A DNA stretch of 43,742 nt from Bacteroidota bacterium (GTDB lineage Bacteria > Bacteroidota > Bacteroidia > Chitinophagales > Saprospiraceae): contig JAHEAR010000030.1 in the NCBI GenBank assembly GCA_024642665.1, forward strand, positions 1 to 43,742, written 5' to 3'. A model generated the notes under the pieces. That model was not told where the DNA came from. It worked only from the letters and a program-made list of their open reading frames with translations, and ran no database searches. Each line of letters starts with the position of its first letter. Within the stretch, counting starts at the first letter, position 1. This document shows positions 1 to 43,742 of this stretch, one piece after another. A program made the position numbers and the translations under genes.

Positions 1-1046
1 GGAGCAGCTGTGCCATGATCCGTTCCCATACTATCATTGGATCGTATCTGACGACCAAATTCTGAAAAGGTCATGGTCAATACCCTCTCCTCTAATCCGA
101 GGAGTTTTAAATCATCCTGAAAGGCTTTCAATGCGCCGGAAAGTTGTTCTAACAACTGTGCGTGATTACCTTCAGTAGTCTCAGCCCCAACTTGCGCAGA
201 ATGGGTATCAAATCCACCTAATGAACAAACATAAACTTTCGTTTTAAGTCCTCCCGCGATGAGCAGCGCCACATTTTTAAGTTGGATCGCTAAGCGATTA
301 CCATCAGGATAGGTGGCCTGGTTTGCTCCACTTTCTGCAGCTTCAAGGATCACCCCGGCATAAGCATTCGTCTGCGCAATAGCATCAATCAAAAAACGCA
401 ACTCACTTCCATAATTATTATCGGGTAGATTTCCGACTTCACTTTCTGATAATGGCGCAAGCGAAAACGGATCATTTAAAGCCAGCGAAAAATTAGTCAG
501 CGGCCCCTGACAGGTCTCAGAAACTAATGATCCCATCGTGAGGGCAAATGGTGCGTCATATTCTGCATTTGGGTAACCCTCCGGATACATGGAATGGTCT
601 TCGTTAAAATATCGTCCCAGCCAGCCGGTGGATTCAAACTCATTAGCAGCAGAACCAGACGTCCAGATATCCGTTGAACGAAAATGAGAACGATCCTGAT
701 TAGGATATCCTACGCCTTGCACAATCCCCATTTTTCCATCGCCATACAATTCCTGCAGACCGGTCATCGAAGGATGCAGGCCGAGGTTTGACTCTATGTT
801 GAGGACACTGGATTCCGGAATGAGAATATTGGATCGCAGATTACTCAGGGCACTGTATTGATCAATTGGAATGACGCAATTCAGTCCGTCATTACCCCCA
901 TTCAATTGAATGATGACCAGTGCTCTGTCATTTTCGGGTCCCTGTCCAAGCATCAGGGGAAATGGAACGGCTCCCAATTTCATGCCGTTGAGGACCACGG
1001 GCATTGTGGAGAGAGCACTATTTCTTAGGAAGATTCTTCTTTTCAT
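1..1046 (-). CDS. DUF1501 family exported protein (3' end beyond window)
   Basis: About 348 codons are visible; the reading frame runs off the left edge, so the C-terminus is missing. The start ATG (1044-1046) opens with KRRIFLR, which fits the twin-arginine consensus, so Tat export is likely. Then come the family motifs QLNGGNDGLN and, near the cut end, FSEFGR and GTDHGTA. DUF1501 belongs to the alkaline phosphatase/sulfatase-like superfamily, and the GTDH segment is where metal ligands usually lie; substrate and reaction are unknown. It lies 33 bases downstream of the DUF1800 gene on the same strand, the usual pairing of these families, so they are probably co-transcribed. The family call is firm; any enzymatic role is inference. 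Confidence 0.88.
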   Translation of the reverse strand, partial: MKRRIFLRNSALSTMPVVLNGMKLGAVPFPLMLGQGPENDRALVIIQLNGGNDGLNCVIPIDQYSALSNLRSNILIPESSVLNIESNLGLHPSMTGLQELYGDGKMGIVQGVGYPNQDRSHFRSTDIWTSGSAANEFESTGWLGRYFNEDHSMYPEGYPNAEYDAPFALTMGSLVSETCQGPLTNFSLALNDPFSLAPLSESEVGNLPDNNYGSELRFLIDAIAQTNAYAGVILEAAESGANQATYPDGNRLAIQLKNVALLIAGGLKTKVYVCSLGGFDTHSAQVGAETTEGNHAQLLEQLSGALKAFQDDLKLLGLEERVLTMTFSEFGRQIRSNDSMGTDHGTAA

Positions 1047-1079
1047 AACACGATGATTAAAGCCAGAGGGAGTGGCCGT

Positions 1080-2768
1080 TTATTGTAATTGAAATTCTGG
1101 TAAGGCAAGGATGGCAGAGAACAATAATTTGAGTCTGGTCTGAACGGCTGATTTGGCAGTTTCATTTGTCGGATCAAGTTTATACGCACCATACTCTACA
1201 GTCCATTCAAAATCCGGCAATCCGGGAATCAGGACTTCTTTTAATGCATCCAGTTGCGCTTGTGACAAGGGCCAGGGAACAGTCAAGTCCACCAAAGCCT
1301 TGATCATCACATTGGGATCTTCAGAAGAAGGAATTTTATCCACAACTTTTAAGGTGTCAATCCCCCAGGGCAGATCAAATAAATTAATAAGTCCGTAAGC
1401 CATTCCATCAGAAAGCGTTCGACGAACAGGTAAGGTGACGCTGTTAATCCAATTGCGATAATAGATAGGGTCCTGATAATAGGCTTTCCATCCTGCTACA
1501 CTTGGCGGCGTATACATATCCTGCTGGAGCGCTGCATTAACGGCAAAGAAAGAGTACCACAAGGCATATTGTTGCCTTATTGGAAAAGGGATTTCCACTT
1601 CGAAAGTTTTGATCAATGATGCTGAAAAGTCAATCGGACTTTTAATCATACAGCCTATTGCATTTTCATCATAAAAATGCTCGCTGGACAACAGCGCTTC
1701 AATGGCCGGCTGTACTTCATAATCTGCATCGCGCAGTATGGCAGCTAATGGCTCAATGACATTGGCTTCTATATCATCGTCAATATGATAATAGACAAAC
1801 CAACGATACAGTTTTCTGGCGAAAAAAAGTGACACAGCTTCCTGTGCGAAAATAATATCGACGACAGTCTTATACTCTTCAGCACCTTCATCCTGTATTA
1901 TTGCATTACCAAATCGATTGGACAATTGTTTTGTTCCCGTATCGTGACGATTAATTCTAAAGTTAGCCTCCGGATGCGGACCGGCGGCATTAAAGCCTGC
2001 ATAGTTAATCACCCAACCGGTCAATGCACGGGCTATTTCTTTAATGTCCTCCTCTGTGTAATTCGTATAGTCTCCAGGACCTGCTTGCTCGCCTTTTCCA
2101 ATTGTAAACAATTCAAGTAGCTCACGGCCATAATTTTCATTCGGTGCATTCTTATTGTTTTCATTACCATTTAGATAGCGCAGCATTAAGGAGTTGACAG
2201 TGATTTCTTTCACGAGTGATTTGAAATTTCCAAAGGCATTATTTCGCAACAACTGAATATACTGATAGATGTATTTTCCATGGGGAGCATCCGCCGTAAC
2301 GAAGTGATTATGCCAGAAGAGCACCATTTTCTCCCGCAGATTGACACCTTCATTCAGGACCAGACCGAATTGCCAGGCGCGGATGGAGCGTTGTGAAAAT
2401 CCCTGATTCTGGGAAATTGCAGCATAGACCCATGGCTCACCAATCGGCACATATGGATCACCATTGAAATTATAATTGATCGGCAATTCCGGATCTGGTG
2501 AGGGACTAAACAATCTGCTGATGGTCATCTCCATGCCTTCTTCCACAGCTTGTGCTATCTGCTCTGCATTTGGGGCAAACATAGCACGCTGCAAAAGATG
2601 TTTGGCGGTCTGCTGATTCCAATCGCCGGTGTACTTGTCCATTCCCCCAAGGATTTCTATAGGAGGCGCTATGGTTAGCGAGGCCGCGATAGGGGTGGTT
2701 GAACCTATTGCCTGATCCTCATTTTGAAGGGCCGTTGGTTTTTTTAAAATGTCAATAAAATCTTCCAT
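1080..2768 (-). CDS. DUF1800 family protein
   Basis: 562 residues, complete, ATG start. It carries the DUF1800 signature segments: AKHLLQRAMFAP near residue 55, the REKMVLFWHNHFVT block near 145, NENYGRELLELFTIG near 215, and the ALTGW and SVAGWKAYY motifs further on. The biochemical function of the family is unknown. No signal peptide is visible at the N-terminus (MEDFIDILKKP), whereas its operon partner DUF1501 has a Tat-type leader. It is the first gene of that operon and diverges from the epimerase gene at 2960 across a 191-base gap. Membership in the family is secure; the role, perhaps a partner or co-exported subunit of DUF1501, is inference. Confidence 0.9.
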   Translation of the reverse strand: MEDFIDILKKPTALQNEDQAIGSTTPIAASLTIAPPIEILGGMDKYTGDWNQQTAKHLLQRAMFAPNAEQIAQAVEEGMEMTISRLFSPSPDPELPINYNFNGDPYVPIGEPWVYAAISQNQGFSQRSIRAWQFGLVLNEGVNLREKMVLFWHNHFVTADAPHGKYIYQYIQLLRNNAFGNFKSLVKEITVNSLMLRYLNGNENNKNAPNENYGRELLELFTIGKGEQAGPGDYTNYTEEDIKEIARALTGWVINYAGFNAAGPHPEANFRINRHDTGTKQLSNRFGNAIIQDEGAEEYKTVVDIIFAQEAVSLFFARKLYRWFVYYHIDDDIEANVIEPLAAILRDADYEVQPAIEALLSSEHFYDENAIGCMIKSPIDFSASLIKTFEVEIPFPIRQQYALWYSFFAVNAALQQDMYTPPSVAGWKAYYQDPIYYRNWINSVTLPVRRTLSDGMAYGLINLFDLPWGIDTLKVVDKIPSSEDPNVMIKALVDLTVPWPLSQAQLDALKEVLIPGLPDFEWTVEYGAYKLDPTNETAKSAVQTRLKLLFSAILALPEFQLQ

Positions 2769-2809
2769 ACATATGATTTGATGATCATCATTACTATTGC
2801 TTTGATCAG

Positions 2810-2834
2810 GGATATATTCTATCGTTATATATCC
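2810..2834. promoter_or_regulatory. Inverted repeat in divergent intergenic region
   Basis: GGATATAT (2810-2817) and ATATATCC (2827-2834) form a perfect 8-bp inverted repeat around a 9-base spacer. It lies between the divergent DUF1800 and epimerase genes, about 42 bases upstream of the DUF1800 start, so an operator or leader hairpin is possible. No T-tract follows. Confidence 0.35.
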
Positions 2835-2931
2835 TCATTAAATATAAGAAAATCATCGATCAGGATGCTTCTCATAATGTAAAGAGACAAAATGGGAGGC
2901 TTTGTACTCATTACGGCCAAACGCATTTTCC

Positions 2932-2939
2932 TATCTTGC
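2932..2939 (+). promoter_or_regulatory. -7 promoter element for the epimerase gene
   Basis: TATCTTGC lies 20 bases before the GTG start at 2960 and resembles the Bacteroidota -7 consensus TAnnTTTG. The same octamer precedes the ABC transporter gene at 20725-20732. No TTG sits at the usual -33 distance (the nearest is 27 bases away). Confidence 0.45.
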
Positions 2940-2959
2940 GCTCATAAAGGTTAAATAAA

Positions 2960-3970
2960 GTGAAAATACTCGTCACCGGAGCAGCAGGATTTATTGGATT
3001 TCATATGAGTAAGGCCCTCATAGCGGAAGGGCATGAAGTGTATGGACTGGATAATCTGAATGCCTATTATGATGTCCGACTGAAATATGCGAGACTTGAA
3101 CAACTAGGTGTTAAAAAAGGAAATCTGGTTCAGGGAAAAGCAATGCCCGGGATGCATGGATTTACCTTCTTCTATCTTGATCTCATGGATAGCGCGAATC
3201 TTTCGGCTTTGTTTGCTGACATTCGGCCTGAAGTGGTCATCCATCTTGCAGCGCAGGCCGGGGTGAGGCACAGCATCCATCACCCGCAATCTTTCATTGA
3301 TAGTAATGTCCAGGGATTTTTTAATATCCTGGAGGCTTGTCGTCGCTATCCGGTCAAGCATTTGGTCTATGCAAGCAGCTCAAGTGTTTATGGTTCTAAT
3401 TCGGATATTCCGTTTAAGGAATCAGACCGGACAAACCAACCTGTTTCACTTTATGGCGCAACCAAAAAAGCCGGAGAAGTGATTGCCAATGCTTATGTTT
3501 CATTATATAAAATCCCTTCCACCGGTTTAAGGTTTTTTACGGTGTACGGTCCCTGGGGCCGACCGGATATGGCCTATTATAAGTTTGCCGATCTCATCAT
3601 GCAGGATGAGCCGATAGACGTTTACAATGATGGTCATATGGAACGCGATTTTACGTATGTCGATGATATCATTAATGGTATTCAAGGCTTAATCAATCAT
3701 CCTCCCGGAGAAGATATGGATGAACTGCATCGCATCATCAATATCGGTCGTAGCAAGCCTGTGAACTTACTTGAATTTATTGAAACATTGGAAAAGCATT
3801 TAGGTAAAGAGGCGAAAAAACATTTCATGCCGATCCAACCAGGGGATGTACCGTCCACCTGGGCAGACACCAGTGCCTTACAAAAAATAACAGGCTATGC
3901 ACCCACCGTCGATCTTGAAGAAGGTATCCAAAAATTTGTAGCGTGGTATACTGTATATCGACAGTCCTAA
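2960..3970 (+). CDS. NAD-dependent epimerase, UDP-glucuronate 4-epimerase type
   Basis: 336 residues with a GTG start. It is an extended short-chain dehydrogenase/reductase: the Rossmann loop GAAGFIG is at residues 7-13, the serine cluster YASSSSVYG at 137-145, and the catalytic YxxxK pair is Tyr165/Lys169. The N-terminal stretch GLDNLNAYYDVRLKYARL and the segment RFFTVYGPWGRPDMA are characteristic of the UDP-glucuronate 4-epimerase subgroup, which converts UDP-GlcA to UDP-GalA in the cytoplasm for surface polysaccharide synthesis. The length is normal for the group. The following glycosyltransferase begins 5 bases after the stop, so the two probably form an operon. Exact sugar specificity cannot be read from sequence; a UDP-GlcNAc or UDP-Glc epimerase is a less likely alternative. 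Confidence 0.9.
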   Translation: MKILVTGAAGFIGFHMSKALIAEGHEVYGLDNLNAYYDVRLKYARLEQLGVKKGNLVQGKAMPGMHGFTFFYLDLMDSANLSALFADIRPEVVIHLAAQAGVRHSIHHPQSFIDSNVQGFFNILEACRRYPVKHLVYASSSSVYGSNSDIPFKESDRTNQPVSLYGATKKAGEVIANAYVSLYKIPSTGLRFFTVYGPWGRPDMAYYKFADLIMQDEPIDVYNDGHMERDFTYVDDIINGIQGLINHPPGEDMDELHRIINIGRSKPVNLLEFIETLEKHLGKEAKKHFMPIQPGDVPSTWADTSALQKITGYAPTVDLEEGIQKFVAWYTVYRQS

Positions 3971-3975
3971 AATTA

Positions 3976-4935
3976 ATGCCCCATATGCAACCAGTATCTT
4001 TTATCACACCAGTGTACAATGAAGAGGCAAATGTCGAAAAGCTTCACAAAGAAATATTCGATGCTGCTGAATCACTTGGCGTCCCCTTTGAAATCATCAT
4101 GGTGGATGATGGCTCCTCCGATGGCACCTACGGAAAGTTAAAAAAATTAAGTCCCGTAAAAGTCATCCGCATGCGTTCTAATTTTGGACAGACTTCAGCC
4201 ATGGATGCAGGTATCAAAGCAGCAAAATATCCATATCTCATCACGCTCGATGCTGATCTTCAAAATGATCCTGCTGATGCAGCATCATTGATTCGGCATC
4301 TCGAAGAAAATGATCTGGATGTAGTCTCCGGTTGGAGAAAAAACAGAAAGGATTCTACCTCGAAAAAATTCGTGAGTCGAGTCGCCAATCTTTTACGGTC
4401 TGTTTTAGTAAAGGATGGTATACATGATAGTGGCTGCACGCTCAAGGTCTACAAAAAAGAATGCTTTGAAAATGTCGATCTGTATGGTGAAATGCATCGG
4501 TTTATCCCGGCCATTTTAAAAATGCGTGGATTCTTAATCGGTGAAATAGTCGTCAGTCACAGATCCAGACATGCCGGCAAATCTAAGTATACCTTTAAAC
4601 GCACCTTAAAAGGATTCGCAGATATGATTATGATCTGGTATTGGAATCGATATGCGGTGAGACCATTTCATTTTTTGGGAGGAATCGGTTTGCTGATCAT
4701 CCTGTTCAGCTTTTTTTCCGGCATCATGTCGCTGATCGAATTCTTCCATGGTCAGGATATGTCTGAAACCTTCTGGCCGATGTTTACCCTCTTATCATTT
4801 TTAATAGGTATTCAGTTTTTAATACTGGGCTTTATCAGTGACATGCTGATGAAAACATATTATGGTCAAACCGGTCAAATGGCCTACACGATTAAGAACG
4901 TTTTTGAAAATAATGGGAAAGAAGATAGCCTTTGA
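3976..4935 (+). CDS. Membrane-anchored GT2 glycosyltransferase (DPM1/GtrB-like)
   Basis: 319 residues from ATG 3976. I chose this over an in-frame start at 3943 that would overlap the epimerase; ATG 3985 is also possible because the conserved fold begins VSFITPVYNEE. The GT-A catalytic domain shows VDDGSSDGT near residues 42-50 and the metal-binding DAD at 92-94 (LDADLQNDP). Two hydrophobic helices near residues 230-285 anchor the C-terminus. This architecture is that of polyprenyl-phosphate glycosyltransferases (dolichol-P-mannose synthase, GtrB, ArnC), which load a sugar onto undecaprenyl phosphate at the inner membrane. Pairing with a nucleotide-sugar epimerase is consistent. The sugar is not determinable. 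Confidence 0.9.
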   Translation: MPHMQPVSFITPVYNEEANVEKLHKEIFDAAESLGVPFEIIMVDDGSSDGTYGKLKKLSPVKVIRMRSNFGQTSAMDAGIKAAKYPYLITLDADLQNDPADAASLIRHLEENDLDVVSGWRKNRKDSTSKKFVSRVANLLRSVLVKDGIHDSGCTLKVYKKECFENVDLYGEMHRFIPAILKMRGFLIGEIVVSHRSRHAGKSKYTFKRTLKGFADMIMIWYWNRYAVRPFHFLGGIGLLIILFSFFSGIMSLIEFFHGQDMSETFWPMFTLLSFLIGIQFLILGFISDMLMKTYYGQTGQMAYTIKNVFENNGKEDSL

Positions 4936-4975
4936 CCAAAAGATAATACCAGATACAAACGAAGGTATTATTCGA

Positions 4976-4983
4976 TACTTTTG
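4976..4983 (+). promoter_or_regulatory. -7 promoter element for the T9SS cargo gene
   Basis: TACTTTTG is an exact match to TAnnTTTG, 65 bases before the ATG at 5049. No matching -33 TTG is evident. Confidence 0.4.
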
Positions 4984-5048
4984 TTCTTTCAAAAGGCTGC
5001 TTATATAGATCCCACCAGCTTTGGGCAACAATTTCAAAAAACTCAACC

Positions 5049-6176
5049 ATGAAAACTTTGAGCAAAGTACTTCTTACCATAACCATTCTGGGCATCCTCC
5101 AGCCGGCTTTCAGCCAAATTACGATTTCCAATACGACTTTTCCTGCTGCAGGGGATACACTCAAAACTGCCACAGACGGCACGCCGGACGGAGTGACCAT
5201 CACCGGTCCGGGTGGTCCGTATACCTGGGATTTTAGTATGTTAAAGGCTGATTCAAGATTTGAGACAGTATTTCAGTCAGCCAATGTGGGAATGGCATTT
5301 GCCAGTTACCCGAATGCCGAATTAGTAGTCATAGGAGATGCAGGTGGAGAGACTTATTATGATGTTTCGGCAACAGCCTTTTCCAATCTCGGAATAAGTG
5401 GTTCTGACATTCTTGGTGGATTCATGCTTGATGCAGATCTTAAGTTTTTACCCCCATTGCAGGAAAGGCTTGCACCTTTATCCTATCCAAGCGTTAACAA
5501 TACTTCCTCTTCCCTGGCTATAGCTTTTTCCACTGCTTCCCTGCCCGATGGCATTCTGGACAGTCTTGGTATCCCATCCGGTTTGTTAGATTCCATCAGA
5601 GTAAAACTAACTATCCAACGAGCAGAATTTGTAGATGCTTTTGGATCCCTGACTATTCCGGGAGGAACCTATGAGGTCTTAAGACAAAAACGCACTGATA
5701 TCAGTAATCTGCGTCTGGAGATACATACCTTTCTTGGATGGCAGGATGTAACTGACCTGGTTCCTTTAGATGGATTTGGTCAGGATACCACCATCTTGTA
5801 TCAGTTTCTCAATGACATAGAAAAGGAGCCAATCGCCGAGGTGACGATGGATTCAACAGGAATGAATGCTGTATTAGTTGATTACAAGGACAACGGCATA
5901 ATCAATGCGGTTATAGAAATTCCGAATGCCCTTTTGGATCTGATGGTTTATCCTAATCCTGCGAATGATGTGGTCACCATTTCCTTTAAGCCTGCAGTAT
6001 CTGCTATCTACACCCTTCGCATGTATGATTCGACCGGAAAAATTTTAACATCAAAGGATGTAAGCACCGGAATGGAGCAACTATCCCTGTCTTCCTTTAG
6101 TACGGGAATTTATATGTACAAGATTCAGAATGAATCAGGCCAGGTTGCTGCCGTTGGCAGACTGATTAAAATCTGA
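5049..6176 (+). CDS. Secreted T9SS cargo protein of unknown function
   Basis: 375 residues. A signal peptide covers about residues 1-22 (MKTLSKVLLTITILGILQ, cleavage near FSQ). The C-terminus from about residue 300 is a type A T9SS sorting domain: LMVYPNPANDVVTISF, a MYDSTGKIL strand, the FSTGIYMYKI motif and a basic end (GRLIKI). The protein should therefore cross the inner membrane by Sec and the outer membrane by T9SS, then be anchored or released at the surface. The middle (residues 25-295) is probably a beta-rich ligand-binding or adhesive domain; I do not recognise a family. A -7 element lies upstream and the gene seems monocistronic. Confidence 0.85.
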   Translation: MKTLSKVLLTITILGILQPAFSQITISNTTFPAAGDTLKTATDGTPDGVTITGPGGPYTWDFSMLKADSRFETVFQSANVGMAFASYPNAELVVIGDAGGETYYDVSATAFSNLGISGSDILGGFMLDADLKFLPPLQERLAPLSYPSVNNTSSSLAIAFSTASLPDGILDSLGIPSGLLDSIRVKLTIQRAEFVDAFGSLTIPGGTYEVLRQKRTDISNLRLEIHTFLGWQDVTDLVPLDGFGQDTTILYQFLNDIEKEPIAEVTMDSTGMNAVLVDYKDNGIINAVIEIPNALLDLMVYPNPANDVVTISFKPAVSAIYTLRMYDSTGKILTSKDVSTGMEQLSLSSFSTGIYMYKIQNESGQVAAVGRLIKI

Positions 6177-6190
6177 TCCGATTGGGTACA

Positions 6191-6209
6191 TGCGATGGCT
6201 GAAATCGCA
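6191..6209 (+). other. Short hairpin after the T9SS cargo gene
   Basis: TGCGAT and ATCGCA pair perfectly around a 7-base loop, 14 bases after the stop codon at 6176. With no T-run behind it, intrinsic termination is doubtful; it may stabilise the 3' end. The rest of the 6177-6368 gap shows only the promoter-like site at 6340. Confidence 0.25.
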
Positions 6210-6339
6210 ATGACATGTGCTGCTTTCCATCCTAAGGTCGTCCAAATTTTCCCTGGTTCTGCTTTTGGGTAAAGCCTTGTGCCGATAAGCGATAGACTCT
6301 CATTCCGCCAATTGGCCAGACATTAAAAATCAAAATAGG

Positions 6340-6347
6340 TAACTTGC
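6340..6347 (+). promoter_or_regulatory. -7-like promoter element for the M36 protease
   Basis: TAACTTGC, 21 bases before the ATG at 6369, has the TAnnTTGC form seen elsewhere in the window. A TTG at 6312-6314 is 25 bases upstream, longer than usual. Confidence 0.35.
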
Positions 6348-6368
6348 ATTCTATAAGGTATAGTTCTG

Positions 6369-9300
6369 ATGATACGCATTTATAGTATAGCATTCCTCTT
6401 TTTCATAGCACGCTCAGTCGAAGGTCAGTCTTTGCCTGTTGACATTCAAGTGCTTCTCCAACAAAATCAAAAGAAATTTGGTCTGACACAACAGGACATT
6501 CAGGAATACGAAATATCAGATGTGTATACGACCAAACAACTCAATATTTCCCATCTGTATCTTGTCCAGAAATTTAGGGACATCCGGGTATACAATGGTC
6601 TGCTTAATCTAAATCTGCAAGGAGGTCAACTCTTAAGCTATGGCAATCGATGGGTGCATGATTTGGCCGGACATGCCCTTGATAAAGAACCTTTAATCAT
6701 TGCTCGTACTGCTGTCAATCGTTCCGCTGAACATCTTGGCAAAATATCCGCAAATCCTTCTTTACTATCCAGCGAGAAAAATAAATTTAGCCTTGAAACA
6801 AAATTTGTTTTTGAAGATTCGACCTTATCCCGGGAAACAATAAGCACCGAACTTGTTTGGCTAAAAACTGATCAGGCAAGTGTTCTACTTTGTTGGGTGG
6901 TTAGTATCTACGAACTTGATGCCGAAAACATCTGGAACATCTTTATTGATGCGCAGACAGGGGCGTTTATAGATAAAGACAATCTCGTCATCGAATGTTC
7001 CTTTGACAAAAATTATTATACCCCTACTCGCTCTCTAAATCAGGTAGCTACCGACTTTTCGCTGATGCCAATGACTGAAGATAGCGCCTACAATGTTTTT
7101 CCGTTAACCATCGAATCTCCTAATCATGGTGACCGATCTGTTATCGTCAAACCCTGGATGGCAGCAGGACCGGGTAATGATGCCACCACCCTTAACTGGC
7201 ATGATGATGGTTCAAATAATTACACCTCTACACGTGGGAATAACGTGCATGCATACGAGGATATAGATGCGAATAATCTACCGGGATATAGTCCTGATAC
7301 GTCGAACTTGCAATTTATTTATCCTTTTGATCCTTTACTCCCTCCGGCAGATAATGTAGCTGCAGCCATTACTAATCTGTTTTATTGGAATAACATCCTG
7401 CATGATGTCATGTACCAATATGGTTTTGATGAAGTCTCTGGTAATTTTCAAAACAATAACCTGGGACGCGGTGGAAGCGGTGTTGACTATGTGAGAGCTG
7501 AAGGGCTTGATGGGGGTGGTAGTAATAATGCTAACTTTTTCACGCCTGCTGATGGTAGTAAACCTCGGATGCAAATGTATTTGTGGTCACTGGTCAGCAG
7601 TACCTCACCACTGACCATAAATTCACCTCCCTTTATCGCCGGAGAAATGTGGTCCGCAGAATCAGATTTTAGTACCAATAACAAACTTGAAGATATTGGT
7701 TTGACTACCGGGGACTTAGTCCTGGTGAATGATGCTGTTGGAAGTACGCATTTAGCTTGTGGTGAATTGAGTAATGCAGAAAGCATCCCCGGAAAGATTG
7801 CTGTGATCGATCGAGGTTCCTGCAATTTCACGGTCAAGGTGAAAAAAGTGCAGGATTTAGGTGCTATTGCAGCCATTGTCATCAACGATGTCGGTGGTGC
7901 CCCTATTCCAATGGGTGGGAGCGATAATTCCATTGTGATTCCGGCAGTAATGGTTGGCCTCGATGATGGAAATCTATTGAAGGCCGTTTTGGATACATCC
8001 ATAGTAAATGCTTCTCTTGATTATGTGTCCGGAGGTATTATTCCGGATGGTGACTATGATAGTGGTATCATCGCTCATGAATATGGACACGGAATTTCCA
8101 CCCGGCTTACGGGTGGTCCGGCTTCTTCAAACTGCCTGAACAATGAAGAGCAGATGGGGGAAGGATGGAGCGATTTCTTTGGTTTAATGCTGACTACCGA
8201 TTGGGCAACAGCGCAACCTACTGATCTAAGAGGAATAGGTACTTATGTTTTAGGTGAACCTACCGACGGAACCGGCATCAGGACTTATCCCTATACCACA
8301 GATATGGAGATTAACCCCTTCACCTATGCCGATGTGGCTGATGCACCAGGCTCCAGCAGCAATCCAAGTCCGCACTTTGTAGGTTCGGTTTGGAGTACAA
8401 TGCTTTGGGATATGACGTGGGAAATTATTTCTATTGCAGGGGTAGATACTGATATTTATAATGGCACCGGAGGAAATAACATTGCTCTCTCTCTCGTCAT
8501 CAATGGTTTAAAGTTGCAACCTTGTAATCCAGGTTTTGTGGATGGACGGGACGCTATATTACTTGCTGATGAACTATTATATGATGGACTATATAAGTGC
8601 GCTATTTGGAAAGCTTTTGCGGGTCGGGGACTAGGCGTTGATGCAGATCAGGGCAGTTCAGATGATTTTGAAGATGGTGTTGAATCATTTGCAACACCTG
8701 ATGGCATATCCATTGAAAGTACACCACTGGCGATTCATGGAACAGAAGGGCAGGAAATTACTTTTCAATTACGTGCTATTTGTGGATGTACGACTCAATC
8801 TGATATTGAAGTAAAGGACAAGCTGTCTGAAGACCTAACTTACATTCCGGGATCAGGAGGAATCTTCAATGGAAATGAAGTCGTGTTCACCGCCGATACT
8901 ATTTTTGTGCAGGACACATTAGCGTTTACCTATCGTGCTTTTATCAATGCTTGTTCAGCAACGGATACTGTGATCATTAGTGACGATGATAGTGAAACAC
9001 CTGACGATTACACCTCTATAAAATTAGCCGGCTCCGGAATACGCAGATGGGTTAAAAATAATACTCAGTTTGTTAGTCCTTCGCATTCCTATTATGCGGA
9101 GGATTATAATCAACTATCTGACTATGCCCTTACGCTGACTAATGCAGCAAACACCTCCGGTCCTTTGGAAATAACTTTTCATCACCGCTATGAAACGGAA
9201 AGCAACTATGATGGTGGTGTTGTAGAATATTCTTGGGATGGCGGATTGACCTGGCATGATGCCGGAGCAAATTTTGTGCTCAACGGCTATCCGGCTTCGA

Positions 9301-10247
9301 TCAACAATTCCGGTACGGATAGTCCTATCGCCGGTCGGGATGCTTTTACGGGTGACAGCGATGCGCAGTTTAACAATGCCGGATTTATTACCAGCAAGAT
9401 TCAGGTTTGTTCAGACAATAATCAATCATTTAAGATTCGTTTTCGATTTGTCACGGACGGAGGAGTTGGCGGACCCGGACTAAACGGATGGTATATTGAC
9501 GATATTCTAATACAACAACTTTCCGGTGTCGTCAACAAATCCACTGTTTCTATGGAAGGGAGTGCGCTGGATAGTTTGACCTATTGCCTTGGCACATCTC
9601 CCTTCGTGGGCACAACCATCTATGTTGATGAAAATGCAGACGGAGACTTAAGTGGATCAACCTGGAATGGTGCTATGCATTACCTGCCCATTGCTTTGGA
9701 TGTAGCATCATGCAGAGAGGCAGATAGCTTATTGATTGCAGAAGGTACCTATATACCCAATTTAGAAAATGATCCGGGTATAGGTTTTATGATATCTGAT
9801 AGCACTTCGCTTTTTGGAGGATTCCCTTCAGGAGGTAGTTCGTTTGCCATGCGTAACCCTTCGATGTACATCACTGCATTGTCCGGTGACCTCGGCATAT
9901 TAAATGATACTTCGGATAATGTATATCATATCGTAAAGGTATCACCGGGTCAAAAAGCTCTTCTTCTGGACGGGCTTACTTTAAGCGATGGCAATGCAAA
10001 TGGATCCGATGAAAATGGAAAAGGAGCTGCTATTTTCTGTGAAGGTGAATTATGGCTTGAAAATATTTCATTGAGTAATAATTTTGGGCGGATTGATGGG
10101 CGAATTATTTTCAATCATGGGGAGACGGGGCGACTATCTATAAGTAATTGCACTATCTATACGCCAGGAGATAGCCTGATTCAACTATTAAATAATAATT
10201 CAGGCCGTATATTCTTTCTTGGCAATACACAGTTTATAGAAGACTAA
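6369..10247 (+). CDS. Secreted M36 (fungalysin) metalloprotease, multidomain
   Basis: 1292 residues with an N-terminal signal peptide (about 1-19). An FTP-type propeptide follows near residues 30-110 (LVQKFRDIRVYNGLLNLNL). The M36 catalytic region carries HEYGH at residues 570-574 (zinc ligands His570 and His574, catalytic Glu571) and the third ligand Glu598 in GEGWSDFF. A PA domain is inserted ahead of the active site, at about 430-545 (CNFTVKVKKVQDLGA). After residue 770 come a DUF11-like beta domain, a region with immune-inhibitor-like WYIDDI motifs, and about 120 residues resembling the start of a right-handed beta-helix (IYVDENADGD). The active site looks intact, so it should be an extracellular endopeptidase. 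There is no recognisable T9SS tail: the frame stops inside the beta-helix-like part, which suggests a shortened C-terminus. Confidence 0.92.
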   Translation: MIRIYSIAFLFFIARSVEGQSLPVDIQVLLQQNQKKFGLTQQDIQEYEISDVYTTKQLNISHLYLVQKFRDIRVYNGLLNLNLQGGQLLSYGNRWVHDLAGHALDKEPLIIARTAVNRSAEHLGKISANPSLLSSEKNKFSLETKFVFEDSTLSRETISTELVWLKTDQASVLLCWVVSIYELDAENIWNIFIDAQTGAFIDKDNLVIECSFDKNYYTPTRSLNQVATDFSLMPMTEDSAYNVFPLTIESPNHGDRSVIVKPWMAAGPGNDATTLNWHDDGSNNYTSTRGNNVHAYEDIDANNLPGYSPDTSNLQFIYPFDPLLPPADNVAAAITNLFYWNNILHDVMYQYGFDEVSGNFQNNNLGRGGSGVDYVRAEGLDGGGSNNANFFTPADGSKPRMQMYLWSLVSSTSPLTINSPPFIAGEMWSAESDFSTNNKLEDIGLTTGDLVLVNDAVGSTHLACGELSNAESIPGKIAVIDRGSCNFTVKVKKVQDLGAIAAIVINDVGGAPIPMGGSDNSIVIPAVMVGLDDGNLLKAVLDTSIVNASLDYVSGGIIPDGDYDSGIIAHEYGHGISTRLTGGPASSNCLNNEEQMGEGWSDFFGLMLTTDWATAQPTDLRGIGTYVLGEPTDGTGIRTYPYTTDMEINPFTYADVADAPGSSSNPSPHFVGSVWSTMLWDMTWEIISIAGVDTDIYNGTGGNNIALSLVINGLKLQPCNPGFVDGRDAILLADELLYDGLYKCAIWKAFAGRGLGVDADQGSSDDFEDGVESFATPDGISIESTPLAIHGTEGQEITFQLRAICGCTTQSDIEVKDKLSEDLTYIPGSGGIFNGNEVVFTADTIFVQDTLAFTYRAFINACSATDTVIISDDDSETPDDYTSIKLAGSGIRRWVKNNTQFVSPSHSYYAEDYNQLSDYALTLTNAANTSGPLEITFHHRYETESNYDGGVVEYSWDGGLTWHDAGANFVLNGYPASINNSGTDSPIAGRDAFTGDSDAQFNNAGFITSKIQVCSDNNQSFKIRFRFVTDGGVGGPGLNGWYIDDILIQQLSGVVNKSTVSMEGSALDSLTYCLGTSPFVGTTIYVDENADGDLSGSTWNGAMHYLPIALDVASCREADSLLIAEGTYIPNLENDPGIGFMISDSTSLFGGFPSGGSSFAMRNPSMYITALSGDLGILNDTSDNVYHIVKVSPGQKALLLDGLTLSDGNANGSDENGKGAAIFCEGELWLENISLSNNFGRIDGRIIFNHGETGRLSISNCTIYTPGDSLIQLLNNNSGRIFFLGNTQFIED

Positions 10248-10268
10248 AACTATTCAACAGGTTGGTAG

Positions 10269-11120
10269 CTATTTGGGAATAGCGACAAAATCAAAATGCG
10301 ACCATTTTGACATGTCGGCCGCCTGCTCAATTAATATAGTATCATGCTTTTTATCGGTAGCTCCCACAGCAGGATGATCATTGATCGTCTCCAATTTATA
10401 AAGTGAATATCCCATATCCGCTATGACATGAAATAAATCACTGCGTTCTTCATCATTGAGATATTTATTGCATTCGGATATGATAAAGGGTTTTGTCTCT
10501 AGTAATATCGGCTTAATACTTTTAAGGACCTCTTTGTCATACCCTTCAGCATCCACCTTAACCAGAGATAACGTACCAAGCATATCAGCATAATGTTCTC
10601 TGAGGTAATTTGTCAGACTTCTGCCCTGGACTTTCAGAATATGCTTATGCCTGTTTTTAGTTGTTTGTAAACTTTGAAAATTACCCCCATTACAAAAAGA
10701 GGCATCTGAATAATTAAACTCAAACTCACCATCTCTATCGGTAGCAGCAAAGGGCAGTGGAATTATATTTGTTTTGCTCTTATTGAGTGAGGCATTTTTT
10801 TCCAGCACTTTAAATACATAAGGATTAGGTTCTAATGCCAGCGTAGTACCCGCTGCACCATTTGCCAGGGCCATTGGAACTGTTGTATCGCCATTGTGTG
10901 CCCCAATATCAATCACTAGTGTGCCGGGTCTGGAATAGATCTTATAAAAATCAACCACTGCTTGTGTCATGGTTTTGACCTGATCGTAAGGATGCAACCA
11001 ATGGGCATATTCGATTGTCCCTTCATTTTCCAAATCAAAGGTTATTAAATCATAGCCATACTCGTGAAGAGAACGCTTAGATTTTATTTTTTCAATCTTT
11101 TTCCTGATATAATTCAGCAT
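10269..11120 (-). CDS. FkbM family SAM-dependent methyltransferase
   Basis: 283 residues. The SAM-binding motif I is LVIDIGAHNGDTTVPMA near residues 88-104, followed by the acidic LALEPNPYVFKVLEKN at about 115-130 and the FkbM-typical SLVKVDAEGYDKEVLKS near 185-200. Members O-methylate sugars, polyketides or other small molecules in the cytoplasm. The gene converges with the M36 protease (21-base gap) and diverges from fabH across 263 bases, so it seems to stand alone. The substrate is unknown; a sugar of a surface glycan is plausible given the glycan genes elsewhere in the window, but this is inference. Confidence 0.85.
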   Translation of the reverse strand: MLNYIRKKIEKIKSKRSLHEYGYDLITFDLENEGTIEYAHWLHPYDQVKTMTQAVVDFYKIYSRPGTLVIDIGAHNGDTTVPMALANGAAGTTLALEPNPYVFKVLEKNASLNKSKTNIIPLPFAATDRDGEFEFNYSDASFCNGGNFQSLQTTKNRHKHILKVQGRSLTNYLREHYADMLGTLSLVKVDAEGYDKEVLKSIKPILLETKPFIISECNKYLNDEERSDLFHVIADMGYSLYKLETINDHPAVGATDKKHDTILIEQAADMSKWSHFDFVAIPK

Positions 11121-11255
11121 AGTGGATAGAAATTCGTTTTGCTTATTCTTAAATCACCTTAACGAGCATCAAATAATTCGCCTAAAAACCTGTAAAACTT
11201 TGTGCTCATCACCAAGCTAAACTTGTCATTTTAGTCTGCAAATGTATATAAAATG

Positions 11256-11292
11256 CTCCACACCCCGAACTGATGTGGAGGTACCTCCCGCA
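11256..11292. promoter_or_regulatory. Overlapping inverted repeats between FkbM and fabH
   Basis: CTCCACA (11256-11262) and TGTGGAG (11274-11280) form a perfect 7-bp inverted repeat with an 11-base spacer. Its right arm overlaps a perfect 12-bp palindrome, GGAGGTACCTCC (11277-11288), which extends imperfectly to 11274-11292. The two structures cannot form on one strand at once. The block is more GC-rich than its surroundings. An operator or conformational switch is possible. Confidence 0.45.
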
Positions 11293-11347
11293 CCGGCAAC
11301 CAAGAAATTAATCGCTTGCGCTTACACGATTCTACCCCATGATTAAT

Positions 11348-11355
11348 TATCTTGA
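11348..11355 (+). promoter_or_regulatory. -7-like promoter element for fabH
   Basis: TATCTTGA, 28 bases before the ATG at 11384, close to the TATCTTGC elements found upstream of other genes in the window. No -33 TTG is at the right distance. Confidence 0.35.
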
Positions 11356-11383
11356 GACGTATTACAAACCAATCTATTAGCCT

Positions 11384-12442
11384 ATGCCTTCTTCATACAT
11401 AAAGGGAATTGGGTTCTATGTCCCTGGAAATGTTGTATCCAACGATGATCTGGCCAGACATATGGAGACCTCGGACGAATGGATTCAGGAACGAACCGGT
11501 ATTCAGGAGCGACGCTATAGCACCAAACATAAAGAAACTACATCCATCCTTGGCACCAATGCCGCAAAAAAGGCATTAACCAATGCCCGGATGAAGGCTG
11601 AAGAACTTGATCTGATCATATTTGCCACACTAAGTCCTGACTATTATTTCCCGGGATGTGGTGTACTGCTACAACGCCAACTTGGCATCACGAAAACTGA
11701 AATACCGGCCTTAGATATCAGAAATCAGTGTAGTGGTTTTGTCTATGGCCTCTCCGTTGCAGATGCATTTATTCGAAGTGGGATGTATCAAAACATTTTA
11801 CTGGTCGGTGCTGAAACGCATTCCATGGGATTGGATTTCTCGACAGAAGGAAGGAATGTTACTGTGATCTTTGGTGATGGTGCAGGCGCTGTCGTGTTAA
11901 GTGCTACGTCCGAAACAGATCGAGGAATTTTAGCCACCAGAATACATGCGGATGGCACTCATGCAGAAGAACTAGCGATGATCAATCCCGGTTCACATGG
12001 TGGTGTACATGCAGATGATCTCACCATTTTTGGCTATGAAGAATCCGAATTTGGCAAAACCTTTATCAGCCCGAAAATGATAACCGATGGTATGATTTAT
12101 CCTAACATGAATGGTCCGTTTGTTTTTAAAAATGCTGTTGCCAGATTTCCCGAAGTGATTGGCGAGGTACTTGACGCTACAGGGTTGGTGAAGGAAGATA
12201 TAGATCTTTTGGTATGTCATCAGGCCAATCTTCGAATCAGTCAGTTTGTTCAAAAGCGGATGGGTTTGCGTGATGATCAGGTTTGGAATAATATTCAGAA
12301 ATATGGCAATACCACAGCAGCCTCCATTCCGATCGCCCTTGCAGAGGCAGTGGAAGCCGGTAAGGTAAAAAAAGGAGACCTGATTTGTTTGGCTGCTTTT
12401 GGTAGTGGATTTACCTGGGGAGCTTCATTGATTCGATGGTAA
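11384..12442 (+). CDS. fabH: 3-oxoacyl-ACP synthase III (FabH type)
   Basis: 352 residues with the thiolase fold and the complete ketoacyl synthase III triad: Cys116 (RNQCSGFVYGL), His279 (VCHQANLRI) and Asn309 (YGNTTAASIP). The N-terminus shows the expected SNDDLARHMETSDEWIQERTGI block. FabH condenses an acyl-CoA with malonyl-ACP to start fatty acid synthesis in the cytoplasm. The protein is about 35 residues longer than E. coli FabH, mostly from an insertion at about residues 190-230, a length common in Bacteroidota paralogues. No acyl carrier or other fab genes adjoin it, so it may be one of several paralogues or serve a specialised lipid route. bshB1 follows after 94 bases with its own promoter-like site. 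Confidence 0.88.
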   Translation: MPSSYIKGIGFYVPGNVVSNDDLARHMETSDEWIQERTGIQERRYSTKHKETTSILGTNAAKKALTNARMKAEELDLIIFATLSPDYYFPGCGVLLQRQLGITKTEIPALDIRNQCSGFVYGLSVADAFIRSGMYQNILLVGAETHSMGLDFSTEGRNVTVIFGDGAGAVVLSATSETDRGILATRIHADGTHAEELAMINPGSHGGVHADDLTIFGYEESEFGKTFISPKMITDGMIYPNMNGPFVFKNAVARFPEVIGEVLDATGLVKEDIDLLVCHQANLRISQFVQKRMGLRDDQVWNNIQKYGNTTAASIPIALAEAVEAGKVKKGDLICLAAFGSGFTWGASLIRW

Positions 12443-12449
12443 ATAAATC

Positions 12450-12464
12450 TCAAATGAAATTTGA
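12450..12464 (+). other. AT-rich hairpin after fabH
   Basis: TCAAAT-GAA-ATTTGA is a perfect 6-bp stem with a 3-base loop, 8 bases after the fabH stop. It has no T-tract and overlaps the region ahead of the bshB1 promoter-like site, so a terminator role is uncertain. Confidence 0.25.
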
Positions 12465-12487
12465 TTGATGGTAAAGCATTAATTTGC
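12461..12487 (+). promoter_or_regulatory. Putative promoter of bshB1
   Basis: A TTG at 12461-12463 and TAATTTGC at 12480-12487 are separated by 16 bases and lie 49 bases upstream of the bshB1 ATG. The -7 part has the TAnnTTGC form. Confidence 0.35.
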
Positions 12488-12536
12488 CCTCTCGATTAAT
12501 TGAATTTTCCTATCCGCAAAAAAGAAATTATAGCGC

Positions 12537-13247
12537 ATGAACGTTGATATCCTATTTATTGCTGCACATCCGGATGATGTCGAACTTTGTTGCGCAGGGA
12601 CGGTCTTCAGACATATTTCCCTTGGTCATACCGTAGGGATCGTTGATTTGACGGCCGGTGAATTAGGAACCCGCGGCAGTGCTGCTATTCGTGCTGAGGA
12701 ATCAGCCGTTGCCTCGAAAATTATGGGGATCGCCACCAGAGAAAATATAGGGCTTCCTGATGGTTTTTTCGACTTTTCAAAAGCTAACAAAGAGGCTATC
12801 ATTAAAGTCGTTAGAAAATATACTCCAACGATCGTCATCACGAATGCCATCCGGGACAGACATCCCGATCATGGACGAGCATCTCAGTTGGTCGAAGAAA
12901 GTTGTTTTCTTGCCGGTCTTCCAAAAATTGAATTGGAAGAGAATGGCAAAACGTTAACTGCCTGGCGACCCAAGCAGGTATATCACATGATACAGGACAA
13001 TTATATTGCACCTGATATTTGTGTTGATATCACACCCTTTATCGAGCAGAAGACTGATGCTGTGATGGCATATCGTTCTCAGTTTTTTGACCCTCTTTCA
13101 AACGAACCACACACCCCGATCTCGGGACTTGATTTTCAGGATTTCCTCAAAGCGAGAGCACGAGAGATGGGAAGACTTATTGGTGTAGAATATGCTGAAG
13201 GCTATACGATAAAGGGCCCGGTGAAAAAGGATGATCTTTTGCTATAG
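12537..13247 (+). CDS. bshB1: Bacillithiol biosynthesis deacetylase BshB1
   Basis: 236 residues, a PIG-L/LmbE-family zinc deacetylase. The metal-binding AHPDD is at residues 10-14 (His11, Asp13, Asp14) and the second metal motif RHPDHGRA at 108-115 (His109, His112). The BshB1 subgroup hallmarks DLTAGELGTRG and YRSQF are present. The enzyme removes acetyl from N-acetylglucosaminyl-malate, the second step in making the thiol bacillithiol in the cytoplasm. Its length matches the family (about 235). The partner genes bshA and bshC are not in the window. It follows fabH in the same direction but probably has its own promoter. Confidence 0.9.
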   Translation: MNVDILFIAAHPDDVELCCAGTVFRHISLGHTVGIVDLTAGELGTRGSAAIRAEESAVASKIMGIATRENIGLPDGFFDFSKANKEAIIKVVRKYTPTIVITNAIRDRHPDHGRASQLVEESCFLAGLPKIELEENGKTLTAWRPKQVYHMIQDNYIAPDICVDITPFIEQKTDAVMAYRSQFFDPLSNEPHTPISGLDFQDFLKARAREMGRLIGVEYAEGYTIKGPVKKDDLLL

Positions 13248-13253
13248 GATGAC

Positions 13254-13274
13254 GCCCCTTCAGGGCTGGGTTTT
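13254..13274 (+). terminator. Weak intrinsic terminator candidate after bshB1
   Basis: GCCC-CTTCA-GGGC forms a short 4-bp stem 6 bases after the bshB1 stop, followed by TGGG and a T-run (TTTTCTT). The stem is short, so this is tentative. Confidence 0.3.
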
Positions 13275-13324
13275 CTTATGGGCTGTTATTATTCTTTTGT
13301 ATTGGTGTGCCTTCAAGGATGATG

Positions 13325-13675
13325 TTACTTATAGTATCGCATGTAATAGTCTCGCTTGCCTTCCATCCATTCCGTATAGTATAGTGAACCAAGTCTGAAA
13401 CGAGGAGCAAGTTTGCTTTTTGATTGCAGTTGATACTCCAGTTTGCAAAACAAACTCGGCAGATGATCCAGTGATGGTATATGGGAGATGGACCGACCAG
13501 CTATCACGTTATTTTGAGAAGCCAGCTGAAAATTGAATGTTGAAAGAGATGGGAGCGGATATGAAAATAAGGATGTAGTTAATTTAATTGAATCCATTGG
13601 AAACATCTCATCTGTGTCCTGAGCAAACACGCCGGAGTAAATTAACAGACAAATCCCTAATGAACATATTTTCAT
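13325..13675 (-). CDS. Small exported protein of unknown function
   Basis: 116 residues. The N-terminus MKICSLGICLLIYSGVFAQ is a good signal peptide with cleavage after about residue 18, so the mature protein of about 98 residues is likely periplasmic or surface-exposed. It is rich in Ser, Leu and aromatic residues and ends in a Tyr/Arg/Lys-rich tail (YYMRYYK). I do not recognise a family. It lies 51 bases downstream of the carboxyltransferase gene on the same strand but has its own -7 element (TATCTTTA at 13680-13687) only four bases from its ATG, which supports it as a real, separately transcribed gene. Confidence 0.6.
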   Translation of the reverse strand: MKICSLGICLLIYSGVFAQDTDEMFPMDSIKLTTSLFSYPLPSLSTFNFQLASQNNVIAGRSISHIPSLDHLPSLFCKLEYQLQSKSKLAPRFRLGSLYYTEWMEGKRDYYMRYYK

Positions 13676-13679
13676 TTTT

Positions 13680-13687
13680 TAAAGATA
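13680..13687 (-). promoter_or_regulatory. -7 promoter element, leaderless spacing
   Basis: On the minus strand TATCTTTA is followed by AAAA and then the ATG at 13675. The four-base distance predicts transcription starting at or next to the start codon. Confidence 0.45.
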
Positions 13688-13726
13688 GGGGGTTTGCATC
13701 AGACATAAATTTTCAATGGATACAAA

Positions 13727-15361
13727 TCAAGTTTGCAAGACACCGGTATTGAATGGTTCAATAGGGGCATGATCTGCTGCTTGCAGCGACTGCGAAATAA
13801 AATTTCTCGTATCCCTTGGATCAATAATCGCATCTACCCACAAACGTGCAGCTGCATAATAAGGGGATGTCTGTTCGTCATAGCGGGCTTTGATCTTATT
13901 AAAGAGTTCTTTTTCACCGTCCGGATCAGGTTTTTCTCCTTTCGCAGCGAGAGATGATACTTGTATTTGCGTTAATACTTTGGCCGCCACAGCGCCACCC
14001 ATTACAGCAATATTAGCGGTCGGCCATGCGGCAATAAATCTTGGATCATAGGCTTTTCCACACATGGCATAATTTCCTGCGCCATAACTATTACCCGCGA
14101 TGATGGTAATTTTCGGAACAGTACTGTTGGCTACAGCATTGACCATCTTCGCTCCATCCTTTATAATCCCACCATGTTCTGATCGTTTACCGACCATAAA
14201 ACCGGTAACATCATGAATAAAAACAAGTGGGATTTTTTTCTGGTTGCAGTTCAGAATAAATCGAGTAGCCTTATCTGCAGAATCAGAATAGATGACCCCA
14301 CCCAATTGCATTTCTCCTTTTTTTGATTTGACTACTTCTCTTTCATTGGCAACGATACCCACTGACCAACCGTCAATGCGAGCGTAGGCACAAATAATTG
14401 TTTTACCATACTCCTCTTTATAGAATGTCATTTTCCCTTCATCCACGAGATGCCTTAAAAGCTCTGTCATGGAATATGGTTTCGCCTGATCAGATGGCAT
14501 ATGATTCAGGATAGCATCTTCACCTCCCGGTGCCGGTTGAGATTCCTCGCGATTTAAATGGGTAGAAGAAATCGGTCCAAAGCGCGATACTAAATCGCGA
14601 ATAGTTTTAAGGCATGTTTCATCGTCAGGCATTTTGTAATCAGTTACACCGGAGATTTCACTGTGGGTGGAGGCTCCTCCCAAATCTTCCTGTTCTACAT
14701 TTTCGCCGATGGCTGCTTTGACTAAATAGGGACCTGCCAGAAAAATAGAACCTGTACCCTCGACGATCAGAGCCTCATCAGACATCGCAGGCAGATATGC
14801 TCCACCCGCTACACAAGAACCCATGATGGCAGAAATCTGAGGAACACCCATCGAAGACAACTTTGCATTGTTTCTGAAAATTCTACCAAAATGCTCTTTG
14901 TCAGGAAATATTTCATCCTGCATCGGCAGAAAAACACCTGCACTATCTACCAGATAAATGATTGGAATCCGATTCTCCATCGCGATCTCCTGCGCTCTCA
15001 AATTTTTCTTCCCCGTGATGGGAAACCAGGCTCCTGCTTTTACGGTAGCATCATTAGCCACAATCAAACAAGTCCTGTTGGAAACCTGCCCCATCACTAC
15101 GATGACACCACCTGCCGGACATCCTCCATATTCTTTATACATCTCATCCCCGGCAAAGGCACCTATCTCCATTCTGGTAGTATTTGGATCCAGTAATCGG
15201 TCAATACGCTCACGCGCGGTGAGTTTGCCGAGCTGGTGTTGTTTATCAATTTTCTTTTGTCCACCGCCCAGGGCTATGGCTTCAAACTTGCGTTGCATTT
15301 GGGAGATAAGGAGCTTCATGGCATCCTCATTCTTGAGTTCATCTATATTGTACGAAGGCAT
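13727..15361 (-). CDS. Acyl-CoA carboxylase, carboxyltransferase (beta) subunit
   Basis: 544 residues from the ATG at 15361. A TTG nine codons upstream also keeps the frame open but lies upstream of the apparent -7 element, so I reject it. It has two crotonase-fold halves: the N-terminal half has LTARERIDRLLDP and the GSCVAGGAYLPAMSDE acyl-CoA oxyanion segment, and the C-terminal half has DVTGFMVG and GNSYGAGNYAMCGKAYDPRF. This best matches the methylcrotonyl-CoA/geranyl-CoA carboxylase beta group (about 535 residues), acting in leucine catabolism by moving CO2 from biotin to the acyl-CoA. Propionyl-CoA carboxylase is an alternative. The biotin-carrying alpha subunit is not adjacent, which is unusual for this group. 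Confidence 0.85.
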   Translation of the reverse strand: MPSYNIDELKNEDAMKLLISQMQRKFEAIALGGGQKKIDKQHQLGKLTARERIDRLLDPNTTRMEIGAFAGDEMYKEYGGCPAGGVIVVMGQVSNRTCLIVANDATVKAGAWFPITGKKNLRAQEIAMENRIPIIYLVDSAGVFLPMQDEIFPDKEHFGRIFRNNAKLSSMGVPQISAIMGSCVAGGAYLPAMSDEALIVEGTGSIFLAGPYLVKAAIGENVEQEDLGGASTHSEISGVTDYKMPDDETCLKTIRDLVSRFGPISSTHLNREESQPAPGGEDAILNHMPSDQAKPYSMTELLRHLVDEGKMTFYKEEYGKTIICAYARIDGWSVGIVANEREVVKSKKGEMQLGGVIYSDSADKATRFILNCNQKKIPLVFIHDVTGFMVGKRSEHGGIIKDGAKMVNAVANSTVPKITIIAGNSYGAGNYAMCGKAYDPRFIAAWPTANIAVMGGAVAAKVLTQIQVSSLAAKGEKPDPDGEKELFNKIKARYDEQTSPYYAAARLWVDAIIDPRDTRNFISQSLQAADHAPIEPFNTGVLQT

Positions 15362-15365
15362 GGTC

Positions 15366-15373
15366 GAAAGATA
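15366..15373 (-). promoter_or_regulatory. -7 promoter element, leaderless spacing
   Basis: Minus-strand TATCTTTC is followed by GACC and then ATG (15361). The four-base gap matches three other genes in the window. It also decides the start codon, because the upstream TTG alternative (15388) precedes the element. Confidence 0.5.
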
Positions 15374-15466
15374 AGTGTTTGCTTTCAACAGTCACAGTAC
15401 CACATTGGGAATATGACGACACTTCTATGGTTTGGGATACTGTATGACCTTGTCTGCTGCAACAGT

Positions 15467-15532
15467 TAATCAAAAATCAGTTTGATTATACATAATATAT
15501 AATATTATATTAATATATATTAATTTGATTAT
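15467..15532. promoter_or_regulatory. AT-rich cluster of palindromes between divergent genes
   Basis: Within the 253-base gap between the carboxyltransferase and aldolase genes there is an almost pure A/T block. It holds an 8-bp inverted repeat, TAATCAAA (15467-15474) against TTTGATTA (15481-15488); the palindrome ATATAATATTATAT (15497-15510); the 16-bp palindrome ATTAATATATATTAAT (15509-15524); and a direct copy of TTTGATTAT (15481 and 15524). It may be an operator region, an easily melted promoter or a nucleoid-protein site. Confidence 0.45.
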
Positions 15533-15614
15533 TTGTATTTTATACAACTAAAAAAGCCAATGATAGGAAATGCCGCGTGTAAATTCACTATTTTGATGCT
15601 TCTATTGAATAGTT

Positions 15615-16646
15615 ATGGGACCACCGATCATCAATCTTACAAGTGATACACTGACCAAGCCCACCTCGGGCATGCTGAAGGCTATGATGCAGGCAGAAGT
15701 GGGGGACGATGTGTTTAGACAGGACCCCACTACCGCTGCTCTGGAAAGGAAAATGGCCGATATGTTCGGTCATGAAGCAGCTTTATTTTGTCCTTCTGGG
15801 ACAATGACTAATCAGATTGCCATCAAAGCACAAACTCAACCGCTGGATGAAATTCTTTGTGATGAATTGGCACATATCTACCGCTACGAACTCGGTGGCT
15901 ATGGATTTCATTCGGGCGTAAGTATCCATGTGATGCGAGGGAATGGAGGCATCGTGACCCCTGAAATGGTCACCGCCGGTGTAAAACCAAAAGCTGATTG
16001 GAATCCAAATTCAAAATTGCTATGCCTAGAAAACTCTATCAACATGGGTGGAGGCATTTATTATTCTTTCGATCAAATCAAAGCACTTACAGAAACGGCC
16101 AGAACGCATGGACTGAAAACGCACCTGGATGGGGCACGGCTTTTCAATGTCCTGGTAGAAACCGGTGATACACCTAAGGCCTATGGTCAACAATTCAACA
16201 GCATTTCGATTTGTCTTTCAAAGGGATTGGGTGCACCGGTAGGTTCCGTGCTCATTAGTGATGCAGAAACTATATCTATGTCCCGAAGGATTCGCAAAGT
16301 GATGGGAGGTGGTATGCGCCAAAGTGGGTTTCTCGCCGCTGCCGGCATCTATGCTTTGGATCATCATATTGACAGACTTAAGGAGGATCATAACCGGGCT
16401 CGCAGAAGTGCTTCAAAATTATCAGGTTTATCATGGGTGGCTGAAATACTGCCCGTTAAAACCAATATTGTGATTTTCCGTGTGGCTGATCATCTCCGTG
16501 CAAAAGACGTGGAAACTGCTTTAGTGAAGAAAAACATTATTTGTTTAGCAATCAGTGAACAATATATTCGCTGGGTGTTTCATCTTGATATAAATGATGA
16601 AATGACAGCTGTTATTGAAAATTTAACGGATGATCTCTTTTCATAA
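15615..16646 (+). CDS. ltaE: Low-specificity L-threonine aldolase
   Basis: 343 residues, a fold-type I PLP enzyme. The start INLTSDTLTKPTSGML and the block VGDDVFRQDPTTAALE are classic for the family. HLDGARLFN near residue 175 supplies the cofactor aspartate, and CLSKGLGAPVGS contains the PLP lysine at residue 203. It cleaves L-threonine (and allo-threonine) to glycine and acetaldehyde in the cytoplasm, linking amino acid breakdown with glycine supply. The length is normal. It diverges from the acyl-CoA carboxyltransferase gene and is followed 67 bases later by an unrelated secreted protein, so it is probably monocistronic. Confidence 0.92.
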   Translation: MGPPIINLTSDTLTKPTSGMLKAMMQAEVGDDVFRQDPTTAALERKMADMFGHEAALFCPSGTMTNQIAIKAQTQPLDEILCDELAHIYRYELGGYGFHSGVSIHVMRGNGGIVTPEMVTAGVKPKADWNPNSKLLCLENSINMGGGIYYSFDQIKALTETARTHGLKTHLDGARLFNVLVETGDTPKAYGQQFNSISICLSKGLGAPVGSVLISDAETISMSRRIRKVMGGGMRQSGFLAAAGIYALDHHIDRLKEDHNRARRSASKLSGLSWVAEILPVKTNIVIFRVADHLRAKDVETALVKKNIICLAISEQYIRWVFHLDINDEMTAVIENLTDDLFS

Positions 16647-16653
16647 TCATTTA

Positions 16654-16667
16654 AAAGGCTGACCTTT
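16654..16667 (+). other. Short hairpin after ltaE
   Basis: AAAGG-CTGA-CCTTT, a 5-bp stem with a 4-base loop, 7 bases after the ltaE stop. No T-run follows, so it is at best a weak terminator. Confidence 0.2.
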
Positions 16668-16713
16668 ATTCAATCTGATGAAAATGTATGTTAAGCATTA
16701 AAGAATTCCAATT

Positions 16714-18387
16714 ATGAGAATCGCATGTCTAATGGCCCTGATGCTTCCTTTTTTTGCCTCAGCCCAGGAATCACTTAATATGTCCTTGCTGAGCAATCTC
16801 GACCTGCCGGATTTACCTACCAGATTTGGCTCTGAATACAATGATTGCTGGGGGTATCACACGCCTGCAGGACTTGAAATCGCCATTATTGGTGGTACGG
16901 AAGATATATTCTTTGTTGATGTTTCCGTCCCCTCTGACCCTGAAGTCATCTATACCTATCATGTTCAAAATTCTCCATCAGGTACTACAAATCAATCTTT
17001 ATGGCGGGATTTTAAAAGTTACAGCCATTATGTGTATGCTGTGGCGGATGAAGGCACCTCCGGCTTATTAATCTTTGATATGATTAATGCGCCATCCAGC
17101 ATCACGATGGTCAAGCAGACGGTTGAGTTTTTTAACAAAACACACAATATTTATATTGATGAAGAGAATGGCAGATTGTATGCTGCGGGATCAAGCTCTG
17201 TTAGTAATGGGTTAGTCGTGATCGATTTACTCTCCAGTCCTGCTGATCCGGATGAATATTGGAATGTTCCTCTCAATGGTGCGGGAGGAGGTTATGTACA
17301 CGATGTTTTTGTTCGTGACAATATCGCCTATTGCAGTCATGGCAGCCTGCAAAAATTACAAATGTATGATTTCAGCAATCTGCCCAGTTTTACCATAGAA
17401 GGAACAGTAGAGAACTATCCTGATCCCGGGTATAATCACAGTAGCTGGCTCAATGAGGAAGGGAATATGCTTGTCATGTGCGATGAAACCCATGGAAGCG
17501 ATGTCAAACTCGTGGATGTCAGTGATCCATTAAATATTTCTTCCGACGACTTCAAGACCTTTTATTCTGAATTGCTTGGGCCTGATGCACCCAGTGCCAG
17601 TGTAGCGCACAATCCATTTATTTTGGGTGATCTTGTGTATCTGTCCTATTATCATGACGGAGTTCAGGTTTTTAACATCGCTAATCCGGATGATATATCT
17701 GTCGTCGCTTATTATGATACCTATCCGGACAATGACGGCTATACCGGGTATAATGGTTGCTGGGGAGTCTATCCTTTTTTTCCTTCCGGCATTATCATTG
17801 GATCTGATCAGAATTACGGTCTGTTTGTACTTCAAATTGACGAACTTCCTTTGGCCATAGACTTTTTAAGTTTTGAAGCTTATCGCAAAACAAATGCCGT
17901 AAAACTTGAATGGGTCATTGCTGATGCCTCTTTTGGCAATCAATTTGAAATCAACAGATCATCGGATGGCGGCGTTACGTTTCAACCGATAGGCTATGTA
18001 AATCTGGTGGATGGACAGGATCAATATGAATTTATGGATGAGCATGTCGCCGAAGCCATTAAATATGCTTACCGAATTGACTTTGTGCAGGAAGATGGAT
18101 CACACGTGCCTTCTCCTTTGCGTTTTGTGCGCACTGCGTCCAAAGAACTTAATTTTAGAATTGTCAATCCGGTTTCTACCGAATTAATCATAGATGTATT
18201 ACGACCATCTGATGCCCTTGAAATATTGTTATATGATATTGAAGGAAGAGCTGTATTACAGGAAAAAATAGAAGCTCCGGGAAATAGAATGACCTTTGAT
18301 ATTGCCTTAATTCCAGCGGGCCATTATGTTCTATCTATAAATAACGGCGGACGGTCAGAGAATCTGATTATTCAAAAAACCGAATAG
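16714..18387 (+). CDS. Choice-of-anchor-B (LVIVD repeat) T9SS cargo protein
   Basis: 557 residues with a signal peptide at 1-18 (cleavage at ASAQ). Residues 25-380 form a repeated beta-propeller-like domain with motifs such as FFVDVSVPSDPEVIYTYH, LVVIDLLSSPADP and VQVFNIANPDDISVVAYY, as in LVIVD/choice-of-anchor-B proteins. Aromatic and His-rich segments recur (DCWGYH, YTGYNGCWG). Residues 390-470 look like a fibronectin-type beta domain (LSFEAYRKTNAVKLEW), and from about 485 there is a T9SS sorting domain ending with PAGHYVLSINNGG and IIQKTE. It should be a surface-anchored or secreted protein; the ligand is unknown. It converges with the PUR gene. Confidence 0.87.
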   Translation: MRIACLMALMLPFFASAQESLNMSLLSNLDLPDLPTRFGSEYNDCWGYHTPAGLEIAIIGGTEDIFFVDVSVPSDPEVIYTYHVQNSPSGTTNQSLWRDFKSYSHYVYAVADEGTSGLLIFDMINAPSSITMVKQTVEFFNKTHNIYIDEENGRLYAAGSSSVSNGLVVIDLLSSPADPDEYWNVPLNGAGGGYVHDVFVRDNIAYCSHGSLQKLQMYDFSNLPSFTIEGTVENYPDPGYNHSSWLNEEGNMLVMCDETHGSDVKLVDVSDPLNISSDDFKTFYSELLGPDAPSASVAHNPFILGDLVYLSYYHDGVQVFNIANPDDISVVAYYDTYPDNDGYTGYNGCWGVYPFFPSGIIIGSDQNYGLFVLQIDELPLAIDFLSFEAYRKTNAVKLEWVIADASFGNQFEINRSSDGGVTFQPIGYVNLVDGQDQYEFMDEHVAEAIKYAYRIDFVQEDGSHVPSPLRFVRTASKELNFRIVNPVSTELIIDVLRPSDALEILLYDIEGRAVLQEKIEAPGNRMTFDIALIPAGHYVLSINNGGRSENLIIQKTE

Positions 18388-18423
18388 GAATAGTTACGAT
18401 AAAGTTGTTTTCCAACAAATAAA

Positions 18424-18831
18424 TTACCAGGACATATTGCCTGCATCATCTGCATCGTTACTTTCAGGTTTTGACTGAGGTTCTTTAGTGGAATCCTCAT
18501 GATCCCCTTCCTCCTGGTGGAGATTATTCAATTCCCATTCAGCCTGCTTGCGATCAAACTCCTCATAGTCATAATCAGGCATCAGATCTAATTTAACATG
18601 ATCGATGACCTCCTGAAGAGAACTCAAAAAACGGTTAAAGTCTTCCTTGTATAAGAAGATCTTATGGCGCTCGTAGCTCTCTGAATTATGCTTTTTAGTG
18701 CTTTCAGTCAGGGTTACATAATAATCCTCCCCGCGTGTTTTGCGCACATCAAAAAAGTAAGTTCGTCTACTTCCGGCCTTTACCTTCTTGGAATAGACAT
18801 TTTCAAATCTGGAATCGTTCGTGTTCGACAT
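18424..18831 (-). CDS. PUR-family (DUF3276) nucleic-acid-binding protein
   Basis: 135 residues from ATG 18831 (MSNTND); a TTG three codons upstream is a weaker alternative. Residues 5-90 form a PUR-alpha-like domain: ENVYSKKVKAGSRRTYFFDV, then TRGEDYYVTLTES, then HKIFLYKEDFNRFLSSLQEV. The rest is acidic and probably disordered (many Glu and Asp). PUR domains bind purine-rich single-stranded DNA and RNA; the single-domain form of about 100-140 residues is common in Bacteroidota, where its cellular role is not well defined. It has the best promoter match in the window and is probably monocistronic. Confidence 0.85.
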   Translation of the reverse strand: MSNTNDSRFENVYSKKVKAGSRRTYFFDVRKTRGEDYYVTLTESTKKHNSESYERHKIFLYKEDFNRFLSSLQEVIDHVKLDLMPDYDYEEFDRKQAEWELNNLHQEEGDHEDSTKEPQSKPESNDADDAGNMSW

Positions 18832-18850
18832 ACCGCACAATTTTATATTA

Positions 18851-18881
18851 CAAATCTAATCTTATAATTGGAATATCCCAA
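18851..18881 (-). promoter_or_regulatory. Promoter of the PUR gene (TTG-N20-TAGATTTG)
   Basis: Minus strand: TTG (18881-18879), a 20-base spacer, then TAGATTTG (18858-18851), an exact TAnnTTTG, 19 bases before ATG 18831. An inverted repeat, AATTGG and CCAATT (18866-18883), covers the spacer and the -33 element and could be an operator. Confidence 0.6.
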
Positions 18882-18908
18882 TTGCGAAAGGCTAACGGCT
18901 CGATATAA

Positions 18909-20702
18909 CTAATTTTCCTCTGCCTCCAGAGCAGATACCAATTGCTGTTGTTGCCACAATTCATAATAGTGACCGTTCATATCGAGCAATTGTTCATGGG
19001 TTCCCTGTTCCACCAGTTTACCCTTGTCAAGGACGAGGATTTTATTATAATCCAGCATACCCATAATACGATGCGTAATGATCAGAGAGGTCTTGTGAGC
19101 CAGTTCTCTGTTTAAAAAGTCAATAATCGTATGTTCCGTATGCGTATCAACCGCTGATAGACAGTCATCCAGAATGACCATCTCAGGATGCTTGATTAAT
19201 GCCCGAGCGATGGATATCCTTTGCTTCTGTCCCCCGGAGAGGGTCACACCTCTTTCTCCGATACGTGTTTTAAATCCATCCGGCAATCCCATAATATCCT
19301 CATAGACAGCAGCATGTTTGGTATATTGAGAGATCGTTTCAAACTCCGCCTCAGGTCTTCCAAATTTCACATTGGCTTCGATCGTATCTGAAAAAAGAAA
19401 AACATCCTGGGGCACATAGGCAATACTTGCCCGCAGTGCAGCCAGATCATATTGTTGCAATGGCACACCATCCACTAGTATTTGCCCTTTGGTAGGCTCA
19501 TACATACGCAGCAGTAAATCTGCAACAGTTGTCTTGCCGGAGGCTGTTTTACCGATGATGGCCACTTTTTGTCCGGGCTCAATGGTAAAACTCAAATTAT
19601 CAATCGCCAAAATGCCTGAGTCCGGATAGGTAAAACTAACCTGATCAAAAGTAATCTTCCCCTTGATCTCCGTTTTGACTGTTCCATTATTTTGGATGGC
19701 GGAAGGGGTGCTCAAAAACTCATTTATTCTGCCTTGAGAGACATTGGCCTGCTGTATGATGGAGGCGATCCATCCAATTGCCGTCACTGGCCAGGTTAGC
19801 ATATTGATATAAATGACAAACTCAGCGATATTTCCGGTCGTAATTGTTTTGTCAAATACCTGTAAGCCACCAATGTAAATCACCAGAATAGTACTCATCC
19901 CGATCAATACCATCATCAATGGAATAAACATGGCTTCCACAAATGCCAGAGACATGTTTTTTGATTTATAATCGTCGCTCTCCTTTTCGAAGTGAGCACT
20001 AAACGCTTTTTCCTGAGTGTAAGATTTGACCAGTCGGATCCCGGAAAACACTTCCTGTACAATAGCCGTCAACTGCCCAAGTTTAGCCTGAATATATTGG
20101 CTGCGTCGTTGTATAATTCTACTGACATAATATATCGAGACTGATAAAACAGGAAGCGGTATAAGTGAATAAATTGTCAAACGAACATCTACTTTAAGCA
20201 TGGCGTAGATCACCATGACGAATAAAGTGATGAGATTGATACCGTAGAGCACTGCCGGACCTAAATACATCCGAACTTTATTGACATCCTCAACGATTCT
20301 GGCCATCATATCACCGGTCCTGTTTCTTCTGTAAAACCCTTTATCCAGTACCTGATAATGATCATAAATTTGTTTCCTCAAATCATATTCAATGAGTCGG
20401 GACATGACAATAATCGTCTGTCGCATAAAATACATAAAGACACCCATGGTCAGAGCCAACACAATGACCAGACCCCCAAACCGGAATAAGGCAGGTTTCA
20501 ATGCGGATTGAATAACTACTTTTTGCTCTGCATCTGCAAGATTATAAGCGTCAAGTTGTGCAAGGACATAATCGAGAGCCTCCCGAATTACTTGGGGTTG
20601 CCATGCTCTGAAATAGTTGCCTGCGGCAACAAACACGATCCCAAGAATCAGATGGTATTTATACTTTAGAAAGTATTTGGTGAGTACGTTGAGATTTCCC
20701 AA
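18909..20702 (-). CDS. ABC transporter, fused permease/ATPase (exporter type)
   Basis: 597 residues. The start is a TTG at 20702: an in-frame TAA lies five codons upstream and no ATG occurs until the third helix. The N-terminal 330 residues hold six membrane helices of the type IV exporter fold. The ATPase domain shows Walker A GKTASGKTT near residue 382, the signature LSGGQKQR near 485, Walker B MVILDDCLSAVD near 507 and the H-loop in SLIITHRI. The half-transporter would act as a homodimer or pair with another half. It resembles the YheI/MdlB-like lipid and multidrug exporters. The substrate is not evident from sequence or neighbours. Confidence 0.92.
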   Translation of the reverse strand: MGNLNVLTKYFLKYKYHLILGIVFVAAGNYFRAWQPQVIREALDYVLAQLDAYNLADAEQKVVIQSALKPALFRFGGLVIVLALTMGVFMYFMRQTIIVMSRLIEYDLRKQIYDHYQVLDKGFYRRNRTGDMMARIVEDVNKVRMYLGPAVLYGINLITLFVMVIYAMLKVDVRLTIYSLIPLPVLSVSIYYVSRIIQRRSQYIQAKLGQLTAIVQEVFSGIRLVKSYTQEKAFSAHFEKESDDYKSKNMSLAFVEAMFIPLMMVLIGMSTILVIYIGGLQVFDKTITTGNIAEFVIYINMLTWPVTAIGWIASIIQQANVSQGRINEFLSTPSAIQNNGTVKTEIKGKITFDQVSFTYPDSGILAIDNLSFTIEPGQKVAIIGKTASGKTTVADLLLRMYEPTKGQILVDGVPLQQYDLAALRASIAYVPQDVFLFSDTIEANVKFGRPEAEFETISQYTKHAAVYEDIMGLPDGFKTRIGERGVTLSGGQKQRISIARALIKHPEMVILDDCLSAVDTHTEHTIIDFLNRELAHKTSLIITHRIMGMLDYNKILVLDKGKLVEQGTHEQLLDMNGHYYELWQQQQLVSALEAEEN

Positions 20703-20724
20703 ATGGTGGTTTGATTATTTGCTC

Positions 20725-20732
20725 GCAAGATA
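20725..20732 (-). promoter_or_regulatory. -7 promoter element for the ABC transporter
   Basis: Minus-strand TATCTTGC, 22 bases before the TTG start at 20702. It is identical to the octamer before the epimerase gene, including flanking bases (CCTATCTTGCG in both). Confidence 0.45.
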
Positions 20733-20792
20733 GGACAACCGAGGGACTTGAATTGTTTATCCAAATGCTCGATTTCTCAGCATTAAAATCAC

Positions 20793-21551
20793 TTAGGCTT
20801 TGCCTCTTAGCGTTTCCTGGAAGATTCTGAGCTTACGCCACTCTCCCTGGGTGGCCATTTTTGCTTGCTTAGCCCAACTGGTTGGGTCCTGATTTTTATA
20901 AATACCTCCTGCGGCCAGTAACCATTTACTCAAATTTAAAAGTGGTGTAACGGAAAGTTTCTCCCATGTGTCTACACCATGCGACTTTAAAAGTTCTGCT
21001 GTTTTTGGGCCTATACCAAGAATAAGTGTCAAATCATTCTCAGCCACCTGTTTGCCAAGCAGTTTGCTGACATGTTCATAAGAAACAATTACCGGAGCTT
21101 TCTGACTTATTTTTCTGGTTTTAACTTTTGTTATTTTGGATTTTTCAAGATCCTGCTGGATGATATTAATTCTTTGTTGATATGCATCGATGGTTGCATT
21201 CAACTGATCGAAAGCAGTTTTTTGGTTTGTGTTTTCGACCTCTTGTTCTCTGGATTTAATCTGCTGATCATAAATGGTTCGGGCCTGTTCTGAAATTTTC
21301 CGACGACCAAATTCAATCTCTTCTTCCAATGTCGATTTACTTTTTAAAACTTCACTCAGTTTTTGGACGACATCAGCTGTTCGCTTTCTCTCCTCCTCCA
21401 GAGCCTTATCATACTCCATAAATTTGCGCTTAAGCCCCCAGGAATTCAGATAGCATAGCAGTATGCCAAGCAACATAGAGCCAATCACAATGATCAGTGT
21501 TTCTGCAGCCAGCAGGAAAGTTTCATTATTAAAAATATTTAACAACACCAT
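20793..21551 (-). CDS. Membrane protein with coiled coil and C-terminal HhH domain
   Basis: 252 residues. A membrane helix spans about residues 12-34 (LLAAETLIIVIGSMLLGILL). Residues 40-150 form a long Glu/Lys/Gln-rich coiled coil. The C-terminal 75 residues match the helix-hairpin-helix domain often annotated as DUF4332 or ribosomal L21-like: LLGKQVAENDLTLILGIGPKTAELL, then a segment with DPTSWAKQAKMA and EWRKLRIFQETL. The GIGP hairpin is the classic non-specific DNA-binding turn, so the cytoplasmic end may contact DNA or act as a protein-interaction module. It follows the OmpA-like gene by 18 bases in an operon that diverges from comEC. Function is unproven. Confidence 0.8.
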   Translation of the reverse strand: MVLLNIFNNETFLLAAETLIIVIGSMLLGILLCYLNSWGLKRKFMEYDKALEEERKRTADVVQKLSEVLKSKSTLEEEIEFGRRKISEQARTIYDQQIKSREQEVENTNQKTAFDQLNATIDAYQQRINIIQQDLEKSKITKVKTRKISQKAPVIVSYEHVSKLLGKQVAENDLTLILGIGPKTAELLKSHGVDTWEKLSVTPLLNLSKWLLAAGGIYKNQDPTSWAKQAKMATQGEWRKLRIFQETLRGKA

Positions 21552-21569
21552 GATTTTTCTATTTACACC

Positions 21570-22343
21570 TTACTCAAAAAAAACTACAACACAACGGTTT
21601 CGAAGGGCGAGCGGGTGATTTCGTTGTCCGGAAGAAATTTGAATTTGTTCTTTCTCCCAGCCTTCATTTAATAATAATGTTTCTATATAAAGTGCCCTTT
21701 CCAAGGCGATCTCTGATGATTCTACGATGCCCCCACCATCCGCCGTTCCTGTGATATGGATGATCGCATCTTTTTGCTTTGATGGTCTTCCCATCCATTC
21801 CAAAAACTGATCGGTCAGAATGATCGGTATCACCAATGAATCTTTGATCGGAAAACATATTTCAAAAGTATCCAGACCGGCGTTCAACAAACTTGAAGTC
21901 TGATAACGCTCAAACCGGATTGCTTCAAAGGGATTAGATCGCACATCTCCATTTACCGGTTGATCGCCAATCACTTTGATAATACGTTGCCGATCAATAT
22001 TCAAGTATTCAAGGACATGGTCTATCCTGCTAAGTGCTAGTTGTTGAAGTTGATCCAAATCTTCCTTTTCATCTCTGAAATAAAATCCATGCACCACTAA
22101 AACCTCATTCTTTTCATCCAGTTGCTCCACTTCTTTTTTTAGCACTTCAATACCACTGCCAATTAAGGGGACATCGGATGTCCATGTAAACGCCAGAGGA
22201 TAAGCTAATGTCTCGGAATATTCGGGCCAGGACGTTTCCTGAACGAGATGCATCCTTGGTACTATTCCATCGGCATATAACCAAAAGCAAAAGCATAACC
22301 AACCGGCTAGCAAAGCTACATATGCCAGATTCCTAAAGTTCAA
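21570..22343 (-). CDS. Membrane-anchored protein with two OmpA-like domains
   Basis: 257 residues from a TTG start; the first ATG is at residue 31, after the apparent membrane helix (about 6-25), so TTG is preferred. The rest is probably periplasmic. The C-terminal 80 residues follow the OmpA/MotB pattern: IHITGTADGGG keeps an aspartate at the peptidoglycan-contact position, IALERALYIETLLLNEG keeps the arginine, and the end NRCVVVFFE mirrors NRRVEI. An earlier segment (residues 55-125: LVVHGFYFRD, LALSRIDHVLEYL) looks like a second, degenerate copy lacking the aspartate. A cell-wall-binding role is inferred. It is the first gene of a two-gene operon with the HhH protein. Confidence 0.65.
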   Translation of the reverse strand: MNFRNLAYVALLAGWLCFCFWLYADGIVPRMHLVQETSWPEYSETLAYPLAFTWTSDVPLIGSGIEVLKKEVEQLDEKNEVLVVHGFYFRDEKEDLDQLQQLALSRIDHVLEYLNIDRQRIIKVIGDQPVNGDVRSNPFEAIRFERYQTSSLLNAGLDTFEICFPIKDSLVIPIILTDQFLEWMGRPSKQKDAIIHITGTADGGGIVESSEIALERALYIETLLLNEGWEKEQIQISSGQRNHPLALRNRCVVVFFE

Positions 22344-22358
22344 GGTCAGATCTATATC

Positions 22359-22412
22359 ATTTCCGTGGAAATAGGGTAAAAAACCGTGCCAAAAACAATA
22401 GCAAGTGCTATT
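22359..22412. promoter_or_regulatory. Two inverted repeats in the comEC divergent region
   Basis: ATTTCC-GT-GGAAAT (22359-22372) and AATAGCA-AG-TGCTATT (22397-22412) are perfect 6- and 7-bp inverted repeats with 2-base centres. Both lie in the 130-base gap between the OmpA-like operon and comEC. They are plausible operators for one or both transcripts. Confidence 0.4.
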
Positions 22413-22473
22413 TGCCTGACTATCAGTAACATTTTGCCCTGTTTAATACACTTCTAGGGAACAATCATCCGTC

Positions 22474-24549
22474 ATGATCAACCTACGGAACAGCCCATTT
22501 TTATGGCTTGCCTTGCTCCTGCTTCTCGCTTATAGCGTGGTAGAGCATTATGATTTCATTCCCACGGGTACAGGATTATGGATACTCTTTTCGGTCTTTA
22601 TTTTATGCGCTTTAGCCACCTCCGTTATTTACAAGCCGGGAAAACAAATTGTAGCCACCCTCTTTTTAAGCATTTGCATTTTACTTGCCGGTGTATTCAG
22701 ACACGCAGAAATTGAAAAAGAAAATTTTCCAAAAGATGATATCGCACAGGGCGGTAAATCAGAAGCAATTGTCAGTGTCATCAGTGTCCTTAAAAAAAAG
22801 ACAAATAGCCTAACACTCCATTGCAAGGTTTTAGAATCCCACATTGAAAATGCAAATCAACAAATACCATTTACAGACAAATTCATTCTGGTCCGAATAA
22901 AGGGTTCACAGTACAAAAGATTTTATCCACAGGATATCCTGAACATTCAAGGGTGGCTCTTCCCTATTTCCGCCCCAAAGAATCCGCATGCCTTTGATCT
23001 CCGGCAATACTATAAAACACTGGGTATTCGACACCAGATAAGCTGCGCTGACTCCACAATCTTTTTACATCCAAATCAGGGGTATAGCTTCATGCGCCTA
23101 TCTGCCAAATGGCAGGCTCAACTTTGTGACATCATCACGCAACACACCTCAACGGATGTAGCACAGATGAGCAATGCCCTTGTTTTTGGTGAGCGAAGCA
23201 GCATGGATGAGGAGATTCGCGATGCTTTCGCAAATTCCGGAGCTATGCATGTGCTTTCCGTTTCTGGCATGCACATGGCGATTATCTATAGTATGCTATA
23301 TCTGATGCTTGGAGCACCGGGGTCCGGAGCCCTTCCACGCAGAATGATTCGCTTGTGTTTCTATGCCCTTTCCATTCTGATTTATGTAGGGCTTACCGGA
23401 GCCAGTCCTGCCGTCTGGCGAGCTGGACTGATGATTATCCTTTTCATTGTAGGGAAAGCTATGGGTTGGAATACACAGATTTGGAATCTATTGGGATTTG
23501 CAGCTTTTGTAATGCTCTGGAGTAATCCGTTCATCTGGCATAATATCGGTTTCCAGCTTTCATTTCTGGCGATGGCAGGTATCCTCCTTTTTGCCAAACC
23601 GATTATCAGATATTATTCATTCAGACAAATCATCCTGCAACGCATTTGGGAAATTACATCGGTTTCTATCGCTGCCCAGATTTTTATTATTCCAATCATT
23701 CTCCACCAATTTTATCAACTGCCTTTAACGTTTGCCTTGAGCAGTCTGGTGGCTATGCCGGCTAGTTATATTATCATTTTTGGCGCACTACTTAATATCA
23801 TTTTATCCCCGTTGCATTTAGATTGGCTATGGCAATGGTATGATCAGCTATCTCATTTCTTCCTTTTCCTTATGAAATGGATGGCGGGCCTCAATCCTGA
23901 TATGAATTTTTCCATGCCGTTTTATGCGCAATTATGGCTCATGATGTCCGCACTTTCATTCGCTTGCGGATTACTCTATCAATGGTCCAACGGCAGAAAA
24001 CTGGCGCTGCTTTTTTCGCTTACCGGCCTGCTGACACTTTGTTGGCATCGAACTAGGCAGTGGACAACCAGCGATCTGACAGTATATCATAACTACAGTG
24101 GACTGGTTATGGATATCATCATGGACGGTCGTTGCATTTCATTGCAGGATAGCATGGTCTCCGATCAACATGTTGAATTTTCAGCCGGTGGAAACCGGGT
24201 CTTCAGAGATGTCATTCATGTCGATCCACTTGATTCAAATAAAATATATACGCGGGCAGATCGATACTTATCCCATGCAGGATTCTACTCTTCGGCTCTC
24301 TCATTATGGATTTGGAATGGAAAAGAAATTCCACCCATGGCTAATCCGAGAGCTTCCTATTTACTGATTGATCATTGTCCTGATATTATTGATCTGAAAA
24401 ATTATCTCCAAACCAACAATCATTCGGTGATCATTCTACCGGTTCACCTGGAAAGAAAAACAAAAAAAGAGATTATAGAATGTCTTCAGGTGAGTGAAAT
24501 CAAGTTTTGGGATATTGACGCAGATGGTTACTTCAGCATACCCCTATGA
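22474..24549 (+). CDS. comEC: ComEC/Rec2-family competence membrane protein
   Basis: 691 residues. Membrane helices near the N-terminus precede a DUF4131-type soluble region (about 85-200, with ILNIQGWLFPIS and PKNPHAFDLRQYY). The Competence domain follows, with the hallmark HVLSVSGMHMAII near residue 260 and many helices to about 520. ComEC forms the inner-membrane channel that takes single-stranded DNA into the cytoplasm during natural transformation. The C-terminal 160 residues are soluble but show no metallo-beta-lactamase HxHxDH motif, as in many Bacteroidota homologues. The stop overlaps the start of the next gene by four bases (ATGA), so the two are translationally coupled. Confidence 0.9.
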   Translation: MINLRNSPFLWLALLLLLAYSVVEHYDFIPTGTGLWILFSVFILCALATSVIYKPGKQIVATLFLSICILLAGVFRHAEIEKENFPKDDIAQGGKSEAIVSVISVLKKKTNSLTLHCKVLESHIENANQQIPFTDKFILVRIKGSQYKRFYPQDILNIQGWLFPISAPKNPHAFDLRQYYKTLGIRHQISCADSTIFLHPNQGYSFMRLSAKWQAQLCDIITQHTSTDVAQMSNALVFGERSSMDEEIRDAFANSGAMHVLSVSGMHMAIIYSMLYLMLGAPGSGALPRRMIRLCFYALSILIYVGLTGASPAVWRAGLMIILFIVGKAMGWNTQIWNLLGFAAFVMLWSNPFIWHNIGFQLSFLAMAGILLFAKPIIRYYSFRQIILQRIWEITSVSIAAQIFIIPIILHQFYQLPLTFALSSLVAMPASYIIIFGALLNIILSPLHLDWLWQWYDQLSHFFLFLMKWMAGLNPDMNFSMPFYAQLWLMMSALSFACGLLYQWSNGRKLALLFSLTGLLTLCWHRTRQWTTSDLTVYHNYSGLVMDIIMDGRCISLQDSMVSDQHVEFSAGGNRVFRDVIHVDPLDSNKIYTRADRYLSHAGFYSSALSLWIWNGKEIPPMANPRASYLLIDHCPDIIDLKNYLQTNNHSVIILPVHLERKTKKEIIECLQVSEIKFWDIDADGYFSIPL

Positions 24550-25481
24550 AGCGAGAATACCAATTTACCCTGGCCCGCACAGATCGTATTTACATCATTG
24601 TACTGGTGGTCTTTCTACTTAGTTGGGAACTCATCAAGTATGCCATTCCCAGATCAGAGTTGAATGAATCATTGGAGATCAATAAAGCCATGTCGATGGA
24701 AAAAGAAGATTATTTCAAAGACAACATCAGGAACGATAAAACAACATCCAAAAAAGGTGTTACAAAAAAACCACGTCGCTTTCCTTCAAATGAAGCCGAG
24801 ATCAGATCTTCGGATATTCCTGTTCCCGTAAATATCATGGAGGCCACCCCTGATGAATTAAAATCGATCGGCTTCGATGCTTATGTCGCCGGTAATTTAA
24901 AGAGGTATATGGAAGCAGGTGGCGTGATAAAAGATGAAAAAGATGTGTTGAAAATCTACGGCATGGATTCAGCAAAATGGGGATCTGTAGCCCCATATGT
25001 TTTATTTCCGGAAATAAAAACAGGAACAACTGCAACACCTGTCGAACGTACATTTGATCCCAATCGTTACCTGCCGAAACGAATTCTGGATTTAAATACT
25101 GCCGCGGCTATTGATTTGGATTCATTACCAGGTATCGGGCCTGTATTTGCTGATCGAATCATCAGTCTTAGAAACAGTCTTGGTGGATTTCTTCACGTAG
25201 ACCAAATACAATCATGCTATGGCATCCCTTCTGAGACCATTGAAAAAATAACACCGTTGTTGACCATTCGTGAACCCGTGAAACCAAAGAATGTAAATGA
25301 GATCGACTGGAAAAAATTTTATCATCCCTATCTGGACAAAAAATTCAACCCCATGATTATTGCTTACAAAAACAATCATGGACCTTTTAAGACATCAGGG
25401 GATTTTAGAAAAGTATTCCCACCGGATACAACCTGGTGTGATCGATTACTACCCTATCTTACTTTCGAAGAAACAAATTAG
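24546..25481 (+). CDS. Membrane-anchored helix-hairpin-helix (ComEA-like) protein
   Basis: 311 residues. One membrane helix near residues 14-34 (IYIIVLVVFLLSWELIKYAI) is followed by a charged linker and three successive HhH-type units: residues 98-155 (VNIMEATPDELKSIGF), 178-238 (LDLNTAAAIDLDSLPGIGP, the best-conserved hairpin) and 247-309 (NVNEIDWKKFYHPYL). ComEA binds incoming double-stranded DNA outside the membrane with a similar domain. The four-base overlap with comEC makes a DNA-uptake role plausible, although such multi-HhH proteins also occur in Bacteroidota away from comEC. It converges with fbp. Confidence 0.8.
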   Translation: MKREYQFTLARTDRIYIIVLVVFLLSWELIKYAIPRSELNESLEINKAMSMEKEDYFKDNIRNDKTTSKKGVTKKPRRFPSNEAEIRSSDIPVPVNIMEATPDELKSIGFDAYVAGNLKRYMEAGGVIKDEKDVLKIYGMDSAKWGSVAPYVLFPEIKTGTTATPVERTFDPNRYLPKRILDLNTAAAIDLDSLPGIGPVFADRIISLRNSLGGFLHVDQIQSCYGIPSETIEKITPLLTIREPVKPKNVNEIDWKKFYHPYLDKKFNPMIIAYKNNHGPFKTSGDFRKVFPPDTTWCDRLLPYLTFEETN

Positions 25482-25496
25482 AATTTATTACCCTTC

Positions 25497-26522
25497 TCAA
25501 GTTTTAACGGATGCGCTGTATTTCTCCACGAATGATTTCATTTGAGAAACCATCTCCGGACTACCGATTGAAATAGTCGCACGTTGATGAAGGTCATAAA
25601 CCGGCAACTCCAGAATACGCTCCAGATTACAAGTCATGGCAATACCTCCGGCTTGTTCAACAATCATCGCCATAGGATTGCACTCATAAAGCAGTCGAAG
25701 CTTCCCTTTAGGATATTTTCGGGTATGGGGGTAGAGAAATATTCCACCCTGAATCATAATCCTGTGAATATCGGACACCATCGAACCGATGTACCTTAAT
25801 CCAAAATTCATATCTGAGCAATGATCAATATACCGTCTCATTTCAAGATCAAACTTGAGGTAATACCCCTGGTTGACTGAGTAATACGCTCCATCTACCG
25901 GAATACGGATATTACGATGCGAGAGACAGAACTCACCTATGGAAGGATCCAGTGTAAATCCATTCACCCCATGTCCGGTAGTGTACACCAGAATAGTAGA
26001 AGTACCATAAAGTACATATCCCGCAGCTGCCAATGCCGTTCCGGGTTGCAGAAAATCATCTAATGTAGCCGGGCCTGACAGATCAGAAACTCTCCGGTAA
26101 ATGCTAAAAATCGTACCTACCGAAACATTCACATCGATATTACTGGAACCATCCAGCGGATCAAAAACGACAACATATTTTGGTTTTTTCTTTGCGACAG
26201 GAGGTATGTGTACAATGTTCTCCAATTCTTCCGATCCAATCGCCGCACACTCTCCGCTATTGCCCAGACATTCTATGAGTTTGTCATTGGCATAAATGTC
26301 CAGTTTCTGCACCGTGTCGCCGGATTCATTTTCGGCGCCGGCTACCCCGATGATATTCACAAGGCCGGCCTTGTTGACCTCCCGGTTAATAATTTTGGCT
26401 GCTACCCCAATATCCCTCAGCAAATTGGTGAGTTCGCCGGTAGCTGAAGTGTACTCCTTTTGCTGTTTAAGGATAAATTCATCCAGCGTAACGATTCTAT
26501 TTCTATCGGACATATCCATCAT
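25497..26522 (-). CDS. fbp: Class I fructose-1,6-bisphosphatase
   Basis: 341 residues. The metal-binding core FDPLDGSSNIDVNVSVGTIF is near residue 118, preceded by GSEELEN, and the substrate-binding stretch SMVSDIHRIMIQGGIFLYP lies near 240; GKLRLLYECNPMAMIVEQAGG follows. It hydrolyses fructose-1,6-bisphosphate to fructose-6-phosphate in gluconeogenesis. The length is normal for the class. Starts at Met1, Met2 or Met4 are all possible; I keep the longest. It begins 24 bases after the stop of the VWA membrane protein on the same strand with no visible promoter between, so it may be transcribed with that gene. Confidence 0.95.
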   Translation of the reverse strand: MMDMSDRNRIVTLDEFILKQQKEYTSATGELTNLLRDIGVAAKIINREVNKAGLVNIIGVAGAENESGDTVQKLDIYANDKLIECLGNSGECAAIGSEELENIVHIPPVAKKKPKYVVVFDPLDGSSNIDVNVSVGTIFSIYRRVSDLSGPATLDDFLQPGTALAAAGYVLYGTSTILVYTTGHGVNGFTLDPSIGEFCLSHRNIRIPVDGAYYSVNQGYYLKFDLEMRRYIDHCSDMNFGLRYIGSMVSDIHRIMIQGGIFLYPHTRKYPKGKLRLLYECNPMAMIVEQAGGIAMTCNLERILELPVYDLHQRATISIGSPEMVSQMKSFVEKYSASVKT

Positions 26523-26546
26523 ATTGTTCTCTAAATTATCATCTTT

Positions 26547-28652
26547 TTAATACCCACCATAGAATCTTCTCAAAAACCACTCCATACACAGCCCGGCAAG
26601 CAATAAAAGACATAACCATTTGACGTGGATCAAAGGCTTTGTCTGGGTGCTGCTGTACATGACAGGTTTAATATTAGCGTTGGTCAGGATTTGTTCTGCC
26701 AGCTGATCCATCTGATCGGCATAGACAAAACTACCCCCTTGACGCTCAGCCAGTTGACGAAGCAGTCCATGGTCAGCGGTGGAGGTCATTGATTCCAATT
26801 GAACCGGCTGAACCACGAATTTTCCATTGGCCGTCTGCCGAATACCGTTTAATTCCGTGGTGGCTGTATAGGTATAATTTCCCTCTGGAAATCTGCCAAC
26901 TTCCAGGGCATATGACTGACCGGAAGTATTAAATGCATAGTCAAATTCCTGTCTTTCTTCATTTTGAATGATCATCAATACCTCAGGAGAGTTGATTAGC
27001 TCATAATTATCATTGAACAACTCGGCCTGAAATGAAATCGCCTCCAACTCCGTAAAAAGTTTTTTAGGCGTCGTCACCCTGAATTTTCTTTTATCCGATT
27101 TAGTAGAAGCATATTGACACAATTGACTCAACAACTCATGCGTAATTTCTTTTGATCCATTTTGTAATTGATCGTACAGCTGCCATTTCCAAATACCCTC
27201 GCCGGCAATCACTACCGTCCTGACGTCATTTTGCTCACCCATCAGAATGAGCGGAAACTGTGTATCGACTCTTCCAATTCGCTGATAGGATAATACCTGC
27301 GCCGTAGGTGAAGATGTATATTCTCCATATGGTGAGTTTAAGGGACTAAAGGTTGACAGTTTACTTTTCAATTCCTCAGATGTATTAAAGCTATTGAATC
27401 CGGGATTAATAATCATGGTGACTTCATTTGGAGTTTTAATGTCCCCATTTTCAATCTTCAGGAGAGACTGCGCATAATTAAATGCGTACAGATCCGTTTG
27501 GTATCCGGTCACCATTATTTTTGGGATTCCCTGCCGTTCGATCGCCTCCAAAACGGTCTTCATTGGATGCTTAGAAGATGGTAGTTGATGAAGGACGACT
27601 AAATCATACTTCTTAAGATCGGCAGGATCAAAATCTGCTGCCATGGCTATGTCCACTTCATAATTACGTTGCTCCAGTAAGGCAGACTTCCACACGGCCA
27701 GATCCGGATGGGGGCTGTTTGCCAGTAGCAGGACATTTAACCGTCCATCAATCACCTCTACAAAAAAATCTCTGCTGTTATTGACATAGGTGACTTCATT
27801 CCTGACATTTGCTACCTGAATACGATACCGTTGAACACCGGATTGATCTGCTTCAATCGTAAACTCCCGGGTGCTAAACCATGGATCTGAATTGATCTGA
27901 ATGGGGACACTTTGCAGTAAAACACTTTTACCATCTAACAGATGTCTTATCTCTAAAACGGAAGTTGCTCCATTTAATCGTTCAGCAGAGATATCAGCCT
28001 GTACAGTAAACTTATCTCCTTGATATGATATGCTATTATGGAAGATATTTCTAATCTGCAGATCAGTTTTCATCACCGTATCCCCAAGCGCGATGACAGA
28101 CATTGGAGCTTTCTGAACAGATGTCGTATATAAAGGATTTCGGCCACGATTGATAGCACCATCAGAAGCGACAATCAGTGCCCCTACATTTTGTCCGCGA
28201 TACTGCTCATTGTAATAGGTCATAAACTCTCCCAGGTCACTGGCCTGGTCATCCATCACCCATTGATCAACCGTTTCGACCTTTTCTCCAAAACCTATTT
28301 TATGGACAATAAATTTTTCTTCAAGCTTTGTGCTCAGGTCTTCCAGCGCGACCATATATACAGTGGAATCTTCTTTTGAAAAATCTTCACGTATACTGGT
28401 GGATTGATCCTGAGCGATAACGATAATAGGTGGTTCAGATCGCGTCTGCATCAATTTCATCAGTGGGGCCAGCAGCAGAAAACATAGGACGGTCACTACC
28501 AATCCTCGGAGGAATGCCATCAGATATTTCAGTATCGGTGCCTGATCGACAAAGGTGGTGTCCTTACGATACAAGAGTACCGCCGCTGCGATCCCTGTTA
28601 TAACACAAAAAAGAATATACCAGGATGGATATTGCAAGTCAAAATTCTGCAC
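26547..28652 (-). CDS. VWA-domain membrane protein with amidotransferase-like fold region
   Basis: 701 residues. Two membrane helices at about 10-27 and 42-64 and a third near 678-695 bracket a large, probably periplasmic part. Residues 75-195 resemble a von Willebrand factor A domain with an intact MIDAS DQSTS near residue 80 and the ASDG motif near 162. A central segment near 310-385 (LNVLLLANSPHPDLAVWKSA) looks like a glutamine-amidotransferase-type Rossmann fold. The C-terminal 200 residues are beta-rich. Related proteins are common in Bacteroidota and are of unknown role; Bat-like envelope proteins are distant parallels. It is transcribed ahead of fbp and diverges from the gene at 28822. 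Confidence 0.75.
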   Translation of the reverse strand: MQNFDLQYPSWYILFCVITGIAAAVLLYRKDTTFVDQAPILKYLMAFLRGLVVTVLCFLLLAPLMKLMQTRSEPPIIVIAQDQSTSIREDFSKEDSTVYMVALEDLSTKLEEKFIVHKIGFGEKVETVDQWVMDDQASDLGEFMTYYNEQYRGQNVGALIVASDGAINRGRNPLYTTSVQKAPMSVIALGDTVMKTDLQIRNIFHNSISYQGDKFTVQADISAERLNGATSVLEIRHLLDGKSVLLQSVPIQINSDPWFSTREFTIEADQSGVQRYRIQVANVRNEVTYVNNSRDFFVEVIDGRLNVLLLANSPHPDLAVWKSALLEQRNYEVDIAMAADFDPADLKKYDLVVLHQLPSSKHPMKTVLEAIERQGIPKIMVTGYQTDLYAFNYAQSLLKIENGDIKTPNEVTMIINPGFNSFNTSEELKSKLSTFSPLNSPYGEYTSSPTAQVLSYQRIGRVDTQFPLILMGEQNDVRTVVIAGEGIWKWQLYDQLQNGSKEITHELLSQLCQYASTKSDKRKFRVTTPKKLFTELEAISFQAELFNDNYELINSPEVLMIIQNEERQEFDYAFNTSGQSYALEVGRFPEGNYTYTATTELNGIRQTANGKFVVQPVQLESMTSTADHGLLRQLAERQGGSFVYADQMDQLAEQILTNANIKPVMYSSTQTKPLIHVKWLCLLLLAGLCMEWFLRRFYGGY

Positions 28653-28680
28653 GTTTCCAGTTAATTTTTATGATAAAGCT

Positions 28681-28762
28681 GTTTAGCTAAACGATCACAA
28701 AGATTGAAAAAATATCTGTGTCACGCGATTGTCAGTTCGAACCTCCAAAAATCAAATTTTTG
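28681..28762. promoter_or_regulatory. Three palindromes between the VWA and amidotransferase-like genes
   Basis: The divergent gap contains GTTTAGCTAAAC (28681-28692), GTTCGAAC (28735-28742) and CAAAAAT-CAA-ATTTTTG (28746-28762), all perfect. The last overlaps the -33 element of the plus-strand promoter, so it is placed where a repressor could act. Confidence 0.4.
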
Positions 28763-28792
28763 AACCTTTAGGACGTTTTAGAGGTATCTTTG
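28760..28792 (+). promoter_or_regulatory. Promoter of the amidotransferase-like gene (TTG-N22-TATCTTTG)
   Basis: TTG at 28760-28762 and TATCTTTG at 28785-28792 (exact TAnnTTTG) are separated by 22 bases; the ATG at 28822 is 29 bases downstream. Confidence 0.55.
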
Positions 28793-28821
28793 TGGTATAA
28801 AATGGTCAATTTTTAGAAATT

Positions 28822-30111
28822 ATGAGTGGGATTCAGCTAATTCGATCTATAGTATTCAGTATCATTCTGCTATTTGTGAGTGGAAATGCATTTGGATCCT
28901 ATATTCTGATTCCAATGGACGAAACACAGCGCAATCACCTGAAAGCCTATGGTATCACCTATTGGGTGCTGGATGCAGGGGTGGAAGCCTATTGGTTGCT
29001 AAATTATCGGGGTGGTTCTTTTGCTTTTGAGGCTAATCCCCTGTTCGAAAAGGAATGTAAAACACGTGATGTCACTTATCAGGTGATTTCCAATGGCGAA
29101 TTTGCCAATATCAGGACCGAAATCAGCCATCCTGAGGTGAATATGGAGACCATCAAACTGGAAGCAGCCCCAAAAATAGCAGTATATACGCCGGACTTTG
29201 ATTCTCGTGGAGAACGTATCCAGCCATGGGATGATGCAGTGACTCTTGTTTTGACGTATGCTGAAATTCCCTACGACAAAATCTACGATACAGAAGTACT
29301 TTCCGGCAAACTTGCAGATTATGACTGGCTCCATCTCCATCATGAAGACTTCACTGGTCAGTATGGCAAATTCTACCGTTCCTTTAGTATGCAACCCTGG
29401 TATCGTGAAAATCAACAGCGTCAGGAAGCGCTGGCTAAAAACCTCGGGTTTGCCAAAGTATCACAATTGAAACTTGCGGTGGTGAAGGAGATACGCGATT
29501 ATGTCGGAGGTGGAGGATTTATGTTTGCGATGTGCAGTGCGACAGATTCCTATGATATCGCTCTGGCAGCCGAAGGTCTTGACATCTGTGCGGAAGTATT
29601 TGATGGTGATGCTGCTGATCCGCAGGCACAATCGAAATTGGATTATTCAAAATGTTTTGCCTTTAAGGATTTTCAACTGGTAACCAATCCGATGGAATAC
29701 GAATTTTCAACCATTGACCACAAGGCCAGAAGTGTAGATGCAGAGCGAGATTATTTTACGCTTTTCAACTTTTCAGCAAAATGGGATCCTGTTCCGACAA
29801 TGTTGACACAAAATCATACGACCACCATCAAGGGATTTATGGGGCAAACTACCGCCTTTGATAAAAACTATCTAAAATCAGATGTCCTGGTGTTGGGTGA
29901 AAATAAACCGGAGAATGAAGTGCGCTATATTCACAGTTCTTTTGGTTTTGGTACCTGGACTTTTTATGGGGGTCATGATCCGGAAGATTACAGGCACTAT
30001 GTAACTGATCCGGATACAGATTTGAATCTGCATCCGAATAGTCCGGGCTACAGATTGATTCTTAACAATGTGTTATTTCCGGCGGCCGAGAAAAAGAAAA
30101 GAAAAACCTGA
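28822..30111 (+). CDS. Exported class I amidotransferase-like protein (family often labelled asparagine synthetase B)
   Basis: 429 residues with a signal peptide near 1-25 (IVFSIILLFVSGNAFGS). The mature start, YILIPMDETQRNHLKAYGI, is the hallmark of a Bacteroidota family that databases often call asparagine synthetase B. The sequence does not support that name: there is no N-terminal catalytic Cys2 or Ntn domain and no PP-loop synthetase motif. Instead residues 130-260 resemble a class I glutamine-amidotransferase fold (IAVYTPDFDS, YDWLHLHHEDF, then GGGFMFAMCSATD with a candidate nucleophile Cys238). A late Gly-rich segment (SFGFGTWTFYGGHDPE) may contribute a His. An exported enzyme cannot use cytoplasmic ATP for asparagine synthesis. 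The role is unknown; processing of an envelope amide or peptide is a guess. Confidence 0.75.
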   Translation: MSGIQLIRSIVFSIILLFVSGNAFGSYILIPMDETQRNHLKAYGITYWVLDAGVEAYWLLNYRGGSFAFEANPLFEKECKTRDVTYQVISNGEFANIRTEISHPEVNMETIKLEAAPKIAVYTPDFDSRGERIQPWDDAVTLVLTYAEIPYDKIYDTEVLSGKLADYDWLHLHHEDFTGQYGKFYRSFSMQPWYRENQQRQEALAKNLGFAKVSQLKLAVVKEIRDYVGGGGFMFAMCSATDSYDIALAAEGLDICAEVFDGDAADPQAQSKLDYSKCFAFKDFQLVTNPMEYEFSTIDHKARSVDAERDYFTLFNFSAKWDPVPTMLTQNHTTTIKGFMGQTTAFDKNYLKSDVLVLGENKPENEVRYIHSSFGFGTWTFYGGHDPEDYRHYVTDPDTDLNLHPNSPGYRLILNNVLFPAAEKKKRKT

Positions 30112-30121
30112 TCCTGTCATA

Positions 30122-31066
30122 CTATTTTCTTTTTTGTGCTGAAATTCTCCGCTTTGCAAGCCATGCATTTACGGTGAGATACTTTAAAGCTCCCTTAAAT
30201 AGTATCCAGATTTGCTTAAATTCTTTTGGTTTTTCTACTATCTCTGGAAACTTCTTTTCGTAACCCATCATCGGCAACAAGTCAAATGTCATACTTTCAA
30301 ATATCCGGATATCCTCTGCTCGAAGAGCGTTTTGCCAATCGTCTATCCGTTGTGGATCAGGCGCCTGGCCCACCAGTTGATGCTGCGATTCGGTATAAGA
30401 CGGGACTCTAAAATCTGCTCCTGCAATCATATTGGGTTCGAATGTTATATTCAGAAAATCACAAATTCTCCGGCATTCTTTTTCAGGATATTTAACCAAT
30501 TCCTCGTACTGTATTCTTATACAGCGATCCTTAAATGCAGCCTCACAGGCCAGGCCAACACAAAGCGGTTCAATCCATTTCAAGGAAGCAAAAATCGGAT
30601 CATTACTTCCCCAATCCAAAGCAAATTGTGAAGCCATCACAGCTCTGCCATCACGTACAATATGAATAAAAAGACATCCCGGATAATGCTGATCAAGAAA
30701 TTGACTGTAGCGCAAATTAGTGGGCGTATGATCTATCCAAAATGAAGCTTCAGATTTCTTGCAGTTAGCAGCATATTGATCCACCAAGCCAAGGACAGAG
30801 GAACTTAATCCTTTTCCGTCAAAACCATCCCAGTTTGGCATCAAATCCCATACTTTAAAACGTGGATGGGATTCAATGGAAGTAAAAATATCGTGCCTCG
30901 CGGGATCCGACGCCTTTTTAATAAGTTCAGTGTCAAACTTAAACTGACTCTCCGGAGTTACTATGGCTGCACTATGGCTACCCAACATCGCTCCGAGCAT
31001 GGTCGTGCCACTGCGCGAAGCTCCTCCAATAAAAACACTGCGCCTTTCTCTGATAGTATGCTCCAT
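30122..31066 (-). CDS. Sulfotransferase family protein
   Basis: 314 residues from ATG 31066 (MEHTIRERR), which has an AAGGA sequence just upstream; a TTG nine codons earlier (31093) lacks one. The PAPS 5'-phosphosulfate loop is GGASRSGTTMLG at about 14-25, and the 3'-phosphate-binding IVRDGRAVMASQ is near residue 135. The body matches the Sulfotransfer_3 group, which moves sulfate from PAPS to a carbohydrate or other acceptor in the cytoplasm. It diverges from a second sulfotransferase-like gene at 31175 and converges with the exported amidotransferase-like gene (10-base gap). The acceptor is unknown, but the surrounding glycosyltransferases suggest a glycan. Confidence 0.85.
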   Translation of the reverse strand: MEHTIRERRSVFIGGASRSGTTMLGAMLGSHSAAIVTPESQFKFDTELIKKASDPARHDIFTSIESHPRFKVWDLMPNWDGFDGKGLSSSVLGLVDQYAANCKKSEASFWIDHTPTNLRYSQFLDQHYPGCLFIHIVRDGRAVMASQFALDWGSNDPIFASLKWIEPLCVGLACEAAFKDRCIRIQYEELVKYPEKECRRICDFLNITFEPNMIAGADFRVPSYTESQHQLVGQAPDPQRIDDWQNALRAEDIRIFESMTFDLLPMMGYEKKFPEIVEKPKEFKQIWILFKGALKYLTVNAWLAKRRISAQKRK

Positions 31067-31117
31067 AATCCTTAAACTATTGTCTTCGCTCAATCGAGTT
31101 ACAAAATACAGCTTTTG

Positions 31118-31125
31118 TATCTTAG
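31118..31125 (+). promoter_or_regulatory. -7-like promoter element for the glycan operon
   Basis: TATCTTAG, 49 bases before ATG 31175. An in-frame TTG (31115) starts three bases before this element and so cannot be the real start if the promoter is right. Confidence 0.35.
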
Positions 31126-31174
31126 CGAAAAAGTAACTGAATTTTACCCTATACCACTGACTGTGCTCTCCCCA

Positions 31175-32002
31175 ATGACTAATCCTTCATCAACACTCCC
31201 AATGATTTATGTCGTTGGCAACAGCCATTCCGGTTCGACATTACTTGGGTTTTTATTGTCCACCAATCAGGCAATTGTCAATCTCGGGGAATTAAAATGC
31301 CGTTCCTGGATGAAAGATCGATTTTGTTCTTGCGGTCATTCGGTAGCGAACTGCGCATTTTATGGCGACTATTTTCCAATCTACAATGCACTCAAACGAG
31401 ACGTAGTGACCAAAATAAGGAGCACCAAACCGCTTTCATTTTTTTTAAAAAAGAAAAATGATTTACCGGATGATTCAAAACGGGAACTCCTTGCGTTTTA
31501 TACTTCATTGAGCGATCGTGTATTGACGCTGATGCCGGAATCAAAATACATTGTGGATACTTCAAAAAGCATTTCAATGCTGAATGGCTGGCTGAATATC
31601 CTCACAGACCAACAAATCAAAATCATATTTCTAAAACGTCAGTCAGAAGCCAACATATCTTCTTTTATTAAAAGAGGATATTCATTCCGAAAGGCATTCA
31701 TTTCGGTCTATGCGAATAACTTTCTGATCAAACATTACCTCAGGAAAAACAATCTCAACTATCTTGAAGTGGATTACAACCGGTTTTATGCCAATTACCC
31801 TGAGGAAGCACAAAGAATGTCTGACTTTATTGGACTGCCATTACCCTCTACCGATCGCATGCCTGTTCATCATCATGTAATGGCCGGTAACAGCAAAACC
31901 AAAGATTCATTTACCAACAAAGTGGCAGCTATTCATGAGGATGTTGAATGGCAGCACATTCTGTCAAAATTTCAAAAACAATTTTTGAAATTAATATCCT
32001 GA
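31175..32002 (+). CDS. Sulfotransferase-like protein with Cys cluster
   Basis: 275 residues from ATG 31175; ATG 31202 is also possible. The nucleotide loop GNSHSGSTLLGFLL is at about 15-28. It is followed by a Cys-rich stretch (LKCRSWMKDRFCSCGHSVANC) typical of one bacterial sulfotransferase subgroup, where the cysteines may bind a metal or stabilise a loop. The 3'-phosphate site is weaker here (IIFLKRQSEANISSFIKRGY). It is the first gene of a run with a GT4 enzyme (7-base gap) and a flippase (4-base overlap), which suggests sulfation of the glycan handled by that operon. The acceptor is unknown. Confidence 0.75.
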   Translation: MTNPSSTLPMIYVVGNSHSGSTLLGFLLSTNQAIVNLGELKCRSWMKDRFCSCGHSVANCAFYGDYFPIYNALKRDVVTKIRSTKPLSFFLKKKNDLPDDSKRELLAFYTSLSDRVLTLMPESKYIVDTSKSISMLNGWLNILTDQQIKIIFLKRQSEANISSFIKRGYSFRKAFISVYANNFLIKHYLRKNNLNYLEVDYNRFYANYPEEAQRMSDFIGLPLPSTDRMPVHHHVMAGNSKTKDSFTNKVAAIHEDVEWQHILSKFQKQFLKLIS

Positions 32003-32009
32003 TAACCAT

Positions 32010-33131
32010 ATGAATATTCTTGTTCTGTCGATAGAATATCCACCCATCGGTGGCGGTGCCTCTCCTCAATCCCATGAGATTAATAAACAATATCACCTAA
32101 AAGGACATCAGGTTACAGTCGTAACTATGCACACTGGAGATTTGCCATTGGAGGAAGTAAAAGACGGTGTCAACATCATACGTATTAAATGTTTTCGACG
32201 ATACGCGCATATCTCCTATTTCTGGGAACATATCGCATTCATCTTTGCTTGCAAACACCGATTAAAAAAGCTAGTCAACGAAAACAAGTATGACGTCTGT
32301 CATACACACTTTTTAATTCCTACGGGGCTGATTGCAAAATGGGTTAGAAAGCGTTATAACATCCCCTATATCATCTCTTCGCATGGCAGTGATGTCCCGG
32401 GGTATAATCCTGACCGGTTTCAAATGATTCATCGTTTTACACCAACCTGGATTAAAGGGATTATCAGGGACAGTTCTTTTATCGTATTTCCATCCAAATT
32501 TTTGCGTTCTCTCCTACGGGAAACAATCACGCAATACGATGAGCAACTGATGCATATCCCCAGTGGAATTGACACGGATTATTTTACGCCGGGCTCAAAA
32601 AAACCAATATTAGTTTCGACGGGAAGAATATTACCCAGAAAAGGATTTCAACACCTATTGCATGTAGTCGCAAAAAAAGCCTATCCAATAGAAGTTCATA
32701 TCTGTGGTGATGGCCCTTCCCTGCCAGCCTTAAAGGAAATAGCGCAGCATAGTCAAACCGCTGTAATTTTTCACGGGTGGCTGGATAATCAAGGTGAAAA
32801 ATATAAAAATCTAGTCGCTGAAGCTTCCATTTTTTCATTAGTGTCCGGCAATGAAAATGCCAGTTCATCTCTGCTGGAAGCCATGGCTTCCGCCTGCGCC
32901 ATTATTACATCTAATGTTTCAGGGTGCCCGGAAACGGTCGGAGAAGCAGGTATATGTATTCCGCCGGGGGATGAAGCCGCGCTTCAGGAGCAACTTGAAA
33001 AACTACTCGATAATCCTGACGTTAGCGCACAACTGATGACAAAAGCCAGAACACGTGCCATCAATGTTTTTGCATGGCCAGCCATTGCAGATCAGTACAT
33101 TGAGTTGCTTTCCAAATCAATGGTGTCATGA
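32010..33131 (+). CDS. GT4 family glycosyltransferase
   Basis: 373 residues, a GT-B fold. The N-terminal domain opens with ILVLSIEYPPIGGGASPQSHEI and the acceptor-side stretch ISSHGSDVPGY lies near residue 125. The C-terminal domain has the nucleotide-sugar region VSTGRILPRKGFQHLL near 205 and the family EX7E element in NENASSSLLEAMASA near 287. It transfers a sugar from an NDP-sugar onto a growing glycan on the cytoplasmic face. It sits between a sulfotransferase-like gene and a flippase in a tight operon. The sugar and linkage cannot be assigned. Confidence 0.92.
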   Translation: MNILVLSIEYPPIGGGASPQSHEINKQYHLKGHQVTVVTMHTGDLPLEEVKDGVNIIRIKCFRRYAHISYFWEHIAFIFACKHRLKKLVNENKYDVCHTHFLIPTGLIAKWVRKRYNIPYIISSHGSDVPGYNPDRFQMIHRFTPTWIKGIIRDSSFIVFPSKFLRSLLRETITQYDEQLMHIPSGIDTDYFTPGSKKPILVSTGRILPRKGFQHLLHVVAKKAYPIEVHICGDGPSLPALKEIAQHSQTAVIFHGWLDNQGEKYKNLVAEASIFSLVSGNENASSSLLEAMASACAIITSNVSGCPETVGEAGICIPPGDEAALQEQLEKLLDNPDVSAQLMTKARTRAINVFAWPAIADQYIELLSKSMVS

Positions 33132-34456
33132 GTCAGATGAAAAAGGATGTGCAGTTAACCCTTTTGAGCAGGCTACCGGTCATGCTCCTGAGCTTTCTGT
33201 CTGTCGTATTTCTGACCCGACTATTAGGACCTGAAGGAAATGGAATATACACCTTCACCTTTGCCTCGCTCAATCTCTTTTTTACCGTCATCGGGTTTCA
33301 GCTGGAATCTTCTCTTCCCGTCTTTCTTGCGCGAGACAAAGCAAAAGCACCTTCCATTTTCAGTGCCATAGCGTTGTTGGCCTTCATCACCATCGTAGCT
33401 TTTGCCTTCGTATTAGCGATCATTATCTTCATCATTCCGGGAGGTGAGAAATGGGTGATTCCGCCCGATCAACCGGTCATGTTTTTCTTTATCTTTTTAC
33501 TGGTTTCTTTTGGTTTACGAAGAGTATCTACCCTGATACTCGCCACGTTGAGAGGAAAGTTTAAGTTCAAAGCATTTAATTATTACATGATCCTCGGGAA
33601 GCTGATTCCGTCCATAACGTATGGCGGATTATTGCTTTACACCGTTTCATCCAAAGCGCCTGTGGCCTTCATCACGTGCTTTAAAATTATTCTGGTTGTA
33701 GAATTTTTTCTTTTACTCATCGGCTGGATAATCCTTTCCCGCCATAAGATTATTTCATTTTCAGTTGAGTTCAAAGAATACCTCAAGCCCATTTCAAGCT
33801 TATCCTACAAAAGTCTGGTCAGTGCTTCGGGGCACTTTCTGAATAAGCGTCTTGACGTTTGGTTTGTTCAGTTTTTCAACGGAACTGCCACACTCGGACA
33901 ATATGGGCTGGCCACACAGGTCACTAATTTCATCAGTGATGCCATGACCCCATTCACGCAGGTCTTAGTGCCGTATATCGCAGAAACAACAGCAGACAAA
34001 CACAATGAAATTGTAGAACGAATTGCACGACTTAATTTAAGCATTGCCTTGGCGGCAGCCATCGGGATCAGTAGTACCTCCTGGTTGTTTATTCCCGTTC
34101 TATTTGGCAAAGCATTCCAACTGGCAGTACCGGCAACCCAGGTTTTGGCCATAGGCATACTATTTATTTCACAGCGCCTTGTATTTACAGGCTATTTCAG
34201 AGCCATCAATGAGATGCAGTATCCTGTCCGAGCAGCGTGGGCAGGCGTCATCATTACTGTCATTCTGGACTTATTACTGATACCCACCTTTGGAATTGTC
34301 GGAGCATCATGGGCTACCTGTGCGGCTTATGGTGTCACTTCATTTTATCTGATCCGAATGGCGCAAAAAAAATTAAGATTTTCATTACGCCATATACTGA
34401 TACTCCGGAAATCAGATATCCAATGGCTTCTCAACCGTGCACAACGAAAGCAGTAA
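33128..34456 (+). CDS. Wzx-type oligosaccharide flippase (PST/MATE-like)
   Basis: 442 residues with about 12 predicted membrane helices. The start shows VQLTLLSRLPVMLLSFLSVVFLTRLLGPEGNG, the usual helix 1-2 motif of the polysaccharide transporter family. Later segments match the family's second bundle (LGQYGLATQVTNF, DLLLIPTFGIVGASWATCAAYG). Such proteins flip undecaprenyl-linked oligosaccharides across the inner membrane. The start overlaps the stop of the GT4 gene by four bases (ATGA), so translation is coupled. No Wzy polymerase is recognisable next to it, although the membrane proteins at 34473-38835 could act at the same stage. Confidence 0.9.
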   Translation: MSQMKKDVQLTLLSRLPVMLLSFLSVVFLTRLLGPEGNGIYTFTFASLNLFFTVIGFQLESSLPVFLARDKAKAPSIFSAIALLAFITIVAFAFVLAIIIFIIPGGEKWVIPPDQPVMFFFIFLLVSFGLRRVSTLILATLRGKFKFKAFNYYMILGKLIPSITYGGLLLYTVSSKAPVAFITCFKIILVVEFFLLLIGWIILSRHKIISFSVEFKEYLKPISSLSYKSLVSASGHFLNKRLDVWFVQFFNGTATLGQYGLATQVTNFISDAMTPFTQVLVPYIAETTADKHNEIVERIARLNLSIALAAAIGISSTSWLFIPVLFGKAFQLAVPATQVLAIGILFISQRLVFTGYFRAINEMQYPVRAAWAGVIITVILDLLLIPTFGIVGASWATCAAYGVTSFYLIRMAQKKLRFSLRHILILRKSDIQWLLNRAQRKQ

Positions 34457-34472
34457 AGCTATTCGTTGTGGA

Positions 34473-36866
34473 TTAAATATTCTTTCCAAATCTAAGAAGC
34501 CCGATCAGAGCGATCAACCCAATCGCAAACCCGATCCATCCCAACTTCGACATCGGTGGCGTGTATCTCAGTACAATGGAATGGTGCCCGGGTTCCAACA
34601 TTAATCCCGTGAACCCATAATCAATTTTCCGCAACTCATTTTCCGTCCCGTTGACATACGCATGCCATCCATCATCAAAAGGAATTGAGAAAAACATCAT
34701 TGTATTAGCGTCCACATCAATATGCCCTTTGATCTCATTGTGTGAAAAATAATCCATAGTCATAGCCTGCGTGGACAGCAATTTTGTCCTGTCCTTGATC
34801 GCCGTACCATAAAAAGAAAATCCTTCCAATTGAAAATTGGGAAGAAGGTTGAGCCAGTTATCATTTTCATTTCCAATGACTGCAAAATATAGTGCACGCT
34901 TACGCTCAGAAGAGGACAAGGTTTCAAATTGTGCTTCGGTGAGATAAGATTGAATGGGTATGCCAAAAGGAATATAATATTTGTTCTCCCATGACGAGGT
35001 TTTTCCGGTAGTCTCGAGCGGCTTGTATATGGCCTTATCTACTCTGGATTCAGTATCTGGGTCCGACAAAAGATATTTAATGGAAAACAAGCCATGCAAT
35101 ATATTGGTGGTGGCTACACCAACAAGCCATCGGGTATTCGCCTCCTTTGTTGCATCAATGACACCCGTTTTATCGAGGAAACGTACATAGTTTTTATGAT
35201 TGTGCGATTGATAAGACTTAGAACCAAAAAAACCCTGTATTTGGCCATCATTATACCCTGTCTTAATCGATCCATAAACTTTGTCAATCCGATAAAATAA
35301 ATCTTTGTCCGTCTCCTTAATTTTTCGAACCGCCTCACTCGTATCATCAAAATGGAATTTTTTGTTAGTGATGTCTGCCTTTAGCATTGGAGTCCGATGA
35401 TTTACGGAAGGCCAGGCCAGCAATATTGCCTCTAATCCAATCATGCAAATTAATCCCGGAAGCACCATTTTGTGCAGTATTCCTTCAGCATAAAACCATA
35501 ATAATGCGGTATAGCCAAGGATAAATAAAGAGACTTCAATTTGGATGGACGGATCGATGGCAACTCCTTTCACATCATACGGATACCAAAGGAGTATCAG
35601 CCATAACAAGGAGGAAAGAAATAAAACCAATTTGTTGAGTGGCTTTCCTTTCAAAATCTCCTGGAATCCCAGCATACCTGTAAATAGAAAGCTAAAGGGA
35701 ATGAATAAAGAAAGCGCACCCTTATAATAATTTCCCGCAAACCCATAGAAGGCATATCTGAACCATGGAAAAATAATGAGAATCAACCAAAACATTAGCA
35801 GCGAGCCATAAATCCATTTTCTCCTTCGTTCAGCCAACACAAAAAACTGGAAAACAAAGAGCAAGGTAATCAGACCCATGTAAAAGCAAGGCGCTTCCAG
35901 ATAATTTCGCCAACCCTGATAATCACTACCCGCTCCCATCATGTGATTGGCAAAGGTTCGCATCAAGGCAGTCACATTATGCTCAGCATTTGATATTAGA
36001 AAAACAGGTTGGTCCGATAGTTTGTCCTGATAAGATACATTACCTGTCACTCTGGGGCTATAGGCAAACTTATGCCATTTCCCCCCCACAAAAGGTGTGA
36101 TTAACAGCAACGCCACGATGCCGCCAATAATCATGCGTTTATAGGTTTGTAGAATCGGTTTCCAGACGATACCATAAACATCAAACATTCGAACTAGGCC
36201 GTAAAGAGCCATGAACAAAATCAGAAAATAGGCTCTCGGGCCAAGAAGAAAAATAAAAGGGATCGGAAAAACCCACCAAATCTTACGACGAAGCAAAAGT
36301 TCAAAACCATAGAAACCCAATGTCATCCAGAAGATGACATATGCGTGACCGTACCATGAATTGCCCAGCACGGCGTATCCTCCAAAGGTATATATCAAAG
36401 CACCAATAACGCAAACCAGATCATCAAACTGCGCTTCTTTTAGAAATTTGTAAAAAACAAATCCCGTGCCTAGTAATACCGCGGCCTGCACCCAGGCAAT
36501 CGTATAGGCTATGGACTCTGCATCCATCGGCAGATAAATCCAGTAAAAAGGATTCAGCAAAAATCCAGGGTAAAAGTTTTTCCCTAATCCAAGATAAAAG
36601 GACCATCCGGGCAACCCTTCTTCCTGAAAATATCGTGCACTTTGTGAAATATTCGGAAAGAATACGGTAAGGGTGTCCGAACCCACATCATTAAAAATAT
36701 ACAGGTTGGGTCCAAACAGATATGGAGCGAAAAGGATGATTGTAAGCAGCGTAGCGATACCACCAAATAACCAGAAAGATTGTTTAGCATTTAATAGCCA
36801 TACAGGCAATTGAATTTTATTTCTCTGCTTACCCGTTTGGCTCTTTTTACTTTTTGCTTTAGTCAT
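34473..36866 (-). CDS. YfhO-family polytopic membrane protein
   Basis: 797 residues from ATG 36866 (MTKAKSKKSQT). A TTG start nine codons earlier would overlap the previous gene and is less likely. There are about 12 or more membrane helices in residues 25-480 and again at the C-terminus, with a large extracytoplasmic part between. The first loop contains NIYIFNDVGSDTLTVFFPN and the end contains GLMLEPGHHSIVLRYTPP, both typical of YfhO-like proteins (GT-C-like). In Gram-positives, YfhO takes part in glycosylating lipoteichoic acid with lipid-linked sugar donors. It lies 7 bases after the GT39 gene in an operon, so lipid-linked sugar transfer outside the membrane is a reasonable inference. Confidence 0.85.
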   Translation of the reverse strand: MTKAKSKKSQTGKQRNKIQLPVWLLNAKQSFWLFGGIATLLTIILFAPYLFGPNLYIFNDVGSDTLTVFFPNISQSARYFQEEGLPGWSFYLGLGKNFYPGFLLNPFYWIYLPMDAESIAYTIAWVQAAVLLGTGFVFYKFLKEAQFDDLVCVIGALIYTFGGYAVLGNSWYGHAYVIFWMTLGFYGFELLLRRKIWWVFPIPFIFLLGPRAYFLILFMALYGLVRMFDVYGIVWKPILQTYKRMIIGGIVALLLITPFVGGKWHKFAYSPRVTGNVSYQDKLSDQPVFLISNAEHNVTALMRTFANHMMGAGSDYQGWRNYLEAPCFYMGLITLLFVFQFFVLAERRRKWIYGSLLMFWLILIIFPWFRYAFYGFAGNYYKGALSLFIPFSFLFTGMLGFQEILKGKPLNKLVLFLSSLLWLILLWYPYDVKGVAIDPSIQIEVSLFILGYTALLWFYAEGILHKMVLPGLICMIGLEAILLAWPSVNHRTPMLKADITNKKFHFDDTSEAVRKIKETDKDLFYRIDKVYGSIKTGYNDGQIQGFFGSKSYQSHNHKNYVRFLDKTGVIDATKEANTRWLVGVATTNILHGLFSIKYLLSDPDTESRVDKAIYKPLETTGKTSSWENKYYIPFGIPIQSYLTEAQFETLSSSERKRALYFAVIGNENDNWLNLLPNFQLEGFSFYGTAIKDRTKLLSTQAMTMDYFSHNEIKGHIDVDANTMMFFSIPFDDGWHAYVNGTENELRKIDYGFTGLMLEPGHHSIVLRYTPPMSKLGWIGFAIGLIALIGLLRFGKNI

Positions 36867-36873
36867 AATACAT

Positions 36874-38835
36874 TCACTTTTGTCCCTGCCCAATCATTGA
36901 CTCATCAAAATAAAACAATTCCACTCCGTAATCATCCATGTTGGCATTGTGATAAGGCTTAAATTTTTTGTAAATATATTGCCTGATTTCTTCCCGCCAA
37001 TGATGCGACTTATGCCATTCCCACATGACCCAGCCGTGCCCTTTGCTTCTGACATCTGCTTTAAACTGATCCAGCGTATAATCTCCCTTTTTAGATACTT
37101 TTAGGAAATTGTCCCCCGCCAGCATTTCCGGATCCAGGTAATAGGTTTTAACATTCTGGACGATTAAAGCATCTCCCGGTTTGTAATTCGATTTCAGGGT
37201 CTGATAAACTATGGAATAGCGGGGAGCCCATGGATGCCTATCATAATCCCGCTGGTAGTCCTGATGAAAATGGATTCCGGATATCAGTAAGATTGTCAGC
37301 ATACTCCATGGATAAAGTTGCTTACCGAATACTTTACCACCATAATAGGTGACCAGAAGAATCGAGCAAACTACAAACGGCACAATATGCGCGATGTACC
37401 GGTAGTCTCTTCCACTGTTTCCAATCAGATAGACCATCGAAATTACAGCAATGATGATCAGCAAATAATTAATCACCAGAAGTGATTTAAGTCTTCTGGA
37501 AACATTAGAAAAGAATAACCCTAGCCCCACGATTAAAAAAAGAATAGTAGAATTACGGGGCAACCCATTGTTGAAGACATATTCAAAGTAAGCTGTTAAA
37601 GGCGTATGAGGAGCCAATATTTTATCGGCTACCTGTCTGAACATTTTCAGGGGTTCCCATTGGACTATAAAAGTCAGAAATAACATCACCACTACTCCGA
37701 CGGCAATTACTGACAAAAAACGCATTTGTACTTTTGTACGATAGACAAGACCCAGATAAATTATATACAAACCAAAAACAGGTAATACTATCATAGAAAG
37801 CTTATGAAGATGAGCCAGTAGCAGTATACACAAGAGGGAGAGCAGCACCAACCCATACGTTTTGCGTTTTTCAGCTTTATCCTGCATCAGCGAAAGTGGT
37901 TGCTGGAATCGATCTATCGTCATGTGGAAAATATAGACTCCGGCTAAAAAGACCGGAATCAGTAAAGCATACATGCGCATGTAGCGAAACAGCAACAAAA
38001 ACCGGTCATTCATCAGACAAATCAATGGGAGAAGCAAGGCTAACCAAACCAGTCCATACCATCTTGAAAACACGTAAAAACAAAGAGCAATAAAAAGAAC
38101 TCCAAAAATTGCAGAAGGGAGACGGCCGATGAATTCAGAAGGACCGAATAATTCGAATAACCCTGCAATAAGCATGGTGTGCAACTGTGCTCTTGAATAA
38201 CCGTCAGCAAAATAGGAATACCCTTTTTCAGTCACGCCCACTGCGGCATTGATAACCAGATTCTCATCTTCCCAGATATCAAAATAGCCAAGTCTATAAA
38301 AGATCAGAAAGGCACCAATTGCTAAAATCAAAACGCCGGCTATTTTCGCTGAAACGGGTTTAAAGACTTCAAGGAAATGAAATGATTCATTCACACTAAC
38401 GGCTGGTTCAGGTTCAGCTTGATACTTCAGGATAAAAAACCAGATGATTGCAATTGGAATGGTTATCGTACCAGCAATAAATGACATTACCGCAGATTGA
38501 CTAACCCAGGAATAGGTCACCAAAACATTCGCTACAATATGAAGAAGCACCAACCCTGAGGCGAAATAAGCTATTATCTGAATATGCTTTTGAAAAAAAG
38601 AAGAGGTACCCCATAACGCAAGTGCTCCCGCAATCACGGTCATCATTGCGATAAATCCGGACGACATTTCAGGGATAAAAGAGAGTATTTGATGCAAATA
38701 AAAAAAGGCAGCACCACCGGCAAATCCATAAATCAACGGGACAATCCCCTTCCATCCAGGCAAAGGCGAATCAGGTGCAGCACCTTTCTTATGGACTCGC
38801 TTAGGCTTAGTGGATTTCTTGTTACCTGCTGACAC
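36874..38835 (-). CDS. GT39/PMT-like membrane glycosyltransferase
   Basis: 653 residues with a GTG start; an in-frame TGA lies eight codons upstream and no ATG is near, so the start is well defined. About 13 membrane helices. The first extracytoplasmic loop after the helix near residue 175 contains FDIWEDENLVINAA, whose acidic pair matches the catalytic Asp/Glu of GT-C enzymes such as ArnT and PMT. The C-terminal 110 residues form a soluble domain (GDALIVQNVKTYYLDPEM). It would use a polyprenyl-phosphate sugar donor to glycosylate a lipid, glycan or protein at the periplasmic face. The N-terminus is very basic (Lys/Arg-rich). A -7 element lies four bases before the GTG. Confidence 0.85.
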   Translation of the reverse strand: MSAGNKKSTKPKRVHKKGAAPDSPLPGWKGIVPLIYGFAGGAAFFYLHQILSFIPEMSSGFIAMMTVIAGALALWGTSSFFQKHIQIIAYFASGLVLLHIVANVLVTYSWVSQSAVMSFIAGTITIPIAIIWFFILKYQAEPEPAVSVNESFHFLEVFKPVSAKIAGVLILAIGAFLIFYRLGYFDIWEDENLVINAAVGVTEKGYSYFADGYSRAQLHTMLIAGLFELFGPSEFIGRLPSAIFGVLFIALCFYVFSRWYGLVWLALLLPLICLMNDRFLLLFRYMRMYALLIPVFLAGVYIFHMTIDRFQQPLSLMQDKAEKRKTYGLVLLSLLCILLLAHLHKLSMIVLPVFGLYIIYLGLVYRTKVQMRFLSVIAVGVVVMLFLTFIVQWEPLKMFRQVADKILAPHTPLTAYFEYVFNNGLPRNSTILFLIVGLGLFFSNVSRRLKSLLVINYLLIIIAVISMVYLIGNSGRDYRYIAHIVPFVVCSILLVTYYGGKVFGKQLYPWSMLTILLISGIHFHQDYQRDYDRHPWAPRYSIVYQTLKSNYKPGDALIVQNVKTYYLDPEMLAGDNFLKVSKKGDYTLDQFKADVRSKGHGWVMWEWHKSHHWREEIRQYIYKKFKPYHNANMDDYGVELFYFDESMIGQGQK

Positions 38836-38839
38836 AAAG

Positions 38840-38847
38840 CAAAAATA
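38840..38847 (-). promoter_or_regulatory. -7 promoter element, leaderless spacing
   Basis: Minus-strand TATTTTTG (exact TAnnTTTG), then CTTT, then the GTG start at 38835. It lies in the 45-base gap after the sulfotransferase gene, so the GT39-YfhO pair can be transcribed separately. Confidence 0.5.
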
Positions 38848-38880
38848 AGAAATCCCTCAAATTGAAGAATAGTTTATGCT

Positions 38881-39753
38881 TTAGGACAGCCATGAAGCAA
38901 GATCCCGACCGGAAAGTTGCTGAAGATTCAAAATATCTTCCCGAAACTGATCAAGCAACCAGGCTTTATCCGCATCTGTCGGTTTAGGATATTGAATTGA
39001 TGTAGAATTTAGGGATGACAGGAGATAGTTGACTTTTGCTGCCTTCAGCCCCCTCACAATGCGTGAAAATCCGGCAGTTGTCAAAAATCTCTCTCCGGAA
39101 GCCATAAAATCACGCATCCATTTAAACCTGGAACGTTTGGCGGCATTTTTCTTTTGATATAATGTCGCCGGAACAAATGTCGGATCGACGCCAAGAAATG
39201 CATATAAGTCACGCACGACCATCTCAGGTTTATCCTTGATTTCTTCAAACCAAATAAAATGAATTTTTGATAAGGGAAAGTACTCAAGATAACGTTGCAA
39301 GGCTTGGAAATATAATCCATTTTGGACATAAACCGGTTCTTCTCTCAACGCCTGATGCATGGGCCTTTTCTCCCGTTGATTAAAATACTTTAAAAAATAA
39401 TATTGCGAAACCGCTCTGTCAACTGGTGAACGCAAACACAGAAGCAACTTCACATTTGGAAACATCTGATGAATTCGTTTTGGGACAACCGGATCAATTA
39501 AATATTTCGGTGTAAACTCACCTTTGACCTTTCCCTCTGCACAATGGTTGAAGAATCTTTGATACCAGGACAGTCCTTTGGCGAAATTACCTTTGTGTGA
39601 TTCCCGTGTAAAATCAGTTATATCATGGAAGAAGTGAACTTCCTTTGGTTCTGCAGTACAAATCTCCGGATGTGCACCAAGCATTTGATTCACCCAGCTG
39701 GTGCCTGCTTTATTGGCCCCAATCCCAATATAATCCAATTTAAAGTCACGCAT
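38881..39753 (-). CDS. Sulfotransferase domain protein (Sulfotransfer_1 type)
   Basis: 290 residues. The PAPS loop is GIGANKAGTSWVNQMLGAHP near residues 11-30, followed by the typical TAEPKEVHFFHD. The 3'-phosphate-binding LLCLRSPVDRAVSQYYF is near 105-120, and the VVRDLYAFLGVDPTF segment near 180 is also characteristic. These are the features of heparan-type and Nod-factor-type sulfotransferases acting on carbohydrates. It lies between a GT4 gene upstream (55-base gap) and the GT39 gene downstream (45-base gap). It is the most canonical sulfotransferase of the four in the window. The acceptor is inferred to be a glycan. Confidence 0.9.
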   Translation of the reverse strand: MRDFKLDYIGIGANKAGTSWVNQMLGAHPEICTAEPKEVHFFHDITDFTRESHKGNFAKGLSWYQRFFNHCAEGKVKGEFTPKYLIDPVVPKRIHQMFPNVKLLLCLRSPVDRAVSQYYFLKYFNQREKRPMHQALREEPVYVQNGLYFQALQRYLEYFPLSKIHFIWFEEIKDKPEMVVRDLYAFLGVDPTFVPATLYQKKNAAKRSRFKWMRDFMASGERFLTTAGFSRIVRGLKAAKVNYLLSSLNSTSIQYPKPTDADKAWLLDQFREDILNLQQLSGRDLASWLS

Positions 39754-39808
39754 GAAGTAAATTCATTCGGGTTACAACTTAAAAATAGCCTTTTCAAAGT
39801 CCATCAAA

Positions 39809-40912
39809 CTATTGGACGCTCCATGCTTTTGCATAAACCTGTTCATGAGCATCCATTGCTTTTGACATCTCATAAGTGGAACTAACATATTCAAATCCTG
39901 CTCGCCCCATCTCCTTCCAATGCTGATCCTCCAGCAACCAGCTTAATCCTTTTTCAAAATCGTCTTTTCCGGCATGGTATCCAAAGGTTGATGAAAATGC
40001 ATCCGGATTGACATAGCTCAAAATAGCACAACTGTGTCCTGCGGCTTCAATAAAAGAATTCGGTAGACCCTCACGAATAGCGGTATTAATATGAATCCAT
40101 GCCTCTGTCAATAAACGATGATGAGTATCTCCTTCAAACTGTTTTACAAATCCCAGAAACTCAATATTCGGATAAATCGAATATGTTTCTTTTAGGTGAT
40201 TTTCATATTCAGGATTTCGGGATTTTCCGGCAATCCGGAACTGAACTTGCGGAAAGCATTTAGCCAGATTAAGGGTGGCTTCAGGTCTTTTACGATGATC
40301 CAGTCGCCCCATGTACAGGACGGTTGGAATATCAGCTTTGGACCCTACATGAATGAATTCCGTCGGTGTAGGAAGAAAATCCGGAAGGACCTTCAATTGA
40401 TATAGATTCCTTGTTTTAACTTGTTGAAACTTAGCTGCCACAAAAACATGATTGGCCGAACGAACTGCCCGACGCACCAATCCATTAGCTTCGAACAAAT
40501 AGTTTTGCACCACCTGCCATTTGCTTTTACTCGGATGGCGAAACTCCTGAATCCATTCATCAAAGCCTTTAGGATCACGACAGGTTACCATATGCTTTGC
40601 AGAAGGCACAGCTTTCATAGCCAGCCAGGTGGCTATAGACGGCTCACAGGAATGATAAATATCTGCATTGATCCGTTTGCATATTTGGCCAACGTTTAGT
40701 ATCTCAGCAGGTGTATAGCCAAGCACCGTGATACCATCGAGATTTTCTTCTTTCTGCTGTCCATGACGTTGAGGAATCACGGCAAACACTTCATACCCAC
40801 GCTTCACTAACTCTCTTCCAATCATCCTTGTGGCTTTGCCATATCCCCCATATTTGCCCCAGGCAAATATTTCCACAGAAAGTAAACAGATACGCTTTGG
40901 TCCGGTGATCAT
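39809..40912 (-). CDS. GT4 family glycosyltransferase
   Basis: 367 residues from ATG 40912 (a TTG one codon earlier is possible). GT-B fold: the N-terminus reads ICLLSVEIFAWGKYGGYGKATRM, the nucleotide-binding part LYMGRLDHRKRPEATLNL is near residue 205, and the C-terminal EX7E region is EGLPNSFIEAAGHSCAIL near 290. It probably transfers a hexose or related sugar in the cytoplasm. It is first in the minus-strand run GT4 - sulfotransferase - GT39 - YfhO, which points to joint synthesis of a modified glycan. Sugar specificity is unknown. Confidence 0.9.
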   Translation of the reverse strand: MITGPKRICLLSVEIFAWGKYGGYGKATRMIGRELVKRGYEVFAVIPQRHGQQKEENLDGITVLGYTPAEILNVGQICKRINADIYHSCEPSIATWLAMKAVPSAKHMVTCRDPKGFDEWIQEFRHPSKSKWQVVQNYLFEANGLVRRAVRSANHVFVAAKFQQVKTRNLYQLKVLPDFLPTPTEFIHVGSKADIPTVLYMGRLDHRKRPEATLNLAKCFPQVQFRIAGKSRNPEYENHLKETYSIYPNIEFLGFVKQFEGDTHHRLLTEAWIHINTAIREGLPNSFIEAAGHSCAILSYVNPDAFSSTFGYHAGKDDFEKGLSWLLEDQHWKEMGRAGFEYVSSTYEMSKAMDAHEQVYAKAWSVQ

Positions 40913-41044
40913 CAATGCTGCTGAAAATTAAAATTGATACCAAACATAATCGAATTTTTTAATATGTACATCATGTGATCCAGCATATTACTACATCCCT
41001 TTAAACGAATACATCTCGAATAATTCGGTAATTGACCTGCTATT

Positions 41045-41052
41045 TAGCTTTG
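41045..41052 (+). promoter_or_regulatory. -7 promoter element upstream of the sulfotransferase at 41130
   Basis: TAGCTTTG, an exact TAnnTTTG, 77 bases before ATG 41130. No -33 TTG at the right distance. The 217-base gap around it is AT-rich and otherwise featureless. Confidence 0.35.
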
Positions 41053-41129
41053 CCATCAGATGTGTTATTCAGATTTACTGTATTTAGAAAAAGAGTACTT
41101 TTATATACAATCATTCATAAACTTCTGAA

Positions 41130-41867
41130 ATGCTATATAATAAATTGAAGCGTTCAGATAACCAAAAAACAACCATGGTGGCTTTTCTAAAAAAGAAAAT
41201 CGCTTTTATTAAAAGTAAATATGATGCATTTCAATCGAATACCGTATTGATTCATATTGGAAAGTGTGGCGGATCGACTATCCGTGAGGAATTTAAAATA
41301 CATGGTATAAAATTTATTGAAAAGCATCTTACACCGGTTAAATTCAATCCGTCCTTTGAATACATTATAGTGATCAGAAATCCAATTGCAAGATTTATTT
41401 CAGCCTTCAACTGGCGATACAAATTAGTAGTAGAAGATCAGACACAAAAGAATCGTTTTAAAGGAGAAAAACAATTGCTTGAGCAATTCAAAAATGCAAA
41501 TGACTTAGCTGAAGCCCTGTATAATGATCAAGGAATTCCGGCCATTGACTTTCAGCAAAAGGAATTTTACATTCATCATCTGAAGGAAGATATATACTAT
41601 TACCTCGGACAATTTCTTTCCGTCTGTAACCCTGACCAAATAAAAGCAGTAATTGCTACTGAAACATTAAAGGAGGATCTGAATGACTATTTTAATATTA
41701 ATGCCACTATACACGAAAAGGACAATGGTCGCAGCGATGATGAATACTTGTCTGAACGGGCTTATCAAAACCTGAGGAAATATTTTGTCAAAGATTATAA
41801 TACCATAAACCAGTTATATAAAATGGGACTGATTTCCGAAAACAAGTATGCATTGCTTTCTAAATAA
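41130..41867 (+). CDS. Sulfotransferase family 2-like protein
   Basis: 245 residues; Met16 (41175) is an alternative start. The P-loop-like nucleotide site is LIHIGKCGGSTIREEF near residues 40-55, and the second binding motif IIVIRNPIARFISAFNWRYK is near 85-105, as in the Sulfotransfer_2 group (chondroitin, dermatan and HNK-1 type enzymes). The remainder is short, AT-rich and Asn/Lys-rich. The GKCGGST and IRNPIxRFxSAF motifs are intact, so activity is plausible, with a sugar as likely acceptor. It stands alone on the plus strand, diverging from the GT4 gene and converging with the regulator at 41963. Confidence 0.8.
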   Translation: MLYNKLKRSDNQKTTMVAFLKKKIAFIKSKYDAFQSNTVLIHIGKCGGSTIREEFKIHGIKFIEKHLTPVKFNPSFEYIIVIRNPIARFISAFNWRYKLVVEDQTQKNRFKGEKQLLEQFKNANDLAEALYNDQGIPAIDFQQKEFYIHHLKEDIYYYLGQFLSVCNPDQIKAVIATETLKEDLNDYFNINATIHEKDNGRSDDEYLSERAYQNLRKYFVKDYNTINQLYKMGLISENKYALLSK

Positions 41868-41962
41868 TAGCTATTCTGAATTGCTCGAACAGTTATTATT
41901 ACATTATCTAATTAAGCTGCCAACCTGCCTTTTCTTTTCCTGATTAAAAACATCCCTAACGC

Positions 41963-42853
41963 TTAAATATCCACCACCAGCTTATACCCCACGCCACGAA
42001 TATTCAGAATCTTTACTTTTGCGTCAAACTCAAGCTTTTTTCTCAATTTCGAAATGAACACATCGAGCGTTCTTCCCACATAATCCCCATCATCACCCCA
42101 AACCTTTTTCAGAATAAACTCACGCTCCACTGTCGTGTTCGCATCATTATAAAGCAAAAGAAGCAATTCTGCTTCCTTCCCGGTAAGTTCAATCGTTTGA
42201 TCCTGAATCAAAAGCGCTGTATTCCTTTTGTCAAAATGATAATTACCCAGGACAATTAAGTTGGGATCTATAGGACTCTTTCTTCTTTTCTTCCAAATAA
42301 AAAACAGACCACCGCCAAACAGCAGGACGAATAAGGCAATCATAGAACTATGAGAACCGGATTTTGCAAATAACCCATTGGATAAAACAACTACCGATTC
42401 CGCCTTTGCCTGACCACCTTCCAGAGACGTAAATAAAAGGCTGTAACAGGAATTGGGGAGACTTCGCGATCTGCACGGTGCCATATCGGATTGATTCAAC
42501 GCACTCAATTCAAAGCTATAGACCACCTCCATGGAAGTGCATTCCTCTACCTCCACGATATAACTACTGGCAATGCTCGACTCACTCACTACTCGTTTGA
42601 CAATGGTGACCAAATCATCAGGTACAATCGCTAACTCAGACTCAAATTGAATCCTGTACTGCCCTTCATCTTCAATGATCGGCAAGACGCGGGAAGTACT
42701 ATCCCCTGCGCTAAGCAAGACCTGATGACCAATCATCCGCAGCGTGACCTCCATATGCTTCTCATTTAGAGCATCTTGTCCCTGACTATTGTAAGGCATC
42801 AAAAGAAGGCCGGCGAAGGCCAATACATATATCTGGATCCGATGTAGCGACAT
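41963..42853 (-). CDS. Transmembrane one-component regulator, OmpR-type winged helix
   Basis: 296 residues. A signal peptide or anchor (about 1-25, cleavage near SQGQ) is followed by about 140 residues likely to be periplasmic, with three cysteines (Cys104, Cys127 and Cys137, roughly) that could form a disulfide. One membrane helix lies near 170-187 (MIALFVLLFGGGLFFIW), then a basic stop-transfer KKRRK. The C-terminal 95 residues are an OmpR/PhoB winged helix: ELTGKEAELLLLLYNDANTTV, REFILKKVWGDDGDYVGRTLDVFISKLRKKL and ILNIRGVGYKLVV. There is no receiver or kinase domain. The topology (sensor first, DNA-binding end last) is the reverse of ToxR/CadC. It probably regulates the divergent gene at 42989. 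Confidence 0.85.
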   Translation of the reverse strand: MSLHRIQIYVLAFAGLLLMPYNSQGQDALNEKHMEVTLRMIGHQVLLSAGDSTSRVLPIIEDEGQYRIQFESELAIVPDDLVTIVKRVVSESSIASSYIVEVEECTSMEVVYSFELSALNQSDMAPCRSRSLPNSCYSLLFTSLEGGQAKAESVVVLSNGLFAKSGSHSSMIALFVLLFGGGLFFIWKKRRKSPIDPNLIVLGNYHFDKRNTALLIQDQTIELTGKEAELLLLLYNDANTTVEREFILKKVWGDDGDYVGRTLDVFISKLRKKLEFDAKVKILNIRGVGYKLVVDI

Positions 42854-42857
42854 TCAA

Positions 42858-42865
42858 CAAAGCTA
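42858..42865 (-). promoter_or_regulatory. -7 promoter element, leaderless spacing
   Basis: Minus-strand TAGCTTTG (exact TAnnTTTG), then TTGA, then ATG (42853). It is the fourth case in the window with a four-base gap to the start codon. Confidence 0.5.
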
Positions 42866-42950
42866 TTTGAAACTTAGACAATTAGGGTTGTTTTACACTA
42901 CTTTAACATCAATTTACAATTCATAAACCTACTCCGGTGGCAATGCCCTA

Positions 42951-42958
42951 TACATTTG
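42951..42958 (+). promoter_or_regulatory. -7 promoter element for the TonB-C-like gene
   Basis: TACATTTG, an exact TAnnTTTG, 30 bases before ATG 42989. With the element at 42858 it gives back-to-back promoters about 85 bases apart, well placed for control by the membrane regulator. Confidence 0.5.
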
Positions 42959-42988
42959 AAAGAAATTATTTCACTTAAAACATTAGCC

Positions 42989-43742
42989 ATGAAAAAGAGT
43001 ATTTTAATTGTTTGGGCTGTAATCACCACCTTTAGCTTAACCGCCTTTTGCTTTATCAATTGGAACCATGAAAACAAATTATGTCTCACATTACCATCCT
43101 ATGGTACCACAAATAAGGCCAATACAATGATTGGCACAGCCATTGGAAACATGATAGACATCAATTTTGACTACGCGGTGGGTACACGATATGCACCTAT
43201 TACAAAAGGTGAGGTGGATCGGGCTACATCAGTCATTGATTTTCTACCCGCTGACCATGTCCCACAAATTGTGTCATTCAATGAAGTCAGCGTATTCATT
43301 ATGGATCATGAGAAATTATCTGAAACACTTGAAACTGGCAATGGCGCAACCCTGACTTCCGCTCAGCTTGGTCTGTTGAAATCATGCGATTATTCCACAA
43401 ATTTTCTGATCAGGGCAGAGTACATTCAGAAGAATATGGTGACCGGAGAGTTTGAGTCTAGTTTCTGCAACCCTCGCAGGACTATTGTCCCGGAAAAGCA
43501 AGCAGCGTACCTCCCCGGAAATGAGGCGCTCCTGGATTACCTGAAAGAGAACAATAAGGAAAATATCAACCTTTTGGACAATGAGAAACTACAAGCTGCT
43601 AAGCTCTATTTTACGGTCAATAAAATGGGAAATATTTCCAATATCTATTTGGACAAAACATCAGGTTATCCAATGATAGATAATTATATGATGGAATTAA
43701 TTAAAAATGCCCCGGGACAATGGGAGGTCGCTGAAAATGCCC
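42989..43742 (+). CDS. Exported protein with TonB-C-like domain (cut by right edge)
   Basis: 251 codons are visible from ATG 42989; the 3' end lies beyond the window. The N-terminus MKKSILIVWAVITTFSLTAF is a signal peptide or membrane anchor. Residues 30-165 form an unrecognised domain with several cysteines (near 32, 138 and 164). From about residue 175 the sequence follows the TonB C-terminal domain pattern: YLPGNEALLDYLKEN, AKLYFTVNKMGNISNIYLDK, SGYPMIDNYMMELIKNAPG and QWEVAEN. It lacks the Pro-rich linker of classical TonB in the visible part. It diverges from the transmembrane OmpR-type regulator across 135 bases, suggesting a regulator-target pair. Its role may be in envelope sensing or protein interaction rather than transport. 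Confidence 0.75.
   Translation, partial: MKKSILIVWAVITTFSLTAFCFINWNHENKLCLTLPSYGTTNKANTMIGTAIGNMIDINFDYAVGTRYAPITKGEVDRATSVIDFLPADHVPQIVSFNEVSVFIMDHEKLSETLETGNGATLTSAQLGLLKSCDYSTNFLIRAEYIQKNMVTGEFESSFCNPRRTIVPEKQAAYLPGNEALLDYLKENNKENINLLDNEKLQAAKLYFTVNKMGNISNIYLDKTSGYPMIDNYMMELIKNAPGQWEVAENA

Follow-up and report, generated by a model that had tools for sequence, protein, structure and literature searches.

Introduction

Regulators of the ToxR family are defined, in an excerpt of one published account (PMC5936718), by an N-terminal cytoplasmic winged helix and a C-terminal periplasmic sensor. In the ToxR/ToxS and VtrA/VtrC systems, described as co-component systems in an excerpt of another (PMC9214523), the regulator and its partner are encoded in one operon. 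The locus analysed here lies at the end of the window, i.e., the whole stretch of 43,742 nt under analysis, which is an entire contig (G000:C12) of a 3.7-Mb genome of a Bacteroidota bacterium. It encodes a regulator that shares with ToxR and CadC a single polypeptide with one membrane helix, a periplasmic sensor, an OmpR-type winged helix and no receiver, but here the sensor is N-terminal with an export signal and the winged helix is C-terminal. Judged by its domain order, the protein does not belong to the ToxR family, and it may work like a reversed ToxR.

As in ToxR/ToxS and VtrA/VtrC, a membrane regulator stands beside an exported protein; here, however, the two genes are divergent, an arrangement shared by 40 of the 80 loci of the nearest homologues, so that by operon form the pair is not a co-component cassette. 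The partner in VtrA/VtrC is lipocalin-like; the best fold matches in the present case are domain D4 of PorM and the TonB C-terminal domain, as judged from a model, and other families replace this neighbour elsewhere. With the OmpR/PhoB response regulators, of which RprY is the closest, the regulator has in common the winged helix and tandem direct repeats spaced by 10–11 bp as the likely binding site, but an exported sensor and a membrane helix take the place of their receiver; lacking that domain, it is not a response regulator. It thus appears to be a back-to-front variant of the one-component membrane regulator, with a seemingly undescribed sensor domain.

In the open-licence literature, no description of this regulator type, its operator or its regulon was found, and to our knowledge little is known about envelope regulation in Bacteroidota beyond sigma/anti-sigma and hybrid two-component systems. 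The reading that we prefer, and consider probable from the sequence comparisons below, is that a regulator with a periplasmic sensor activates the divergent TonB-like gene, tunes its own expression and runs a small regulon of exported proteins via a TGTAAA operator.

Architecture and conservation of the regulator

Export signal, sensor, membrane helix and, at the C-terminus, an OmpR-type winged helix follow one another in the regulator, as located below.

41963..42853, minus strand: one-polypeptide membrane regulator, 296 aa (open reading frame, Pfam, model, alignment)
42776..42853, minus strand: putative N-terminal export signal, about residues 1–26 (hydrophobic segment; cleavage site by eye)
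42416..42772, minus strand: sensor domain, residues 28–146, with Cys 105, 127 and 136 (searches, model, alignment)
42293..42349, minus strand: membrane helix, residues 169–187 (alignment; helix 168–191 in the model)
41978..42199, minus strand: winged helix-turn-helix domain Trans_reg_C, residues 219–292 (Pfam; fold match)

Trans_reg_C (E 5e-20) is the single Pfam match of the regulator at E up to 10, and no receiver or kinase domain was matched at this threshold. The hydrophobic segment 169–187 is followed by KKRRK. Among 79 aligned regulators (window included), this second hydrophobic segment is present in all 79 and an N-terminal one in 75, and lysine and arginine are richer after than before the second segment in 78, suggesting that the sensor lies outside and the winged helix inside. 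The sensor cysteines are retained in 77 (C105), 79 (C127) and 75 (C136) of the 79 sequences. The original prediction had named an exported sensor part with three cysteines, a single membrane helix and a winged helix of the OmpR type at the C-terminus, with no receiver or kinase and in the reverse of the ToxR/CadC order; the reading frame, the Pfam search and the alignment bear out this description, with the sensor at 28–146 and the winged helix at 219–292 of 296 residues.

In an AlphaFold2 model, the ten-residue mean scores reach 91–98 for sensor residues 31–120 and 71 for residues 121–130, and 89–96 for the winged helix apart from one block at 73, while the linker at 151–170 is weak (49). The winged helix matches the DNA-binding domains of SaeR (Z 15.4), CadC (Z 15.3) and ToxR (Z 14.3), and its closest NCBIfam relative is RprY (E 6e-28), whose model is matched at positions 130–228 of 234 alone and with 97.8 bits vs. 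a cut-off of 370.

For the sensor, the copy in the window has no Pfam match, a Pfam scan of 19 sensor sequences gave no family in more than one of them, and a sensor profile run against PDB sequences returned nothing convincing (best E 0.41). A fold search with the whole regulator model returned a list filled by winged helices. The listed sensor matches in 395 genomes fall in open frames of 276–333 aa, apart from one weak match in a 362-aa frame, so that no protein as long as a histidine kinase was seen with the domain in these genomes. A single-protein scan of genome contigs confirmed no relative, and in a search of 37 plasmid records at least 80% of the query was nowhere covered, the five rows shown being winged-helix matches. 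Next to the regulator, the gene at 41130–41867 looks sulfotransferase-like by eye.

The divergent TonB-like protein

On the other side of the shared gap lies the following gene.

42989..43742, plus strand: exported TonB-C-like protein, 269 aa in all (open reading frame, contig C18 overlap, Pfam, fold)

The gene starts with ATG at 42989 and runs off the contig end; contig C18, which overlaps exactly over 121 nt, completes the frame with the last 18 codons, and the protein ends in GC, i.e., with a final cysteine. It is composed of an N-terminal hydrophobic segment, a beta-sandwich resembling PorM D4 and a TonB C-terminal domain. The truncated copy in the window matches the TonB models weakly and below cut-off (TonB_2, E 0.015; TonB_C, E 0.11). 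Among 12 members of the family scanned at E up to 1, TonB_C matches 11, the best with E 1.2e-5; a full-length member scores 20.8 bits vs. the cut-off of 24.6, and the two members with scores shown both lie below the curated TonB_C cut-off.

A fold model of the relative in locus L105 has a mean pLDDT of 89, with an N-terminal helix and low confidence at residues 26–53. Its beta-sandwich (68–168) resembles PorM D4 with Z 8.3 (rmsd 2.9 over 88 residues, 10% identity) and its C-terminal part resembles TonB of the FoxA complex with Z 8.2 (rmsd 3.6 over 88 residues), values near 8 being, by the fold tool's own remark, within reach of unrelated folds. The PorM and TonB rows head the list, and the TonB part has sequence backing as well. 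Lipocalins are not among the matches listed, an absence that excludes nothing. The likeness to D4 of the type IX secretion motor protein PorM/GldM thus concerns the fold of the middle domain, but identity is low, Z is near the level of unrelated folds and no other part of PorM was seen.

With TonB itself, the protein shares the C-terminal domain (weak sequence match and fold); however, where TonB has a Pro-rich linker, this family has the D4-like beta-sandwich, and a final cysteine ends 30 of the 39 complete TonB-like divergent neighbours. The copy in the window has 5 prolines in residues 26–165 and no Pro-x run, and the mean proline fraction of the family is 0.044 (maximum 0.079, n=40). Both a divergent exported neighbour with a TonB-C-like domain and the lack of a visible Pro-rich linker had been foreseen from the window alone, and the 11 TonB_C matches, the fold and the proline counts agree. 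The final cysteine is absent in 24 of 29 complete divergent neighbours of other kinds, and a link between the partner's final cysteine and the sensor cysteines was discarded as unsupported on this ground.

The genome of the window contains a second TonB-like paralogue (L295:6803-7492, contig C43), directly upstream of which no exact operator is found; a TGTAAA/TATAAA repeat run precedes an HTH gene 3.5 kb away. Interrupted-looking TonB-like genes stand beside the regulator in L297:2892-3699 (G411), as two overlapping frames, and in L075:2473-3270 (G001), with a stop codon inside the match.

Conserved pairing and replacement of the neighbour

The regulator was searched for in 100 genomes, namely that of the window and 99 relatives, and a close full-length copy (E below 1e-50) was found in 12 of the relatives. 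The TonB-like gene is directly divergent in 10 of these 12 (G001, G011, G014, G030, G033, G037, G045, G050, G055 and G069). The divergent neighbour is an S41/TPR-class gene in G039 (contig of L158) and a YGGWYC lipoprotein gene in G068 (contig of L160). Among named contigs, the comparison took the best 80 of at least 520 confirmed regulator homologues, so that the shares hold for the closest homologues of the regulator; the contig titles name Flavobacteriales, Saprospiraceae, Chitinophagales and other Bacteroidota. Within this set, a TonB-like gene lies divergent within 600 nt of 40 of the 80 regulators. The conserved pairing that had been proposed is therefore found, and the lack of co-occurrence, named beforehand as refuting, is not.

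With the window included (n=81), the divergent neighbours are TonB-like proteins (41), YGGWYC lipoproteins (10), beta-propeller (Reg_prop) lipoproteins (9), S41/TPR-class proteins (5) and others (6), with none in 10, where near-copies among the loci (L103/L106, L164/L169, L137/L139 and L150/L167) keep the counts from being independent. A TonB-like protein as the sole neighbour was accordingly rejected, a different protein being present in 30 of 81. On the regulator tree, a quick one with many forks unresolved, the TonB label changes 9 times vs. a shuffled mean of 27.3, and the four main neighbour types together change 11 times. The neighbour type thus seems to be stable within clades and to have been replaced more than once. 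Outside the divergent arrangement, a TonB-like gene was seen downstream of the regulator in tandem (L120:5977-7797, Maribellus) and in convergent orientation (L126:260-2032, Xanthovirga).

The simplest alternative is that an ordinary regulator stands by chance beside an unrelated exported gene. Many Bacteroidota proteins do resemble the TonB-like profile to some degree, and at E up to 0.001 it is matched in 331 of 395 genomes; however, 40 of the 80 nearest loci and 10 of 12 regulator-bearing relatives show the divergent pair, and together with the shared operator described below this leaves the explanation a negligible probability, and it was rejected.

The candidate operator and the back-to-back promoters

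Comparison of the upstream regions and a promoter scan located three elements in the gap between the genes.

42892..42918, minus strand: candidate operator, TGTAAA / TGTTAA / TGTAAA, 10 and 11 bp apart (upstream-region comparison)
42858..42865, minus strand: -7 box of the regulator, TAGCTTTG, 4 nt before the start codon (promoter scan)
42951..42958, plus strand: -7 box of the TonB-like gene, TACATTTG, 32 nt from the operator (promoter scan)

The tandem-repeat operator had been missed in the original prediction. Its repeats in the window lie on the minus strand at 42913–42918, 42903–42908 and 42892–42897, the middle one (TGTTAA) being off consensus, which counts against it. Upstream regions of 70 nt or more were compared, 76 in all (67 divergent gaps and 9 stretches without a divergent neighbour). 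TGTAAA-n4-TGTAAA occurs exactly in 62 of the 76 and within one mismatch in 74, vs. 0.04% and 0.87%, respectively, of 2280 dinucleotide shuffles, and a third, looser repeat follows 11 bp beyond. The exact form is found irrespective of the neighbour, i.e., in 32 of 40 regions with a TonB-like gene (window included), 23 of 27 with another gene and 7 of 9 with none. Its distance to the regulator start is 65/66 nt in 54 of 74 regions and 76/77 nt in 14. Winged helices of the OmpR/PhoB type bind head-to-tail on direct repeats, and a tandem spacing of 10–11 bp suits a DNA-binding domain of this type.

The predicted back-to-back promoters are also present, with a -7 box for each gene. In 61 of the 76 regions (window included), the regulator start codon is preceded at exactly 4 nt by a TAnnTTTG box, and in 67 of the 76 the box falls within 8 nt, vs. 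0.46 of 76 in shuffles. Of 55 regulator-adjacent gaps, 44 have a -7 box on the neighbour side at 31 or 32 nt from the operator, where shuffles give 0.78. According to an excerpt of PMC6847099, the -7 box of Flavobacterium johnsoniae has its last base at -5. Combined with a box 4 nt before the start codon, this position implies that the regulator mRNA should begin at the AUG; a leaderless mRNA is thus predicted as a conserved feature of the regulator. In F. psychrophilum, an excerpt of PMC9723704 reports 5.5% of the mRNAs examined as leaderless, and a conserved leaderless regulator mRNA would stand out in a phylum where, on the part of the literature cited here, such mRNAs are reported to be rare.

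Relative to the TonB-like promoter, the operator covers about -45 to -71, and relative to the promoter of the regulator itself about -39 to -65. This position in the shared gap makes it most likely that the regulator activates the TonB-like gene and tunes itself. The opposite sign is conceivable, in which the regulator represses the divergent gene and itself until a cue relieves the repression, and the operator does also abut the -33 region of the regulator's own promoter. However, a fixed spacing of 31/32 nt from the -7 box puts the operator on the upstream side of the -33 region in the TonB-like promoter and in most distant targets. Activators usually bind at such a place, and repression is considered unlikely.

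Distant operators and association with the regulator

The strict operator pattern, TGTAAAWTRRTGTAAA, occurs in 10 of the 12 regulator-bearing relatives vs. none of 12 regulator-lacking ones, the latter a selection out of the 99 relatives. Among 395 Bacteroidia genomes, several of the same genus and thus not independent counts, the pattern is present in 24 of 37 with a close regulator vs. 29 of 358 without (p 6e-15), and a reversed-pattern control shows no such link (1/37 vs. 20/358). Genomes with a weaker sensor were counted as lacking the regulator, the operator-bearing ones among them being G158, in which the weaker regulator adjoins a TonB-like gene, G287, G298, G417 and G475. Conversely, the strict operator is absent in 13 of the 37; five genomes without it were viewed, and a looser form was found in four (L297, L298, L300 and L301) and none in the fifth (L299).

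These figures bear on the possibility that the TGTAAA repeats belong to another OmpR-family protein, e.g., RprY, which is the best match of the winged helix (E 6e-28). A winged-helix match is present in 100 of 100 genomes, yet the strict operator is found in none of the 12 regulator-lacking relatives, and in the 395 genomes its presence tracks this particular regulator; an owner of the RprY kind is thus very improbable.

Because the 24 of 37 reflect mostly the site beside the regulator gene, evidence for control of other genes comes from the distant sites alone. Of 19 such strict sites in regulator-bearing genomes, 15 are followed on the same oriented side by a gene of a target family, as defined from the genes beside the same regulator family, vs. 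1 of 18 control sites (p 7e-6), the latter being 18 of about 51 sites in genomes outside the 37, with L293 and L294 sharing a genome that has 20 copies and L288 and L289 sharing another. The 15 targets comprise TonB-like proteins (5), YGGWYC lipoproteins (4), beta-propeller lipoproteins (4) and S41/TPR-class proteins (2); of the last two, that of L209 has no S41 match, being a serine hydrolase of the beta-lactamase family that carries TPR repeats, and that of L275 bears the class label alone. A -7 box at exactly 31/32 nt accompanies 13 of the 19 distant sites vs. 1 of the 18 controls (p 1e-4). In L213, the site falls inside the target ORF if this is called from the first possible start. The single control match, a TonB-like gene in L241 (G461), comes from an assembly of 91% completeness, where the regulator may be absent. 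The distant sites without a target family are L276, L278, L285 (inside a gene) and L174; L278 precedes an exported-looking amidohydrolase, possibly a new target.

The genome of the window has two distant strict sites. The one on contig C28 (L173) precedes a YGGWYC lipoprotein, a type of neighbour found at 10 of the best 80 regulator loci, and the one on contig C43 (L174) has an HTH gene after it and matches neither the spacing nor any target family. An SRPBCC label for the YGGWYC lipoprotein was dropped, the C28 copy having no Pfam match. Genome G211 has 20 copies of TGTAAAWTRRTGTAAA and no sensor match; the surroundings of L293 and L294 are near-identical, suggesting that the G211 copies are probably a repeated element.

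Proposed mechanism and role of the neighbour

In the proposed mechanism, the N-terminus of the regulator would be exported, placing the small alpha/beta sensor with its conserved cysteines in the periplasm and the C-terminal OmpR-type winged helix at the inner face of the membrane. A periplasmic cue would alter the dimer or oligomer state of the regulator, and the winged helices would then bind head-to-tail on the tandem TGTAAA repeats spaced by 10–11 bp. Distant operator copies would recruit a small regulon of exported proteins, here including the C28 YGGWYC lipoprotein. What is read from sequence is the architecture, the operator and its association with the regulator, the families of the targets and the constant spacing to the promoter, and from these we infer DNA binding, oligomerisation, a signal, and activation over repression. 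Given the conserved cysteines, a redox or folding cue is possible.

The original prediction left it open whether the TonB-like protein is target, ligand or co-sensor. A different possibility from the above is that it is an obligate co-sensor or ligand, which binds the sensor in the periplasm and relays the signal, as in ToxS–ToxR and VtrC–VtrA. Such a role would fit the adjacency that is stable within clades (9 changes vs. a shuffled mean of 27.3), the exported appearance of both proteins with conserved cysteines on both, and the strong genome co-occurrence, a full-type TonB-like gene being present in 20 of 37 regulator-bearing genomes vs. 12 of 358 others (p 1e-15). However, the genes are divergent rather than co-transcribed, and in 30 of 81 loci another protein (10 YGGWYC, 9 beta-propeller, 5 S41/TPR class and 6 other) takes the divergent place while the operator is unchanged. 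Moreover, 17 of the 37 regulator-bearing genomes show no full-type TonB-like gene, a soft figure in that the cut-offs (122 bits for the sensor and 130 bits for the full-type TonB-like gene) were set after viewing the lists, at most 11 sensor and 6 TonB-like candidates were scored per genome, and in at least one of the 17 (G307) a TonB-like frame of lower score adjoins the regulator. An obligate co-sensor is thus unlikely.

That the neighbour changes while the operator stays suggests that regulated genes move in and out of this slot and that the neighbours are targets first. The same operator and -7 spacing before unrelated exported families, whether close to the regulator or distant, favour the target option, and membership of the regulon describes the TonB-like protein better than the part of an obligate co-sensor, with a feedback role possible. 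The further idea of a compact envelope-sensing module of reversed-ToxR order gains support, as does that of conserved pairing, as far as sequence can tell. Much more speculatively, and with little likelihood in our estimate, the sensor might read the outer-membrane energy-coupling or redox-folding state throughout Bacteroidota; the PorM/TonB-CTD chimera would then touch the outer-membrane machinery and report back, perhaps via the cysteines, and the other regulon members would sense the same fault in other ways or help to repair it.

On the preferred reading, in which the TonB-like protein is a target, this one-protein circuit comes with a clear candidate operator, a small regulon proposed on the basis of sequence and a transcript predicted to be leaderless. 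Several unnamed exported families have a common operator and hence probably a common stress or signal, making them one functional group. The circuit occurs in genera for which isolate genomes exist, namely Algibacter, Ulvibacterium, Muriicola, Flavobacterium, Crocinitomix and Flavilitoribacter, and an unstudied envelope-sensing circuit of many Bacteroidota is thus open to laboratory testing.

More distant regulators

More distant regulators of the same layout (NLALR...GRSLDVF type) are found with other neighbours in L087, L089, L090 and L091, and short exported-looking genes adjoin the regulators in L087, L089 and L091.
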